A stretch of DNA of 64,000 nt from Streptomyces globosus (GTDB lineage: Bacteria; Actinomycetota; Actinomycetes; Streptomycetales; Streptomycetaceae): positions 995,501 through 1,059,500 of the forward strand of contig NZ_CP030862.1 in assembly GCF_003325375.1 (NCBI RefSeq), in the 5' to 3' direction. Positions within the stretch are counted from its first letter, which is position 1. Each line of letters starts with the position of its first letter. Position numbers and translations under genes: made by a program. Shown in pieces: positions 1-64,000 of this stretch. Under the pieces are notes generated by a model. It saw only the letters and a program-made list of their open reading frames with translations. It had not been told where the DNA came from and searched no databases.

Positions 1-2
1 AG

Positions 3-638
3 CTGACCCGGCCCGGCACGCCCCTGCACTGGGCCGTGCTGAACGTCACCGACGGCCCCGGCTCCCGGCCCGACCCGCACTGCACCGAGGCGGTGGGCCG
101 GCTCCGCGGGGCCGGCGGCACCGTCCTCGGGCATCTCGCGATGCGGGGCGGCGAGCGGACGTTCGGCGAGCTGGTCTCCGACGCCCACCGCTTCGCCGAC
201 TGGTACCGGGTCGACGGGTTCTACCTGGACGGGGCCCCGGCCGACCGGTCCGGGCTCGCCGAAGTGCGCCGGGTCGCCGACACCCTGCGCGGCCTCGGCG
301 AGGACGTGCGGATCGTGCTCGGCCACGGCACCCACCCCCACGAGGGCTACGCGGACATCGCCGACCAGCTGGTCACCTTCGCCGGGGCCTGGACGGACTA
401 CCGCTGGTCGCAGGTGGCGGAGTGGACCGCCGACCACCCGCCGGAGCGGTTCTGCCACCTCGTCCACGGGGTGCCGCGCACGCACCTGGAGGAGGCGCTG
501 CGGATCGCCCGCTGGCAGGGCGCCGGGACGATCTGGTTCACCGACCGGCGCGGCGCCCCCAACGGGGACCCCTGGGCGTCAATGCCCGCGTACTGGGACG
601 AAATCGTCTCACGCATCGGACCGGGTGTCTCGGAATGA
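3..638 (+). CDS. spherulin-4-like family protein (5' truncated by window)
   Basis: The reading frame is open from base 3, with residues LTRPGTPLHWAVLNV ahead of the first internal start at 36, so the true start lies outside the window. The visible part is about 211 residues. The motif DGFYLDG (about residue 70) and the overall TIM-barrel-like pattern fit the spherulation-specific family 4, which is found in secreted or cytosolic proteins of actinobacteria and fungi and has no settled biochemical role; some relatives are glycoside-hydrolase-like. It ends 63 bp before moeZ on the same strand. Family assignment is from sequence pattern only, and any signal peptide would be upstream of the window. 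Confidence 0.7.
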   Translation: MTRPGTPLHWAVLNVTDGPGSRPDPHCTEAVGRLRGAGGTVLGHLAMRGGERTFGELVSDAHRFADWYRVDGFYLDGAPADRSGLAEVRRVADTLRGLGEDVRIVLGHGTHPHEGYADIADQLVTFAGAWTDYRWSQVAEWTADHPPERFCHLVHGVPRTHLEEALRIARWQGAGTIWFTDRRGAPNGDPWASMPAYWDEIVSRIGPGVSE

Positions 639-701
639 AGAAGGGCGTGGCAGTGTTACGGGAAGAACCACCGTTCACGCATACCGATCTACGGAGTCCC
701 C

Positions 702-1880
702 GTGTCGCTGCCACCCCTGGTCGAGCCGGCTGCCGAGCTCACCGTCGACGAGGTCCGTCGGTACTCCCGCCACCTGATCATCCCTGACGTCGGGATGGAC
801 GGCCAGAAGCGCCTGAAGAACGCGAAGGTGCTGGCCGTGGGCGCGGGGGGCCTCGGCTCGCCCGCCCTCATGTACCTGGCCGCGGCCGGCGTCGGAACGC
901 TGGGCATCGTGGAGTTCGACGAGGTCGACGAGTCGAACCTCCAGCGCCAGATCATCCACAGCCAGTCGGACATCGGCCGCTCCAAGGCCGAGTCCGCCCG
1001 CGACTCCGTGCTCGGCATCAACCCGTACGTGAACGTCGTCCTCCACGAAGAGCGGCTCGAAGCCGACAACGTGATGGACATCTTCTCCCAGTACGACCTC
1101 ATCGTCGACGGCACCGACAACTTCGCCACGCGCTACCTCGTCAACGACGCCTGCGTCCTCCTCGGCAAGCCGTACGTGTGGGGCTCCATCTACCGCTTCG
1201 ACGGCCAGGCTTCCGTCTTCTGGTCCGAGCACGGCCCCTGCTACCGCTGCCTCTACCCGGAGCCCCCGCCGCCGGGCATGGTCCCGAGCTGCGCCGAGGG
1301 CGGCGTCCTGGGCGTGCTCTGCGCGTCCATCGGCTCCATCCAGGTCACCGAGGCCATCAAGGTCCTCACCGGCGTCGGCGAGCCGCTGGTCGGCCGCCTG
1401 ATGATCTACGACGCCCTGGAGATGCAGTACCGCCAGGTCAAGGTCCGCAAGGACCCCGACTGCGCGGTGTGCGGCCCGAACGCGACCGTCAAGGAGCTCA
1501 TCGACTACGAGGCCTTCTGCGGCGTCGTGTCCGAGGAGGCCCAGGAGGCGGCCGCCGGCTCGACGATCACTCCGAAGCAGCTCAAGGAGTGGATCGACGA
1601 GGGCGAGAACATCGAGATCATCGACGTCCGAGAGAAGAACGAGTACGAGATCGTCTCCATCCCGGGCGCGCGGCTGATCCCCAAGGGCGACTTCCTGATG
1701 GGCACCGCCCTCCAGGACCTCCCGCAGGACAAGCGGATCGTCCTGCACTGCAAGACGGGTGTCCGCAGTGCGGAAGTCCTGGCGGTCCTGAAGTCCGCCG
1801 GCTTCGCGGACGCGGTCCACGTCGGCGGCGGCGTCATCGGCTGGGTCCACCAGGTCGAGCCCCAGAAGCCCGTCTACTAG
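702..1880 (+). CDS. moeZ: MoeZ-type adenylyltransferase/sulfurtransferase
   Basis: This 392-aa protein has an N-terminal ThiF/MoeB adenylation domain (about 15-250) with glycine-rich motif GAGGLGSPAL. It has two zinc-type CxxC pairs, in CYRCLYPEP and CAVCG. A C-terminal rhodanese domain (about 285-390) carries the active Cys near 350 in VLHCKTGVRS. The family activates the C-terminus of sulfur-carrier proteins (MoaD, ThiS, CysO and others) as adenylate and converts it to thiocarboxylate in the cytosol, feeding molybdopterin, thiamine, thio-metabolite and cysteine pathways. The GTG start is preceded by GGAG. moaE, a pathway partner, lies at 32.6 kb. A strong hairpin follows the stop. Confidence 0.93.
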   Translation: MSLPPLVEPAAELTVDEVRRYSRHLIIPDVGMDGQKRLKNAKVLAVGAGGLGSPALMYLAAAGVGTLGIVEFDEVDESNLQRQIIHSQSDIGRSKAESARDSVLGINPYVNVVLHEERLEADNVMDIFSQYDLIVDGTDNFATRYLVNDACVLLGKPYVWGSIYRFDGQASVFWSEHGPCYRCLYPEPPPPGMVPSCAEGGVLGVLCASIGSIQVTEAIKVLTGVGEPLVGRLMIYDALEMQYRQVKVRKDPDCAVCGPNATVKELIDYEAFCGVVSEEAQEAAAGSTITPKQLKEWIDEGENIEIIDVREKNEYEIVSIPGARLIPKGDFLMGTALQDLPQDKRIVLHCKTGVRSAEVLAVLKSAGFADAVHVGGGVIGWVHQVEPQKPVY

Positions 1881-1911
1881 CAGGCCCGCCCGCAGGCCCG
1901 TCCGTTCTTCC

Positions 1912-1951
1912 GGCCCCTGCCCCCGCGCGCGACGGCGCGGGGGCAGGGGCC
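1912..1951. terminator. bidirectional intrinsic-type terminator
   Basis: A perfect 17-bp inverted repeat (1912-1928 and 1935-1951) with a 6-nt loop lies between the convergent ends of moeZ and the downstream peptidase gene. No U-tract is present, as is common in streptomycetes. Confidence 0.8.
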
Positions 1952-1971
1952 GGCCGGTGGCCGCCGCCCGG

Positions 1972-3522
1972 TCAGGCGGCCTTGCAGACGGTGCCGCCGG
2001 ACGGCACCGTCCCGTCCAGCAGGTAGGCGTCGACCGCCTTCTGCACGCACGGGTCGCCGCTGTTGTACGCGCCGTGCCCCTGGCCCTCGTACGTCAGCTC
2101 CACCCCGACCCCCGGGCCGAGGCGCTCCACCATGCGCCGCGCCCCCTCGTACGGGGTCGCCGGGTCGCCGGTGTTGCCGATCACCAGGATCGGCGCGGAG
2201 CCGGGCGCCGACACGTCGGGCGTCTCCCAGGCGCCCTTGACCGGCCAGCCGGTGCAGCCCATCAGCGCCCAGCCGAGGAAGTCCCCGAAGACGGGGGAGG
2301 CCTTGCGGAACTCCGCCAGCCGCTCCTTGGTCTGCTCCAGCGTGAACCGCTGCTTGGAGTCCGCGCAGTTGACCGCCGTGTTGGCGGCCCCGATGTTGCT
2401 GTAGCGGCCGTTCTCCTGCCGCCCGTTCAGCGCGTCGGACAGTGCCATCAGCAACTGGCCCTGCCCGCCCTCCGCCTCGTCGATGCCCTGCTCCAGCAGC
2501 GGCCACAGCTCCTGGGAGTACAGGGCCTGCGCGATGCCGTTCGTCGCCGCGGAGTCGGTCAGCATGCGCCCGCCGAGGCCCGGGATGGGCTGCTGCGCCA
2601 GGCTCTCCTGCAGCCGGAGCACCGTGTCCTCGACCTCCTGGGCGGTGGCGCCCTGGAGGCGGCACTCGTCGCCGCGGTCCACGCAGTCCTGCGCGAAGTT
2701 CTCCAGCGCCAGCTGGAAGCCCTTCGCCTGGCCGAGCGCGCTCTCCTCGGAGGTCTTCGTCGGGTCGACGACCGCGTCGAAGACGGCCCGCCCGACCTTC
2801 TCCGGGAACAGGTGGGCGTAGACCCCGCCCAGCTCGGTGCCGTACGAGATGCCGAAGTAGTTCAGCTTCTCGTCGCCCAGCGCCTGGCGGATCCGGTCCA
2901 GGTCCCGGGCGGCGTTCTCCGTGCCGACGTACGGCAGCACCTGCCCCGACCGGGCCTCGCAGGCCTGGTGGTAGCGGCGGATCCCGTCCGCGAACTCCTT
3001 CTCCTCCGCCGGCGTCTCCGGCGTGTTGTCCGCGGCGTAGTACGCGTCCAGCTGCTTGTCGGTCTGGCACAGCACGGGCGCGCTGGCGCCGACCCCGCGC
3101 GGGTCGAAGCTCACCAGGTCGTAGCGCGAGCGCAGCGCCTGGTACTCCTCGGCCGCGCCGGGCAGCGTGCTGACGCCGGAGCCGCCCGGGCCGCCGAAGT
3201 TGAACACGAGGGAGCCGAGGCGCCGCTCCTTGTCCCGGGCAGGGGCCCGGATCAGCGCGAGCGGGATCGTCTCCCCGCCGGGGTCGGCGTAGTCGAGCGG
3301 CACCTGCAGCGTGGCGCACTGCCAGTCCTTCGGCGGAGCGGGACCGCCGCCCTGGGCGGCGGTCGGGGCGGCGCAGGCGCCCCACTTCAGCGGCGGCGGC
3401 GCCGACCCGGTCCCGTCGGCGCGGGACGGGGCGCCGCCTCCGCCGCCGGAGCAGCCGGCTACCCCGGCCACGGCGAGGACGACGGCGCCGGCGGCGGCCG
3501 TCCGGAGGACGTGTCTCGACAT
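1972..3522 (-). CDS. secreted alpha/beta-hydrolase, tripeptidyl aminopeptidase (TAP/SlpD) type lipoprotein
   Basis: This 516-aa protein is read from ATG 3522. The N-terminus (MSRHVLRTAAAG...) is a lipoprotein signal with lipobox VAGC around residue 22, followed by a Gly-rich linker. The catalytic set fits the family: nucleophile Ser in GISYGTELGG, Asp in GNTGDPATPYEG and His in GQGHGAYNSGD, with a TAP-like C-terminal domain. Members remove N-terminal tripeptides or peptides from extracellular proteins. An in-frame extension to 3774 exists but would bury the signal peptide, so 3522 is preferred. It converges on moeZ. The exact substrate is unknown. Confidence 0.88.
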   Translation of the reverse strand: MSRHVLRTAAAGAVVLAVAGVAGCSGGGGGAPSRADGTGSAPPPLKWGACAAPTAAQGGGPAPPKDWQCATLQVPLDYADPGGETIPLALIRAPARDKERRLGSLVFNFGGPGGSGVSTLPGAAEEYQALRSRYDLVSFDPRGVGASAPVLCQTDKQLDAYYAADNTPETPAEEKEFADGIRRYHQACEARSGQVLPYVGTENAARDLDRIRQALGDEKLNYFGISYGTELGGVYAHLFPEKVGRAVFDAVVDPTKTSEESALGQAKGFQLALENFAQDCVDRGDECRLQGATAQEVEDTVLRLQESLAQQPIPGLGGRMLTDSAATNGIAQALYSQELWPLLEQGIDEAEGGQGQLLMALSDALNGRQENGRYSNIGAANTAVNCADSKQRFTLEQTKERLAEFRKASPVFGDFLGWALMGCTGWPVKGAWETPDVSAPGSAPILVIGNTGDPATPYEGARRMVERLGPGVGVELTYEGQGHGAYNSGDPCVQKAVDAYLLDGTVPSGGTVCKAA

Positions 3523-3608
3523 GCCCCCATCCTCCGCCGCCCCCGCACACCCCGCCCCCGCACGAGCCCGTTCGGGTACCGGGGCCCACGGCGCGGCTCC
3601 CCGCAGGA

Positions 3609-4061
3609 CTAATGCCAGCCGTGTTCGGTGAGAACCCGGTCGCCGTCGCGGTTCAGGTAGCCGAGCAGCCCTGCCGCGGGGTACTCGATGATGTCGTCGG
3701 GCAGCGCGTGAACGGCCCACCAGCGGAGATCGAGGCACTTCTCGGGCTCGCGGTTGACGGGCTCGCCGTTCCACACGGTGGCCTCGAAGAACAGGCCGAT
3801 GCGCTCGACCTCGGGGCTCTGCCTGTGGTGCACGACGTGCACGAGCCGCAGGTGCGCCGGGTCCACCTCGACGCCGGTTTCCTCGCGCAGCTCACGTGCA
3901 GCGCCCACGGTGAGCGGCTCGCCGGCGTCGAGCTTGCCCGAGGGGGCGTGCCACCGGCCGTAGCCATACGGTCCGCCGCGCTGCGACAAGAGAATTCTGT
4001 CGCCGTCGCGCAGGATCACATGCGTGTCGATCACCGGGGTTGCCGGTGCTGCCGCGTTCAT
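3609..4061 (-). CDS. NUDIX hydrolase
   Basis: This 150-aa single-domain protein has the Nudix box spanning about residues 43-65: GKLDAGEP, then ARELREETGVEV, matching GX5EX7REUXEEXGU. The family hydrolyses nucleoside diphosphates linked to other moieties (damaged dNTPs, NDP-sugars and similar) with Mg2+. Substrate cannot be read from sequence. The ATG at 4061 overlaps the TGA of a short upstream reading frame (ATGA), suggesting translational coupling to a small or decayed ORF in 4062-4242. The gene lies downstream of, and in line with, the YbhN-type membrane protein gene. Confidence 0.85.
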   Translation of the reverse strand: MNAAAPATPVIDTHVILRDGDRILLSQRGGPYGYGRWHAPSGKLDAGEPLTVGAARELREETGVEVDPAHLRLVHVVHHRQSPEVERIGLFFEATVWNGEPVNREPEKCLDLRWWAVHALPDDIIEYPAAGLLGYLNRDGDRVLTEHGWH

Positions 4062-4242
4062 GAGTTCACCGTGGGGTCGTCGGTCCGGTTGGCGCTTTCG
4101 ACGCTACCTCCGGGCGCGGGCACGGCGTCGGCGATTCGCTTCGCTACGTCCGTGGAGGTGGTTCGCCTCGGCTCGGGTGAGTTCGCCGAGCTCGCTCGTC
4201 GAGGGCTCTGCCGGCCGCTCGTGCCGCTTCCTGCGGCGGCAC
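4058..4242 (-). pseudogene. possible remnant of a small coding region ahead of the NUDIX gene
   Basis: Between the stop of the YbhN-type gene and the NUDIX start, one frame ends in a protein-like stretch (...DVAKRIADAVPAPGGS...) whose TGA overlaps the NUDIX ATG. A second frame just upstream reads ...ELGELTRAEANHL. Removing a single C near the junction would join the two. No start codon with a ribosome binding site is visible. It may be a frameshifted small gene or chance. Confidence 0.25.
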
Positions 4243-7050
4243 CTAGATCGCTTCCTTGCGGGTGAGGTAGTTGAACGACACCCAGCCCGGCAGGACCGGC
4301 AGCCAGAACGTCATCAGCCGGAACAGCAGGACCGCCGAGATCGCGACCTCCTTGTCCAGGCCCGCCGCGATCAGGCCCAGCGTCAGCGTCGTCTCCACGG
4401 CGCCGATGCCGCCCGGCGTCGGCGCTGCCGAGCCGAGGGCGTTGCCCGCGAGGAACACGACGGCGATGCTCGCGTAGCTCAGCGCCTCGCCGCCGCCGAA
4501 GGCGCGGATCGACGCGTCCAGGCACATCACGAAGCAGCCGGTCAGCAGGAGCATCCCGCCGATGCCCGTCATCAGCTTCTGCGGCCGCTGGAGGACGTCC
4601 AGCATGCGCGGCACGACACCGGCGAACAGCGCCCGCACCCGCGTCACGACAAACTTCCGCAGGAACGGCACCGCCGTCACGACGAGGACCAGCACGGCCA
4701 CCGTCAGCAGGCCGGCGATGACCGTCCGGGACGGCGTCATCTCCGGGGTCTTCTCCGTGCCCGTCAGGTAGCCGAACGCCAGCAGCAGCAGGACGTGCGC
4801 CGCCAGCCCGAACAGCTGCGAGGCGCCCACACTGGCCACCGCCAGCCCCGGCCGAACCCCCGCCCGCTGGAGGAACCGCGTGTTCAGCGCGACACCGCCG
4901 ACGGCCGCCGGGGCGACCAGCTTGACGAACGAGCCGGCCACCTGGGCCACCACCGTCCGCAGGAACGGCACCCGCTCCGGCACGAACCCGAGCAGGCTCA
5001 TCGCCGCGGCGAAGTACGTCAGCGCCGAGAACGCCAGCGCCGCCCCCACCCAGCCCCACTCGGCCCCGCCGACGATCGTCGCGAAGTCCACGTGGGCCAG
5101 CTGCGTCAGCAGGAAGTACGCGCCGAACGCGCCCGCGATGAACGACACCAGGGTGCGCGGCCGGATCCGCTCCAGCCGGGCCGGCTCCACCGGCGCCTGC
5201 GGCCGGATCAGCAGCACCTGCTTGCGGATCTGGCTGAGCAGGTCCTCCTCGCGGGCATCCTCCAGCGCATCGTCCAGCGCCCGCTTCTCCGCCTTCCGCT
5301 CGGCCGCCGACGTGGCGGGGACCGCCTTGGCGCCCGCCTTCCCGGCCGCCGCCTCGCGGGCCGCCTTCGCCGCGCGCGAGGACTCCAGCACGGCCTCCCG
5401 CTGCCGGTCCGCCCGCTCCCGGGCGAGCCGGCGCAGCGTGGCCCGCGTCGACCGGCTCAGCGCGATCGGCTGGAGCAGCGGCAGGCAGTCCGCCACCGCG
5501 TCCGGCCCGAGCACCGACACCGCCGACGCGACCGCGCGCTGCGCGCCGACCCGCAGGCCGAGCGTGGTCAGCAGCTGCGCGATGTCCATCCGCAGCACCA
5601 GGTCGCCGGCCGCGATCTCGCCGCCGCGCAGATCCGTGAGGATGACCCTGCCGGAACGATCCACCAGCAGGGCGTCGCCCGTCAGCCGGCGGTGCGCGAT
5701 CCGGCGCGACTGCAGGGCGCGTACCTGCTCCCAGGCGTGGCGGGCCAGCTCGTCGGTGATCTCCTCGTCCGGGACGGCGTCCAGCGGCCGGCCCTCCAGG
5801 TGCTCGTACACGAGCATCACGGCGTCCGGGCCGAGCTCGGAGGTCGCGATCAGCTTGTGCGCGTTCGCGCCGGCCGCGATCGCCGCGTACGCGAGGAGCG
5901 CCTCCTGCTCCAGCGCCTGGCGCAGAGACTGCAGGGAGCGGCGCGTCGTGATCCCGCGCAGGGTCATGCGGCGCCACACCCGGTAGAAGAACCCGTGCGC
6001 CTGCTGCTCCCGGTCGACGACGGTGACGTCGAGCGGCGATCCGTCCTCCAGGGTGACGTGGTAGCGGCGCCCCCGGTCGCTGGCATCCGAGGCGTCGCCC
6101 TCCGGGACCTCGGCGCGCGCCGCGCTGACCGGCTGGAAGCCGACCCGGCGCAGGCCCGCGAGGAGGTTCTGCCCGGTGGGGCGCACGTTCGGGGAGCCGA
6201 CCGCGTAGAGGGTGCCGTACGCGACGCTCCAGCCGATCAGCACCGTCAGGATGATCGAGAACGGGGTGGTGTAGCCGCTGACCAGCATCGCGAAGGCGTC
6301 GAGCAGCAGCACCACCCACAGGGCGACCCGCCAGCGCGGCCTGCGCGTCATCCCGACGGCGGTCATGTACGCGATCACGGGCGCGAGGTAGCCGTGCACG
6401 GGGTCGGTGGGCGCGCCGCCGGCGCCCGCGGCGCGGGTCAGGGCGTCCTGGATGGTGGCCGGGGCGGCCTGGGAGACCCAGAGGTCGGTCGCGAGGGTGA
6501 CGCCGTGGGCGAGGACGGCGGCGAGGACGCCGTCGGCGATGCGCAGCCCGTCGCGTTTGATCAGCCGTTCGATCGCGAAGGCGACGGGGACGAGGAGGAC
6601 GGCGATGCTGGACACCAGGCCCGCGACCTTGATCAGGAGGTCGGGGGCGGCCTGGGTGCCCTGGCTGATGTCGTCCTCCAGGCCGGCGGTGGTGCCGTGC
6701 GCGAAGGCGGCGATGGCGAGGACGACGGCGATGCCGAGCAGGCCGACGAGGAAGCGGACGAGGTCGGAGGGGCGGTGCACGCGGGCGGCGAGCAGCGGCT
6801 CGTCGACCTCGACCTCGTCGGCACCGGCCGCGGCGGCGTCAACGGCGGCGGCGTCAACGGCGGAGGCATTCGCGGCGGCGGCCGCCGGGCCGTCTGCGGG
6901 CGCGCCGGGAGCCTCGTCGCGGGGCGTGCCGGGGTGCGGCTCCGGGCCCGGCTCGGGGCGCGCGCCGTCGTCCTCGGTCGCGCCGTCCGGAGGGCTCACA
7001 CCCTGCTCCTTCGTCGTCACAGCCGTCTCTTCTTGATCGCGTATCACCAC
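4243..7050 (-). CDS. kinase-like/YbhN (UPF0104, LPG-synthase TM region) membrane fusion protein
   Basis: This 935-aa protein has several parts. An Ala/Pro/Glu-rich N-terminal tail (1-90) is followed by a membrane block of about five segments (97-280). A soluble middle region (about 320-600) resembles a protein-kinase fold, with HRRLTGDALLVD at the catalytic-loop position and TDLRGGEIA at the DFG position. A basic Ala-rich stretch leads into a C-terminal UPF0104/YbhN membrane domain (about 620-935), as in lysylphosphatidylglycerol synthase flippase regions. The canonical HRD and DFG residues are altered, so the kinase part may be inactive. The family may move or modify lipids; the function is unproven. 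The GTG at 7020, preceded by AAGAG, is an equally good start. Confidence 0.75.
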   Translation of the reverse strand: MVIRDQEETAVTTKEQGVSPPDGATEDDGARPEPGPEPHPGTPRDEAPGAPADGPAAAAANASAVDAAAVDAAAAGADEVEVDEPLLAARVHRPSDLVRFLVGLLGIAVVLAIAAFAHGTTAGLEDDISQGTQAAPDLLIKVAGLVSSIAVLLVPVAFAIERLIKRDGLRIADGVLAAVLAHGVTLATDLWVSQAAPATIQDALTRAAGAGGAPTDPVHGYLAPVIAYMTAVGMTRRPRWRVALWVVLLLDAFAMLVSGYTTPFSIILTVLIGWSVAYGTLYAVGSPNVRPTGQNLLAGLRRVGFQPVSAARAEVPEGDASDASDRGRRYHVTLEDGSPLDVTVVDREQQAHGFFYRVWRRMTLRGITTRRSLQSLRQALEQEALLAYAAIAAGANAHKLIATSELGPDAVMLVYEHLEGRPLDAVPDEEITDELARHAWEQVRALQSRRIAHRRLTGDALLVDRSGRVILTDLRGGEIAAGDLVLRMDIAQLLTTLGLRVGAQRAVASAVSVLGPDAVADCLPLLQPIALSRSTRATLRRLARERADRQREAVLESSRAAKAAREAAAGKAGAKAVPATSAAERKAEKRALDDALEDAREEDLLSQIRKQVLLIRPQAPVEPARLERIRPRTLVSFIAGAFGAYFLLTQLAHVDFATIVGGAEWGWVGAALAFSALTYFAAAMSLLGFVPERVPFLRTVVAQVAGSFVKLVAPAAVGGVALNTRFLQRAGVRPGLAVASVGASQLFGLAAHVLLLLAFGYLTGTEKTPEMTPSRTVIAGLLTVAVLVLVVTAVPFLRKFVVTRVRALFAGVVPRMLDVLQRPQKLMTGIGGMLLLTGCFVMCLDASIRAFGGGEALSYASIAVVFLAGNALGSAAPTPGGIGAVETTLTLGLIAAGLDKEVAISAVLLFRLMTFWLPVLPGWVSFNYLTRKEAI

Positions 7051-7166
7051 TCACCGCCCGGAAGATGGTGGCACGGCCGGGCGGCCCCGGGGGGCGGCAG
7101 GGTGCGCGCCGGTGTGGAGGGAAACGCTCCGCACAGCGGTCCGCCCCGTCCGGCACCATGGGCGGA

Positions 7167-7514
7167 ATGAGCGAGGAGCTGCCCGCTTACGCGGAGCGCG
7201 TACTGGACGCGGCCGAGCGGATTCCGCCCGGCCGGGTGATGACCTACGGGGACGTCGCCGAATGGCTCGGGGAGGGCGGCCCGCGCCAAGTCGGCCGCGT
7301 CATGGCCCTGTACGGCGGCGCCGTCCCCTGGTGGCGCGTGGTGCGCGCCGACGGCCGGCCCCTGCCCGGCAGCGAGCCCCGCGCCCTGGAGCACTACCGG
7401 GCCGAGTCCACCCCGCTGCGCCTCACCGCCGGCGGCGAGGCCCGGCTCGACATGCCGCGGGCACGCTGGGACGGCGGCGGGGACGGCGCGGCGGGCGACG
7501 AGGGTCACATCTGA
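7167..7514 (+). CDS. alkyltransferase-like (ATL) DNA-binding protein, MGMT family
   Basis: This 115-aa protein is read from ATG 7167. It has the O6-alkylguanine-DNA alkyltransferase DNA-binding fold: IPPGRVMTYGDVAEWLG, then GRVMALYGGAVPWWRVVRADG. The catalytic PCHR motif of true alkyltransferases is replaced by PWWR, so it cannot accept the alkyl group. Known ATL proteins bind alkylated guanine and hand it to nucleotide excision repair. It is transcribed divergently from the YbhN-type gene and precedes adnA by 327 bp. An upstream ATG at 7158 is also in frame. Confidence 0.9.
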   Translation: MSEELPAYAERVLDAAERIPPGRVMTYGDVAEWLGEGGPRQVGRVMALYGGAVPWWRVVRADGRPLPGSEPRALEHYRAESTPLRLTAGGEARLDMPRARWDGGGDGAAGDEGHI

Positions 7515-7841
7515 CAGCTTCCGCCACGGAGCACCCCGCGCGCCGGTCGAGAGCCGGCCCCGGGGCCCGGACGGGGGACCGCCGCCCGCCCGCCCGGACT
7601 CCCGCGCACCCGCCCGCTCCGCCCCGCGGCGGGGCCCCGGCGCGCGGTCCGCGGCCGCCGCGGCCGCCGTGCCGGGCGCATCCGGGGCCGGACCTCGGGG
7701 AACTGCACGGGGTGCGCCGCTTGCCGTAGCGTTGCCTCTTCGGCGGTCGCGGCCGGCCCCCCGGCGGGCGCCCGCTCGGCGACCGCGGACGCCGCAGGAC
7801 CCGTACGCCCCGCAGCACGAACACCAGGACCGGCACCTCAC
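7515..7841. other. intergenic region between the ATL gene and adnA
   Basis: This 327-bp stretch has no convincing gene. A hairpin at 7621-7635 (GCCCCG-CGG-CGGGGC) and a 17-bp palindrome at 7651-7667 could end the ATL transcript. The ORFs crossing it are low-complexity Arg/Pro/Gly shadows. An adnA promoter should lie near its right end, but none is clear. Confidence 0.4.
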
Positions 7842-10800
7842 GTGATCACCTCTTCCACCGACCGCCCCGAGCGGCTGCGTACGCGAACCCCCGACGCGTA
7901 CCGTCTCGTGCGCAGCGGGCCGGGGCGAGCGGAGCCCCCTGTGCTGGACGCAGCGCAGCAGGCGGTGGTTGACCACACCCGCGGACCGCTGCTCGTCCTC
8001 GCCGGGCCGGGCACCGGCAAGACCACCACCCTGGTCGAGGCCGCCGCCGCCCGCGTCGAGGCCGGCACCGACCCCGCCCGGATCCTGATCCTCACCTTCA
8101 GCCGCAAGGCCGCCGTCGAGCTGCGCGACCGCGCCGCCCTCCGGCTCGGCGGCGCCCGCGCCCCGCAGGCCACCACCTTCCACTCCTTCTGCTACGGGCT
8201 GGTCCGCGCCCACCAGGACACCGACCTGTTCGCCGACCCGCTGCGCCTGCTGTCCGGGCCCGAGCAGGACGTCATGGTCCGCACCCTGCTGGAGGGGCAG
8301 CGCGAGATCCGCTCCATCCGCTGGCCCGACGACCTGCGGGCCGCCCTCACCACCCGGGGCTTCGCCGACGAGGTGCGCGCCGTCCTCGCCCGCGCCCGCG
8401 AGCTCGGCCTCGGCCCGGCCGCCCTCGACGCGTTCGCCTCCCGCATCGGCCGGCCCGACTGGAAGGCGGCCGCCGCCTTCCTCGCCGAGTACCTCGACGT
8501 CCTGGACATGCAGGGCACCCTCGACTACGCCGAGCTCCTGCACCGCGCCGTGCTGCTCGCCGAGCGGACGCCCGGCCTGGCCGCCGCGTACGACGTGATC
8601 TACGTGGACGAGTTCCAGGACACCGACGCCTCGCAGCTGCGGCTGCTGCGTGCGCTGGCCGGGCCCGGCGGCACACTGGTCGCCTTCGGCGACCCCGACC
8701 AGTCGATCTACGCCTTCCGCGGCGCCGACATCAACAACATCCTCGACTTCGAGGGCGCGTTCCCCGGCGCGGCCGTACGGGCCCTGACGGTCGGCCGCCG
8801 CTCCGCCTCCGCCGTCCTGGCCGCCACCCGGCTGCTGACCACCCGCATGCCGGTGCCGCGGCTGCCCGCGGACGCGGTCCGCGCACACCGGGGGCTCACG
8901 CCGACGCGGGAGGGCGGCCGCGTCGAGGTGTACACGTACCCGACGGCCGGCGCCGAGCTCGACAACATCGCGGACATCCTGCGCCGCGCCCACCTGGAGG
9001 ACGGCGTTCCCTGGCAGGACATGGCCGTCCTGGTCCGCGCCGGCGGCCGCACCCTGCCGGCGATGCGGCGGGCCCTGATCGCGGCGGGCGTCCCCGCCGA
9101 GACGGACGGCACGGACATCCCCCTCCGCCACGAACCGGCGGTCGCCCCCCTCCTGACGGCCCTCCGCACGGTGGCCCTGGCGACCCCCCAGGCCGCCGCC
9201 GCGGGCACCCCCGGCCCCGCCGACGCCGCCGACGGCGATACCGCCACGCCGGCGCACGACCCCGACGCGGCGGCCCCCGCCGGCGCCGGCGCGCCGGACG
9301 CCGACGGGCAGAGTGCCCACGGCGGCGGGGGCGGCACCGGGTGGATCGGGGCCGAGGCGGCGCTGTCGCTGCTCGCCTCGCCGCTCGGCGGGATGGACGC
9401 CGCCGACCTGCGGCGGCTCGGGCGGGCCCTGCGCGACGAGGAGCGCGCGGCCGGCACCGCCGTGCCCGCTCCCTCCGACGTGCTGCTCGCCCGCGCCCTC
9501 GCCGAGCCGGAGCGCCTCGTCGCGCACGACCCGGCGTACGCGCGGGGCGCCCAGCGCCTCGGCCTGCTCCTGCGCAAGACACGCGAGCTCCTCCAGGGCG
9601 GCGGCACCGCCGAAGAGGCCCTGTGGACCCTCTGGGACGGCACGCCCTGGCCGCAGCGCCTGGAGCGCAGCGCCCGCCGCGGCGGCCCCGCCGGCCGCAA
9701 CGCCGACCGCGACCTCGACGCGGTCTGCGCCCTCTTCGACACCGCCGCCCGCGCCGAGGAGCGCACCGGCGGCCGCGGCGCCCTCAACTTCCTCGAACAG
9801 CTCGAAGCCGAGGACATCGCCGCCGACACCCTCACCCGCCGCGCCAGCCGCCGTGAGGCGGTCCGGCTGATGACCGCGCACCGCTCCAAGGGCCTCGAAT
9901 GGCGCCTCGTCGTCGTCGCCGGAGTCCAGGAGGGCCTCTGGCCCGACCTCCGCCGCCGCGGCTCCCTCCTCGAAGCCGACCGCATCGGCCGCGACGGCCT
10001 CGCCGAGCCCCTCGGCGCCGGCTCGCTCCTCGCCGAGGAGCGCCGCCTCTTCTACGTGGCCGCGACCCGCGCCCGCGACCGCCTCGTCGTCACCGCCGTC
10101 AAGGCCGCCGCCGAGGACGGCGACCAGCCCTCCCGCTTCCTCACCGAGCTCGGCGTGCCCCCCAAGGACGTCGCGGGCCGGCCCCGCCGCCCCCTCGCCG
10201 TCCCGGCGCTCGTCGCCGAGCTGCGCGCCACCACCGTCGACCCGGCCGCCTCGCCCGCGCTGCGGGACGCCGCCGCGCGCCGCCTCGCCCGCCTCGCCGC
10301 GCTCACCGACGAGGACGGCCGCCCGCTGGTGCCCGCCGCGCACCCGCAGCGCTGGTGGGGGCTGTACGAGCCCACCCGCAGCCGGGTGCCGCTGCGGGAC
10401 CGCAGCCGGCCCGTCGCCCTGTCCGGCAGCGCCCTGGACCAGCTCGCCAACACGTGCTCCCTCCAGTGGTTCCTCGGCCGCGAGGTCAAGGCCGACGCCC
10501 CCGCCACCGCCGCCCAGGGCTTCGGCAACGTCGTCCACGTCCTCGCCGACGAGGTCGCCTCCGGCCGCACCCCCGCCGACCTGGACGTCCTCATGGAGCG
10601 CCTCGACTCCGTGTGGGACGCCCTCGCCTTCGACGCCCCCTGGAAGTCCCGCCAGGAGAAGGACAGCGCCCGCGCCGCGCTGGAGCGCTTCCTGCGCTGG
10701 CACACCACCGACCGCGGGGGCCGGACGGCCGTCGCCACGGAGCACGACTTCGACGTCACGCTCGAGGCGGGCGAGTACGCCGTCCGGATCCGGGGCTCCA

Positions 10801-11225
10801 TGGACCGCGTCGAGGCGGACCCGCAGGGGCGGGCGTACGTCGTCGACTTCAAGACCGGCAAGGCGGCGCCGACGAAGGACGAGGTGGCCCGGCACCCGCA
10901 GCTCGCCGTCTACCAGCTCGCCGTCCGCGAGGGCGCCGTCGACGAGGTCTTCGACGGGCTGCGCCCCGAGCCCGGCGGCGCCGAGCTCGTCCAGCTGCGG
11001 CAGGGCGCCGCCAAGCGCGACGGCGGCGACACCGCGCCCAAGGTGCAGGCGCAGGAGGCGCTGCCGCCCGGGCCGTCCGGCGAGTGGGTCGGGGACCTGC
11101 TGGCCACGGCCGCCGGGCGGGTCCTGGACGAGCGCTTCGCCCCCGCCCCCGGCCGCCACTGCGACCACTGCTCCTTCCGCAGCTCGTGCAGCGCCCGCCC
11201 CGAGGGCCGCCAGACGGTGGAGTGA
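7842..11225 (+). CDS. adnA: AdnA-like helicase-nuclease subunit (UvrD motor plus RecB nuclease)
   Basis: This 1127-aa protein has an N-terminal UvrD/Rep superfamily 1 helicase with Walker A LAGPGTGKTTT (about 62) and Walker B VYVDEFQDTD (about 250). Further motifs are FGDPDQSIYAFRG and TAHRSKGLEW. A C-terminal PD-(D/E)XK nuclease has YVVDFKTGK, framed by Cys residues in NTCSLQW and HCDHCSFRSSC that would bind an Fe-S cluster. With the next gene it should form AdnAB, the actinobacterial double-strand-break resection complex replacing RecBCD/AddAB. The GTG start 7842 has a weak RBS; homolog-like residues TPDAYRLVR support starting upstream of GTG 7941. A low-complexity Ala/Pro/Asp insert sits near 445-490. 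Confidence 0.9.
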   Translation: MITSSTDRPERLRTRTPDAYRLVRSGPGRAEPPVLDAAQQAVVDHTRGPLLVLAGPGTGKTTTLVEAAAARVEAGTDPARILILTFSRKAAVELRDRAALRLGGARAPQATTFHSFCYGLVRAHQDTDLFADPLRLLSGPEQDVMVRTLLEGQREIRSIRWPDDLRAALTTRGFADEVRAVLARARELGLGPAALDAFASRIGRPDWKAAAAFLAEYLDVLDMQGTLDYAELLHRAVLLAERTPGLAAAYDVIYVDEFQDTDASQLRLLRALAGPGGTLVAFGDPDQSIYAFRGADINNILDFEGAFPGAAVRALTVGRRSASAVLAATRLLTTRMPVPRLPADAVRAHRGLTPTREGGRVEVYTYPTAGAELDNIADILRRAHLEDGVPWQDMAVLVRAGGRTLPAMRRALIAAGVPAETDGTDIPLRHEPAVAPLLTALRTVALATPQAAAAGTPGPADAADGDTATPAHDPDAAAPAGAGAPDADGQSAHGGGGGTGWIGAEAALSLLASPLGGMDAADLRRLGRALRDEERAAGTAVPAPSDVLLARALAEPERLVAHDPAYARGAQRLGLLLRKTRELLQGGGTAEEALWTLWDGTPWPQRLERSARRGGPAGRNADRDLDAVCALFDTAARAEERTGGRGALNFLEQLEAEDIAADTLTRRASRREAVRLMTAHRSKGLEWRLVVVAGVQEGLWPDLRRRGSLLEADRIGRDGLAEPLGAGSLLAEERRLFYVAATRARDRLVVTAVKAAAEDGDQPSRFLTELGVPPKDVAGRPRRPLAVPALVAELRATTVDPAASPALRDAAARRLARLAALTDEDGRPLVPAAHPQRWWGLYEPTRSRVPLRDRSRPVALSGSALDQLANTCSLQWFLGREVKADAPATAAQGFGNVVHVLADEVASGRTPADLDVLMERLDSVWDALAFDAPWKSRQEKDSARAALERFLRWHTTDRGGRTAVATEHDFDVTLEAGEYAVRIRGSMDRVEADPQGRAYVVDFKTGKAAPTKDEVARHPQLAVYQLAVREGAVDEVFDGLRPEPGGAELVQLRQGAAKRDGGDTAPKVQAQEALPPGPSGEWVGDLLATAAGRVLDERFAPAPGRHCDHCSFRSSCSARPEGRQTVE

Positions 11226-11466
11226 GCTGCCGCACAGCCCGCCCCGGCCGGGCAGGCCGCGCGAGCCGTCCGGCCGCCGCCGTCCACCGGCCGCACCGCG
11301 CCGTCACCCCCGGCGCGCCACGGCCTCCGCGGCCCCGGAGCGGCCCCGGAGCGCCTCCGGGGGCCGTACCGGAGCCCGGTCCGCGGCGCCCCGCAAACGC
11401 CCGCCCGCACCCGGCGGTGTGAGCCGCGTCGCGGGCGGTGTCGGCCCGGACGGCTAGCCTTTCCGG

Positions 11467-15237
<3,771 letters not shown>

Positions 15238-15247
15238 GCTCGTGGAC

Positions 15248-16654
15248 ATGAGCGAAACCCCGGCGGACAACGTCGTCCGCACGTACATCGACACCCACCG
15301 CGACGCCTTCCTCGAGGACCTCGCCGAGTGGCTGCGCATCCCGTCGGTCTCCGCCCAGCCGGAGCACGCGGACGACGTACGACGCAGCGCCGAGTGGCTC
15401 GCCGCCCACCTCGCCAAGACCGGCTTCCCCGTCGCCGAGGTGTGGGAGACCCCCGGCGCCCCCGCCGTGTTCGCCGAATGGCCCAGCGACGACCCGGGGG
15501 CGCCGACCGTGCTGGTCTACGGCCACCACGACGTGCAGCCCGCCGAGCTCGCCGACGGCTGGCACACCGAGCCGTTCGAGCCCGTCGTCAAGGACGGCCG
15601 CATGTACGCCCGGGGTGCCGCGGACGACAAGGGCCAGGTGTTCTTCCACACGCTCGGCGTCCGCGCGCACCTCGCCGCGACCGGCGCCGAAGCGCCCGCC
15701 GTCCACCTGAAGCTGCTGGTCGAGGGCGAGGAGGAGTCAGGGTCGGCGCACTTCCGAGCCCTCGTCGAGCGCGAGGCCGCCCGGCTCGCCGCGGACGTCG
15801 TGATCGTCTCCGACACCGGCATGTGGTCCGAGACCACCCCGACCGTCTGCACCGGCATGCGCGGCGTCGCCGACTGCGAGATCGACCTGCACGGCCCCGA
15901 CCAGGACATCCACTCCGGGGCCTTCGGCGGGGCCGTGCCCAACCCGGCCACCGTCGCCGCCCGCCTCGTCGCCGCGCTGCACGACGCCGACGAGAAGGTC
16001 GCCATCCCCGGCTTCTACGACAACGTCGCCGAGCTGACGGACGAGGAGCGGCAGCTGATCGCCGAGCTGCCGTTCGACGAGGACGAGTGGCTGCGCACCG
16101 CCAAGTCGCACGCCGCGGCCGGCGAGAAGGGCTACTCGACGCTGGAGCGCGTATGGGCCCGCCCCACCGCCGAGGTCAACGGCATCGGCGGCGGCTACCA
16201 GGGCCCCGGCGGCAAGACCATCGTCCCCGCCTCCGCCCACCTGAAGCTGTCGTTCCGCCTGGTGTCGGGGCAGGACCCGTACGAGATCGAGGCCGCCGTG
16301 CGGGACTGGGTCGCGGCCCACGTCCCCGACGGCATCCGCCACTCCCTCGTCTTCGGCGCCCCGACCCGGCCCTGCCTGACCCCGCTCGGCCACCCGGCGC
16401 TGCGGTCCGTCGTCCGCGCCATGGAGCGCGCCTTCGGCCAGAAGGTCCGCTTCACCCGCGAGGGCGGCTCCGGGCCCGCCGCCGACCTCCAGGACGTCCT
16501 CGGTGCGCCCGTGCTGTTCCTCGGCATCTCCGTGCCGTCGGACGGCTGGCACGCGCCGAACGAGAAGGTCGAACTCGACCTGCTCCTCAAGGGCGTCGAG
16601 ACCGCCGCCCACCTGTGGACCGACCTCGCCGCCCACTGGAGGCCCGCCGCCTAG
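15248..16654 (+). CDS. M20-family dipeptidase/metallopeptidase
   Basis: This 468-aa protein is read from ATG 15248, 10 bp after adnB. Metal-site motifs of M20 peptidases are in order: YGHHDVQP (His/Asp), ARGAADDKGQ (bridging Asp), VEGEEESGS (catalytic and metal Glu), SDTGMWS (Asp) and a late DGWHAPNE (His). A lid/dimerisation domain lies in between. The family hydrolyses dipeptides or N-acyl amino acids in the cytosol with two zinc ions. Tight spacing to adnB suggests cotranscription, with no evident functional link. The specific substrate is not readable. Confidence 0.9.
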   Translation: MSETPADNVVRTYIDTHRDAFLEDLAEWLRIPSVSAQPEHADDVRRSAEWLAAHLAKTGFPVAEVWETPGAPAVFAEWPSDDPGAPTVLVYGHHDVQPAELADGWHTEPFEPVVKDGRMYARGAADDKGQVFFHTLGVRAHLAATGAEAPAVHLKLLVEGEEESGSAHFRALVEREAARLAADVVIVSDTGMWSETTPTVCTGMRGVADCEIDLHGPDQDIHSGAFGGAVPNPATVAARLVAALHDADEKVAIPGFYDNVAELTDEERQLIAELPFDEDEWLRTAKSHAAAGEKGYSTLERVWARPTAEVNGIGGGYQGPGGKTIVPASAHLKLSFRLVSGQDPYEIEAAVRDWVAAHVPDGIRHSLVFGAPTRPCLTPLGHPALRSVVRAMERAFGQKVRFTREGGSGPAADLQDVLGAPVLFLGISVPSDGWHAPNEKVELDLLLKGVETAAHLWTDLAAHWRPAA

Positions 16655-16779
16655 ACCGGCGCGCCGGCCGGCCCGCCCGCCCCGCTGCCCGCGCCGCGCA
16701 CCGCACCGCACCCAAGAGCCGCACGAGTCACGCGCCACCCAGCCTGCCCGACCACGCCCCGGGGGAATTGGAAGCACCT

Positions 16780-17718
16780 GTGAGCACCCACACCGAGCAC
16801 CCGATCACGCTCGCCGAGCCCGGCGGCATCGACCGCGCCGCGCACCACCGCCTCGACGAGGCCTGGCTCGCCGCCGCCTGGAGCCACCCGACGACGCGGG
16901 TCTTCGTGGTCTCCGGCGGCCAGGTCCTGATCGACGACACCCCCGACGGGGGCACCGGCATCGTCATGACCCCGGCCTTCGAGGCGCCGCTCACCGAAAC
17001 GCACCGCTACTTCCTGGGCACCGACGAGGACGGCGTGCGGTACTTCGCGCTCCAGAAGGACTCCCTGCCCGGCCGTATGGACCAGTCGGCCCGCCCCGCC
17101 GGCCTGCGCGAGGCCGGGATGCTGCTGTCGCCGCGCGACGCCGGGCTGATGGTCCACGCCGTCGCCCTGGAGAACTGGCAGCGGATGCACCGCTTCTGCT
17201 CCCGCTGCGGCGAGCGCACCGTCGTCGCGGCCGCCGGGCACATCCGCCGCTGCCCCGGCTGCGGCGCCGAGCACTACCCCCGCACCGACCCGGCGGTGAT
17301 CATGCTGGTCACCGACGGGCAGGACCGGGCGCTGCTGGGCCGGCAGGTCCACTGGCCGGAGGGGCGCTTCTCGACGCTGGCCGGGTTCGTGGAGCCCGGC
17401 GAGTCGATAGAGCAGTCGGTGGTCCGCGAGGTCTGGGAGGAGGCGGGCGTCCGGGTCGGGGAGGTCGAGTACGTCGCCAGCCAGCCCTGGCCGTTCCCGT
17501 ACAGCCTGATGCTGGGCTTCACGGCCCGCGCCGTCTCCTCCGAGATAGCCGTCGACGGCGAGGAGATCGAGGAGGCCCGCTGGTTCTCCCGGGAGGACCT
17601 GCGGCAGGCGATCGAGTCGGGCGAGGTGCTGCCCCCGTCGGGGATCTCCATCGCGGCCCGGCTGGTCGAGCGCTGGTACGGCAAGCCCCTGCCGCGGCCG
17701 CTCGCACGCACCGCGTAA
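16780..17718 (+). CDS. nudC: NAD+ diphosphatase / deNADding NUDIX hydrolase NudC
   Basis: This 312-aa protein has an N-terminal NudC-like domain and a four-Cys zinc ribbon (CSRCGERT ... CPGCGAEHYPRTDP). Its Nudix box is GFVEPGESIEQ, then REVWEEAGV. The NudC-specific SQPWPFPYSLM follows the box. It hydrolyses NAD(H) to NMN(H) and AMP and can remove NAD caps from RNA. The GTG start 16780 is preceded by GGGGGAAT, GGAAG. The neighbourhood nudC, mycoredoxin, uvrD2, wblC is the same as in mycobacteria (from memory). A terminator follows. Confidence 0.94.
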   Translation: MSTHTEHPITLAEPGGIDRAAHHRLDEAWLAAAWSHPTTRVFVVSGGQVLIDDTPDGGTGIVMTPAFEAPLTETHRYFLGTDEDGVRYFALQKDSLPGRMDQSARPAGLREAGMLLSPRDAGLMVHAVALENWQRMHRFCSRCGERTVVAAAGHIRRCPGCGAEHYPRTDPAVIMLVTDGQDRALLGRQVHWPEGRFSTLAGFVEPGESIEQSVVREVWEEAGVRVGEVEYVASQPWPFPYSLMLGFTARAVSSEIAVDGEEIEEARWFSREDLRQAIESGEVLPPSGISIAARLVERWYGKPLPRPLARTA

Positions 17719-17762
17719 CCGACCGCACCCGCCCCCGCCCCCGCTCGCGGACGCGGACGCGC

Positions 17763-17792
17763 GAAGGCCCCCGCCGGCGGGCGGGGGCCTTC
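17763..17792. terminator. bidirectional terminator between nudC and mycoredoxin gene
   Basis: Perfect 13-bp arms GAAGGCCCCCGCC / GGCGGGGGCCTTC with a 4-nt loop sit between convergent genes. Confidence 0.9.
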
Positions 17793-17825
17793 CGCACTCG
17801 GGCCCGTCCGCGGACGGGGCCGCGG

Positions 17826-18086
17826 TCAGACGGCGAGCGCCTGCTGCACCTGGGCCAGGCTGGGGTTCGTCATGACCGACTCGGTGCCGGCCGGCGAGAC
17901 GACGAGCACGGTCGGGACGGTCTGGTTCCCGCCGTTCGCCTTCTCGACGAACGCCGCGGACTCCGGGTCCAGCTCGATGTTGATCTCGTTGTACGCGATG
18001 CCTTCCCGGTCCAGCTGGCTCTTCAGCCGGCGGCAGTAGCCGCACCAGGTCGTGCTGTACATCGTCACGGAACCCGTGTCCTGCAT
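17826..18086 (-). CDS. mrx1: mycoredoxin (glutaredoxin-like thiol-disulfide protein)
   Basis: This 86-aa protein has a glutaredoxin fold with active site WCGYC near residues 14-18 and the cis-Pro motif QTVPTVLV. Mycoredoxins use mycothiol to reduce mixed disulfides (S-mycothiolated proteins) in the actinobacterial cytosol. The ATG at 18086 has GAAGGAG upstream; a longer in-frame extension to 18269 is not needed. Upstream on the same strand is a perfect GGAAT-N18-GTT element, the consensus of SigR promoters, so it is probably induced by disulfide stress. It is divergent from uvrD2. Confidence 0.92.
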   Translation of the reverse strand: MQDTGSVTMYSTTWCGYCRRLKSQLDREGIAYNEINIELDPESAAFVEKANGGNQTVPTVLVVSPAGTESVMTNPSLAQVQQALAV

Positions 18087-18133
18087 GCTGCGCTCCTTCG
18101 TGGGGTGTGGGCCTGGGGTGGTCCGAGTACTCG

Positions 18134-18159
18134 AACGTACGGGACCCCGGAGCCATTCC
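18134..18159 (-). promoter_or_regulatory. SigR-type promoter for the mycoredoxin gene
   Basis: On the minus strand, GGAAT (18159-18155) is separated by exactly 18 nt from GTT (18136-18134), about 47 nt ahead of the ATG. It matches the -35/-10 consensus of Streptomyces SigR, whose gene is at 50.3 kb in this window. Confidence 0.75.
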
Positions 18160-18256
18160 CGCACCCGCGGGGCGCCCGGTACGTCAAGTACGACCGCGGC
18201 GGCCCCCTGTGGACGGCCGGTCCCGCCCGCACCGGCGGACCTGGCAGCATGGCGGG

Positions 18257-20449
18257 GTGACAGCAGCAACGCCCTTCCCGTCCTTCCCTTCCGGCACCGG
18301 GGGGTCCGACGGCCCGGCCGACGCGGTGCTCCAGGGCCTGGACCCGGAGCAGCGCGAGGTCGCCACGACCCTGCGCGGACCGGTGTGCGTGCTGGCCGGA
18401 GCCGGTACCGGCAAGACCCGGGCGATCACCCACCGCATCGCCTACGGCGTCCGGTCCGGGCAGCTCGCCCCGGCCAGTGTGCTGGCCGTCACCTTCACCA
18501 ACCGGGCGGCCGGCGAGATGCGCGGCCGGCTGAGGGCGCTCGGCGCGGGCGGGGTCCAGGCGCGGACCTTCCACTCGGCCGCCCTGCGCCAGCTCCAGTA
18601 CTTCTGGCCCCGGGCGATCGGCGGGGAGCCGCCCCGCCTCGTCGAGCGGAAGGTGCAGCTCGTCGCCGAGGCGGGCGCCCGCTGCGGCATCCGCCTCGAC
18701 CGCGGCGAGCTGCGCGACGCCACCGGCGAGATCGAGTGGGCGAAGGCCACCCAGACCGTCCCCGCCGACTACCCGGCGGCCGCCCGGAAGGCGGGCCGCG
18801 AGGCCCCCCGGGACCCGGCCGAGATCGCCCAGCTGTACGGGATGTACGAGCAGCTCAAGCGCGACCGCGTCCTGATCGACTTCGAGGACGTGCTGCTGCT
18901 GACCGTGGGCATCCTCCAGGACCGCCACGACATCGCCGAGCAGGTCCGCAGCCAGTACCAGCACTTCGTCGTCGACGAGTACCAGGACGTCAGCCCCCTC
19001 CAGCAGCGGCTGCTGGAGCTGTGGCTCGGCGACCGCGACAGCCTGTGCGTCGTGGGCGACGCCGGCCAGACCATCTACTCCTTCACCGGCGCCACCCCCG
19101 ACCACCTGCTGGACTTCCGCCGCCGCTACCCGCACGCCACCGTCGTCAGGCTGGTCCGCGACTACCGCTCCACCCCGCAGGTCGTCCACCTCGCGAACGG
19201 GCTGCTGGCCCAGGCGAGCGGCCGGGCCGCCGACCACCGCCTCGAACTGGTCTCCCAGCGCGAGCCCGGACCCGACCCGGTCTACGCCGAGTACGCCGAC
19301 GAGCCCGCCGAGGCCGAGGGCACCGCCGCCCGGATCCGCGACCTCATCGCCGCCGGTGTGCCCGCCGGCGAGATCGCCGTCCTCTTCCGCATCAACGCCC
19401 AGTCCGAGGTCTACGAGCAGGCCCTCGCCGATGCCGGCGTCCCCTACCGGCTGCGCGGCGCCGAGCGGTTCTTCGAGCGGGCCGAGGTGCAGAGGGCGCT
19501 GCTCGCCCTGCGCGGCGCCGCCCGCTCCGCCGGCAACGACCCCCTCCTCGACGACGTCGTCGAGCTCGGCGCCCAGGTCCGCGCCGTCCTCGGCTCCACC
19601 GGCTGGAGCCCCGAGCCGCCCGCCGGCTCGGGGGCCGTCCGCGAGCAGTGGGAGTCCCTGGCCGCGCTGGTCCGCCTCGCCGAGGACTTCGCCCGCGCCC
19701 GGCCCGGGGCCACCCTGGCGGACCTCGCCGTGGAGCTGGAGGAGCGCCGGGCCGCGCAGCACGCCCCGACCGTCCAGGGCGTCACCCTGGCCTCGCTGCA
19801 CGCGGCGAAGGGCCTGGAGTGGGACGCCGTCTTCCTCGTCGGCCTCACCGACGGCATGCTGCCGATCACCTACGCCAAGACCGACGAGCAGGTGGAGGAG
19901 GAGCGCCGCCTCCTCTACGTCGGGGTCACCCGCGCCCGCCACCACCTGACCCTCTCCTGGGCCCTCTCGCGCTCCCCGGGCGGCAGGCCCTCCCGCGTGC
20001 CCAGCCGCTTCCTGAACGGCCTGCGCCCGGGCTCCGGCGGCCGCGCCTCCCGCCCCGGAAGCGGCGGAGGAGCGGGCGTCGAGCGCGGCCCGGCCCGCGG
20101 GCGGGCCCGCCGCGGGCCCGTCCGGTGCCGGGTCTGCGGCCGGACGCTGACCGAGGCCGGCGAGATGAAGCTGATGCGCTGCGAGGACTGCCCGTCCGAC
20201 ATGGACGAGGGCCTGTACGAGCGGCTGCGCGCGTGGCGCGGGATCCAGGCCGGCCGGCAGGGCCTGCCCGCCTACTGCGTCTTCACCGACAAGACGCTGA
20301 TGGCGATCGCGGAAGCGGCGCCCGGCGAGGCGGGGGAGCTGGCGGTGATCCCCGGAGTCGGCGGCCGCAAGCTCGACCGGTACGGGGCCGACGTCCTCGC
20401 CATCTGCGCAGGCAGGGAGCCTGCCGGAGGGGACGGCGCCGACGCGTGA
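18257..20449 (+). CDS. uvrD2: UvrD2-type ATP-dependent DNA helicase with tetracysteine and HRDC domains
   Basis: This 730-aa protein is read from GTG 18257. Superfamily 1 motifs include AGAGTGKTRA (about 45), VVDEYQDVSPLQQ (about 238), GDAGQTIYSFTGA and LHAAKGLEWDAV. After the motor, CRVCGRTL...MRCEDCP forms a four-Cys zinc motif (about 620-645), and a C-terminal HRDC domain covers about 655-725. This architecture is that of mycobacterial UvrD2, a 3'-5' helicase in DNA repair and growth. It is divergent from the mycoredoxin gene and followed directly by the wblC promoter. Confidence 0.94.
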   Translation: MTAATPFPSFPSGTGGSDGPADAVLQGLDPEQREVATTLRGPVCVLAGAGTGKTRAITHRIAYGVRSGQLAPASVLAVTFTNRAAGEMRGRLRALGAGGVQARTFHSAALRQLQYFWPRAIGGEPPRLVERKVQLVAEAGARCGIRLDRGELRDATGEIEWAKATQTVPADYPAAARKAGREAPRDPAEIAQLYGMYEQLKRDRVLIDFEDVLLLTVGILQDRHDIAEQVRSQYQHFVVDEYQDVSPLQQRLLELWLGDRDSLCVVGDAGQTIYSFTGATPDHLLDFRRRYPHATVVRLVRDYRSTPQVVHLANGLLAQASGRAADHRLELVSQREPGPDPVYAEYADEPAEAEGTAARIRDLIAAGVPAGEIAVLFRINAQSEVYEQALADAGVPYRLRGAERFFERAEVQRALLALRGAARSAGNDPLLDDVVELGAQVRAVLGSTGWSPEPPAGSGAVREQWESLAALVRLAEDFARARPGATLADLAVELEERRAAQHAPTVQGVTLASLHAAKGLEWDAVFLVGLTDGMLPITYAKTDEQVEEERRLLYVGVTRARHHLTLSWALSRSPGGRPSRVPSRFLNGLRPGSGGRASRPGSGGGAGVERGPARGRARRGPVRCRVCGRTLTEAGEMKLMRCEDCPSDMDEGLYERLRAWRGIQAGRQGLPAYCVFTDKTLMAIAEAAPGEAGELAVIPGVGGRKLDRYGADVLAICAGREPAGGDGADA

Positions 20450-20469
20450 AAACTCGTCGGAAAAATAGT

Positions 20470-20499
20470 TTGCACATGCCCGCCGGATCCCCATAGGTT
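20470..20499 (+). promoter_or_regulatory. candidate WblC-autoregulated promoter of wblC
   Basis: A -35-like TTGCAC (20470-20475) and -10-like TAGGTT (20494-20499) are 18 bp apart. An AT-rich run AAAAATAG lies immediately upstream of the -35, the hallmark of WhiB7/WblC-activated promoters, and stands out in this GC-rich sequence. It predicts a leader of about 630 nt. Confidence 0.65.
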
Positions 20500-20616
20500 C
20501 TTAGCAACGGAAACGGTGGCTTCTGAGAAGCTCCGGCTCTGTGCTGTACTTATCCGAATACGCATGGGACAGGCCCCCGGGCCCCGTCCCCGAGACGCCG
20601 AGAGGAGGCGAGACCA

Positions 20617-20949
20617 GTGACCAGCTTCATCAACACCACCGCAATGACCGATCGCTCGGTCGCCGCTTCCTGCACGCTCGGCTCCTCCTCGCTCCTCCCG
20701 CTCACGGGTACCGGTCTGTCCGCGATTTCCGCCGACAGCTGCGTCCTGCCTGCCGCGCCCGCCGCGCTGCTCGCGAGCGAGCGGAATGAGCGACCGACCC
20801 AGGCACCGGTGGCAGTAAAGGCAGAAGCCCAGGCTCACGCCTATGGCTTTGCCGCGGCCGGTGCCGGATCCAAGACGAAGCAGACGAAGCAGCAGCACCA
20901 CCTGATGTGGGCCTTCCGTGGGCTCGAACCCTGGAGTGATCCAGCCTGA
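20617..20949 (+). CDS. upstream ORF in the wblC leader (putative regulatory peptide)
   Basis: This 110-codon frame from GTG 20617 has a good RBS (GAGGAGG 9 nt upstream). It encodes a Ser/Ala-rich start, then a basic Lys/Thr/Gln stretch and the tail HHLMWAFRGLEPWSDPA. The stop falls inside a small hairpin (20945-20962), 25 nt before a strong terminator-like hairpin. It lies between the promoter and wblC, where whiB7/wblC leaders of actinobacteria carry a uORF whose translation controls attenuation. It resembles no enzyme. It is probably a sensor of ribosome stalling, or a short peptide gene. Confidence 0.6.
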   Translation: MTSFINTTAMTDRSVAASCTLGSSSLLPLTGTGLSAISADSCVLPAAPAALLASERNERPTQAPVAVKAEAQAHAYGFAAAGAGSKTKQTKQQHHLMWAFRGLEPWSDPA

Positions 20950-21016
20950 TCCAGCGATCAGGCCGGCGCCTTCAGGGCCGCGGAACCCCACCCGGGATCC
21001 GCGGCCCTTCTGTTTG
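20945..21016 (+). promoter_or_regulatory. attenuator region upstream of wblC
   Basis: Two hairpins lie in series. The first is CCTGATC-CAGC-GATCAGG (20945-20962). The second has perfect 11-bp arms at 20974-20984 and 20998-21008 followed by TCTGTTTGT, an intrinsic terminator with a U-rich tail. It sits about 120 nt before wblC, so readthrough is needed for wblC expression. A stalled or skipped uORF could change the folding. Confidence 0.75.
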
Positions 21017-21133
21017 TCCCCGAACGGGGACGGCAGACCGAAGGAGCCTCGGGACTGGCAAGACCAGGTACCAGCCGCCCCCGGCCGAACCGGGCCGGAA
21101 CGACTAGACGAACAAGACGAGGAAGAAAACACC

Positions 21134-21505
21134 GTGCAACTCGAAGCGCACGCCCCGTCCGTACCGCAGACCCAGACGATCTCCCCGCCCGCAGTCCCGG
21201 AGGACTCCGCCTTGACTCCCCTCACCGCGCTGACCGCGCTCGACGACGCCATCGAGAACCTCGGCGTACCCGTCGCCTGCCGCACCTACGACCCGGAGGT
21301 CTTCTTCGCCGAGTCCCCGGCCGACGTCGAGTACGCGAAGTCCCTCTGCCGCACCTGCCCGCTCGTCGAGGCCTGCCTCGCCGGCGCGCTGGAGCGCCGC
21401 GAGCCCTGGGGCGTCTGGGGCGGCGAGCTCTTCGTCCAGGGCGTGGTCGTGGCCCGCAAGCGGCCCCGCGGCCGCCCGCGCAAGAACCCGGTTGCCTCGG
21501 CATGA
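21134..21505 (+). CDS. wblC: WhiB-like Fe-S transcription factor WblC/WhiB7
   Basis: This 123-aa protein is read from GTG 21134. Four cysteines for a [4Fe-4S] cluster lie in VACRTYD, LCRTCPLVEAC, followed by the G(V/I)WGG turn (GVWGGEL). The C-terminus RPRGRPRKNP is an AT-hook, which distinguishes WhiB7/WblC from other Wbl proteins. It binds the primary sigma factor and activates intrinsic antibiotic-resistance genes after ribosome inhibition. A long leader with uORF and attenuator precedes it. The stop overlaps the next start (ATGA). Confidence 0.95.
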   Translation: MQLEAHAPSVPQTQTISPPAVPEDSALTPLTALTALDDAIENLGVPVACRTYDPEVFFAESPADVEYAKSLCRTCPLVEACLAGALERREPWGVWGGELFVQGVVVARKRPRGRPRKNPVASA

Positions 21506-21831
21506 AAGCCACCGGAACCATCGACCGCCCCCTGACGCACGACCCCCTGAAGCAGGCCCCCATGACCGCCCACACGACGAGCGAGAAGCCGCACGGCTCC
21601 GCCCCCGCAGACTTCACCACCACCGGCGCGATCACCTCGCGTCAGAACAGGACCCGCGAAATGCAACTCATCCCAGAAGCCCTGGCCCGTGCCCATATGG
21701 AGGACCGGATGCGTGAGGCCGACGCCGAGCGTCGCGCCCTGCGCCTGGTCGCCGCCCGCCGCATGCAGCGGCGAGCCGAGCGCGTCTCGCTGCGCGCCCG
21801 ACGGGCCCTCGCCATGGCCGTCATGCACTGA
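21502..21831 (+). CDS. small basic protein of unknown function, coupled to wblC
   Basis: This 109-aa frame's ATG overlaps the wblC TGA (ATGA), so it is probably translated with wblC. The first half is low in complexity (Thr/His/Pro). The second half (from about 54, MQLIPEALARAHMEDRMREADAER and on) is a charged, Arg-rich predicted helix. An internal ATG at 21661 could be the true start, giving a 56-aa helical peptide. I recognise no family. Position suggests a role or regulation tied to WblC. Confidence 0.55.
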   Translation: MKATGTIDRPLTHDPLKQAPMTAHTTSEKPHGSAPADFTTTGAITSRQNRTREMQLIPEALARAHMEDRMREADAERRALRLVAARRMQRRAERVSLRARRALAMAVMH

Positions 21832-21899
21832 CGAGCAGCAGCCGCCGCGCCGCCCCGCCGCCACCACCCCGGCGGCGAACCGGCGGCGCACCGGCCACT

Positions 21900-21935
21900 C
21901 CGGGGGGACCGGTCCGCACGGGCCGGTCCCCCCGG
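21900..21935. terminator. terminator-like hairpin after the wblC operon
   Basis: Perfect 13-bp arms (21900-21912 and 21923-21935) with a 10-nt loop lie 69 bp after the small ORF stop. Confidence 0.75.
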
Positions 21936-21979
21936 TGCGTTGCGGTGCCGCGCAGCCGCGGCGGGGATATCGTCTGGAG

Positions 21980-22186
21980 GTGGACCAGCAGACCCCCCCT
22001 CCCGACCCGTCGGGAACCGAGCCCGAGCCCGCCGTCTGCGCGCGCTGCGGCACACGGTCCCCCGGCGGCGCCCCGCCCACCTGGACCTGCTCCGTCGAGA
22101 ACGGGACCAGACAGTACTTCTGCGTGGACTGCGCCCGCGCCAACCTCCGCGCGATCGAGGGCCGCCTCGACTCGTCCTGGTGGTGA
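21980..22186 (+). CDS. small zinc-ribbon-like protein
   Basis: This 68-aa protein is read from GTG 21980, with GGAG directly abutting the start. After a Pro-rich start it has paired cysteines CARCGTR and later CSVENG...CVDCARANL, ending in DSSWW. The spacing suggests a small zinc-binding domain. Function is unknown. It converges with the ABC1-kinase gene, 24 bp away. Confidence 0.65.
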   Translation: MDQQTPPPDPSGTEPEPAVCARCGTRSPGGAPPTWTCSVENGTRQYFCVDCARANLRAIEGRLDSSWW

Positions 22187-22210
22187 CCGCCGGCCGCTGC
22201 CCCCGCCCGC

Positions 22211-23539
22211 TCACTCCCCCGGCAGGAACCCCGGCAGCCACGACTCCAGTTCGCCGCGCAGCCGCACCGTCGCCCCGAGCTGGCACAGCACCCCGATGGT
22301 GCTCAGCGTCACCCGGTGGATCAGCAGATACGACGGCGGCAGGTTGATCTGCCGGCCCAACTGGTGTGCGGGGGACCGCGGATCGGCGATGCGGGCCGCC
22401 TGCCCGCGCAGCCACGACCGCGTGAAGGTGAACTCCTCCGCCTCGACGGGCTCGACGATCGGCTTGAGGTACTCCAGCACCGCCTGCGGATCCAGCTCGA
22501 TGGACTCCCGCACGAACCCCTCGCCGCACAGGTGCCCGTATATCCCCTCGGCGTCGTCCTCCAGCGTCATCCGCAGCGAGGTGCCGATCGGCTCCGGCCA
22601 GCCGCCCGGCAGCCGGTCGACCGTGCCGAAGTCCAGCACGCCGAGCCTCAGCCGGCCCTCTTCCCCCTCGATGAGCCGGAAGTTGCCCGGATGCGGATCC
22701 GCGTGCAGCAGCCCCGTCCGCGCCGGGCCGGTGAAGAGGAACCGGGCCAGCAACTGCCCCGCACGGTCCCGCTCCTCCCGGGTGCCGCCGGATATCACCT
22801 CCGACAGCGGGGTCCCCTCCAGCCACTCCGTCACCAGCACCTGCTCGCCCTGGTGCACCACCCGCGGCACCACCACGTCCGGATCGTCCTCGAACGCCTC
22901 CGCGTGCGTCCGCTGCGCCTCGGCCTCCAGGGCGTAGTCGAGCTCCTCCGCCACCCGCTCCTGCATCTCGTGGATCAGCGGCTTGAGGTCCATCCCCGGC
23001 ACCAGAGGCCCCAGCAGCCCCGCGAACCGCCCCAGTTGGCGCAGGTCCGACAGCAGCGCCTCCCCGGCCCCCGGGTACTGCACCTTGACGGCCACCTCCC
23101 GGCCGTCGTGCCACACCGCCCGGTGCACCTGCCCGATCGACGCCGCCGCGGCCGGCTCGTCCTCGAACTCCCGGAACGACTCACGCCACTCCGGCCCGAG
23201 GCGCTCGGCCAGCACCTGGTGGACCGTCTGCGCGGGCAGCGGCGGCGCCGCCTCCTGAAGCTTGGTCAGAGCCGCCCGGTAGGGACCGGCGAAGTCCTCC
23301 GGCAGGGCCGACTCGAAGACGGAGAGCGCCTGCCCCAGCTTCATGGCACCGCCCTTCAGCTCGCCGAGGGTGCGGAACAGCTGGTCGGCGGTGCGCTGTT
23401 GGATCTCGCGCGCGACGATCTCCGCCGACTTGCCGCCGATCCGCTTCCCCAGCCCCCAGGTGGCCCGGCCCGCGATGCCGAGCGGCAGAGCGGCCAGCTT
23501 GACGGTACGGGTGACCGCCTTCCGGGGAAGATCAGACAT
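22211..23539 (-). CDS. ABC1/AarF (UbiB-like) atypical kinase family protein
   Basis: This 442-aa protein is read from ATG 23539 (GGAG upstream). The family motif KxGQ appears in GGAMKLGQALSVF (about 65). An Ala-rich loop EPAAAASIGQVHRA, catalytic-like HADPHPGNF (about 275) and metal-binding LDFGTVD (about 295) follow. ABC1 proteins are ATP-binding kinase-like proteins linked to quinone lipid metabolism. An equivalent gene is next to whiB7 in mycobacteria (from memory). The in-frame extension upstream to 25147 is Gly/Arg-rich shadow. Confidence 0.92.
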   Translation of the reverse strand: MSDLPRKAVTRTVKLAALPLGIAGRATWGLGKRIGGKSAEIVAREIQQRTADQLFRTLGELKGGAMKLGQALSVFESALPEDFAGPYRAALTKLQEAAPPLPAQTVHQVLAERLGPEWRESFREFEDEPAAAASIGQVHRAVWHDGREVAVKVQYPGAGEALLSDLRQLGRFAGLLGPLVPGMDLKPLIHEMQERVAEELDYALEAEAQRTHAEAFEDDPDVVVPRVVHQGEQVLVTEWLEGTPLSEVISGGTREERDRAGQLLARFLFTGPARTGLLHADPHPGNFRLIEGEEGRLRLGVLDFGTVDRLPGGWPEPIGTSLRMTLEDDAEGIYGHLCGEGFVRESIELDPQAVLEYLKPIVEPVEAEEFTFTRSWLRGQAARIADPRSPAHQLGRQINLPPSYLLIHRVTLSTIGVLCQLGATVRLRGELESWLPGFLPGE

Positions 23540-23712
23540 GCGCCCCTCCAATTCCCAGAGTGCCGTGCCGCAGGCGGCGGTTCGGGGTGCCCTCCCCGCA
23601 CCTGCGTCACAGCGCATCCTGTCATGGCCCCTCCCGGCCCCTCCCGGCCCCTCCGGCCCGCATCCGCCGGCCCGCGGGCAGCCGGCGCCCGCCGCCCTCA
23701 CGCCCGCCGCCC

Positions 23713-24819
23713 TCATGCCCCCGCCTCCTGCCCCGCCGGCACGACCGCCGCCGCACACGGGCAGTCCGGATGCGGCGCCACGGCCGTCCGCTCCCAGTGC
23801 AGGGCCGGCAGGGCAGCCTCCCAGCGGGCGGCCGTGGAGGCCGGCAGCTCCCCGTCGAGGAACGACAGCGCATGGGCCGCGGCCAGCCCCGCGACGGCCG
23901 TGGCCAGCCCGAGATCGCAGGCGGCCGCCGTCCGGCGCCGGTGGGCCGAGCGCCACTGCACCAGCATCCGCGGCCAGGCCGGATCCCGGTCGACGCGCTC
24001 CCGCTCCATGCATCCCGCGCACGCCGTGACCCCCGGCAGCACCAGCGGACCCACCACCCCCGTGCCCTCCAGTACCCCCGCGTACAGGTGCGGCACCCCG
24101 GTCGCGATCCAGTCGGCCGCCACCCCCGGATCCGGCGCCCAGGACTGGAGCCCGTCCCGGGGCGCGACCACCACCAGCGCCGGCCCCGTCTCGTACCCGC
24201 CCCTCCCGGCCGACCGCGGAGCCCGCCCCGGGGCCGCCTCCCGCACCAGCGCCGCCGCGGCCTCGGCCCTGAGCCGGCCGACACTGCCGGGCCCCAGCCC
24301 GCCCGGAGCGACATCGGCCGGCTCCACCCGGCCCCCGTCGAGCACCTCGATCCGGCCCACACCCGCAGCCGCCAGCACCGCCGCAAGCACACCGCCCACC
24401 CGGCCGCTGCCCCGCACCACAACCCGTATCGCCCGCCGCGCCGCCACCCCGCGCAGGTCGCCCCCCGGCTCCCGGTGCACCAGCGACAGCGACCCCAGGT
24501 CGGGCCCGAGCCGCTCCAGCGTCTCCGGCCTGCTGCGCACCGCCTGGGCCGGCGGGCCGCCCGCCGTGGCGTCGTCGAGCAGCCCGGCCGCCGCCAGCCG
24601 CCGCACCAGCCCGTCCGCCTGCCCCGCCGGCAGGCCCATCGCCGACGCCTCCTCGCGGAGCCGGTCCATGCCCCGCGTCCCGTCGATCCGGTCGATCAGC
24701 GACCCCGTCGCCGTGTCCACCGGGCCCAGCACCACCGCGTGCGCCGGTGTCACCCCGAACTGGACCGTCTGCAGATCGCGCCACGCCCTCGCCAGGGCCG
24801 GCTTCACCTTCGGATACAC
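23713..24819 (-). CDS. degenerate ThiF/E1-like protein
   Basis: This 368-aa protein is read from GTG 24819, which has a strong GGAGGAAGGGGAAG ribosome site. The N-terminal 130 residues resemble the leader-binding/winged region of ThiF-like proteins in peptide-modifying clusters. Then follows a Rossmann motif VVVRGSGRVGGVLA with VLDGGRVEPADV, and later CAGCMERERV and PDCPC as possible zinc ligands. The usual ThiF Arg residues after the nucleotide loop (NLxRQ type) are absent. No precursor peptide or cyclodehydratase partner is nearby. It is divergent from the YgjP-like peptidase. Function is unknown. Confidence 0.7.
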   Translation of the reverse strand: MYPKVKPALARAWRDLQTVQFGVTPAHAVVLGPVDTATGSLIDRIDGTRGMDRLREEASAMGLPAGQADGLVRRLAAAGLLDDATAGGPPAQAVRSRPETLERLGPDLGSLSLVHREPGGDLRGVAARRAIRVVVRGSGRVGGVLAAVLAAAGVGRIEVLDGGRVEPADVAPGGLGPGSVGRLRAEAAAALVREAAPGRAPRSAGRGGYETGPALVVVAPRDGLQSWAPDPGVAADWIATGVPHLYAGVLEGTGVVGPLVLPGVTACAGCMERERVDRDPAWPRMLVQWRSAHRRRTAAACDLGLATAVAGLAAAHALSFLDGELPASTAARWEAALPALHWERTAVAPHPDCPCAAAVVPAGQEAGA

Positions 24820-25088
24820 GGCTTCCCCTTCCTCCGGTACGTCCGCCCATCGCCCCGCACCGCCTCGGCCACCCGTCCCCGCAACAGTGCCCGCACCCGG
24901 CCCCGGCCGCCCGTATTTGTCCACAGGCAAGGCCTATAAGGAATATGAGATGGAGAACGGGCACGTATTTCACGCCGTTATGCGCCGTTCCGCGCCGTTC
25001 CGCGCTCTTCCGCACCGTTTCCCGTCGGCCCCGTCCGAACCGCGGAGCGCGGACCCCCCGCCCGCCGCGACCGGGTACGGTCGAAGGC

Positions 25089-25628
25089 GTGTCCGCCGAC
25101 CCACCGCAGCGCGCCGTCGAAGTCCGCCGCAGCGCCCGCCGCAGCAAGACCGTGTCCGCCTACCGGGAGGGCGACCGCACCATCGTCCTCATCCCCGCCC
25201 GGATGTCCGAGGCGGAGGAGCGGCGCTGGGTCGGGGCCATGCTCGACAAGCTCGCCGCCCGCGAGAGCCGGAACACCGTGGGCGACGGGGAACTGATCGG
25301 GCGCGCCGAGCGTCTGTCCGGGCAGTACCTCGGCGGCCGCGCCCGCCCGAGCTCGGTGCGCTGGGTCGCCAACCAGAACACCCGCTGGGGCTCCTGCACC
25401 CCCGCCGAGGGCAGCATCCGGCTCTCGCACCGCCTCCAGGGGATGCCCGAGTACGTGGTCGACTACGTGCTGCTGCACGAGCTCGCCCACCTCCTCGTGG
25501 CCGGCCACGGACCGCGCTTCTGGGAACTCCTGGAGGCGTACCCCCGCACCGAGCGGGCCCGCGGCTACCTGGAAGGGGTGGCCGCAGCGGAACGGCACCC
25601 CAACGTGCCGCCCGCGCGCGGAGGATGA
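25089..25628 (+). CDS. YgjP-like M48-type zinc metallopeptidase
   Basis: This 179-aa protein has the zinc-protease helix HELAHLLVAGHGPRFWELL (HExxH near 122-126) and the family motif NTRWGSCTPAEGSIRLSHRL. This arrangement is that of YgjP/DUF45 proteins, soluble metal-dependent hydrolase-like proteins, one group of which accompanies restriction systems, though none is here. The GTG start 25089 has AAGG upstream. It is divergent from the ThiF-like gene across 269 bp that include an AT-richer patch (24915-24960). Confidence 0.85.
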   Translation: MSADPPQRAVEVRRSARRSKTVSAYREGDRTIVLIPARMSEAEERRWVGAMLDKLAARESRNTVGDGELIGRAERLSGQYLGGRARPSSVRWVANQNTRWGSCTPAEGSIRLSHRLQGMPEYVVDYVLLHELAHLLVAGHGPRFWELLEAYPRTERARGYLEGVAAAERHPNVPPARGG

Positions 25629-25780
25629 GCCGGAAGGGCGGCGCGCACCCGCACGCCGCCGGGGCCTGCCCGCCGCTGGCGCCGGATACCGGGTTGATAC
25701 CGGCTTGGCCGGATGTCGTCGGATGCGGCTAGCCTGTGCGCCACGCAATTCACTGTCGGGATGGGGGACGGTCGTTACGT

Positions 25781-27511
25781 ATGGCCAGGGAATTCCAACG
25801 CGGTCACAAGGCCAGGATCAGCGATCTCACGGCGGGCACCGACCTGTACGTGGGTGTGCAGATCGCCGGCCCCGGGCTCGCCTTCGACATCAGCTGCTTC
25901 GGCCTCGACGCTGATGAGCGGCTCTCGGACGACCGCTACTTCGTCTTTTACAACCAGCCGAAGTCGCCGGAGGAGTCCATCCAGCAGCTCGGCGCGCAGG
26001 CCGGCGACACCGAGTCGTTCCGCGTGACGCTGGACCGCATCCCGGCGAACATCCACAAGCTGTCCTTCACCGCCACCATCGACGGCGACGGACAGATGTC
26101 GCAGATCGGACCGGGCTACATCCGGATCGTGGCCGGCGGCGAGGAGGTCGTCCGGTACTCCTTCTCCGGCGCCGAGTTCAGCACCGAGCGGGCCGTGATG
26201 CTCGGCGACTTCTACCTGAAGGACGTCTGGCGCTTCGCCGCCGTCGGCCAGGGCTTCGACGGCGGGCTCGCCGCCCTGCTGCAGAACTTCGGCGGCGAGG
26301 TCGCCGAGGAGCCGGAGCAGCAGGCGCCGGCGGCCGCCGCCCCAGCCGCGGCGCCCGGCTTCGCGCCGCCGCAGGCCGCCGCCCCGGCGCCGTCGTTCGC
26401 CGCCCCCGCCGCCCCCGCCGCCCCCGCCGCCCCCGCCGCCCCCGCCGCCCCGGCGCCCCAGGCTCCGCCCGCCCCGCAGCAGCCGCAGGCCCCGCAGCAG
26501 CCGCAGGCCCCCCAGCAGCCCCAGGCTCCCGTACCGCAGTACCAGCAGCCGGCCCCCGCCGCCCCGGTGCACTCGGCCCCCACCATGGCCGCGCCGATCG
26601 CCCCGCCGGCCCCGCCGGCCCAGGCCCCGTACGGCCAGCAGCCCGGCACCCCGTCCTACGGCCAGGCACCGCAGCCCTCGTACGGCCAGGTCCCGCAGCC
26701 CTACGGCCAGCAGCCCCCGCACCAGCCCCAGCCCTCCTTCGGCGGCCAGGTCCCCGGCCAGCCGGCCCCGTACGGCCAGGCCCCGGTCCCGGCACAGGCC
26801 CCGGGCCCGTACCCGCAGCCCGTCCCCGGCCAGGCCCCCCGGGCCGCCGGCCCCGGCCTCGGCGCAGCACTGCAGGTGTACAAGGAGGCCCCCACCGGCG
26901 CCCGCTGGACCGCGCAGAACCAGCAGCTCGTCCGCGTCGACCTCGCCATGGGCGGCCAGCCCGTCCTCGCCCGCCAGGGCAGCATGGTCCTCTACCAGGG
27001 CAAGGTCGACTTCAGCTACAAGGGCGCCGGCTTCGCCGGCCGCGTCGTCGGCAACGCCACCGGCCAGGAGATGCAGCTGATGCGCTGCACCGGCCGCGGC
27101 CAGGTCTTCCTCGCCGAGAACGGCGCCCACCTGCACACCGTCGAGCTCCAGGGCGACGGCATCTGCGTCTCCGCCGAGAACGTCCTCGCCTTCGACGAGT
27201 CGCTGCACCACGAGGTCCGCCGCATCGAGGGCCACGGCATCCCCGGCGGCGCCCTCTTCACCATGCTCTTCCAGGGCACCGGCACCGTGGTCGTCAAGAC
27301 GCACGGCACGCCCGTCGTGCTTCCCGTCACCCCGACCACCTTCGCCGACAGCAACGCGATCGTGGCCTGGTCGGCCGCCTCCCAGGTGATCGTTTCCAGT
27401 CAGGTCCGACTGCGGCGCAACGCCTACCCCGGCCACAGCGGGGAGACCGTGAACCTCCAGTTCCGCGGCGCACCCGGCAACTTCATCGTCGTCCAGCCGT
27501 ACGAGGTCTGA
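25781..27511 (+). CDS. TerD-domain/AIM24-domain fusion protein
   Basis: This 576-aa protein is read from ATG 25781. Residues 1-185 form a TerD-like domain (GHKARISDL ... GLDADERLSDDRYFVFYNQ ... FSFTGAEF-like FSGAEFSTE). TerD domains are calcium-binding stress proteins. Residues 186-360 are a Pro/Ala/Gln/Tyr-rich disordered linker with repeats such as PQAPQQ and YGQ. Residues 365-576 form an AIM24-like beta domain (LARQGSMVLYQGKVDF ... GQVFLAENGAHLHTVEL). It heads a cluster with two stand-alone AIM24 genes (11 and 18 bp gaps). The role is probably stress- or envelope-related, but not known. Confidence 0.88.
   Translation: MAREFQRGHKARISDLTAGTDLYVGVQIAGPGLAFDISCFGLDADERLSDDRYFVFYNQPKSPEESIQQLGAQAGDTESFRVTLDRIPANIHKLSFTATIDGDGQMSQIGPGYIRIVAGGEEVVRYSFSGAEFSTERAVMLGDFYLKDVWRFAAVGQGFDGGLAALLQNFGGEVAEEPEQQAPAAAAPAAAPGFAPPQAAAPAPSFAAPAAPAAPAAPAAPAAPAPQAPPAPQQPQAPQQPQAPQQPQAPVPQYQQPAPAAPVHSAPTMAAPIAPPAPPAQAPYGQQPGTPSYGQAPQPSYGQVPQPYGQQPPHQPQPSFGGQVPGQPAPYGQAPVPAQAPGPYPQPVPGQAPRAAGPGLGAALQVYKEAPTGARWTAQNQQLVRVDLAMGGQPVLARQGSMVLYQGKVDFSYKGAGFAGRVVGNATGQEMQLMRCTGRGQVFLAENGAHLHTVELQGDGICVSAENVLAFDESLHHEVRRIEGHGIPGGALFTMLFQGTGTVVVKTHGTPVVLPVTPTTFADSNAIVAWSAASQVIVSSQVRLRRNAYPGHSGETVNLQFRGAPGNFIVVQPYEV
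26399..26530 (+). repeat. Ala-Pro and Pro-Gln repeat tracts in the TerD-AIM24 linker
   Basis: About 50 bp of tandem CCCGCCGCC-type units encode (AAP)n, followed by 18-bp units of the CAGCAGCCGCAGGCCCCG type encoding PQQPQA. All are in frame. This is a slippage-prone segment expected to vary in length between strains. Confidence 0.85.
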
Positions 27512-27522
27512 GGGAGCCCGTC

Positions 27523-28212
27523 ATGAACGCAATGAACCAGCAGCTCGCGGGCTACGCCCCCACCCCCGTCACGGCCCGCATGGAGAACCACGGCCCGTCC
27601 ATGCTCAAGGTCGCCATGCAGACCGGCCAGGACCTCTTCGCCCGCACCGGGTCGATGGTCGCCTACGAGGGCTTCATCCAGTACGAGCCGAACCCGCCGG
27701 CCCTGCGCCAGATGGCCTCGCAGTGGCTGACCGGCGAGGGCGCGCCGGTGATGAAGTGCAGCGGCGACGGCCTGCTCTACCTCGCCGACTACGGCGCGGA
27801 CGTCGTCGTCGTCAACCTCGACAACGACGCCCTCTCGGTCAACGGCACCAACCTCCTCGCCTTCGACGCCCACCTCCAGTGGGGTGTCGAGCGCGTCAAG
27901 GGCCTGGCCAAGTTCGCCGGCCAGGGCCTGTTCAACGTGCAGGTCGCCGGCACCGGATGGGTCGCGATCACCTCGCGCGGCACCCCGATCGTCGTCGACT
28001 GCGGCCGCGGCGAGGACGAGACGTACGTCGACCCGGACGCGCTCGTCGCCTGGTCCCCGAACCTCAAGGTGAAGGGCAAGCGCAGCTTCAAGGCCTCGTC
28101 GATGATCGGCCGGGGCAGCGGGGAGGCCTACCAGATGGCCTTCTCCGGCCAGGGCATCGTCGTCGTACAGCCCAGCGAGGACAGCAGCGACCGGCTCCGG
28201 ACCCGGGGCTGA
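27523..28212 (+). CDS. AIM24 family protein
   Basis: This 229-aa single-domain protein, ATG 27523, has GGGAG upstream. The sequence follows the AIM24/TIM-barrel-like beta pattern: FARTGSMVAYEGFIQYE, then KCSGDGLLYLADYGADVVVVNL, then a basic tail segment KGKRSFKASS. It is homologous to the C-terminal domain of the preceding gene and to the next gene. AIM24 in yeast is a mitochondrial inner-membrane organising factor; the bacterial role is undefined. It lies in a three-gene operon. Confidence 0.85.
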   Translation: MNAMNQQLAGYAPTPVTARMENHGPSMLKVAMQTGQDLFARTGSMVAYEGFIQYEPNPPALRQMASQWLTGEGAPVMKCSGDGLLYLADYGADVVVVNLDNDALSVNGTNLLAFDAHLQWGVERVKGLAKFAGQGLFNVQVAGTGWVAITSRGTPIVVDCGRGEDETYVDPDALVAWSPNLKVKGKRSFKASSMIGRGSGEAYQMAFSGQGIVVVQPSEDSSDRLRTRG

Positions 28213-28230
28213 GGGGGAGCGGACACCACC

Positions 28231-28986
28231 ATGCAGAGCTCACTTTTCGCACACGCCGAGCAGCAGTCCCCGGACCGCTACGCCGTCCAGAACCCGCAGC
28301 TGCTGCGGGTCTCCCTGACCGGCACCGACGACGTCCTGGCCCGCAAGGGCGCCATGGTCGCCTACCAGGGCCTGATCGACTTCGACGGCGAGTACCAGAG
28401 CGGCAGCCAGCGCAGCGCCCGCCGCAACACCGGCGAGGGCCTCGACCTGATGCGCTGCTCCGGCCAGGGCACCGTCTACCTGGCGAACCTGGCCCAGTAC
28501 GTCCACGTCGTCGACGTCGACCACGAGGGCCTCACCGTCGACAGCAGCTACGTCCTCGCACTGGACTCCGCCCTGCACACCGAGGTCATCGCGGTGGACA
28601 GCCAGTACGGCATCTCCGGCTCCGGCAAGTACCAGCTGAACATCTCGGGCCGCGGCAAGGTCGCCCTGATGACCTCCGGGCAGCCGCTGATGCTCCAGGT
28701 CACGCCCGAGAAGTACGTCAACGCCGACGCCGACGCCGTCGTCGCCTGGTCCACCTCGCTGCGCGTGCAGATGCAGGCCCAGACCCACTCCAGCGGGGTG
28801 TGGCGCCGCCGCGGCAGCACCGGCGAGGGCTGGGAGCTCAGCTTCCTCGGCACCGGCTTCGCCCTGGTGCAGCCCAGCGAGGTGCTGCCCCCGCAGAACG
28901 CCCAGCTCGGACAGGGCGTCGCCGCACAGTTCGGCGTGGGCCAGCACGGGGCGCGCGGCCAGAACCAGAACAACGCCTGGAACTGA
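28231..28986 (+). CDS. AIM24 family protein
   Basis: This 251-aa protein, ATG 28231, is the third AIM24 domain in the cluster: LARKGAMVAYQGLIDFDGEYQ, RCSGQGTVYLANLAQYVHVVDV, and a C-terminal Gln/Asn-rich tail (GQNQNNAWN). It lies 18 bp after the previous AIM24 gene, so the three were probably made by duplication and are cotranscribed. A long terminator hairpin follows. Function is unknown. Confidence 0.85.
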   Translation: MQSSLFAHAEQQSPDRYAVQNPQLLRVSLTGTDDVLARKGAMVAYQGLIDFDGEYQSGSQRSARRNTGEGLDLMRCSGQGTVYLANLAQYVHVVDVDHEGLTVDSSYVLALDSALHTEVIAVDSQYGISGSGKYQLNISGRGKVALMTSGQPLMLQVTPEKYVNADADAVVAWSTSLRVQMQAQTHSSGVWRRRGSTGEGWELSFLGTGFALVQPSEVLPPQNAQLGQGVAAQFGVGQHGARGQNQNNAWN

Positions 28987-29028
28987 CCGCGACGGCCCGA
29001 CGGCCGCACCTGCGGCCCCGAGTACGGC

Positions 29029-29065
29029 GCGAGGGGCGGCCCGTACACCGCGGGCCGCCCCTCGC
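29029..29065. terminator. bidirectional terminator after the AIM24 operon
   Basis: Perfect 15-bp arms (29029-29043 and 29051-29065) with a 7-nt loop lie between convergent genes. Confidence 0.9.
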
Positions 29066-29085
29066 CTGCCTTCACATCCGGCCGG

Positions 29086-29622
29086 TCAGAGCCGTGCCAG
29101 CGTCGCCTCCACCAGCCGCACGACCGAGGTGTCGGCCACGGCGCCGACCTCCGCGTACGGGAACCAGCGCAGGTCGAGCGACTCGTCGCTGATCTCCGCC
29201 TCGACACCGGCCGGCGCGAGCGCCGCGTACTGCACGTCCAGGTGCCAGTTGCACGGCGCCGGGATCGGGTGCCGGTCGAGCCGCACCGGCCCGCCCGGCA
29301 GCAGCGCCAGGCCGGAGCCGATGCCGGACTCCTCGACGGCCTCGCGCAGCGCGGCCGCCTCCAGCGTCGCGTCGCCCGGCTCGCAGTGGCCGCCCATCTG
29401 CAGCCACATGCCGAGCTTGCGGTGCAGGGTCAGCAGCACCCGGCCGCGCGACGGGTCGACCACCAGCGCGCTGCCGGTGACGTGCCCCGCCCGGCACGGC
29501 TTGTACATCCCGTCCGGGTGCGCGGCGAGGTGCTCCAGGTAGACGTCGCGCAGGGCGCGCTGCTCCCCGTCGACGCCCTCGTACCCCTTGAGGGTCAGGA
29601 CCGCGTCCTCGTGGAGGCTCAC
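29086..29622 (-). CDS. NUDIX hydrolase
   Basis: This 178-aa protein is read from GTG 29622, which overlaps the TGA of the upstream DUF2342 gene (GTGA), so translation is probably coupled. The Nudix box is GGHCEPGDATLEAAALREAVEESGI (given here only for its key residues G, E, REAVEESG), preceded by the substrate-side motif RKLGMWLQMGGH. The RxxxWxxxGGH pattern fits the NUDIX group next to DUF2342 in actinobacteria. Mg2+-dependent phosphoanhydride hydrolysis is expected, with unknown substrate. Confidence 0.88.
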   Translation of the reverse strand: MSLHEDAVLTLKGYEGVDGEQRALRDVYLEHLAAHPDGMYKPCRAGHVTGSALVVDPSRGRVLLTLHRKLGMWLQMGGHCEPGDATLEAAALREAVEESGIGSGLALLPGGPVRLDRHPIPAPCNWHLDVQYAALAPAGVEAEISDESLDLRWFPYAEVGAVADTSVVRLVEATLARL

Positions 29623-31115
29623 TTCGCTCCTTCGCCCTCGCCGCCGTCCTCGCCTTCCCGGCCGTCCGGGCCATCCGGGCCGTTCTGCCCGCCCTGCCCG
29701 CCCTGCCCGTCCTTGGCGTCCTGCCCGCCCTTGCCGTTCCGGCCGCGCCGCTCTGCGGCCTCGCCGAGCATCTTGTCGAGCTCGGAGAAGTCCAGGTGCT
29801 CGCGGTGCACGAAGCCGTCCGGGTCGTCGAGGTCGGTGGCCGTGGGCAGCATGTCCGGGTGCTCCCACAGGCCGTCGCGGCCGTCGACGCCGCGGGCGTC
29901 CGTCAGCGAGGCCCACAGCCGGGAGGCGTCCCGCAGCCGGCGCGGCCGCAGCTCCAGCCCGATCAGCGTCGCGAAGGTCTGCTCCGCGGGGCCGCCCGAG
30001 GCGCGGCGGCGGCGCATGGTCTCGCGCATGGCGTCCGCCGAGGAGAGGCGGGGCTTGGCCGCCGCGTGGACAACGGCGTCCACCCAGCCCTCGACCAGCG
30101 CGAGCGCCGTTTCCAGGCGGGCCAGCGCGGCCTTCTGCTCGGGGGTGTCCTGGGGCTGGAACATGCCGCCCTGGAGCGCCTCCTGCAGCTGCTCCGGGTT
30201 GGTCGGGTCGATCTGCCCGACGACGTCCTCCAGCTTGGAGGTGTCGACCTTGATCCCGCGGGCGTACCCCTCGACCGCGCCGAACAGGTGCGAGCGCAGC
30301 CACGGCACGTGCGCGAAGAGCCTGGCGTGCGCCGCCTCACGCAGTGCGAGGTACAGCCGCACCTCCTCCGACGGGACGCCGAGGTCCTTGCCGAACCCCT
30401 CGATGTTCAGCGGCAGCAGGGCCGCCTTCCCCGCCGGGCCCAGCGGCAGGCCGATGTCGGTGGAGCCGACGACCTCGCCGGCGAGGACGCCCACGGCCTG
30501 GCCGATCTGCTGCCCGAACATGGCCCCGCCCATGGAGCGCATCATGCCGAGCAGCGGGCCCGCCATGGCCTGCATCTCCTCCGGCAGGACACCGCCCATG
30601 GCCGCACCGACCCGCTCGGCGACCGGGTCGACGAGCTCCTTCCACACAGGCAGGGTCGCCTCGACCCACTCGGCGCGGCTCCACGCCACGGCCGTCGTGG
30701 CGCCGGAGGGCAGCGAGGTCACGTCGTCCAGCCAGTGGTCGGCGAGGCGCACGGCCTCCTCCACGGCGGAGCGCTCCGCGATGCCGACGCTGGTGTCCTT
30801 CACGCCGTCTGGGGTGCCCTGCGCGACGGTCCGGCGGGCGACGTCCTTGGCCATGTCCCAGTTCACGGGGCCGCCCTCGTAGCTGAGCATCTGGCCCAGC
30901 TGCTGGAAGGCCGCGCCGAGGTCGGCCGGGTTCATCGCGCCGAACATGGCCGCGAACGGATTGTCCCCGGCGCCCGGGCCGCCCGGACCGCCGGGCAGGC
31001 CGAAGCCGCCGAACCCGAACGGATTCGGGCCGCCCTGCCCGCCCTTCTTCTTGCCCTCGTCGCCGTTCTCCGGCTCCTCCGGCGGAAGGCCGAATCCGAA
31101 TGGGGTGTCGCTCAC
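29619..31115 (-). CDS. DUF2342 family zinc-dependent metalloprotease-like protein
   Basis: This 498-aa protein is read from GTG 31115 (MSDTPFGFGLPP). A Gly/Pro-rich N-terminus with repeated NPFGFGG/FGLPGG is followed by the conserved actinobacterial domain with hallmark LREAAHARLFAHVPWL near 265. A Lys/Gly-rich tail ends the protein. Annotations in databases often call it a zinc-dependent metalloprotease or F420-biosynthesis-associated protein, without firm biochemical proof. The mycobacterial counterpart lies beside the PDZ-Lon and UPF0182 genes, as here (from memory). The stop overlaps the downstream NUDIX start. Confidence 0.88.
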   Translation of the reverse strand: MSDTPFGFGLPPEEPENGDEGKKKGGQGGPNPFGFGGFGLPGGPGGPGAGDNPFAAMFGAMNPADLGAAFQQLGQMLSYEGGPVNWDMAKDVARRTVAQGTPDGVKDTSVGIAERSAVEEAVRLADHWLDDVTSLPSGATTAVAWSRAEWVEATLPVWKELVDPVAERVGAAMGGVLPEEMQAMAGPLLGMMRSMGGAMFGQQIGQAVGVLAGEVVGSTDIGLPLGPAGKAALLPLNIEGFGKDLGVPSEEVRLYLALREAAHARLFAHVPWLRSHLFGAVEGYARGIKVDTSKLEDVVGQIDPTNPEQLQEALQGGMFQPQDTPEQKAALARLETALALVEGWVDAVVHAAAKPRLSSADAMRETMRRRRASGGPAEQTFATLIGLELRPRRLRDASRLWASLTDARGVDGRDGLWEHPDMLPTATDLDDPDGFVHREHLDFSELDKMLGEAAERRGRNGKGGQDAKDGQGGQGGQNGPDGPDGREGEDGGEGEGAK

Positions 31116-31309
31116 GGGTTTCCTCGGCTCGTAGGGCCGCCGGCGGGAGCCGGCGGGCAAGTGGTCCGACAACACCAACCAGCGTAGACACCACTCCCGG
31201 TTCCGGGCTCGGTGCTCCGCCGACTCCTGGGCTGCGGCAGGATGGACATCACCTGGTGGGTACGCGTCACGGGCGCGTCCCTACTGAAGACAACCGCTGG
31301 AGACGCCTG

Positions 31310-32473
31310 GTGAGTTCCCCAGATCCGCAGGTTCACGAGCCCGACGACGCCGAGAACCGCCCCGAGCACGGTGACAGCGCCCACGGCGTTCGCCAGCCGC
31401 GAAACCACGCGGGCCCCCGCCGGAACAGCCCGGTGATCGCCGTGACCGGCGCCGCCTCCGGCGTCGGCGCCGCCCTGGTCCGCCGCCTCGCCGCCTCCGA
31501 CGAGGTCAAGCAGGTCGTCGCCATCGACGAGCGGCGCGGCGACTGCGCCGCCGCCCAGTGGCACGTCCTCGACGTCCGCGACCCCGCCATCGCCGAGAAG
31601 CTGCGCGGCAGCGACGTCGTCGTCCACCTCGCCCTCGACCTCGACCTGGAGACGGACCCCGCGGCCCGCACCGCGTACAACGTCCGGGGGACCCAGACCG
31701 TCCTGACCGCGGCCGCCGCGGCCGGCGTCCACCGGGTCGTCCTCTGTACCTCCGCCATGGTCTACGGAGCCCTGCCCGACAACGACCTCCCCCTCTCGGA
31801 GGACTCCGAGCTGCGGGCCACCGCCGAGGCCACCGGCGTCGGCGACCTGCTGGAGATCGAGCGGCTGGGCCGCCGCGCGCCGCGCGCCCACCCGGGCCTC
31901 AACGTGACCGTCGTCCGCCCCGCCGTCCTCGTCGGCGGCACCGACACCGCCCTGACCCGCTACTTCGAGTCCCCGCGCCTCCTCGTCGTGGCCGGATCCC
32001 GCCCGACCTGGCAGTTCTGCCACGTCGAGGACCTCGTCAGCGCCCTGGAGTACGCGGCGCTGGAGAAGGTCGAGGGCGAGCTCGCCGTCGGCTGCGAGGG
32101 CTGGCTGGAGCAGGACGAGGTCGAGGAGCTGAGCGGCATCCGCCGCATGGAGCTGCCCTCGGCGGTCGCGCTCGGCGCGGCGGCCCGGCTGCACCGGATC
32201 GGCCTGACGCCGTCCCCGGCCGGCGACCTCGCCTACACCATGCACCCCTGGGTGGTCAGCGTCAGCCGCCTGCACGCCGCCGGCTGGCGGCCGCGCTGGA
32301 CCAACGAGGAGGTGCTGGCCGAGCTCCTCCAGGAGGTCGCGGGCCGGCACACGGTCGCGGGCCGGCGGCTCGGCCGCAAGGACGCCACCGCCGCGGGCGC
32401 CGCGGGCGCGACGGTGGCGCTGCTCGGCGCGGCCGCGGTCGTCCGCCGGGCGCGCCGCCGCCGCGGCATCTGA
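31310..32473 (+). CDS. NAD-dependent epimerase/dehydratase family (extended SDR) protein
   Basis: This 387-aa protein is read from GTG 31310 with GGAG upstream. After a 40-residue polar leader, a Rossmann motif VTGAASGVGAALVRRL binds NAD(P). The following segments are DVRDPAIAEKL, VVHLALDLDLE and CTSAMVYGALP, with catalytic-type Ser and Tyr-like positions around SAMVYG. The C-terminus has a hydrophobic Ala-rich segment and a basic RRARRRRGI end, possibly a membrane anchor. Substrate is unknown. It is divergent from DUF2342. Confidence 0.85.
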   Translation: MSSPDPQVHEPDDAENRPEHGDSAHGVRQPRNHAGPRRNSPVIAVTGAASGVGAALVRRLAASDEVKQVVAIDERRGDCAAAQWHVLDVRDPAIAEKLRGSDVVVHLALDLDLETDPAARTAYNVRGTQTVLTAAAAAGVHRVVLCTSAMVYGALPDNDLPLSEDSELRATAEATGVGDLLEIERLGRRAPRAHPGLNVTVVRPAVLVGGTDTALTRYFESPRLLVVAGSRPTWQFCHVEDLVSALEYAALEKVEGELAVGCEGWLEQDEVEELSGIRRMELPSAVALGAAARLHRIGLTPSPAGDLAYTMHPWVVSVSRLHAAGWRPRWTNEEVLAELLQEVAGRHTVAGRRLGRKDATAAGAAGATVALLGAAAVVRRARRRRGI

Positions 32474-32510
32474 CGGACGTCCTGCCGCACCCCGTCCGGC
32501 CCGCCCCCGC

Positions 32511-32530
32511 GGGCCGGCCGCGGCCGGCCC
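32511..32530. terminator. short GC hairpin after the SDR gene
   Basis: GGGCCGGCC-GC-GGCCGGCCC has 9-bp perfect arms and lies 38 bp after the SDR stop. Confidence 0.5.
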
Positions 32531-32614
32531 TGTAGGAGGCTCCATACGCCGGGCCCGCACAGCCGGTCGAAACGGCTATACCGCGCGGTGGGAGCGGTGG
32601 TGCACGATGGCCCC

Positions 32615-33076
32615 ATGGCACCGCACTTCGACCACCCCGGCGAGCAGGCCGCCCAGGACCCGATCCGGCTGCTCGCGATCCGCGACACCCCCCTCTCCGT
32701 CGACGAGGTCTTCCGGGCCGTCGGCGACGACGAGACCGGCGGCACGACGCTCTTCGTCGGCACGGTGCGCAACCACGACGGGGGCGCGGACGTCGAATCG
32801 CTCGGCTACTCCTGCCACCCCTCGGCCGAGGCGGAGATGCGCCGCATCGCCGAGCGCGTCGCCGCCAAGTACCCGGTGCGGGCGCTGGCAGCCGTCCACC
32901 GCGTCGGCGACCTGTCCGTCGGCGACCTGGCGGTCGTCGTCGCCGTGTCGTGCCCGCACCGCGGCGAGGCCTTCGAGGCCTGCCGGATGCTGATCGACGA
33001 CCTCAAGCACGAGGTGCCGATCTGGAAGCACCAGCGCTTCTCCGACGGCACCGAGGAGTGGGTCGGGGCCTGCTGA
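32615..33076 (+). CDS. moaE: molybdopterin synthase catalytic subunit MoaE
   Basis: This 153-aa protein is read from ATG 32615. MoaE motifs are FVGTVRNHDGGADVESLGY, AAVHRVGDLSVGDLAVVVAVS, PHRGEAFEACR and the active-site KHEVPIWKHQRF. It adds sulfur, delivered by MoaD thiocarboxylate, to precursor Z to make molybdopterin in the cytosol. The thiocarboxylate donor could be recharged by MoeZ, encoded at 0.7 kb. moaD is not adjacent. Confidence 0.93.
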   Translation: MAPHFDHPGEQAAQDPIRLLAIRDTPLSVDEVFRAVGDDETGGTTLFVGTVRNHDGGADVESLGYSCHPSAEAEMRRIAERVAAKYPVRALAAVHRVGDLSVGDLAVVVAVSCPHRGEAFEACRMLIDDLKHEVPIWKHQRFSDGTEEWVGAC

Positions 33077-33247
33077 GCCGGCCCCCGCACGCCGGGGGGA
33101 CCCCGCCCGCGGCGCCGGCCGGACGAGGCGGTACTGTCCCACCCGTTCGGCCGCGCAACACGCCCTCGATTTGCGTAACCCCCCCTTGGGCAGGAGCGTT
33201 GAAGCCACCAACGACACGCACATTCCCAGGGGCAGGGAGGCACGTCC

Positions 33248-33445
33248 ATGGCGTCACTGGCGTGGTTGCTGATTCCGCTGTTCGCCGCGATCGGCGCGGC
33301 GATATGGGGCAGCTGGGCGGCCCGCGACCGCACCCAAGGCGACATATCCGAACTCGCCGGCTACGCCCGCTTCCGCGAGGCGATGGACCGGCCCGACGGC
33401 GCCCGGGCCGGGGCGGCGGCGCACTCCGCGACCGACTCCGCCTGA
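33248..33445 (+). CDS. small single-pass membrane protein
   Basis: This 65-aa protein has ATG 33248 with GGGAGG 8 nt upstream. Residues 3-24 (LAWLLIPLFAAIGAAIWGSW) form one transmembrane helix, followed by a short cytosolic-type charged tail with SELAGYARFREAMDRP. No family was recognised. It sits between moaE and the PDZ-Lon gene on the same strand, 96 bp before the latter. Confidence 0.75.
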   Translation: MASLAWLLIPLFAAIGAAIWGSWAARDRTQGDISELAGYARFREAMDRPDGARAGAAAHSATDSA

Positions 33446-33541
33446 GCCCCCGCCGGCACCGCCCGCCGCACCCCGCGCACACCGGCCGGGGCGAACGGCC
33501 CGGGCGGCCGCCGCACAGGACCGTCCCGTACTGTCGATTGC

Positions 33542-34627
33542 ATGCCACGCCGCACAGCGACGATGCTCGCCGCCACCCTCATGCTGTTCGCGCTGCTCTG
33601 CGCCGGGGTGTTCGTCAAGGTTCCGTACTCGGAGATGAGCCCCGGTCCGACCGTGAACACGCTGGGCGAGTCGCGCGGCGCGCCCGTCATCAGCATCGGC
33701 GACCGCACGACGTACCCGACGACGGGCCACCTCAACATGACGACCGTCCGGGTCACCGGCGCGGACTACGACATGAACCTGCTCGAAGCGGTGCACGGCT
33801 GGCTCTCCGGCGACAACATCGTCGTCCCGCACGAGAACCTCTACCCGAACGGGAAGACCGAGGAGCAGTCCACCCAGGAGAACGCCGAGGAGTTCAGCCA
33901 GTCGCAGGAGAGCGCGAAGGTCGCCGCGCTGAAGCAGCTCGGCATCTCCGTCCCCACCCGCGTCGTGGTCTCCTCCGTCGTCAAGGGCAGCCCCTCCGAG
34001 GGCCGGCTGCACGCCGGGGACGAGGTCAAGACGGTCGACGGCACCCCGGTCACCGCCCCGGCGGACGTCGCCAAGCTCGTCACCAGGCACAAGGCCGGCG
34101 AGCCCGTCGAGTTCGCGGTCGTACCCGCCGCCGAGGCCGAGGAGGCCCGGAAGGCGGGCCGCGCGCCCGCGACCCGGAAGGTCGGGATCACGACGGCGAA
34201 GGCCGAGGGCGACGGGCACGCCATCGTCGGCATCCGGGCCGGCACCGCGCACACCTTCCCGTTCCCGATCGACATCAAGCTCGCCGACGTCGGCGGCCCG
34301 AGCGCGGGCCTCATGTTCGCCCTCGGCATCGTCGACAAGCTGACGCCCGGCGACCTGACCGGCGGCCGCTTCGTCGCGGGCACCGGCACCATCGACGACG
34401 CCGGCAAGGTCGGGCCCATCGGCGGCATCCAGATGAAGACGATCGGCGCCCGCAAGGCAGGCGCCCGCTACTTCCTGACCCCCGCGGACAACTGCGCCTC
34501 GGCGGCGGCCAACGTCCCCGACGGCCTGACCCTCGTCAAGGTCTCCGCCATCGGGGACGCCGTGCAGTCCCTGGAGAAGATCGCCAAGGGGGACACGGCC
34601 GGCGTGCCGCAGTGCGGCGACTCCTGA
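33542..34627 (+). CDS. membrane-anchored PDZ-Lon-like serine protease (YlbL type)
   Basis: This 361-aa protein has an N-terminal transmembrane anchor (about 5-25). A PDZ domain (about 135-200, GSPSEGRLHAGDEVKTVDG) follows. A Lon-type protease domain comes next, with catalytic Ser in VGGPSAGLMFALG (about 257) and Lys in GGIQMKTIGARKAGA (about 300). A Cys pair near the end may form a disulfide outside the membrane. Relatives are membrane proteases; in Bacillus, YlbL affects cell-division checkpoint turnover. The neighbour order with UPF0182 and DUF2342 is kept in mycobacteria (from memory). Confidence 0.92.
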   Translation: MPRRTATMLAATLMLFALLCAGVFVKVPYSEMSPGPTVNTLGESRGAPVISIGDRTTYPTTGHLNMTTVRVTGADYDMNLLEAVHGWLSGDNIVVPHENLYPNGKTEEQSTQENAEEFSQSQESAKVAALKQLGISVPTRVVVSSVVKGSPSEGRLHAGDEVKTVDGTPVTAPADVAKLVTRHKAGEPVEFAVVPAAEAEEARKAGRAPATRKVGITTAKAEGDGHAIVGIRAGTAHTFPFPIDIKLADVGGPSAGLMFALGIVDKLTPGDLTGGRFVAGTGTIDDAGKVGPIGGIQMKTIGARKAGARYFLTPADNCASAAANVPDGLTLVKVSAIGDAVQSLEKIAKGDTAGVPQCGDS

Positions 34628-34668
34628 CCGGCGCCCCGCAGGCGGCGCCGAGGGGGCGGTACAGGCCC

Positions 34669-34833
34669 AGGGCCTGTATTGAGTTGCCCCGCGGCGTCGC
34701 GACGCCCGGCACGCACCCTCGGCGCACGAGCCGAATGTCCTCGTAGCTCCGCTACGAGGACATTCGTCCCGCACACCGAGGGCACGCACCGAACGCCGCT
34801 CCTTGCTCCACGGGGCAACTCAATACAGGCCCT
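34669..34833. repeat. 165-bp palindromic, MITE-like element
   Basis: There are perfect 23-bp terminal inverted repeats at 34669-34691 and 34811-34833 (ends AGGGCCTGTATTGAG / CTCAATACAGGCCCT). A perfect 16-bp stem lies at the centre (34732-34747 and 34751-34766, loop TCC), with imperfect pairing between. The whole unit can fold as one hairpin. It has no coding capacity. It lies between convergent genes and its right end abuts the stop codon of the next gene. No clear target duplication was found. Confidence 0.85.
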
Positions 34834-35401
34834 AGGAGAACGTCGCGGCGAGCGCCTCCGCCAGCCCCGGCACCAGGCTCGCGCCCGTGAGCACCTCGGT
34901 CGAGGAGTCCTTCTCGCGCAGCCGGACCGCCGACTCGCGCGAGCCGTCGCGCAGCACGGCCACGGTCAGGCGGACCTCCTGGCGCTCCGGGTGCGCGGCG
35001 ACCCACTTCGCGAGCTGCTTGTCGCTCAGCCCCTGCGGTACGGACGCCTCCGCGGACGGGGGCAGCATCAGCCGCTCCACGGTCAGGGCGCAGCCGACGA
35101 CCGCGTCGGGCCAGGCGATGGTGCCGAGGAACTTGTCCAGGGGCATCCCGGCGGGCAGCTCGTCCTGCTCGACGGGGGTCAGCGAGGTCCGGCCGGCGTC
35201 GTCCGCGTCGACTCCGAGCTGGTGGGCGAGGCGCGGCTCCTGCCGGCGCAGCCGGGCGGTGTCGACCAGGGCGAACAGCCGGGCGGGCCGGTCCCAGCCC
35301 AGTCCGGCCGCGTACTCGTCGATCTCGAGGCAGGCGCGGGTGAGCGGGCTGGCCGCCATCGGCGTGCCGGGGGAGGGGGAAACGTTGGACATGGACAACA
35401 T
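34832..35401 (-). CDS. conserved actinobacterial protein of unknown function
   Basis: This 189-aa acidic, soluble-looking protein begins at ATG 35401 (AGGAGG 4 nt upstream); ATG 35392 (MSNVSPSPG) is an alternative. Notable stretches are LEIDEYAAGLGWDRPARLFALVDT, AWPDAVVGCALTVERLMLP and a C-terminal VRLREKDSSTEVLTG. It resembles the small PPA1309-type actinobacterial family that sits next to UPF0182 genes. No catalytic motif is visible. Its TAG stop is formed at the junction with the palindromic element. It is divergent from the UPF0182 gene. Confidence 0.75.
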   Translation of the reverse strand: MLSMSNVSPSPGTPMAASPLTRACLEIDEYAAGLGWDRPARLFALVDTARLRRQEPRLAHQLGVDADDAGRTSLTPVEQDELPAGMPLDKFLGTIAWPDAVVGCALTVERLMLPPSAEASVPQGLSDKQLAKWVAAHPERQEVRLTVAVLRDGSRESAVRLREKDSSTEVLTGASLVPGLAEALAATFS

Positions 35402-35529
35402 CCTGCCTCCTTTCCGGCGCATACCGGGAACTGACGGAAGCCTCCGTAAGTTGCAGGAGTGGGCTTTACCATCAAGGGCCCAGGTAAAGAAACGTCCAGT
35501 AACGAGACCCAGCTTTCGAGGTGCCCACC

Positions 35530-38421
35530 TTGGCTTTCCAGATGCCGGACCGCGGCTCAGGCCCTTCGGGGCCACGGATGAGAGTCGGCCGCCCGTCCAG
35601 GCGCGCCCGCACTCTTCTGATGACCTTGGGCGTGCTGGCCGTCCTCGGCATGGCCTTCATCATGTTCGCGGGCTTCTGGACGGACTGGCTCTGGTTCCGC
35701 TCCGTGAAGTACTCGAGCGTGTTCACCACCACCCTGTGGACCAGGATCGGCCTGTTCGCGGTCTTCGGCCTGCTGATGGCAGGGGCGGTCGGCTTCAACA
35801 TCTGGCTGGCCCACCGGCTGCGGCCGCCGCTGAGCGCGATGTCGGTGGAGCAGCAGAGCCTCGACCGCTACCGGATGAGCGTCGCGCCGTACAAGAAGTG
35901 GCTGCTCCTGGGCATCTCCGCGCTCGTCGGCATGATCGCCGGCGCCTCCGCGGCGGGCCAGTGGAAGACGTGGCTCATGTACGTGAACGGGGTGCCCTTC
36001 GGCAAGAAGGACCCCCAGTTCGGGCTGGACGTCTCCTTCTACGCCTTCGACCTGCCCTGGTACCGCTTCCTCCTCGGCTTCGGCTTCGCCGCGGCCGTGC
36101 TCTCGGTGATCGCCGCCGTCGTCGTGCACTACCTGTACGGCGGCCTGCGCGTGACCAGCCCCGGCGCCCGCGCCACGGCCGCCGCCACGGGGCACCTGTC
36201 GGTGCTGCTGGGCCTCTTCGTCACGCTGAAGGCGGTCGCGTACTGGCTCGACCGGTACGGCCTGGCCGTGAAGTCCAGTGACTTCAAGGCCGCGGACAAC
36301 TGGACCGGCCTGCGCTACGTCGACGCCAACGCCTACCTGCCGGCGAAGACGATCCTCGTCGCGATCGCCGCGATCTGCGCGGTGCTGTTCTTCGCGACGC
36401 TGTGGCGCCGCACCTGGCAGCTGCCCGTGATCGGCTTCGGCCTGATGGTGCTCTCCGCGATCCTGATCGGCGGGCTGTACCCGGCCATCGTGCAGAAGTT
36501 CCAGGTCCAGCCGAACGAGCAGGCCAAGGAGTCCCCGTACGTCCAGAAGAACATCCAGGCCACGCGGGACGCCTACGGCATCGACAAGTCCGACGTCACC
36601 GACTACCCGGAGAGCGAGCAGGAGCAGGACAAGGCCAAGCTGCGCCAGGAGGCCGCCACCACGGCGAGCATCCGCCTGCTCGACCCGAACATCGTCTCCC
36701 CGGCCTTCCAGCAGCTCCAGCAGGTCAAGGGCTACTACGCCTTCCCGTCGACGCTGGCCGTCGACCGCTACAACGGCCAGGACACGGTCATCGGCCTGCG
36801 CGAGCTGAACATCGGCGGCATCCCGAAGAACAACTGGATCAACGACCACTTCAAGTACACGCACGGGTACGGCGTGGTCGCGGCCAAGGGCACCACGGTC
36901 GGCGACCAGGGCGCCCCGGACTTCACCCAGTCCGACCTGCCCTCCCGCGGCCAGTTCGGGACGGACTTCGAGCAGCGGATCTACTACGGCGAGCGGACGA
37001 CGCAGTACTCGATCGTCGGCGGGCCGCAGAAGGAGCTCGACTACTCGGACGACAAGGGCGAGAAGGAGACGAGCTACGAGGGCAAGTCGGGCGTCAACCT
37101 CGACAACCCGGTCAACCGCGCCGCGTACGCCCTCGCCTTCAGCGAGCCGCAGATCCTGTACTCCGGTGCCATCGGCGACGGCTCGCGGATCCTCTACAAC
37201 CGCACCCCGAAGGAGCGGATCGAGGCCGTCGCCCCGTGGCTGACGATCGACGGCGCCCCCTACCCGGCGGTGATCGACGGCCGGATCAAGTGGATCGTCG
37301 ACGCGTACACGACGACCAACGGCTACCCGTACGCCTCGCGCACCACGCTGGGCCAGAGCACCGCGGACTCGCTGACCAACAGCCAGCGCGCGGTGGTGGC
37401 GCAGGAGAACCAGGTCAACTACATCCGCAACTCGGTCAAGGCCACCGTCGACGCCTACGACGGCGCCGTCAGCCTCTACCAGTGGGACACCCAGGACCCG
37501 GTCCTGAAGACCTGGATGAAGGCCTTCCCCGGCACGGTCAAGCCGAAGTCCGAGATCTCCAAGCCGCTCATGGACCACCTGCGCTACCCGCAGGACCTCT
37601 TCAAGGTCCAGCGCGAGCTGCTCACCCGCTACCACGTCACCGACCCGCAGACCTTCCTCAGCGGCAGTGAGGCCTGGGCCGTCCCGGACGACCCGACCAA
37701 CAAGGCCGGCACGGCGGTTCCGCCGTACTACCTGTCGCTGAAGACGCCGGGCCAGGCGGAGAAGGACCAGGTCTTCTCGCTCACGACGACGTTCACGCCG
37801 AACGAGCGGGACAACCTGAGCGCGTTCATGTCGGTCAACGCCGACCCGGGCTCCAAGGACTACGGCAAGATCCGCATCCTGAAGATGCCGACGAGCAAGC
37901 CGGTCGACGGCCCGAAGCAGGTGCAGAGCAAGTTCCAGTCGGAGCCGAAGATCGCCGAGTCGATCCGGCTGCTGCGCGGCGGCGACTCCGAGGTGGAGTA
38001 CGGCAACCTCCTCGCCGTCCCGATCGAGGGCAAGATGCTCTACGTGGAGCCCGTGTACGTGCGCAGCTCCGGCCTGAAGTACCCGCTGCTGCGCAAGGTG
38101 CTGGTGACGTACGGCACGCAGACGGCCTTCGAGGACACCCTCGACAAGGCGCTGAACGTGGTCTTCGGGGCGGAGGCGCCGACGACGCCGGTGCCGCCGA
38201 ACCAGCCGGGCGACGGGACGGCGCAGCAGCCTCCGGCCCCGCAGGACCCGACGGTCAAGGCCGCCCTCTCCGACGCCCAGAAGGCGATCGAGGAGGCGGA
38301 CAAGGCGATGAAGGCCGGAGACTGGGCGGCCTACGGCAAGGCCCAGGCCGACCTGCAGGCGGCGCTGAAGCGGGCGATCGACGCGGAGGCGAAGACGGCG
38401 GCCCCCAAGCCGGCCGGCTGA
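35530..38421 (+). CDS. UPF0182 family integral membrane protein
   Basis: This 963-aa protein is probably read from TTG 35530 ([17 protein letters not shown]), with GAGG 8 nt upstream; GTG 35521 is in frame. About seven transmembrane segments lie in residues 25-325 (for example [34 protein letters not shown]). A large extracytoplasmic domain (330-870) contains [12 protein letters not shown] and [20 protein letters not shown] Pro-rich linker and a coiled, Ala/Lys-rich tail end the protein. It is conserved in actinobacteria, cyanobacteria and others; function is unknown. It is the last member of the mycobacteria-like block. Confidence 0.92.
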
Positions 38422-38468
38422 ACGCGGTAATGGCTCGGTCCCGTGTCGTGATACTGTGGTGTCACCGA

Positions 38469-38542
38469 CGCGGGGTGGAGCAGCTCGGTAGCTCGCTGGG
38501 CTCATAACCCAGAGGTCGCAGGTTCAAATCCTGTCCCCGCTA
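38469..38542 (+). tRNA. initiator tRNA-fMet (CAU), copy 1
   Basis: This cloverleaf has anticodon loop CTCATAA flanked by three G-C pairs (GGG/CCC) and a C1:U72 mismatch, both initiator hallmarks. The T-arm has GGTTCAAATCC. The acceptor 3' end is CCCCGCTA. It is identical to the copy at 40696-40769. A perfect terminator hairpin follows. Confidence 0.97.
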
Positions 38543-38550
38543 CTGAAAAC

Positions 38551-38582
38551 GAAGGCCCGGATCCCATGGGATCCGGGCCTTC
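38551..38582. terminator. terminator after tRNA-fMet copy 1
   Basis: A 32-bp perfect palindrome starts GAAGGCCCGGATCCC. It is nearly the same stem as after copy 2. Confidence 0.9.
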
Positions 38583-38745
38583 GTCATGTCCGGAATCGAC
38601 GCGTGGGGGCATGAGGTAGCTGAGACGGGTGAGTTGACGTGGGAGCGTGTTTGACTTGTCTCTCTGTGGGCATGTCGACAAAACGCTGTAGTGACCTCAC
38701 AGGCTGCGACATACCAGGTGTACGCGGGTAGCAGGTGATGCGACG

Positions 38746-40602
38746 ATGGGATATATGGGGGACAGGTCAACTCTGCTGGAGACAGGGCGGTTTGTGAGGT
38801 CGGCCGAAACCGGATCGGGTGCAGCAGTCAAAGAGGAGGCTCGGGCCGTTAACGCGCAGACCGCCCCGACCGATGCGGGCTTCGCGGAAGAAGTCCTCGC
38901 CGAGGCCGACGGGGCGAGCGACGCCGAACTGGAGGCGCGCCACCGCGTGGCGGCCGACCGAGGCGACCCCGGAGCGATGAGCGTGCTCGGAGCCCTGCTG
39001 CTGCGCCGCGGCGACCTGGACGGGGCCGAGCCCTACCTGCGCGGCGCGACGGCGGAGGGGGACCGCGCCGCCGCCAACAACCTGGGCGTCCTGCTGCTCC
39101 AGCGCGGCTGCCCCGAGGAGGCCGCCGGCTGGTGGCGCGTCGCGGCCGTCGCAGGCTCCGCGCCCGCCGCGCACGCCCTGGGCCGCCACTTCCGCGAGCG
39201 CGGCGACGAGCCCGCCGCCGAGTACTGGCTCCGCCAGGCGGCGGAATCCGGCCATGCCCTCGGTGCGTACGGGCTCGCCGAGCTCCTGGAGCACCGCGGC
39301 GACAGGGGCGTCGAGCGGTGGCTGCGGCAGGCCGCCGAGCAGGGACACCGCGAGGCCGCCTACCGCCTGGCCCGCCACCTGCGCAAGGGCGACCCCGCCG
39401 AAGCCGAGCAGTGGTACCGGCAGGCCGCCGCCCGCGGGCACCGGCGCGCCGCCCTGCACCTGGGAGCCCTGCTGGAAGCCCGCGGCGAGCTCAAGGAGGC
39501 CGGGCGCTGGTACCTGACCTCCGCCAAGCAGGGCGAGGCCCGCGCCGCCTGCGCCCTGGGCTTCCTGCTGCGCGACGCGGGCGACGAGGAGGGCGCCGTC
39601 TCCTGGTGGAAGCGGGCCGCCCAGGACGGCGACGGCAACGCCGCCAACGCGCTCGGCGCCCTGCACGCCGCCCGCGGGGAGACCGAGACCGCGGAGAAGT
39701 GGTACCGCATCGCCATGGACGCGGGCGACCAGAACGGGGCGTACAACCTTGCTTTGCTGTGCGCGGCACAGGACCGCACCGCGCAGGCCGAGCAGTGGTA
39801 CCGCCGGGCCGCCTACGCGGGGCACCGCGAGGCGGCCAACGCGCTCGCGATCATGCTGCTCCAGGTCGGCGACGCCGCGGGGGCCGAGCCGTGGTTCTCC
39901 AAGGCCGCCGAGGCGGGCAGCGTCGACGCCGCCTTCAACCTGGGGATCCTCTACGCCGGCCGCGACGACGACCGGACCGCGCTGAAGTGGTACGAGCGGG
40001 CGGCCGCCGCCGGCCACACCGACGCCGCGCTCCAGGTCGGCATCGCGCTCGTCCGCGACGGCGAGGAGCGCGCGGCCGAACGGCACCTGCGGTGCGCGGC
40101 CGGCGGCGGCAGCGCCGAAGCCGCGTTCCGGCTGGCCGCGCTGCTGGAGTCGCTGGCCCCGCCTCCGGAGCCGCCGGCCCTGGGGGAGCCGGTCGGCGCC
40201 GCGCGCACCGAGAGCGAGGAGTGGTACGAGCGCGCCGCCGAGCTCGGGCACCGGCGCGCCCAGGTCCGGGTCGGCATGCTGGCGGCGGCCCGCGGGGACA
40301 CGGCGGTCGCGGCCCGCTGGTACCGGGAGGCGGCGGAGGCCGGCTCCCGCAACGGCGCGTTCAACCTCGGGCTGCTGCTGGCCCGGGAGGGCGACGAGCC
40401 GGAGGCGGCCCTGTGGTGGACCCGCGCCGCCGTCGCCGGCCACGGCCGGGCCGCGCTGCGCCTGGCCCTGCTCGCCGCCCGCCACGGCGACCTCGCGGAG
40501 GGGCAGAAGTGGTGCCTGCGCGCCATGGAGCTCGGGCCGGCCGAGGTCGCCGAGCGGGCCGCCCGGCTGCGCGACGCGCTGGCCGAGGAGCTGTCCGCCT
40601 GA
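38746..40602 (+). CDS. Sel1-like/TPR repeat protein
   Basis: This 618-aa protein has about fourteen tandem repeats of 33-36 residues, of the pattern G...A...LG.LL..RGD...AE.WYR.AA..GH..A (for example GEARAACALGFLLRDAGDEE). They fill residues 65-600 and form an alpha-solenoid scaffold for protein-protein contacts. No signal peptide or enzymatic domain is seen. ATG 38755 is an alternative start. The gene is bracketed by two identical initiator tRNA genes. The partner is unknown. Confidence 0.85.
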   Translation: MGYMGDRSTLLETGRFVRSAETGSGAAVKEEARAVNAQTAPTDAGFAEEVLAEADGASDAELEARHRVAADRGDPGAMSVLGALLLRRGDLDGAEPYLRGATAEGDRAAANNLGVLLLQRGCPEEAAGWWRVAAVAGSAPAAHALGRHFRERGDEPAAEYWLRQAAESGHALGAYGLAELLEHRGDRGVERWLRQAAEQGHREAAYRLARHLRKGDPAEAEQWYRQAAARGHRRAALHLGALLEARGELKEAGRWYLTSAKQGEARAACALGFLLRDAGDEEGAVSWWKRAAQDGDGNAANALGALHAARGETETAEKWYRIAMDAGDQNGAYNLALLCAAQDRTAQAEQWYRRAAYAGHREAANALAIMLLQVGDAAGAEPWFSKAAEAGSVDAAFNLGILYAGRDDDRTALKWYERAAAAGHTDAALQVGIALVRDGEERAAERHLRCAAGGGSAEAAFRLAALLESLAPPPEPPALGEPVGAARTESEEWYERAAELGHRRAQVRVGMLAAARGDTAVAARWYREAAEAGSRNGAFNLGLLLAREGDEPEAALWWTRAAVAGHGRAALRLALLAARHGDLAEGQKWCLRAMELGPAEVAERAARLRDALAEELSA

Positions 40603-40653
40603 CCCCCGCCGCGCGCGCCCGCAGCCGTGCGGCCGGTGCGGCACCCAATGGAT

Positions 40654-40683
40654 TTGCATCTGCGGCGATCCCTCGCGTACGGT
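40654..40683 (+). promoter_or_regulatory. promoter of tRNA-fMet copy 2
   Basis: TTGCAT (40654-40659) and TACGGT (40678-40683) are separated by 18 bp and end 12 bp before the tRNA, a good housekeeping-sigma layout. Confidence 0.6.
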
Positions 40684-40695
40684 GGGGTCTACCGA

Positions 40696-40769
40696 CGCGG
40701 GGTGGAGCAGCTCGGTAGCTCGCTGGGCTCATAACCCAGAGGTCGCAGGTTCAAATCCTGTCCCCGCTA
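40696..40769 (+). tRNA. initiator tRNA-fMet (CAU), copy 2
   Basis: It has the same 74-nt sequence as the tRNA at 38469, with the same C1:U72 mismatch and GGG/CCC anticodon stem. It has its own promoter and terminator, so it is independently expressed. Confidence 0.97.
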
Positions 40770-40774
40770 CTAGA

Positions 40775-40807
40775 CGAAGGCCCGGATCCTCTGGATCCGG
40801 GCCTTCG
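40775..40807. terminator. terminator after tRNA-fMet copy 2
   Basis: Perfect 15-bp arms (CGAAGGCCCGGATCC and its complement) with a 3-nt loop. Confidence 0.9.
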
Positions 40808-40959
40808 GCGTTCCCGTGGTCGGGCGCATCGCAACCGCAAGCCCGCCGCCGCGGTCCCGCCCGCCGCGCACATGCGCACATGCCGGAGGGTCGGCGGCGG
40901 TTGTCCGCCCCCGGCCCTCCTCGTGTCCCTTCGCTCTCCCTGCGGCCGCGGCCGCGCGG

Positions 40960-41376
40960 CTACACGCCCGCGCAGTCCGGGCAGAGGCCGCGGTAGGTCA
41001 CCTCGACCGCCGACACGGTGAAGCCGAAGCGCTCCGCGTCCGGCAGGTCGGCCAGCGGGTTGCCCGAGGGGTGCACGTCCCGGATCGCCCCGCACTGCGC
41101 GCACACGAGGTGCTGGTGGGGCCGGTGGGCGTTCGGGTCGTACCGCTTGGCCCGGCGGTCCGTGGACACCTCCAGGACCTCGCCGAGGGTCACGAGCTCG
41201 CCGAGGGTGTTGTAGACGGTCGCGCGGGAGATCTCGGGCAGCTTGTCCACGGCGCGGGCGTGCACCTCGTCGGCCGTGAGGTGCACGTGGTCGCCGTCGA
41301 GCACCTCCGCCACCACGCGCCGCTGTGCGGTCATGCGCCATCCGCGTGCGCGAAGTCGTTCCAGCAGGTCACTCAT
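40960..41376 (-). CDS. catR: Fur-family peroxide-type repressor CatR
   Basis: This 138-aa protein is read from ATG 41376. An N-terminal winged helix (WRMTAQRRVVAEVL, ISRATVYNTLGELV) is followed by the metal-binding dimer domain with RPHQHLVCAQCG and GLCPDCAGV (two CxxC pairs for structural zinc). It is divergent from a catalase gene, with a palindrome in the catalase promoter. Known CatR represses catA and is inactivated by peroxide oxidation. The longer frame to 41493 would run through the operator region and is not used. Confidence 0.92.
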   Translation of the reverse strand: MSDLLERLRARGWRMTAQRRVVAEVLDGDHVHLTADEVHARAVDKLPEISRATVYNTLGELVTLGEVLEVSTDRRAKRYDPNAHRPHQHLVCAQCGAIRDVHPSGNPLADLPDAERFGFTVSAVEVTYRGLCPDCAGV

Positions 41377-41442
41377 GCACACCAGCCTAACAGTGAGGGG
41401 ACCGGGTGTAAGTCCTGATCCCGTGTGGACTTGGATCTCCGC

Positions 41443-41470
41443 TTGACTTGGACAAAGTCCATCGTAGGAT
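41443..41470 (+). promoter_or_regulatory. catA promoter with embedded CatR/PerR box
   Basis: The -35 TTGACT (41443-41448) and -10 TAGGAT (41465-41470) enclose a 16-bp spacer that contains the perfect palindrome TGGACAAAGTCCA (41449-41461). A Fur-family repressor bound there would block polymerase. Confidence 0.8.
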
Positions 41471-41528
41471 CGTGTGTAAGGCGAACGCACCACGGACAGG
41501 ACATGGCGCGATGACGCAGGAGGCGCAC

Positions 41529-42980
41529 GTGACGCAGGGACCGCTCACCACGGAGGCCGGGGCTCCGGTCGCGGACAACCAGAACAGCGAGACCGCGGGC
41601 CTCGGCGGGCCGGTCCTCGTCCAGGACCAGCTGCTGCTGGAGAAGCTCGCCCACTTCAACCGCGAGCGCATACCGGAGCGCGTCGTCCACGCCCGCGGGG
41701 CCGGCGCGTACGGCACCTTCACCGTCACCCGCGACGTCACGCAGTGGACCCGGGCGAAGTTCCTCTCAGAGGTCGGCAAGCAGACCGAGACCTTCCTGCG
41801 CTTCTCCACCGTCGCCGGCAACCTCGGCGCCGCCGACGCCGTCCGCGACCCGCGCGGCTGGGCGCTGAAGTTCTACACCGAAGAGGGCAACTACGACCTC
41901 GTCGGCAACAACACCCCGGTGTTCTTCATCAAGGACGCCATCAAGTTCCCGGACTTCATCCACACCCAGAAGCGCGACCCGTACACCGGCTCCACCGAGG
42001 CCGACAACGTCTGGGACTTCTGGAGCCTGTCGCCCGAGTCCACCCACCAGGTCACCTGGCTGTTCGGCGACCGCGGCATCCCCGCCTCGTACCGCCACAT
42101 GAACGGCTACGGCTCGCACACCTACCAGTGGAACAACGAGGCCGGCGAGGTCTTCTGGGTCAAGTACCACTTCAAGACCGACCAGGGCATCCGGAACCTC
42201 ACCCAGGCCGAGGCCGACAGGCTCGCCGGCGAGGACCCCGACAGCCACCAGCGCGACCTGCGCCAGGCCATCGAGCGGGGCGACTTCCCGACCTGGACCG
42301 TGCAGGTGCAGATCATGCCCGCGGCCGACGCGGCGGCGTACCGCTTCAACCCGTTCGACCTCACCAAGGTGTGGCCGCACGAGGACTACCCGCCGATCGA
42401 GATCGGCCGGCTGGAGCTCAACCGCAACCCCGAGAACATCTTCGCCGAGGTCGAGCAGGCGATCTTCTCCCCGGCCCACTTCGTGCCCGGCATCGGCCCG
42501 TCCCCCGACAAGATGCTCCAGGGCCGCCTCTTCGCCTACGGCGACGCCCACCGCTACCGGGTCGGCATCAACGCCGACCACCTGCCGGTGAACCGCCCGC
42601 ACGCGACCGTGGCGCGCACCAACTCCCGCGACGGGCTCCTCTACGACGGCCGCCACGGCGGTGCGAAGAACTACGAGCCGAACAGCTTCGGCGGCCCGCA
42701 CCAGACCGACCGCCCGCTGTGGCAGCCGGTCCCGGTCGCCGGCGCCACCGGCAACCACGCCGCCCCGGTGCACGCCGAGGACAACGACTTCGTCCAGGCC
42801 GGCGCCCTCTACCGCCTCATGTCCGAGGACGAGAAGGCCCGCCTCGTGGAGAACCTCGCCGGCTTCATCGCCAAGGTCTCCCGCGACGACATCGTCGAGC
42901 GGGCGATCGGCAACTTCCGCCAGGCGGACGGCGACTTCGGCAAGCGGCTGGACGCCGCGGTCCAGGCCCTGCGCGGCTGA
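41529..42980 (+). CDS. catA: monofunctional heme catalase
   Basis: This 483-aa protein is read from GTG 41529, preceded by AGGAGG at ideal spacing; ATG 41511 is in frame but has no good RBS. The distal His lies in [12 protein letters not shown], the Asn in [13 protein letters not shown] and the heme-ligating Tyr in [14 protein letters not shown]. It converts hydrogen peroxide to water and oxygen in the cytosol. It is divergent from catR and controlled through the palindrome in its promoter. A long hairpin follows. Confidence 0.96.
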
Positions 42981-43000
42981 CGAGCCGCTGCCGTGGCGCG

Positions 43001-43041
43001 CGACGGGCCGGCAGCCCCCTCGGGGGCTCGCCGGCCCGTCG
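43001..43041. terminator. terminator after catA
   Basis: A long, nearly perfect stem (CGACGGGCCGGC and AGCCCCC arms, one bulged C) lies 20 bp after the catA stop, between convergent genes. Confidence 0.85.
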
Positions 43042-43083
43042 CCGTTCTGCCGTTCTGCCGTTCCCGCGCCTGTCCCCGGGCCG

Positions 43084-43482
43084 CTAGGCCGGTACGGCGG
43101 CGCCGCGCCGGGCCGGCACCCAGCAGCGGATGATGTCGCGGACGGACACGATGCCCACCGGCCCGCCGTCCTCCAGCACGATCAGGTGCCGGAAGCCGCC
43201 GTGGGCCATCGCCTCGGCGGCTTCCACGAGGGGCGCCTCGGGGGTGCAGAACACGACGTTGTTCGTGGTGTGCGCACCTACGGACTCGCGGTCGGGGTCG
43301 TGCCCCGCGCCTATGGAGTTGAGGACGTCCCGTTCGGTCAGGATGCCGATGCCGCTGTGCTCGGGGTCGAGGACGACGGCTGCGCCGACCCGGCGGCCGG
43401 ACATCAGGCAGGCCGCCTGGCGCAGGGTGTGGGTGGGGCCGAGGGTGAGGATCACGGTGCTCATGGCGTCACGGACGAGCAT
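43084..43482 (-). CDS. tandem CBS-domain protein
   Basis: This 132-aa protein is read from ATG 43482 with GGAGG upstream. Two CBS motifs fill it: TLRQAACLMSGRRVGAAVVLD with GIGILTERDVLN, then PLVEAAEAMAHGGFRHLIVLE with GIVSVRDIIR. Such free-standing pairs bind adenine nucleotides and act as energy or ligand sensors. The target partner is not adjacent, so the role is unknown. Confidence 0.9.
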   Translation of the reverse strand: MLVRDAMSTVILTLGPTHTLRQAACLMSGRRVGAAVVLDPEHSGIGILTERDVLNSIGAGHDPDRESVGAHTTNNVVFCTPEAPLVEAAEAMAHGGFRHLIVLEDGGPVGIVSVRDIIRCWVPARRGAAVPA

Positions 43483-43632
43483 GAAGAGGCCACCTCCTGG
43501 ATGAAGTCCTCCGCCCGCACTTCGAGAAGGCATTCACAAGCGCACAAGGGGAGGAGTTTCAGACTCCCACGCGCGCCGGGGGCCAACAAGAGGGCGTGCA
43601 CCCGGTTCCCGGTATGCGGCCCGCGTGCGCCG

Positions 43633-44439
43633 TCAGGCGCGGGGGCGCAGGTATCCGAGCATCTCCTCGTGCAGCAGCCCGTTCGACGCCGCCGCGTTGC
43701 CGCCGTGTACGCCGTCCACCCCGTCCAGGCTGGTGAACCGGCCGCCCGCCTCCTGCACCACGGCCGCGATCGCCGCCATGTCCCAAAGACTCAGCTCCGG
43801 CTCCGCGCACAGGTCCAGCGACCCCTCCGCGACCATCATGTACGGCCAGAAGTCGCCGTACCCGCGGGTGCGCCAGCACTGCCGGCTCAGCTCCAGGAAC
43901 CCCTCCAGCCGGCCCTGCTCCTCCCACCCGCCCAGCGAGGAGTACGCGAACGACGCGTCCCGCAGGGAGCCCACCCGCGAGACCCCGATCCGCTGCGGCT
44001 CGCCGCCCAGCGCCCCGCCGGCGTACGCGCCCGAGCCCTCGGCCGCCCACCAGCGCCGGCCCAGGGCGGGCGCCGAGACCACGCCGACCACGGGCCGGAA
44101 CCCGCCGTCGGCGCCCTCCTCCATCAGCGAGACGAGCGTCGCCCACACCGGGACCCCGCGCACGTAGTTCTTCGTCCCGTCGATCGGGTCGACCACCCAC
44201 CGGCGGGGGCCGCTGCCCTTCAGCCCGTACTCCTCGCCCAGGATCGCGTCCTCGGGCCGCGCGGCCTCGATGCCGGCCCGGACCGCCTCCTCCGCCGCCC
44301 GGTCCGCCTCGGTCACCGGCGTCATGTCCGGCTTCGTCTCCACCTGGAGGTCGAGGGCACGGAACCGCTGCATGGTCACGGCGTCCGCGGCGTCGGCGAG
44401 TTCGAGGGCGAGGCGCAGGTCATCGTCATAAGAGGGCAT
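43633..44439 (-). CDS. hisN: histidinol-phosphatase, inositol-monophosphatase type (HisN)
   Basis: This 268-aa protein is read from ATG 44439. IMPase motifs: metal ligands in GEEYG and WVVDPIDGTKNYVRG, and the late WDMAAIAAVVQEAGG. In Streptomyces an enzyme of this family performs the penultimate phosphatase step of histidine synthesis, from a site outside the his operon; the strong sequence similarity I recall supports hisN. A general inositol-phosphate phosphatase cannot be excluded from sequence alone. Confidence 0.82.
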   Translation of the reverse strand: MPSYDDDLRLALELADAADAVTMQRFRALDLQVETKPDMTPVTEADRAAEEAVRAGIEAARPEDAILGEEYGLKGSGPRRWVVDPIDGTKNYVRGVPVWATLVSLMEEGADGGFRPVVGVVSAPALGRRWWAAEGSGAYAGGALGGEPQRIGVSRVGSLRDASFAYSSLGGWEEQGRLEGFLELSRQCWRTRGYGDFWPYMMVAEGSLDLCAEPELSLWDMAAIAAVVQEAGGRFTSLDGVDGVHGGNAAASNGLLHEEMLGYLRPRA

Positions 44440-44565
44440 GTCCGGCACTTTATCGGGACGGCCGGGGCCCGGCGAGGGGTGTCCGCGGTGCGGGCTCCGG
44501 GGCGCCCTTGACAGGATCTGTCGGCCCGTCAACTCTGGCGGTCAGTCAAGCAGGGAGGGGCACAG

Positions 44566-45141
44566 ATGCCGACAGCCCGGGAGTCCTTGCTGGAGGCGGC
44601 GGGAGCGGCGCTCTCGGCGCGCCCCTGGCCCTCCGTGCGGATGGTCGACGTGGCGGCCGCCGCCGGGGTGTCGCGGCAGACCCTCTACAACGAGTTCGGG
44701 GGCAAGGCGGGCCTCGGCCGCGCCCTCGTACGCCGCGAGGCCGACTGGTACCTCGACGGCGTCGACCGGGTCCTGCGCGCCCCCGCCGCCGGGAGCGGCG
44801 ACCGCCTCGCCTCCCTCGCCGAGTGGACCGTGCGGGCCGCCGCGGCCCGGCCCCTCGTACGCGCCCTGCTGACCGGGCACTGGGACGGCAACCTCCCGGC
44901 CCCGCCCGGCCGCGGGGCGCGGCCCGGAGTACCCGCGCCCGGTCCGGGGGAGCTGGCCGGTGCGGTGCGCGACCGGGCCGCCGAGGTGCTCGCCGCGCCC
45001 GACGCCGCGCACCGGTGCGAGCTCGCCGTGCGCCTCGCGCTGTCGTACGTGGTCGCGCCCGCGCGCGAGAGCGGGCTGGGGGAGCTGCTCGGGCTGCTGC
45101 GGCTGCTCAGTGGGCCGACCCGGACAGCTGGAGTCCGATGA
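44566..45141 (+). CDS. TetR-family transcriptional regulator
   Basis: This 191-aa protein has ATG 44566 with GGAGGGG upstream. The N-terminal HTH is SVRMVDVAAAAGVSRQTLYNEFGGKAG (key helix VSRQTLYNEF). The rest is an Ala/Arg-rich ligand-binding helix bundle. It is convergent with the SMR transporter gene, overlapping it by 35 bp at the 3' ends, which suggests that it may control that transporter. Ligand unknown. Confidence 0.9.
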   Translation: MPTARESLLEAAGAALSARPWPSVRMVDVAAAAGVSRQTLYNEFGGKAGLGRALVRREADWYLDGVDRVLRAPAAGSGDRLASLAEWTVRAAAARPLVRALLTGHWDGNLPAPPGRGARPGVPAPGPGELAGAVRDRAAEVLAAPDAAHRCELAVRLALSYVVAPARESGLGELLGLLRLLSGPTRTAGVR

Positions 45142-45430
45142 CGCCGAGGATGACCAGCGAAATCGAGACGATCTTGAGGGTGGAGACCAGGTCGCCGAGG
45201 AACACCATGCCGTAGACGGCCGTGCCCGCCGCCCCGATGCCCGTCCACACCGCGTACGCCGGGCCCACGTCCAGCTTCTTCAGGGCCATCGTCAGGAGCC
45301 CGAAGCTGCCGACCGCGAAGGCGGCGAAGGCGATCGTCGGCCACAGCCGGGTGAACCCGTGCGACAGCTTCAGGCAGACCGCGAAACCGGTCTCCAACAG
45401 TCCGGCGACGACGACCAGCAGCCACGCCAT
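45107..45430 (-). CDS. small multidrug resistance (SMR, SugE-like) transporter
   Basis: This 107-aa protein with four transmembrane helices has the essential Glu in VVAGLLETGFAVCLKLS (about 14) and the Gly/Tyr motif PAYAVWTGIGAAGTAVYG. SugE/Gdx-type members export guanidinium or quaternary ammonium ions as dimers. The motif details favour the SugE group. The 3' end overlaps the tetR-type gene on the other strand. Confidence 0.9.
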   Translation of the reverse strand: MAWLLVVVAGLLETGFAVCLKLSHGFTRLWPTIAFAAFAVGSFGLLTMALKKLDVGPAYAVWTGIGAAGTAVYGMVFLGDLVSTLKIVSISLVILGVIGLQLSGSAH

Positions 45431-45542
45431 GGCGAATGCCTCCCCGCCTCAAGGTGACATCGCGTCACTCGGTGCGCTTATGCATTCACCGGACGGCGGC
45501 CGCGGCAAACCCCGGCGGATCCCGCCGAACCCCGCCGGACGA

Positions 45543-46553
45543 TCAGTCCCCTTCGCGGCGCTCGCGGGTGCGCAGCAGCCGGCGCAGCGAATCCAGCCGC
45601 GCCGGATCGGCGTGCCCCTCCTCCACCCACGCGTCCAGCGCGCAGTCCTGCTCGTCGTGGCTGCACGCCCGCGGGCAGTCCTCGGTGCCGGGCACCAGGT
45701 CGGGGAAGGCGAGGATCACCCGCGACGGGTCCACGTGGTGCAGGCCGAACGAGCGCACGCCCGGGGTGTCGATGACCCAGCCGTCACCCGACGGCAGCGG
45801 CAGCGCCAGCGCCGAGGTGGTGGTGTGCCGGCCGCGGCCCGTCACCGCGTTGACGTGGCCCGTGGCACGCTGGCGGCCCTCGCCGACCAGCGAGTTCACC
45901 AGAGTCGTCTTGCCGACGCCCGAGTGCCCCACGAAGGCGGTGATCCGGCCCGCCAGCCGCTCGCGCACCCGCTCGGCGGCCTCGCCAACGGCCAGCTCCT
46001 CGCGGTTGGTCACCACGTACGCCAGGCCGAACGAGGCGTACACCTCAAGGAGCTTGTCCGGGGACGTCAGATCGGACTTGGTCAGCACCAGCAGCGGCTC
46101 CAGCCCCGCGTCGTACGCGGCCACCAGGCAGCGGTCGATCATCCGCGGCCGCGGCTCGGGGTCCGCCAGCGCCGTGACGATCGCCAGCTGGTCGGCGTTG
46201 GCGACGACCACCCGCTCGTACGGGTCGTCGTCGTCCGCGGTGCGCCGCAGCACCGACCTGCGCTCCTCGATCCGCACGATCCGCGCGAGGGTGTCCTTCC
46301 CGCCCGACAGGTCGCCGACGAGCCACACCCGGTCGCCGACCACGGCCGCCTTGCGGCCCAGCTCGCGGGCCTTCATCGCGACGACCGTGCGGTCCTCCAC
46401 CAGGCAGGTCAGCCGGCCGCGGTCGACGGTGAGGACGAAGCCCTCGGCCGCGTCCTCGTGCTTGGGCCGCTTGCTGGTCCGGGGCCGGTTGCCCTTCGGG
46501 TTGGGCCGCGCCCGGATGTCGTCCTCGTCGGTGTGCTTGCCGTACCTGCGCAT
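45543..46553 (-). CDS. rsgA: ribosome biogenesis GTPase RsgA
   Basis: This 336-aa protein has an OB-fold N-terminus followed by a circularly permuted GTPase (G4 LVLTKSDL before G1 GHSGVGKTTLVNSL, G3 DTPGVRSF). A zinc-binding C-terminus has CPRACSHDEQDC. It matures the 30S subunit. The ATG lies 9 bp after the aroA stop, so the two form an operon. Confidence 0.95.
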   Translation of the reverse strand: MRRYGKHTDEDDIRARPNPKGNRPRTSKRPKHEDAAEGFVLTVDRGRLTCLVEDRTVVAMKARELGRKAAVVGDRVWLVGDLSGGKDTLARIVRIEERRSVLRRTADDDDPYERVVVANADQLAIVTALADPEPRPRMIDRCLVAAYDAGLEPLLVLTKSDLTSPDKLLEVYASFGLAYVVTNREELAVGEAAERVRERLAGRITAFVGHSGVGKTTLVNSLVGEGRQRATGHVNAVTGRGRHTTTSALALPLPSGDGWVIDTPGVRSFGLHHVDPSRVILAFPDLVPGTEDCPRACSHDEQDCALDAWVEEGHADPARLDSLRRLLRTRERREGD

Positions 46554-46562
46554 GACCGGGCC

Positions 46563-47900
46563 CTACGCTCCCGCTCCCGCGAGCATGTCCGTCCACATCC
46601 TGGGGAAGTCGGGCAGGGTCTTCGCGGTCGTCGCCACGTTCTCGATCTGCACGCCCTCGACGGCCAGGCCGATCACCGCGCCCGCGGTGGCCATCCGGTG
46701 GTCGTCGTAGGTGCGGAACACCCCGCCGTGCAGCGGCCGCGGACGGATGTGCAGTCCGTCGGCGGTCTCGGTGACGTCGCCGCCGAGACCGTTGATCTCC
46801 GCGGTCAGCGCCGCCAGCCGGTCCGTCTCGTGCAGCCGCAGGTGCGCCACCCCGCGCAGCGTGGACGGCGAGTCGGCCAGCGCCGCCACGGCCGCGATGC
46901 CCGGGGTCAGCTCGCCGACCTCGCCGAGGTCCACGTCGATGCCGTGGATCTTGCCGCTGCCGGTGAAGACCAGGCCCGCGTCGGTCACCTCGCAGGAACC
47001 GCCCATTTCGGTGAAGATGCGGCGCAGCTCGTCACCGGGCTGGGTGGTGCGGCGCGGCCAGTCGGGGATGGTGACCGTGCCGCCGGTGATCAGGGCCGCG
47101 GCGAGGAACGGCTGCGCGTTCGACAGGTCCGGCTCCACCACCAGGTCGCGGCCGAGCAGCGCGCCCGGCGAGACCCGCCACACGTTCTTCTCGCCGCCCG
47201 CCTCCGGGGTGTCGACCTGGGCGCCCGCCGCGCGCAGCATCTCCACCGTCATCCGGATGTGCGGCATCGACGGCAGGGTCGCGCCGGTGTGCCGCACCTC
47301 CACGCCCTGGTTGAAGCGGGGCGCCGACAGCAGCAGCGCGGAGACGAACTGCGAGGAGTTGCTCGCGTCCAGCTCGATCGGGCCGCCCTCCAGGGCGCCG
47401 CCGCCGTGGACGGTCATGGGCAGCGCGCCGCGGCCGCCGTCGTCGATACGGGCGCCCAGGCCGCGCAGGGCGTTGATGACCTGGCCGAGGGGGCGCTCGT
47501 AGGAGCGCGGGTCGCCGTCGAAGCGGATGTCGCCGGAGGCGAGCGTCGCGACGGGCGGCAGGAACCGCATGACGGTGCCCGCGTTGCCGACGTCCACGGA
47601 GGCCGGGCCGTGCAGGGCCGCGGGGATGATCCGCCAGGCCTCGCCGCCGGCGGCGTCGCCGGAGCTGGAGGAGGCGGTCTCCTCGATGCCGACGCCCATG
47701 GCGCGCAGCGCGTCCGCCATGAGCTGCGAGTCGCGCGAGCGCAGCGGGCGGCGCACCCAGCCGGGCTCGGCGGCGAGCGCGGCCAGCACCAGGGCGCGGT
47801 TGGTGACCGACTTCGACCCGGGCACGGTGACGGTGGCGTGGACGGTCCCGTCTGCGTGCGGGGCAGGCCAGAGGGCGGGAGGCGCGGGGGTGTCGGTCAT
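46563..47900 (-). CDS. aroA: 3-phosphoshikimate 1-carboxyvinyltransferase (EPSP synthase)
   Basis: This 445-aa protein has motifs [19 protein letters not shown] (S3P/PEP site), [41 protein letters not shown] and [14 protein letters not shown]. It makes EPSP from shikimate-3-phosphate and PEP in aromatic amino acid synthesis. ATG 47900 is chosen because the sequence upstream is shadow. It is translated just ahead of rsgA. Confidence 0.96.
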
Positions 47901-47965
47901 GGCCACCACTTTAGTGGCTCCCCGAAGGGCCCGATCGTGTTCGAGCCTCGCCCCGGGGCGCGGTC

Positions 47966-48679
47966 TCAGAGGTTGAGAAGCCAGCGCCCGCCGCCGATGA
48001 GCGAGCACAGCGCCACCGCGTGGAAGAGGAACAGCCACAGCACCGCAGGGGTGTGCGTCAGGCGCCCCAGCTGGTCCGCGTCCGAATCGGGCGCCCCGCC
48101 GTGCCGGCGCTTGGCGCCCAGCTCGAAGACCGGCCGGACCCCGCCCAGCAGCAGGAACCAGACGGCCGCGTAGGCGAACGCCGCCTGCACCTGCGCCGGG
48201 GCCAGCCAGGAGACCAGGACGAACGTTCCGCCGGTGAGCACCATCGTCAGCGCCCCGTACGCGTTGCGGATCATCAGGAGCATCGCCAGCAGCAGGGCCG
48301 TCGCCGCCCACAGCAGGAGCGTGATGCGGTGCGCGGACAGCAGCGCCGCCCCGCCGAGGCCGAGCAGGGACGGCGCGGTGTAGCCGGCGGCCGCCGTGAG
48401 GATCATGCCGGGGCCGGTCGGCTTGCCGCGGCTGACGGTGACCCCGCTGGTGTCCGAGTGCAGCCGTATCCCGTCCAGGCGGCGGCCCGTCAGCAGGGCC
48501 AGCAGCCCGTGGCCGCCCTCGTGCGCGATGGTGACCGCGTTGCGGGACACCCGCCACACGGGCCCGGGCGTGACCAGCACCAGCGCGGCCAGGCCCGTCG
48601 CGATCACCAGCCACGTGGCCGGCGCCTCCTGTATTCCGGTGAGCCGGTCCCACAGGCCGGCGGTCGTGCTGCTGTCCAT
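47966..48679 (-). CDS. M50-type membrane metallopeptidase-like protein
   Basis: This 237-aa protein is read from ATG 48679. About six transmembrane helices are seen, with a zinc motif in [20 protein letters not shown] (HExxH form HEGGH, about 54-58). The family (M50B-like) resembles site-2 proteases, although many actinobacterial members have no known substrate. It lies 65 bp upstream of aroA on the same strand and is divergent from the SRAP gene. Confidence 0.88.
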
Positions 48680-48732
48680 GGGGTGGCGGGCTCCTTGCGG
48701 TGGTGGTCGGGTGACATGGCAGTGTGGCAGCC

Positions 48733-49551
48733 ATGTGCGGACGGTATGCAGCGAGTCGCAGCCCCGAGGAGCTGGCGGAACTCTTCGGCGTCGAGCGCTG
48801 GGAGCCCGAGGAGGCCCTGGCACCCGACTGGAACGTGGCACCCACCAAGCAGGTCCGCATCGTCCTCGACCGCCCCCTGAAGGACGCCGCCGGCCCGCGT
48901 CCGGTTCGCCAGCTGCGCGTCGTGAAGTGGGGGCTCGTGCCCTCCTGGGCCGCGAACGCCGACGGAGCCGCCCGGATGATCAACGCCCGGGCGGAGACCC
49001 TCGCCGAGAAGCCGTCCTTCCGCCGCCCCTTCGCCCAGCGCCGCTGCATCGTCCCCGCCGACGGCTACTACGAGTGGGCCACCGGGCACGACGAGCGCCG
49101 CCTGGAGGTCGAAGGCCTCGGGAAGCGCTCCCGCAAGCAGCCCTACTTCGTCCTCCCCGCCGACGGCTCCGTCCTGGCCATGGCCGGCATCTACGAGTTC
49201 TGGCGCGACCCGGCCGTGCCCGCCGGCCGCCCCGGCGCCTGGTGGGCCACCTGCTCGGTGGTCACCACGGAGGCCGAGACCGCCCCGCTGGCCGCGGCCC
49301 CCGCCGACGGGCCGCGCTCGCTCTCCGAGATCCACCCGCGGATGCCGCTCGCGCTCACCCCCGACCGGTGGGACGCCTGGCTGGACCCGGCGAACACCGA
49401 CGCGGACGGCGCGCTCCAGGAGCTCCTCGCACCCCCGCCCGCCGGGCTGATGCGCGCCTACCCGGTCTCCACCGCGGTCAGCAGCGTCCGCAACAACGGC
49501 CCCGGGCTGCTGGCCGAACTCGACGCGCCGGAAGAGGCGACCCTGTTCTGA
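48733..49551 (+). CDS. SRAP-domain protein (HMCES/YedK family) for abasic-site protection
   Basis: This 272-aa protein is read from ATG 48733, so that Cys2 follows the Met (MCGRYAA), as required for the covalent DNA-protein crosslink. Conserved sites: [35 protein letters not shown] and [10 protein letters not shown] (catalytic His). The family binds abasic sites in single-stranded DNA, shielding them during replication. The next gene starts 17 bp downstream. Confidence 0.95.
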
Positions 49552-49568
49552 AACGGCAGGATGGGGCC

Positions 49569-50237
49569 ATGACCACGCGCACCCGGAGCGTCGAGACCCC
49601 CGCGGGCGAGGCCCGCATCACCTGGTACCCCGCGGCCGGCGGGGCCCGGCTCGTCCTGGCCCTCGGCCACGGTGCGGGCGGCGGCATCGAGGCCCGCGAC
49701 CTGCAGGCGCTGGCCGCCGGCCTGCCCGGCCGCGGCGTCACGGTCGCCCTCGTCGAGCAGCCCTGGAGGGTCGCCGGCCGGAGGGTCGCGGCCGCTCCCA
49801 AGGTGCTCGACGAGGGCTGGCGCGGCCTGTGGCCGGCACTGGCCGAGCCCGGCCTGCCGGTCGTGGCCGGCGGGCGCAGCGCGGGCGCCCGGGTGGCCTG
49901 CCGCACCGGGGCCGGCCTCGGCGCCGCCGGGGTGCTGGCGCTGGCGTTCCCGCTGCACCCGCCGGGCCGCCCCGAGCGGTCCCGGGCCGCGGAGCTGACC
50001 GGGGCGGGCCTGCCCGTCCTGGTCGTCCAGGGAGGCCGGGACCCGTTCGGGCGGCCCGAGGAGTTCCCGCCGCCCGGCCCGCCGGCGTACGAACTCCTGG
50101 AGGCGGCCGGGGGCGACCACGGCTTCGCGGTGCCGAAGAAGGGATCCCGCACCCAGGAGGAGGCCCTGGAGGCGATCACCGAGGGCGTTGCCGACTGGCT
50201 GGACCGGCTGGTCCCGGCCGCAGCCGCCGCGACCTGA
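49569..50237 (+). CDS. alpha/beta-hydrolase of the KANL3/Tex30 type
   Basis: This 222-aa protein is read from ATG 49569. It has [10 protein letters not shown] (oxyanion), nucleophile Ser in [10 protein letters not shown], Asp in [10 protein letters not shown] and His in GGDHGFAVP. The small size and motif set match the KANL3/Tex30 group of dienelactone-hydrolase-like proteins, of unknown substrate. Spacing of 17 bp suggests cotranscription with the SRAP gene. Confidence 0.88.
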
Positions 50238-50264
50238 CGGATTCGGCAGAGCCCGCCCGGGAGG

Positions 50265-50290
50265 GGAATGCGCGGCCCGGCCATGGCGTT
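50265..50290 (+). promoter_or_regulatory. SigR-dependent promoter of sigR (p2 type)
   Basis: GGAAT (50265-50269), 18 nt, GTT (50288-50290): an exact match to the SigR consensus. It lies about 48 nt upstream of ATG 50338, so it would drive the long SigR form as positive autoregulation. Confidence 0.88.
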
Positions 50291-50337
50291 GTCCGGATGT
50301 CGGAACGCAGGGGACCGCGTCGGAGGAGAGCAAGCGC

Positions 50338-51147
50338 ATGACCCAGGTCATCAGCCAGAGCCGTCCGCAGGCCGAAGGGCTCGAATGGACGGTCCTGCCC
50401 GGGCCCAGGCGGGGCCCGCTCCGGGCGGCGGAGGGCCGGGATGGTCGACTATTCTCCGATTCGAGCGGGTCCGCACTCGGAGCCGCCACGCAGTCGGAGG
50501 AGGTGGGTCCTGTCGCTGGGACCGACGGAGGCCAGGCGGAGGAGACGGCCGCCGAGCGCAATGCGCGCTTCGAGCGGGACGCCCTCGGCTACCTCGACCA
50601 GATGTACTCGGCCGCGCTGCGCATGACGCGCAATCCGGCCGACGCCGAGGACCTGGTCCAGGAGACGTACGCGAAGGCGTACGCGTCCTTCCACCAGTTC
50701 CGTGAGGGCACCAACCTGAAGGCGTGGCTCTACCGCATTCTGACCAACACCTTCATCAACTCCTACCGCAAGAAGCAGCGCGAGCCGCAGCGCAGTGCGG
50801 CGGAGGAGATCGAGGACTGGCAGCTGGCGCGCGCCGAGTCGCACATGTCCACGGGCCTGAGGTCGGCCGAGTCGCAGGCACTCGACCACCTGCCCGACTC
50901 GGACGTGAAGGAGGCGCTCCAGGCCATTCCGGAGGAGTTCCGCATCGCGGTCTACCTTGCCGACGTGGAGGGCTTTGCGTACAAGGAGATCGCGGACATC
51001 ATGGGTACACCCATCGGTACGGTCATGTCCCGGCTGCACCGTGGCCGCCGTCAACTCCGCGGAATGCTGGAGGACTACGCCCGCGAGCGCGGGCTGGTCC
51101 CCGCCGGCGCGGGAGAGTCGAACGACCTGAAAGGCTCGGGCTCATGA
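50338..51147 (+). CDS. sigR: RNA polymerase sigma factor SigR (long form SigR' and short form)
   Basis: From ATG 50338 the product is 269 aa; from GTG 50503 (GGAGGAG upstream) it is 214 aa. The difference is exactly 55 residues, the size of the extension of the unstable SigR' isoform known in S. coelicolor. Region 2 ([23 protein letters not shown]) and region 4 ([26 protein letters not shown]) are complete. It directs thiol-oxidative stress genes. Its stop overlaps the rsrA start. p2 lies upstream of the long start. Confidence 0.95.
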
Positions 51148-51446
51148 GCTGCGGAGAGCCGCACGAGACGGAGTGCTCCGAGGTCCTGGACCACCTGTAC
51201 GAGTTCCTGGACCACGAGATGCCCGACAGCGACTGCACGAAGTTCGAGACGCATTTCGGCGAGTGCAATCCCTGTCTGGAGAAGTACGGCCTGGAAAAGG
51301 CCGTGAAGAAGCTGGTGAAGCGGTGCTGCGGCTCGGACGACGTGCCGAGCGACCTGCGCGCCAAGGTGATGGGGCGGATCGACCTGATCCGCTCCGGGCA
51401 GGCGGTGCCCGAGCACGACGTGACCGCCGATCCCGCCGCCGGCTGA
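51144..51446 (+). CDS. rsrA: zinc-binding anti-sigma factor RsrA
   Basis: This 100-aa protein starts at ATG 51144 overlapping the sigR TGA (ATGA, coupled). It is a ZAS-type anti-sigma with Cys in TECSEVLDH (about 11) and the HX3CX2C motif HFGECNPC (about 37-44). The redox-active cysteines form a disulfide upon oxidation and release SigR. A later CC pair (KRCCGSD) is also kept. Confidence 0.96.
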
Positions 51447-51706
51447 CCGCGCCGCGGGCGGCCCCGCCGCCCCGTTCACCCGAAGGTGCCAATCCGCGGG
51501 CGTTCGTACGGAGCGGCGCCGGAAACCGGCCCCCGCATCAGGGGGCCGAGCCGTTTTTCCGGGCCGGACGTGACGGAGTCACCCCCCTCCCGCCGGGGTA
51601 ACCCATGGGTAATGAGCGGCCGTCCGAGTGGGCATGGTTGGATGCGAGTAGGAGCGTCCGTGAGGGTGTCCGCAAGGCTTCACCGTTGGACCGGCAGGCG
51701 GGAATC

Positions 51707-52696
51707 GTGAGGATCTTCGGGAAGGTACGGCATAGGCCCTCCGCCTCGTGGCGGCAGGCCACCGACCGAGCGTTCACACTGATCGGCGACGGTCGGTACG
51801 AGGACGCGGGTGCGCTGCTGACCAGAGCCGCCGACCTGGAGCCCTGGCTGTCCGAGTCGTGGTTCAACCTGGCGCTGCTGCACAAGTTCCGGCACGACTG
51901 GGAGCAGGCGCGCGCCGCGGGCCTGCGGGCGGTCGCCCTCCTGGACCGGGAGGCCGGCGCCCCCGACTGGTGGAACGTCGGCATCGCGGCGACCGCCCTC
52001 CAGGACTGGCCGCTGGCCCGGCGGGCCTGGCAGGCGTACGGGCTGAAGGTGCCCGGCGACCCGTACGGCAAGGGCGGCGAACCGGTCGGCATGGAACTCG
52101 GCAGCGCGGCCGTGCGGCTCTCCCCCGAGGGGGAGGCCGAGGTCGTCTGGGGCCGCCGGCTCGATCCGGCCCGCATCGAGGTCCTGTCGATCCCGCTGCC
52201 CTCCTCGGGGCGGCGCTGGGGCGAGGTCGTCCTGCACGACGGCGTGCCGAACGGCGAGCGCATCACCGCGGCAGGCCCCTCCTACCCCGTCTTCGACGAG
52301 ATCGAGCTGTGGGCGCCCTCGCCGGTGCCGACCTGGGTCGTGCTGCTGGAGGCCGCCGCCGAGTCCGACCGGGACGCGCTCGAACAGCTCGCGTCCGACG
52401 CGGGGTTCGCCGCCGAGGACTGGTCCTCCTCCGTTCGGCTGCTGTGCCGGACCTGCTCCGAGAGCGCGATGCCGAGCGGCGAGGGCGACGGGGAGCACCT
52501 CGACCCGCACGACCACAGCGAACCGGGCCACCCCGGGCCGCTCGGGCACCGCACGGCCGGATCGGGCTCCCTGTGGGTGCCGGAGCGGGAGTGCGGCATC
52601 GCGGCGCCCGCCGGCCTGGTGCAGGGGCTCCTCGACGGCTGGGTCGCGGACAGCCCCGACACCCGTGCTTGGCGGGATCTCGAAGAAGTCTGCTGA
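51707..52696 (+). CDS. TPR-containing conserved protein of unknown function
   Basis: This 329-aa protein is read from GTG 51707 (MRIFGKVRHRPSASWRQATDRAF); an ATG at 51605 would add 34 residues. TPR-like helices cover about 15-110 (LIGDGRYEDAGALLTRAADLEPWLSESWFNLALLHK, key residues WFNLALL). A beta-rich, Trp-containing C-terminal domain follows, with paired cysteines CRTCSES near 255. No known family name was recognised. It lies between rsrA and def on the same strand. Confidence 0.7.
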   Translation: MRIFGKVRHRPSASWRQATDRAFTLIGDGRYEDAGALLTRAADLEPWLSESWFNLALLHKFRHDWEQARAAGLRAVALLDREAGAPDWWNVGIAATALQDWPLARRAWQAYGLKVPGDPYGKGGEPVGMELGSAAVRLSPEGEAEVVWGRRLDPARIEVLSIPLPSSGRRWGEVVLHDGVPNGERITAAGPSYPVFDEIELWAPSPVPTWVVLLEAAAESDRDALEQLASDAGFAAEDWSSSVRLLCRTCSESAMPSGEGDGEHLDPHDHSEPGHPGPLGHRTAGSGSLWVPERECGIAAPAGLVQGLLDGWVADSPDTRAWRDLEEVC

Positions 52697-52763
52697 CCGG
52701 GCACCGTAGGCTGTACCGGCACAATCGGTGAACGGGTCGACCCACGGAAGGCTTACGGCGGAC

Positions 52764-53399
52764 ATGGCGCAGCAGGAGAACGAGGTCATCGCGGTGGACG
52801 ACGACGGTTACGTCGTGGACACCGAGGACTGTGAGGCGCGCGAGCTCGCCCACCGCGAGCGCGGCACCGCCCGTCCCATCACGGTGGTCGGCAACCCGGT
52901 GCTGCACCGCGAGTGCAAGGACGTCACCGAGTTCGGCGACGAACTGGCCAAGCTGATCGACGACATGTTCGCCAGCCAGAAGGCCGCCGAGGGCGTCGGA
53001 CTCGCCGCGAACCAGATCGGCGTGGACGCCAAGGTCTTCGTCTACGACTGCCCGGACGACGAGGGCGTCCGCCACACCGGCGTTGTCGTCAACCCCAGGC
53101 TCGTGGAGCTGCCGGCCGGCTCCCGCGTCCTCGACGACTCCAACGAGGGCTGCCTGTCCGTCCCGACCGCCTACGCCTCGCTGGCCCGCCCGGACTACGC
53201 CGAGGTCACCGGGCAGGACGCCCAGGGCAACCCGATCAAGGTGAGGGGCACCGGCTACTTCGCGCGCTGCCTCCAGCACGAGACGGACCACCTGTACGGC
53301 TACCTGTACATCGACCGCCTCTCCAAGCGGGACCGCAAGGACGCCCTGCGGCAGATGGCCGAGGGCACCCCGCGCTACGAGACCGTGCCGAACGACTGA
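52764..53399 (+). CDS. def: peptide deformylase
   Basis: This 211-aa protein is read from ATG 52764. All three PDF motifs are present: [17 protein letters not shown] and QHETDHLYG (HExxH metal site). It removes the formyl group from nascent N-terminal Met in the cytosol. An acidic N-terminal extension of about 35 residues precedes the catalytic core. Confidence 0.96.
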
Positions 53400-53443
53400 C
53401 GCGGCGAGGCGGTCCGCGGCGGCGCGGCGGCCGGCCCCCGGCC

Positions 53444-54421
53444 TCAGGCCGCCGTGCCGCCCGGACCGCGGAAGGTGCGGCGGAAGGCGTTCGGCGTCGT
53501 GCCGAGGGTCCGCAGGAAGTGGTGGCGCAGTGCGGCCGCGCTGCCGAAGCCGCAGCGGCCCGCGATGGCGTCCACCGTGTCGTCCGTGGCTTCCAGAAGC
53601 TCCTGCGCCAGCAGCACGCGCTGCCGCAGCACCCACTGGTAGGGGGTCGTCCCCGTCTCCTGCAGGAAGCGGCGCGCGAAGGTCCGCGGGGACATCCGGG
53701 CCCGCTCCGCGAGCTGCTCGACGGTGATCTCCTCGGCCAGGTGGCCTGCCATCCACGCGATCACCCCGCCGACCGCGTCGCCGGACGCACGGGGCAGCGG
53801 GCGGCGGATGTACTGGGCCTGGCCGCCGTCCCGGTGCGGCGGCACCACCATCCGCCGGGCCACCACCCCCGCCGCCTCCGCGCCGTGCTCCTGCCGCAGC
53901 AGGTGCAGGCAGGCGTCGATCCCCGAGGCCGTGCCCGCGGCGGTCACCACCGGGCCCTCGTCCACGTACAGCACGCCGGGGTCGACGACGGCCCGCGGGA
54001 AGCGACGCGCCAGGGTCTCGGCGTGCATCCAGTGCGTCGTGCAGCGCCGGCCGTCGAGCAGCCCGGCCGCGCCCAGCACGAAGGCGCCGCTGCACACGCT
54101 GAGTACCCGCGCCCCGCGGTCCACGGCCCGGCGCAGGGCCGCCAGCAGCGGCTCCGGGTACGTGCGCGCGGCGGCGCCGCGGTCGGCCGGGACGCAGACC
54201 AGGTCCGCCTCGTCCAGGCGCTCCACCCCGTGTGGGGCGACCACGTCGAAGTGCCCGTCGCCGGCGGGGGTGCGGCGGTCGCCCACCGCGCAGACCGCGA
54301 AGTCGAACGCCGGCAGCCCCTCCGCACTGCGGTCGATGCCGAACACCTCGCAGAAGATGCCCAGCTCGAAGGGGGCTACCCCGGGCATCAGCGCCACAGC
54401 CACGTTCTTCAGCACGACCAC
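53444..54421 (-). CDS. nrdS: AraC-family regulator with DJ-1/PfpI domain, NrdS
   Basis: This 325-aa protein has a DJ-1/PfpI-like N-terminal domain (about 5-175) with SVCSGAFVLGAAGLLDGRR, then two HTH motifs of the AraC type (ITVEQLAERARMSPRTFARRF and DAIAGRCGFGSAAALRHHF). The gene follows nrdA-nrdB on the same strand, the place of nrdS in the nrdABS operon of S. coelicolor. A 139-bp gap with a strong hairpin separates it from nrdB. GTG 54421 has a weak RBS; GTG 54415 is an alternative. Confidence 0.88.
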   Translation of the reverse strand: MVVLKNVAVALMPGVAPFELGIFCEVFGIDRSAEGLPAFDFAVCAVGDRRTPAGDGHFDVVAPHGVERLDEADLVCVPADRGAAARTYPEPLLAALRRAVDRGARVLSVCSGAFVLGAAGLLDGRRCTTHWMHAETLARRFPRAVVDPGVLYVDEGPVVTAAGTASGIDACLHLLRQEHGAEAAGVVARRMVVPPHRDGGQAQYIRRPLPRASGDAVGGVIAWMAGHLAEEITVEQLAERARMSPRTFARRFLQETGTTPYQWVLRQRVLLAQELLEATDDTVDAIAGRCGFGSAAALRHHFLRTLGTTPNAFRRTFRGPGGTAA

Positions 54422-54480
54422 AGTCTGGCAGGAACCCAGGCGTACGTGGATCTCCTGCCATGCGGTCTGCTCGGAAACGC

Positions 54481-54523
54481 CGGATCGGCCGGCCGCTGCG
54501 CGAGGCAGCCGCCGGCCGATCCG
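54481..54523 (-). terminator. hairpin between nrdB and nrdS
   Basis: Perfect 13-bp arms (CGGATCGGCCGGC and complement) enclose a 17-nt loop that has its own GCTGC/GCAGC pairing. It is a partial terminator or mRNA-processing site inside the operon. Confidence 0.7.
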
Positions 54524-54560
54524 GAGGTGGTGCGGGAGCGGCCGCGGCGGGCCGCAGCCG

Positions 54561-55568
54561 TCAGAAGTCCTCGTCCAGGTCGACGGTGCCCTCGACCGCG
54601 ACCTGGTACGCCGACGGGCGGCGCTCGAAGAAGTTCGTCAGCTCCTGCACGCCCTGGAGCTCCATGAACGAGAACGGGTTCTGCGAGCCGTACACCGGCG
54701 GGAAGCCGAGGCGCACCAGGCGCTGGTCGGCGACGCACTCCAGGTACTCGCGCATCGACTCGGTGTTCATGCCGGGCAGGCCGTCGCCGCACAGGTCGCG
54801 GCCGAACTGGAGCTCCGCCTCGACGGCTTCCTTCAGCATGTCCGTGACCTGCTGCCGCAGCGCGTCGTCGAAGAGCTCCGGCTCCTCCTTGCGGACCGTG
54901 TCCACGACCTCGAACGCGAAGTTCATGTGCATGGTCTCGTCGCGGAAGACCCAGTTCGTGCCGGTCGCCAGGCCGTGCAGCAGGCCGCGCGAGCGGAACC
55001 AGTACACGTACGCGAAGGCGCCGTAGAAGAACAGGCCCTCGATGCACGCGGCGAAGCAGATCAGGTTCAGCAGGAAGCGGCGGCGGTCGGCCTGCGTCTC
55101 CAGCCGGTCGATCTTCTCGACCGAGTCCATCCACTTGAAGCAGAACTGCGCCTTCTCGCGGATGGAGGGGATGTTCTCCACCGCCGCGAAGGCGGCCGCG
55201 CGGTCGTCGGGATCGGGCAGGTAGGTGTCGAGCAGCGTCAGGTAGAACTGGACGTGCACGGCCTCCTCGAACAGCTGGCGCGACAGGTACAGGCGCGCCT
55301 CCGGGGAGTTGATGTGCTTGTACAGCGTCAGGACCAGGTTGTTCGCCACGATCGAGTCGCCCGTCGCGAAGAACGCGACCAGGCGGCCGATCATGTGCTG
55401 CTCGGCGGGCGTCAGCTTCGCCAGGTCGGCCACGTCCGAGTGGAGGTCGACCTCCTCCACCGTCCACGTGTTCTTGATCGCGTCCCGGTAGCGCTCGTAG
55501 AAGTCCGGGTAGCGCATCGGGCGGAGCGTCAGCTCGAAGCCGGGGTCGAGCAGGTTCTTGTCGGTCAT
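54561..55568 (-). CDS. nrdB: class Ia ribonucleotide reductase small subunit (R2)
   Basis: This 335-aa protein has diiron ligands in LFEEAVHVQFY (Glu, His) and FRDETMHMNF, with the radical Tyr four residues after the His (HVQFY), so it is the Tyr-radical type and not the Phe-containing class Ic. It supplies the radical to NrdA to reduce ribonucleotides to deoxyribonucleotides. The ATG is 58 bp after nrdA. It is controlled by the cobalamin riboswitch ahead of nrdA. Confidence 0.96.
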   Translation of the reverse strand: MTDKNLLDPGFELTLRPMRYPDFYERYRDAIKNTWTVEEVDLHSDVADLAKLTPAEQHMIGRLVAFFATGDSIVANNLVLTLYKHINSPEARLYLSRQLFEEAVHVQFYLTLLDTYLPDPDDRAAAFAAVENIPSIREKAQFCFKWMDSVEKIDRLETQADRRRFLLNLICFAACIEGLFFYGAFAYVYWFRSRGLLHGLATGTNWVFRDETMHMNFAFEVVDTVRKEEPELFDDALRQQVTDMLKEAVEAELQFGRDLCGDGLPGMNTESMREYLECVADQRLVRLGFPPVYGSQNPFSFMELQGVQELTNFFERRPSAYQVAVEGTVDLDEDF

Positions 55569-55626
55569 AGCAGTCGGCGCGCGCGGCGCCGTCCTCCAGG
55601 AGTGGTGGTCGGGTGGCGGGAGCGGG

Positions 55627-58029
55627 TTACTGGCAGGCTTCGCAGGACTCGGGGTTCTCCAGCGAGCAGGCCAGCGCGTCGGCGTCCACGGCCTGCGGCA
55701 GCGGGGTCGCGGCGGCCGGGACGGCGGCGCCCGACGCGGCCCGGGCGATCTTCGTCGCCGGACGCGACCGCAGGTAGTAGGTCGTCTTCAGACCCTGCTT
55801 CCAGGCGTACGCGTACATCGACGACAGCTTGCCGATGGTCGGCGTCTCCATGAACAGGTTCAGCGACTGCGACTGGTCCAGGTACGGGGTCCGGGCCGCC
55901 GCCATGTCGATCAGGCCGCGCTGCGGGATCTCCCACGCCGTCCGGTACAGCTCGCGGACGTCGGCCGGGATCCAGTTGAAGCCCTGAACCGAGCCGGACG
56001 AGTCGCGCAGCGCCTCGCGGGTCTGCGCGTCCCACACGCCGAGCTTCTTCAGGTCCTCCACCAGGTAGGCGTTGACCTGGAGGAACTCACCCGACAGCGT
56101 CTCGCGCTTGAACAGGTTCGACACCTGCGGCTCGATGCACTCGTACACGCCCGCGATCGAGGCGATCGTCGCCGTCGGCGCGATGGCCAGCAGCAGCGAG
56201 TTGCGCATGCCGGTCTCGGCGATCCGGGTGCGCAGCGCCTCCCAGCGCTCCGGCCAGGCCCGCTCGGTGCCGTAGTGGTCGGGGTGCAGCACACCCTGCG
56301 CGGTACGGGTCTCCGCCCACGCCGGGACGGGGCCGTGCTTCTCCGCGAGGTCCGCGGAGGCCTCGTACGCCGCGAGCATGATGCGCTCGGCAATCTTCGT
56401 GGACAGCGCCTTCGCCTCGGCGGAGTCGAAGGGCAGGCGCAGCTTGAAGAAGACGTCCTGCAGGCCCATCGCACCCAGGCCCACCGGGCGCCACTTGGCG
56501 TTGGAGCGGCCGGCCTGCTCCGTCGGGTAGAAGTTGATGTCCACCACGCGGTCGAGGAAGGTCACGGCCGTGCGGACGGTCTCGTCCAGGCGCTCCCAGT
56601 CCATCTCGCCGGTCTCGGCGAGCACGAACGCGCCGAGGTTGACCGAGCCGAGGTTGCAGACGGCGGTCTCGCCGTCGTTGGTGACCTCGATGATCTCGGT
56701 GCACAGGTTGGAGGAGTGGACGACCGTGCCGGGGAGCGCGGTCTGGTTCGCGGTCCGGTTGGAGGCGTCCTTGAACGTCATCCAGCCCTGGCCGGTCTGC
56801 GCGAGGGTGCGCATCATGCGGCCGTACAGCTCGCGGGCGGGCATGGTCTTCTTGGCGAGCCCGGCCTGCTCGGCCTTGGTGTAGGCGGCGTCGAACTCCT
56901 CGCCGTACAGGTCGACCAGCTCGGGGACGTCGGACGGGGAGAACAGCGACCACTCGCCGTCGGCGTTCACGCGGCGCATGAACTCGTCGGGGATCCAGTG
57001 CGCGAGGTTCAGGTTGTGCGTGCGGCGGGCGTCCTCGCCGGTGTTGTCGCGCAGCTCCAGGAACTCCTCGATGTCCGCGTGCCAGGTCTCCAGGTAGACG
57101 GCGGCGGCGCCCTTGCGGCGGCCGCCCTGGTTCACGGCGGCGACGGAGGCGTCGAGGGTCTTCAGGAACGGGACGATGCCGTTGGAGTGGCCGTTCGTGC
57201 CGCGGATCAGGGAGCCGCGGGCGCGGATGCGCGAGTACGACAGGCCGATGCCGCCGGCGTGCTTCGACAGGCGCGCCACCTGGTGGTAGCGGTCGTAGAT
57301 CGAGTCGAGCTCGTCCAGCGGGGAGTCCAGCAGGTAGCAGGAGGACATCTGCGGGTGCCGGGTGCCGGAGTTGAAGAGGGTGGGCGACGACGGCAGGTAG
57401 TCCAGGCGGCTCATCAGCCGGTAGAGGGAGGCGACTTCCTCGACGGCGGCGGCGCTGTCGTCGGCGGCGAGGCCGCAGGCGACGCGCAGCATGAAGTGCT
57501 GCGGGGTCTCGATGACCTGGCGGGTGATCGGGTGGCGCAGCAGGTAGCGGCTGTGCAGGGTGCGCAGGCCGAAGAAGCCGAAGCGGTCGTCGGCGCCCTC
57601 GGCGAGGGTGTGCTCGACGAGCGCGTCGAGGCGGCTCGCGTGGAGGCGGACGAACTCGGCGGTGCGGTCGGCGATCAGGCCCTCGCGGTGGCCGACCTCG
57701 ACGGACGCGGAGAAGGAGGTCGAGCCCTGGCTCGCGGCCTCCTCGGCGACGGCGACCGTCAGCAGCCGGGCGGCGAGCCGGGAGTACGCCGGGTCCTCCG
57801 AGATCAGGCCGGCGGCGGCCTCGGTGGCCAGCCCGCGCAGCTCGGCCTCGTCGGCGGCGGCGCTGCGGCCGCGGAGCGCGGCGGCGGCGACACGGCCGGG
57901 GTCGGTGTCGGGAAGGTCGGCGGTCAGCTCGGTGAGGGTGCGCAGCAGCGCGGCCCCGGGGCCCCCGGCCTCAGCTCCGTGGTCGGACGGGTCGGACTCG
58001 GCGCGCGGTGCGGAAGGCGCGATGGTCAC
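55627..58029 (-). CDS. nrdA: class Ia ribonucleotide reductase large subunit
   Basis: This 800-aa protein is read from GTG 58029. Active-site residues: Cys in HPQMSSCYLL, Cys and Glu in SSNLCTEIIE, Cys in AVCNLGSVNL, radical-path Tyr pair in KTTYYLRSR, and C-terminal shuttle Cys in ENPESCEACQ. The N-terminal 100 residues lack the VxKRDG pattern of an ATP-cone, so classical dATP shut-off may be absent. Expression is under a B12 riboswitch, consistent with replacement by the B12-dependent enzyme when cobalamin is present. Confidence 0.96.
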   Translation of the reverse strand: MTIAPSAPRAESDPSDHGAEAGGPGAALLRTLTELTADLPDTDPGRVAAAALRGRSAAADEAELRGLATEAAAGLISEDPAYSRLAARLLTVAVAEEAASQGSTSFSASVEVGHREGLIADRTAEFVRLHASRLDALVEHTLAEGADDRFGFFGLRTLHSRYLLRHPITRQVIETPQHFMLRVACGLAADDSAAAVEEVASLYRLMSRLDYLPSSPTLFNSGTRHPQMSSCYLLDSPLDELDSIYDRYHQVARLSKHAGGIGLSYSRIRARGSLIRGTNGHSNGIVPFLKTLDASVAAVNQGGRRKGAAAVYLETWHADIEEFLELRDNTGEDARRTHNLNLAHWIPDEFMRRVNADGEWSLFSPSDVPELVDLYGEEFDAAYTKAEQAGLAKKTMPARELYGRMMRTLAQTGQGWMTFKDASNRTANQTALPGTVVHSSNLCTEIIEVTNDGETAVCNLGSVNLGAFVLAETGEMDWERLDETVRTAVTFLDRVVDINFYPTEQAGRSNAKWRPVGLGAMGLQDVFFKLRLPFDSAEAKALSTKIAERIMLAAYEASADLAEKHGPVPAWAETRTAQGVLHPDHYGTERAWPERWEALRTRIAETGMRNSLLLAIAPTATIASIAGVYECIEPQVSNLFKRETLSGEFLQVNAYLVEDLKKLGVWDAQTREALRDSSGSVQGFNWIPADVRELYRTAWEIPQRGLIDMAAARTPYLDQSQSLNLFMETPTIGKLSSMYAYAWKQGLKTTYYLRSRPATKIARAASGAAVPAAATPLPQAVDADALACSLENPESCEACQ

Positions 58030-58188
58030 GGGGGGAGCTCTCCCTCGCTCGGCTCCGGGGCACCGGCGGTGCGGGCGCGAGCGGGCGCGCGCGGGCAGGG
58101 CCCGGCAAGGGCGGCACCGCGCGTCGTCCGCAGGCCCTACCGCGAGGCCCGGACGTGGTCGGCACCCGGTTCGGTCGAGCCGGGCGCA

Positions 58189-58286
58189 CTGTCGGCAGGT
58201 CGTCGGACTTCGGTGACACCGATGGGTGTACTTCATACCGTTGCGGGACAGTTCCGGATTCCCACCGGATTCCCCTGCGGCGACAG
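58189..58286 (-). promoter_or_regulatory. cobalamin (B12) riboswitch controlling nrdABS
   Basis: Read on the minus strand, CTGTCG (58286-58281) opens P1 and pairs with CGACAG (58194-58189). Between them are the class signatures GGGAATCCGGTGGGAATCCG, CTGTCCCGCAACGGT and the GACGACCTGCC end. A possible expression hairpin follows at 58184-58165. It lies 160 nt ahead of nrdA. Cobalamin binding is known to switch off this operon in S. coelicolor. Confidence 0.93.
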
Positions 58287-58326
58287 CGAGGATGAGCATA
58301 CATGTGGTGGGCGCCCTCTGTGTGAC

Positions 58327-58342
58327 CCCCTAGATGTTGTGT
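58327..58342 (-). promoter_or_regulatory. candidate NrdR box upstream of the riboswitch
   Basis: On the minus strand ACACAACATCTAGGGG matches 12-13 of 16 positions of the NrdR consensus as I recall it. A second box at the usual spacing is not clear. It lies upstream of a TATGCT -10-like element (58300-58295). Confidence 0.35.
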
Positions 58343-58507
58343 CCGCCTTCGCTGAGTGTGGTCCCACAGCTCCAGTCGGTAGGCGAGATCCGTGGGGCGC
58401 CCGCGGCCCCGGCTGTCGCAGTCCAGGCCGCCGCGTGTGCCGGACGCGGGCGGGTGACCGGCGCTATCGTCTGGGGGAAAAGCACCGTCGAGGAAGGCGA
58501 GCGAGGC

Positions 58508-59092
58508 GTGACCGTGATGACAGACCGGCCCCACCTGCTGTCCGACGAATTCGAGGCCCTGGCGCGCATAGGCGCCCGGGAGATCGAGGGGCTGCGGCTG
58601 GAATTCATCGACGGTGTCATCAGGAGCAAGGCCATGCCGGACGGGGACCACGGGCGCATCATCCAGTGGCTCACGCGGATCTGTATCCAGCACCAGCCCG
58701 AACTCTGGCTGCACCAGGGCGTTGGGATCAAGGCGCAGGAGTACCGGACGGGGCGCGCGATCCCGGACGCCGTACTGGCACACGAGGACGCTTTCGTAGG
58801 CCAGGGCGACTGGGCCGACCCCGAACCGATCCTGATGGCTGTCGAGGTGACGTCCTGGGATTCGGACACGCATCGCCGCGACCATGTTGAGAAGCCCCGC
58901 GCTTATGCGGAGACGGGCATCCCTGTCTACCTGCTCGTCGACAGGGCCAAGTGCGAGGTGTCCGTCTACAGCCAGCCGAACGGCCGCCGGTACGAGAGCG
59001 TTCACGTCGTGCCGTACGGATCGGACATCGCCCTGCCGGAGCCCGTCGGCATTGCCCTGGACACCGAGCCACTCAAGAACTGGGTGCGCTGA
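58508..59092 (+). CDS. Uma2-family PD-(D/E)XK nuclease-like protein
   Basis: This 194-aa protein is read from GTG 58508; ATG 58517 is an alternative. Typical Uma2 motifs are VLAHEDAF preceded by IPDA, then LMAVEVTSWDSDTH and KPRAYAETGIPVYLLVD. The catalytic Asp, Glu and a Lys-like position are present. The family is common in Streptomyces and cyanobacteria, and its function is unproven. It is isolated between nrdA and cstA. It has no toxin or methyltransferase partner. Confidence 0.88.
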   Translation: MTVMTDRPHLLSDEFEALARIGAREIEGLRLEFIDGVIRSKAMPDGDHGRIIQWLTRICIQHQPELWLHQGVGIKAQEYRTGRAIPDAVLAHEDAFVGQGDWADPEPILMAVEVTSWDSDTHRRDHVEKPRAYAETGIPVYLLVDRAKCEVSVYSQPNGRRYESVHVVPYGSDIALPEPVGIALDTEPLKNWVR

Positions 59093-59106
59093 GGCCGTCG
59101 GCGGCG

Positions 59107-59134
59107 CAGGGCCCCGCCGGATGGCGGGGCCCTG
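59107..59134. terminator. bidirectional terminator
   Basis: Perfect 12-bp arms CAGGGCCCCGCC / GGCGGGGCCCTG with a 4-nt loop lie between the convergent Uma2 and YbdD-type genes. Confidence 0.88.
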
Positions 59135-59157
59135 GCCGTGCGCCGGTGCGGCAGCCC

Positions 59158-59358
59158 TCAGCAGCAGCGGAAGCCGCCCCGGGGGTCCCCCTCACGCGCG
59201 TCGGTGCGGGCGCGTTCGAAGGCGCGGCGGGTCATGACCTCGGCGTCCGGATCGTGGGAGCGGGCGTGCGCGACGTACCGGTCGTACGCCGCCTCGCCGG
59301 AGAACTCCCGTACGTAGTACCGCGCCTTCGCCAGGGCGCCGCGGACGCCGCCGCTCAT
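59158..59358 (-). CDS. YbdD/YjiX family small protein, CstA partner
   Basis: This 66-aa protein starts at ATG 59358, overlapping the cstA TGA (ATGA). Typical family sequence: YYVREFSGEAAYDRYVAH, then RRAFERARTDAREGDPRGGFRCC. In proteobacteria, and in the similar PrlA/PrlB pair, such small proteins are needed for CstA-type pyruvate uptake. The overlap indicates the same partnership here. Confidence 0.93.
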   Translation of the reverse strand: MSGGVRGALAKARYYVREFSGEAAYDRYVAHARSHDPDAEVMTRRAFERARTDAREGDPRGGFRCC

Positions 59359-61592
59359 GCCACCGGCTCCTTCACGCGGCCGCCGCCGGATTCCAGGCCG
59401 GCCGCGGCGAGTTCGGCCCGCTCCTCGCGCGTCGCGATGAGCCCGGCCGGTGCGATGATCTTCGACTCGGTCCACGGGACCTCCGAGAGCGTGGCCGACG
59501 CGGGGTCGCGGACGGCCTTGACGCAGGTCCGCAGCGCGTCCAGGAGCACGATCAGGATCAGCAGCGCGAACAGCGCCGACAGCACCCCGTCCACGGTGGC
59601 GTTGGTGACGATGGTGTGCATCTCGTCCATGTTCTTGGCGGGCTTCAGGACCTGCCCTGCCTCGATGCCCTCCTGGTACTTCTCGCGCTGGGCGAAGAAG
59701 CCGACCTTCACGTCGTCCGAGAAGATCTTCTGGTAGCTCGCGGTGAGGGTGACGGCCACGTCCCAGGCGAGCGGCACGCCGGTCACCCACGCCCACTTGA
59801 GCCGGCCGGACTTCACCAGCAGCGTCGTGCAGACAGCCAGGGCCACCGCGGCGAGCAGCTGGTTCGCGATGCCGAACAGCGGGAAGAGCTGGTTGATGCC
59901 GCCCAGCGGGTCCTTCACGCCGACCCACAGGAAGTACCCCCAGGCGCCGACGACGAGCGCACTGGCCAGCCACACGCCCGGCTTCCAGCTGACGTCCTTG
60001 AAGGACTTGTGCACGTTGCCGAGGGTGTCCTGGAGCATGAACCGGCCGACGCGGGTGCCGGCATCGAGCGTGGTCAGGATGAACAGCGCCTCGAACATGA
60101 TGGCGAAGTGGTACCAGAACGCCTTCATGCCGACGCCGCCGACGACGGCCGAGAAGATCTCCGACATCCCGAGTGCGAACGTGGGCGCGCCGCCGGTGCG
60201 GGAGAGCAGGCTGCTCTCCTCGACGTCCTTCGCGGCCTGGGCGAGGTACTCGGGCGAGACGGCGAAGCCGAAGTCGGCGACGGCCTGGGAGGCGCTCTGG
60301 ACGGTGGTGCCGACGACGCCGGCGGGGGAGTTGACCGCGAAGAACAGCCCGGGCTCGATGATCGTCGCGCAGATCATCGCCATGACGGCCACGAAGGACT
60401 CGGTCAGCATCGAGCCGTAGCCGATGACCCGGACCTGGGTCTCCTTCTGGATCATCTTCGGGGTGGTGCCGGAGGAGACCAGGGCGTGGAAGCCGGACAG
60501 GGCGCCGCAGGCGATCGTGATGAAGACGAACGGGAACATGGACCCCGCGAAGACGGGGCCGTCGCCGCGGGAGGCGAACTCCGTGACGGACGGCATCCGC
60601 AGGGTCGGCATGGCGATGACGACGCCCAGGGCGAGCATCGCGATCGTGCCGATCTTCATGAAGGTGGAGAGGTAGTCGCGGGGCGCGAGCAGCATCCACA
60701 CCGGCAGGACGGAGGCGACGAAGCCGTACGCGACCATCCAGATGATCAGCGTCTCCTTCTCCAGGGTGAAGGTCGACGCCAGCGAGGACTCGGCGACCCA
60801 GCCGCCCGCGACGATCGCGAGCAGCAGCAGGGCGACGCCGATGACGGAGACCTCGGTGACCCGCCCGGGCCGCAGCACGCGCAGGTAGAAGCCCATGAAG
60901 AGGGCGATCGGGATGGTCATGCCGATGGAGAAGACGCCCCAGGGGGAGTGCGCGAGGGCGTTGACGATGACGAGCGCGAGCACCGCCAGCAGGATGATCA
61001 TGATGGCGAACACGGCGACCAGGGCGGCGGCGCCGCCGACGGGGCCGATCTCGTCCCGGGCCATCTGCCCGAGCGAGCGCCCGTCGCGCCGGGTGGAGAA
61101 GAACAGCGTCACCATGTCCTGGACGGCGCCCGCGAAGATGACGCCGGCGACGATCCAGATGGTGCCGGGCAGGTATCCCATCTGCGCGGCGAGGACGGGG
61201 CCGACCAGCGGGCCGGCGCCGGCGACGGCGGCGAAGTGGTGGCCGAAGAGCACCCGGCGGTCGGTGGGGTGGAAGTCGACACCGTTGTCGAGGCGTTCGG
61301 CGGGGGTGGCCCGCGTCTTGTCGACCTTCAGCACGCGGTGCGCGATGAACCGCGCGTAGAAGCGGTAGCCGATCGCGTACGAGCCGAGCGCCGCGGCGAG
61401 CAGCCAGGCGGCGGAGACCTCCTCGCCGCGGGAGAGGGCGAGCACGGCCCAGCCGGCGGCCCCGGCGAGGGCCACGAGCACCCATACCGCGATCGACTTC
61501 GGGGTCATGCGGCCCGATGCGGAAGGCGAGCCCGGGCTCGCGCCCGGACCCGCCTCGGTGCGTGGTGTACCTGTTGCTTCCGGTTCCGGCAT
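59355..61592 (-). CDS. cstA: carbon-starvation CstA family transporter
   Basis: This 745-aa protein is read from ATG 61592 (GAGG upstream). About 17 or more transmembrane segments and CstA motifs: FYARFIAHRVLKVDKTRATPAERLDNG region, FGHHFAAVAGAGPLVGPVLAAQMG, FSGFHALVSSGTTPK-type ALSGFHALVSSGTTPKMI. The family takes up pyruvate or peptides under carbon limitation. It is coupled to the YbdD-type gene. Confidence 0.94.
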   Translation of the reverse strand: MPEPEATGTPRTEAGPGASPGSPSASGRMTPKSIAVWVLVALAGAAGWAVLALSRGEEVSAAWLLAAALGSYAIGYRFYARFIAHRVLKVDKTRATPAERLDNGVDFHPTDRRVLFGHHFAAVAGAGPLVGPVLAAQMGYLPGTIWIVAGVIFAGAVQDMVTLFFSTRRDGRSLGQMARDEIGPVGGAAALVAVFAIMIILLAVLALVIVNALAHSPWGVFSIGMTIPIALFMGFYLRVLRPGRVTEVSVIGVALLLLAIVAGGWVAESSLASTFTLEKETLIIWMVAYGFVASVLPVWMLLAPRDYLSTFMKIGTIAMLALGVVIAMPTLRMPSVTEFASRGDGPVFAGSMFPFVFITIACGALSGFHALVSSGTTPKMIQKETQVRVIGYGSMLTESFVAVMAMICATIIEPGLFFAVNSPAGVVGTTVQSASQAVADFGFAVSPEYLAQAAKDVEESSLLSRTGGAPTFALGMSEIFSAVVGGVGMKAFWYHFAIMFEALFILTTLDAGTRVGRFMLQDTLGNVHKSFKDVSWKPGVWLASALVVGAWGYFLWVGVKDPLGGINQLFPLFGIANQLLAAVALAVCTTLLVKSGRLKWAWVTGVPLAWDVAVTLTASYQKIFSDDVKVGFFAQREKYQEGIEAGQVLKPAKNMDEMHTIVTNATVDGVLSALFALLILIVLLDALRTCVKAVRDPASATLSEVPWTESKIIAPAGLIATREERAELAAAGLESGGGRVKEPVA

Positions 61593-61699
61593 GATCCTCG
61601 TCCCCTCGTTGATCATCTGCGTGAGTGCAGGGAATCTACGGGGGCCGCCCGGTGTGCGTAAGCCCCCGTCCGCACAGCGGAACGAGAGTCAACTACGGA

Positions 61700-62464
61700 T
61701 CAGACGGCGGGGCGCCGGAGTCGGGCGACGAACTTGTAACGATCTCCGCGGTAGACCGAGCGCACCCACTCCACGGGCTCGCCGTCGGCGTCCAGGGAGT
61801 GCCGGGAGAGCATCAGCATGGGCAGGCCGACGTCGGTGCCGAGCAGTCCGGCCTCGCGCGGGGTGGCCAGGGAGGTCTCGATGGTCTCCTCGGCCTCGGC
61901 GAGCCGGACCCCGTACACCTCGGCGAGGGCGGTGTAGAGGGAGCTGTACTTGGCCAGCGACCGGCGCAGGGCGGGGAAGCGCTTGGCGGACAGGTGGGTC
62001 GTCTCGATGGCCATGGGCTCGCCGCTGGCCAGGCGCAGCCGCTCGATGCGCAGCACGCGCCCGCCCGTGGTGATCTTCAGCAGGCCGGCGAGGGTGTCGT
62101 CGGCGGTGACGTAGCCGATGTCGAGGAGCTGGGAGGTGGGCTCCAGGCCCTGGGCGCGCATGTCCTCCGTGTAGGAGGAGAGTTGCAGGGGCTGGGAGAC
62201 CTTGGGCTTGGCGACGAAGGTGCCCTTGCCCTGGATGCGCTCCAGCCGGCCCTCGACGACGAGTTCCTGGAGGGCCTGGCGGACGGTGGTCCGGGAGGTG
62301 TCGAACTCGGCGGCGAGCGTGCGCTCCGGGGGGACGGGCGTGCCGGGGGGCAGCGTTTCCGTCATGTCGAGCAAGTGCCTCTTGAGTCGGTAGTACTTGG
62401 GCACGCGCGCGGTGCGAGTGGCCGCCCCGCCCTCCGGCTCGGTGGTCGCCCCTTCGGTGGCCAT
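61700..62464 (-). CDS. dasR: GntR/HutC-family global regulator DasR
   Basis: This 254-aa protein is read from ATG 62464. An N-terminal winged HTH ([21 protein letters not shown]) is followed by a UTRA ligand domain ([36 protein letters not shown]). It matches S. coelicolor DasR in length and near-identical HTH, as I recall. GlcNAc-6-phosphate and related phosphosugars release it from DNA. It is divergent from dasA, with dre sites between. GTG 62503, with a GGAGGA site, would add 13 residues. Confidence 0.95.
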
Positions 62465-62613
62465 CGCCGCCCGCCTTCCCGACTCCAGTTTCACTGCCGT
62501 CACCGGCTCCTCCGATATGTGCGGTCACATCGTGACACGGGTGGGAGGGCGGGCCTCCTCCCTCCCCCAGGTGTCGGTCCGGTAACGGGACCGGGCCCCC
62601 GATCATTAGACCC

Positions 62614-62664
62614 TTGACACCCCTAAAGGTCTAGGCCAAGCTCCGGTTACTGGTCTACACCAAT
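62614..62664. promoter_or_regulatory. dasR-dasA intergenic control region with two dre sites
   Basis: ACTGGTCTACACCAAT (62649-62664) is a close match to the DasR responsive element ACTGGTCTAGACCAGT. A second, weaker copy lies at 62625-62640 (AAAGGTCTAGGCCAAG). A -35-like TTGACA at 62614-62619 precedes them. The sites lie ahead of dasA, so DasR should repress it. Confidence 0.88.
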
Positions 62665-62756
62665 ATGGATCAGATCCCGGCCCAACGGGCAGTAATAGGT
62701 GCATGTCACCGCGGCGGGCAAGGGAAGTTGCAGGCAGCATCCCTGAGGAGGGTGGC

Positions 62757-64000
62757 GTGAAGCGCAAGCTCATCGCGGCGGTCGGTGTCGCGGGCATGAT
62801 GGCCGGTGTCGCCGCGTGTGGCAACGGTGGCGACGACAAGGGCACGGCCGACGCGGGCGGCGCCAAGGAGATCACCGTCTGGGTGATGGACGGCTCCGCA
62901 CCCAAGGCCTGGATCGACGAGGTCAACAAGGAGTTCTCGGCCAAGCACCCCGGTGTCACGGTCAAGGTCGAGGTCCAGGCGTGGAAGGGCATCCAGGAGA
63001 AGGTGACGACCGCCCTCTCCGAGAGCACCCCGCCGGACGTGCTGGAGCTCGGCAACACCCAGACCGCGGGCTACGCCGTCACCGGCGGCCTCGCGGACCT
63101 CACCAAGGACAAGGGCGGCCTCGGCGCCGACGCCTGGCCGAAGAGCATGCTGGAGTCCGCCGAGTACGAGGGCAAGCTGTACTCGGCCCCGTGGTACGCC
63201 GCCAACCGCGTCGTCGTCTACGACAAGAAGGCCTTCGAGAAGGCGGGCGTCACCCCGCCGAAGACCCGCGACGAGTGGATCGCCGGCCTGGACAAGCTGA
63301 AGGCCGCGGACCCGAACACGCAGCCCATCTACCTGCCCGGCCAGAGCTGGTACGTCCTGGCCGGCCTGATCTGGGACGAGGGCGGCGAGCTCGCCGTCAA
63401 GGACGGCGGCAAGTGGAAGGGCGGGCTCGGCACCCCGCAGGCCGCCTCCGCGATGGAGTTCTACAAGAAGCTGCAGTCCTACTCCACCGCCCCCAAGGAC
63501 AAGGACGAGGCCACCCCGCAGCAGTCCACCGACGTCGTCCCCAAGGGCGGGGTCGCCTCCTGGATCGGCCTCGGCTGGGAGGCCGGCGGTGCCGAGAAGG
63601 CGCTGAAGGACGCGGGCAAGGAGGCCGACTTCGGCTACTTCCCGATCCCCGGCAAGACCGCCGACAAGCCCGGCACCGTCTTCCTGGGCGGCTCGAACCT
63701 CGCCGTCGCCGAGCGCTCCAAGAACAAGGAGCTCGCCAAGGAGTGGCTGGCCCTGGCCACCGGCAAGGACCAGATGACCAAGTACGCCGCCGAGGTCAAG
63801 GGCTCGCTGCTGCCGAACCAGGCCGCCGCCAACTTCACCCCGGCCCCGGGCTCCTTCGCCGAGGCCATGGGCAAGGCCGGCGTCAACGGCCGCATCACCC
63901 CGGTCACCCCGGGCTGGGCCAACGTCGAGACCGAGCCGAACCCGCTCAAGGAGTTCATGACGAAGGTCCTGAAGGGCGAGGACCCGGCCAAGGCGGGCGC
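62757..64000 (+). CDS. dasA: chitobiose ABC-transporter substrate-binding lipoprotein DasA (3' truncated)
   Basis: GTG 62757 follows GAGGAGGG. 414 codons are visible and the frame is open to the window end. A lipoprotein signal (MKRKLIAAVGVAGMMAG, lipobox VAAC) precedes a family 1 solute-binding fold (EITVWVMDGSAPKAWIDEV, APWYAANRVVVYDKKAFE, FLGGSNLAVAERSKNKELA). DasA binds N,N'-diacetylchitobiose for import by DasBC, which should follow outside the window. DasR represses it through the dre sites upstream. Confidence 0.94.
   Translation, partial: MKRKLIAAVGVAGMMAGVAACGNGGDDKGTADAGGAKEITVWVMDGSAPKAWIDEVNKEFSAKHPGVTVKVEVQAWKGIQEKVTTALSESTPPDVLELGNTQTAGYAVTGGLADLTKDKGGLGADAWPKSMLESAEYEGKLYSAPWYAANRVVVYDKKAFEKAGVTPPKTRDEWIAGLDKLKAADPNTQPIYLPGQSWYVLAGLIWDEGGELAVKDGGKWKGGLGTPQAASAMEFYKKLQSYSTAPKDKDEATPQQSTDVVPKGGVASWIGLGWEAGGAEKALKDAGKEADFGYFPIPGKTADKPGTVFLGGSNLAVAERSKNKELAKEWLALATGKDQMTKYAAEVKGSLLPNQAAANFTPAPGSFAEAMGKAGVNGRITPVTPGWANVETEPNPLKEFMTKVLKGEDPAKAG

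Follow-up and report, generated by a model that had tools for sequence, protein, structure and literature searches.

A predicted ribosome-controlled transcription attenuator in the wblC leader of Streptomyces globosus, with an antiterminator built from the last codons of its uORF

Introduction

In actinomycetes, WblC/WhiB7 governs intrinsic multidrug resistance, and the leader of its gene sets when this programme starts. Passages in PMC11550727, PMC9618640 and PMC13393426 that cite Lee, Lee & Roe 2022 describe how translation of an upstream open reading frame (uORF) in the wblC/whiB7 leader promotes a Rho-independent terminator, and how inhibition of that translation promotes an antiterminator. 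In a further citing passage, in PMC10727445, the antiterminator is said to draw on sequences of uORF and terminator that overlap. As these passages present it, uORF attenuation of wblC/whiB7 is a known system and essentially published (Lee, Lee & Roe 2022, Mol Microbiol 117:179). Passages in PMC7157823 describe a WblC box, GAAAWY, located 3 nt 5' of the -35 element, and autoactivation by WblC. Citing passages and one title also credit mycobacterial whiB7 with sensing a shortage of alanine.

Here we analyse the leader of wblC in a window of Streptomyces globosus DNA, by which we mean the whole stretch of 64,000 nt under study. An earlier note, made from the letters of this DNA, had proposed that drug-stalled translation of a uORF frees wblC from termination. 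We consider it highly probable (about 0.88) that the locus is a ribosome-controlled transcription attenuator of wblC. Given the published work on this system, the main interest of the locus is an exact pairing map and an unexplained second element within the uORF.

Results

The gene and its promoter

All features described below lie on the + strand unless stated otherwise. The gene directly 3' of the leader (21134-21505, GTG start) encodes a WhiB domain (Pfam WhiB, E 1.7e-16) and an AT-hook-like end (AT_hook, E 0.02, under the curated cut-off). Of 10 Wbl-like matches in the genome it scores best, with the runner-up at an E value of 5.7e-11, and together these results identify it as wblC/whiB7. 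A small ORF without a Pfam match (21502-21828) has an ATG that overlaps the wblC stop and is possibly translationally coupled to wblC; an ORF of this LIPEALARAH type lies 3' of wblC at 38 of the 63 loci where the sequence extends far enough beyond the gene. On the same strand, a gene for a uvrD-like UvrD/HRDC helicase (18107-20449) precedes the leader, and downstream on the other strand lies one for an ABC1-type atypical kinase (22214-23539). Mycobacterial whiB7 has similar neighbours.

Above the leader we found the elements of the WblC-type promoter that the earlier note had read from an AT-rich patch and -35/-10 hexamers: an AT-rich box, GAAAAAT (20460-20466), lies 3 nt 5' of a -35 element, TTGCAC (20470-20475), which an 18-nt spacer separates from a -10 element, TAGGTT (20494-20499). 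The coordinates of the earlier note hold. Five of six positions agree with the published WblC box, as does the spacing of 3 nt, and the promoter blocks AAAATAGTTTGC and CCATAGGTTC are conserved at 95% or more across 61 aligned genus leaders. The pattern AAAWY-N3-TTG-N21-TANNNT matches once in the 64-kb window and in none of 100 shuffles, a descriptive count, since the pattern was composed after the site had been seen. Autoactivation through this promoter would follow the partial account in PMC7157823. A general scan missed both this promoter and the terminator described below, finding no site at its sigma-70 threshold; in our own reading it passed over the terminator because it allows loops of at most 8 nt, and 13 nt separate the 11-bp arms. 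Transcription probably starts at about 20506, and the leader would be about 630 nt long (~628 nt) only if the start is near this position. At its 5' end, alifold of the 61 leaders draws a hairpin (20510-20539) with an 11-bp helix, in which 93% of cells are paired and 32 cells are altered on both sides, as counted without a shuffle control.

A coding uORF of ordinary length

The uORF (20617-20949) has a GTG start, 110 codons and a TGA stop at 20947-20949, and a Shine-Dalgarno sequence, AGGAGG, precedes it at 20603-20608. The earlier note had called this a 110-codon uORF with a good ribosome binding site, and the comparison bears it out. Gaps divisible by three make up 3386 of 3538 in the uORF vs 201 of 2201 in the 5' UTR, as counted over 600 random pairs from the 61 genus leaders, which overlap, so that the gaps are not independent events. 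Across the family leaders the alternative frames over the uORF span are seldom open (+1 in 0/97, +2 in 13/97), frame 0 being open by construction. In codons 38-54 the third base is the most variable (entropies 0.75, 0.84 and 1.23), as in coding DNA. A Shine-Dalgarno-like site precedes 134 of 135 uORFs, with the qualification that starts were picked by Shine-Dalgarno score and that some outside the family are weak. Judged by these patterns, the uORF is evolving as a coding frame.

That the leader is longer than usual, as had been supposed, does not hold: uORFs in the family span 90-181 codons with a median of exactly 110 (n=97), and those of other families 43-202 codons with a median of 85 (n=37).

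Two predicted RNA states

The stop codon sits in a small hairpin, GCCTGATC/GATCAGGC (20944-20951 with 20956-20963), and 24 nt separate the stop from a second, perfect stem of 11 bp; the earlier note had seen this arrangement and put the distance at 25 nt. This second structure, an intrinsic terminator (20974-21017), pairs AGGGCCGCGGA at 20974-20984 with TCCGCGGCCCT at 20998-21008, carries CCC/GGG on top and ends in a U-rich tail, TCTGTTTGT (21009-21017); its fold has an energy of -30.2 kcal/mol and a z score of -4.8. The terminator was thus correctly recognised in the earlier note. The antiterminator, which the note had not named, was found here by folding and covariation.

The 5' strand of the antiterminator (20907-20936) consists of GTGGG at 20907-20911, TTCCGTGG at 20914-20921 and CCCTGGAG at 20929-20936, and so falls on the uORF codons for W-A-F-R-G and P-W-S. 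Its 3' strand (20970-20991) consists of CTTCAGGG at 20970-20977, CCGCGGAA at 20978-20985 and CCCAC at 20987-20991, and overlaps the 5' arm of the terminator. In the nascent RNA 20895-20990, RNAfold pairs 20914-20921 with 20978-20985 and 20929-20936 with 20970-20977, enclosing the stop hairpin (-48.0 kcal/mol, z -3.5); an RNA six bases longer adds GTGGG paired with CCCAC. When a ribosome at the stop was represented by 32 masked bases, the energy of the best nascent fold went from -48.0 to only -21.3 kcal/mol. Even under this mask the terminator arm of the nascent RNA is likely to stay paired upstream, with a probability that falls from 1.0 to 0.79 here, from 0.96 to 0.74 in the family mean and from 0.71 to 0.49 in other families. 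In the full-length RNA the terminator is preferred at equilibrium at this locus, with a ribosome or without (P 0.98 and 1.00). Because equilibrium favours the terminator in either case, the model implies that the switch must be kinetic, with the antiterminator forming first and persisting while polymerase passes the U-rich tail; we therefore infer kinetic rather than equilibrium control at the wblC leader.

Two other pairings were considered and set aside. A GCCGCGGCC run in the uORF (near 20853) could have served as an antiterminator strand; it is occupied by the hairpin we call B, and the fold favours the tail codons. Alifold also draws the Shine-Dalgarno sequence of the uORF (GGAGGCG) with a pre-terminator CGCCTTC, and the diagnostic base of this pairing does not covary (C/G in 62 and C/A in 30 of 97).

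Comparative support for both states

We compared 144 loci, namely this locus and 143 further wblC loci from genus, family and class genomes (L001 and L009-L151), 80 of which (L072-L151) were hand-picked for spread. A terminator and a uORF were recovered at 139 of them; four (L019, L126, L129 and L141) lacked the pattern terminator and one (L133) was not oriented. Removal of four duplicates left 135 leaders, 97 from the family and 38 from elsewhere.

In this alignment 85.7% of antiterminator cells are paired, vs 31-47% when the strands are slid by 1-3 columns, and 123 cells are changed on both sides, vs 36.5 in shuffled alignments, with none of 500 shuffles reaching the observed count. The terminator has 97.6% of cells paired and 40 both-side changes vs 8.5 shuffled, and 9 of the 10 pairs in the stop hairpin show a both-side change. 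Since relatedness among the leaders is not accounted for in the shuffles, weight falls on the slid controls and on a swap test. At the 38 non-family loci, the helix over the W codon is more stable with its own strands than with swapped ones (-12.29 vs -10.31 kcal/mol, permutation p 2e-4), and so is the FRG helix (-13.48 vs -12.87 kcal/mol, p 0.003). Within the family the W helix is near-invariant (matched -14.72 vs swapped -14.85, p 0.96) and the FRG helix gives a weak signal (p 0.015). The first stop base lies 24-32 nt from the GGCC of the terminator in the 97 family leaders and 11-31 nt in the 38 others, distances that are partly imposed, as is base invariance, because the search pattern fixes the GGCC arms of the terminator and the search admitted stops no more than 60 nt away. 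An antiterminator made from uORF and terminator sequence is supported by covariation across 135 leaders.

Why the tail of the leader peptide is conserved

The earlier note suggested that the uORF tail, HHLMWAFRGLEPWSDPA, may be the conserved part, and asked whether leaders of other Streptomyces conserve the peptide tail or only the hairpins. The tail is indeed conserved: named Streptomyces records among the matches listed share RGLEPWSDPA and close variants, within the family conservation of the tail is strong, and in many other families the peptide ends in W-S-P-P-V. Both tail and hairpins are kept, and across families the peptide follows the RNA. The tail codons appear to be conserved mainly because they are the 5' strand of the antiterminator.

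An alternative is that the tail, WAFRGLEPWSDPA, is an arrest peptide: with or without the help of a drug, its nascent chain would bring the ribosome to a halt near the stop, or slow it there, and would make up all or part of the sensor. Proline-rich ends beside a stop occur in arrest peptides. Conservation of the tail within the family and of W-S-P-P-V beyond it would also be expected of such a peptide. So would the pattern within the genus, where the third base of tail codons 98-110 is slightly more variable than the others (entropies 0.04, 0.14 and 0.24). The third bases that vary, in codons -10, -8 and -4, either have no partner in the antiterminator or are C or U facing a G; within the genus, third-base variation of the tail would fit the peptide and the RNA reading alike.

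Comparison across families argues against a peptide that is conserved for its own sake, since residues change there while the pairing stays. Micromonospora, Actinoplanes and similar records carry the tail PPRGRPV instead of PWSDPA because CCTGGAG/CTCCAGG became CCTCGAG/CTCGAGG. Scored as CTGGAG or CTCGAG states, the two strands are never mixed in 194 scored rows (173 + 21 of 217). The other 23 of the 217 rows were unscored, and in six of these the 3' strand is changed but the 5' strand lacks TCGAG. Five of the six are of the Geodermatophilaceae type, with weaker pairing, and the sixth, L182, reflects a wrongly picked uORF end. On trees this exchange amounts to about four events, with 4 changes on each strand, one of them on well-supported branches, which is too few for a sign test. 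In a further locus, L118, CCTTTGAG pairs with CTCAAAGG and Phe replaces Trp. Trp is likewise lost while the pairing is kept in the tails PPRGRPV, SRPPI and PAFEDPL.

Single codons tell a similar story. In the family rows, TGG at codon -13 goes with A in the terminator loop in 76/76 cases and CGG with G in 12/12, other codons accounting for 9 of 97; on trees this exchange comprises 4 and 3 changes, again too few for a sign test, with one mixed row among 131 scored and 9 of 140 unscored. At codon -11 of the 97 family members the third base is C in 98%, and bases 1 and 2 vary (Phe, Tyr, Leu, Ile or His). Codon -4 is AGN, encoding Ser or Arg, in at least 94 of 97, and the last codon has an invariant third base and encodes Ala, Thr, Val, Asp or Pro. 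Conservation of bases rather than residues at codons -11, -4 and the last is, on this alignment, not what selection on a peptide gives. Furthermore, stalling at the stop would favour termination and not induction. An arrest peptide therefore seems unlikely as the sensor. Conservation of the peptide tail is, by this comparison, mainly an RNA feature, and an additional role of the peptide is possible. In the passages we surveyed, several of which cite Lee, Lee & Roe 2022, no statement explains the conserved peptide by its tail codons.

Further constraint within the uORF

The uORF is under RNA-level constraint beyond the antiterminator, visible in frozen third bases, in a helix and in a recurrent element. 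In codons 55-72 the third bases are frozen (mean entropies 0.31, 0.47 and 0.39), and even A-ending codons, unusual in GC-rich DNA, are fixed in the genus leaders (CGA in 61/61 at codon 59, GCA in 59/61 at codon 63). Many third positions are frozen over the wider span of codons 55-84 (20779-20868), which is partly explained by hairpin B (20799-20867). Helix B has 26 both-side changes vs 15.9 shuffled outside the genus (0/300 shuffles) and a weak excess inside it (7 vs 3.0, 41/300). A helix A (20656-20662 with 20791-20797) was also tried and not retained; it is conserved, and with both-side changes of 0 vs 0.2 in the genus and 3 vs 3.2 outside, covariation neither supports nor refutes it.

The recurrent element, GGnACnGGTnTGyCC, occupies codons 31-35 here (20707-20721, peptide GTGLS). 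It occurs in 62/97 family uORFs and in 5/37 and 4/36 elsewhere, two sets that may overlap, and is close to zero in codon shuffles. All 71 matches are in frame 0, encoding GTG[LMV][SP], and the codon position differs between actinobacterial families.

Alanine makes up 22 of the 110 residues of the uORF, vs 12.6% in two neighbouring proteins, and is dispersed. The longest runs of one residue in the uORF are of three (SSS and AAA), with no run of one amino acid as in the trp and ilv attenuators. By analogy with mycobacterial whiB7, the enrichment would suit a sensor of alanine shortage.

Distribution of the element

A covariance model of the stop hairpin and terminator finds one convincing site in the genome (E 2.1e-28). 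No further convincing copy was found there, the remaining matches being this stem read on the other strand (E 0.0013) or having E values of 0.5 or more. In the class the model matches 129 of 197 genomes and 63 of 90 genera. Several genera among the 68 of 197 genomes without a match do have a WblC match, so that in some lineages the element is either missing or has diverged too far. At four loci (L084, L093, L130 and L132) the terminator or tail is diverged. Other control is possible in lineages with a diverged terminator or tail or with no match to the model.

Among 80 listed of 118 exact matches to the terminator, 78 have a Wbl gene within 1.2 kb downstream, recognised by its cysteines and G-x-W-G-G motif, by which WblC cannot be told from other Wbl proteins; at the other two the available DNA stops 138 and 224 bases past the match. 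These 80 matches suggest an element that serves wblC alone. Viral contigs gave no exact match to the terminator pattern. A search of 18000-24000 against Rfam at E values up to 1 gave three matches, none at the antiterminator or terminator; one of them (E 0.95, minus strand, far under the gathering score) overlaps the uORF start.

Discussion

Our findings suggest the following course of events at this locus. A WblC-dependent promoter would start the RNA near 20506. As long as the cell is undisturbed, a ribosome close behind RNA polymerase would translate the 110-codon uORF and arrive at the stop at 20947, where its footprint would cover the P-W-S codons and the stop hairpin and weaken the antiterminator. 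The 11-bp terminator could then fold, and transcription would stop near 21010-21017. A ribosome held upstream by a drug or by starvation would leave the tail RNA free; the newly made 20970-20991 would then pair with 20907-20936 and sequester the 5' arm of the terminator, and polymerase would continue into wblC, whose product would feed back on its own promoter. Relief of termination by drugs and autoactivation are taken here from publications on the gene family and would apply by analogy. The proposal of the earlier note, that drug-stalled translation of the uORF releases wblC from termination, is consistent with this anatomy, with the comparative evidence and with published whiB7/wblC control.

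Two simpler roles for these elements can be weighed against the same evidence. The terminator at 20974 might mainly end transcripts of the uvrD-like helicase gene, with the wblC promoter lying below it; the helicase gene does lie upstream on the same strand, and the general scan called no + strand terminator in 20000-21700, although it missed the one at 20974 as well. This is very improbable, given a conserved WblC-type promoter above the uORF and given that a simple stop needs neither a frame-conserving uORF nor a covarying antiterminator. Equally hard to credit is control by Rho, in which the long uORF RNA lies bare whenever translation stalls or is missing, and RNA structure sets access of Rho in place of a terminator/antiterminator switch: the leader is long and GC-rich and has RNA structure beyond the antiterminator (the frozen third positions of codons 55-72 and hairpin B, which covaries outside the genus), but loss of translation would then lower wblC, opposite to the published induction by drugs, and the intrinsic terminator is highly conserved.

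With attenuation by ribosome position as the preferred reading, the length of the uORF invites speculation. With many places where a ribosome might stall, so long a uORF would be well suited to sensing a broad range of drugs. More tentatively, and with the odds against it, the long uORF may do more than keep time: it may be a structured RNA of several elements that holds a second conserved checkpoint. GGnACnGGTnTGyCC and the frozen codons 55-84 around the covarying hairpin would then pause polymerase or the ribosome, so that drug classes that stall ribosomes at different places free the same antiterminator.

Our analysis has several uses beyond this locus. It gives exact base pairs that can be tested (20929-20936/20970-20977, 20914-20921/20978-20985 and 20907-20911/20987-20991). 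The covariance model detects the element in 129 of 197 class genomes although Rfam shows no matching family at the attenuator. Finally, the tail carries a caution, in that a conserved leader-peptide tail alone is no evidence for an arrest peptide.

Comparison with described systems places the locus within a broader range of ribosome-controlled leaders. Amino-acid attenuators (trp, ilvBNC and, in passages of PMC13236596, ilvB1 of M. tuberculosis) are alike in that the position of a ribosome decides between a terminator and an antiterminator that exclude each other, but the uORF here is without a run of one regulatory codon. The leaders of ARE ABCF genes of S. coelicolor (tiaA and are5sc), as described in passages of PMC12421871, share a drug-responsive uORF, a terminator and an antiterminator, the drug response at our locus being assumed by analogy; their uORFs are very short (MLV and MVGDDDISG) and stalled at the start codon, whereas the uORF here has 110 codons and precedes a global regulator. 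Closer still is the mycobacterial whiB7 leader, described for M. bovis and M. marinum and discussed for M. tuberculosis in PMC4128351, which also has a uORF followed by a T-tailed stem-loop, with transcription dropping after the uORF; there the leader starts ~350 nt 5' of the gene, vs ~630 nt here from the predicted start. The closest system is the wblC/whiB7 uORF attenuator of actinomycetes (Lee, Lee & Roe 2022; Burian & Thompson 2018). As far as the partial accounts of it reach, we found no difference that would remove our locus from this kind, and the two have in common the orthologous gene, a WblC-type promoter, a uORF, an intrinsic terminator and an antiterminator drawn from uORF and terminator (PMC10727445).
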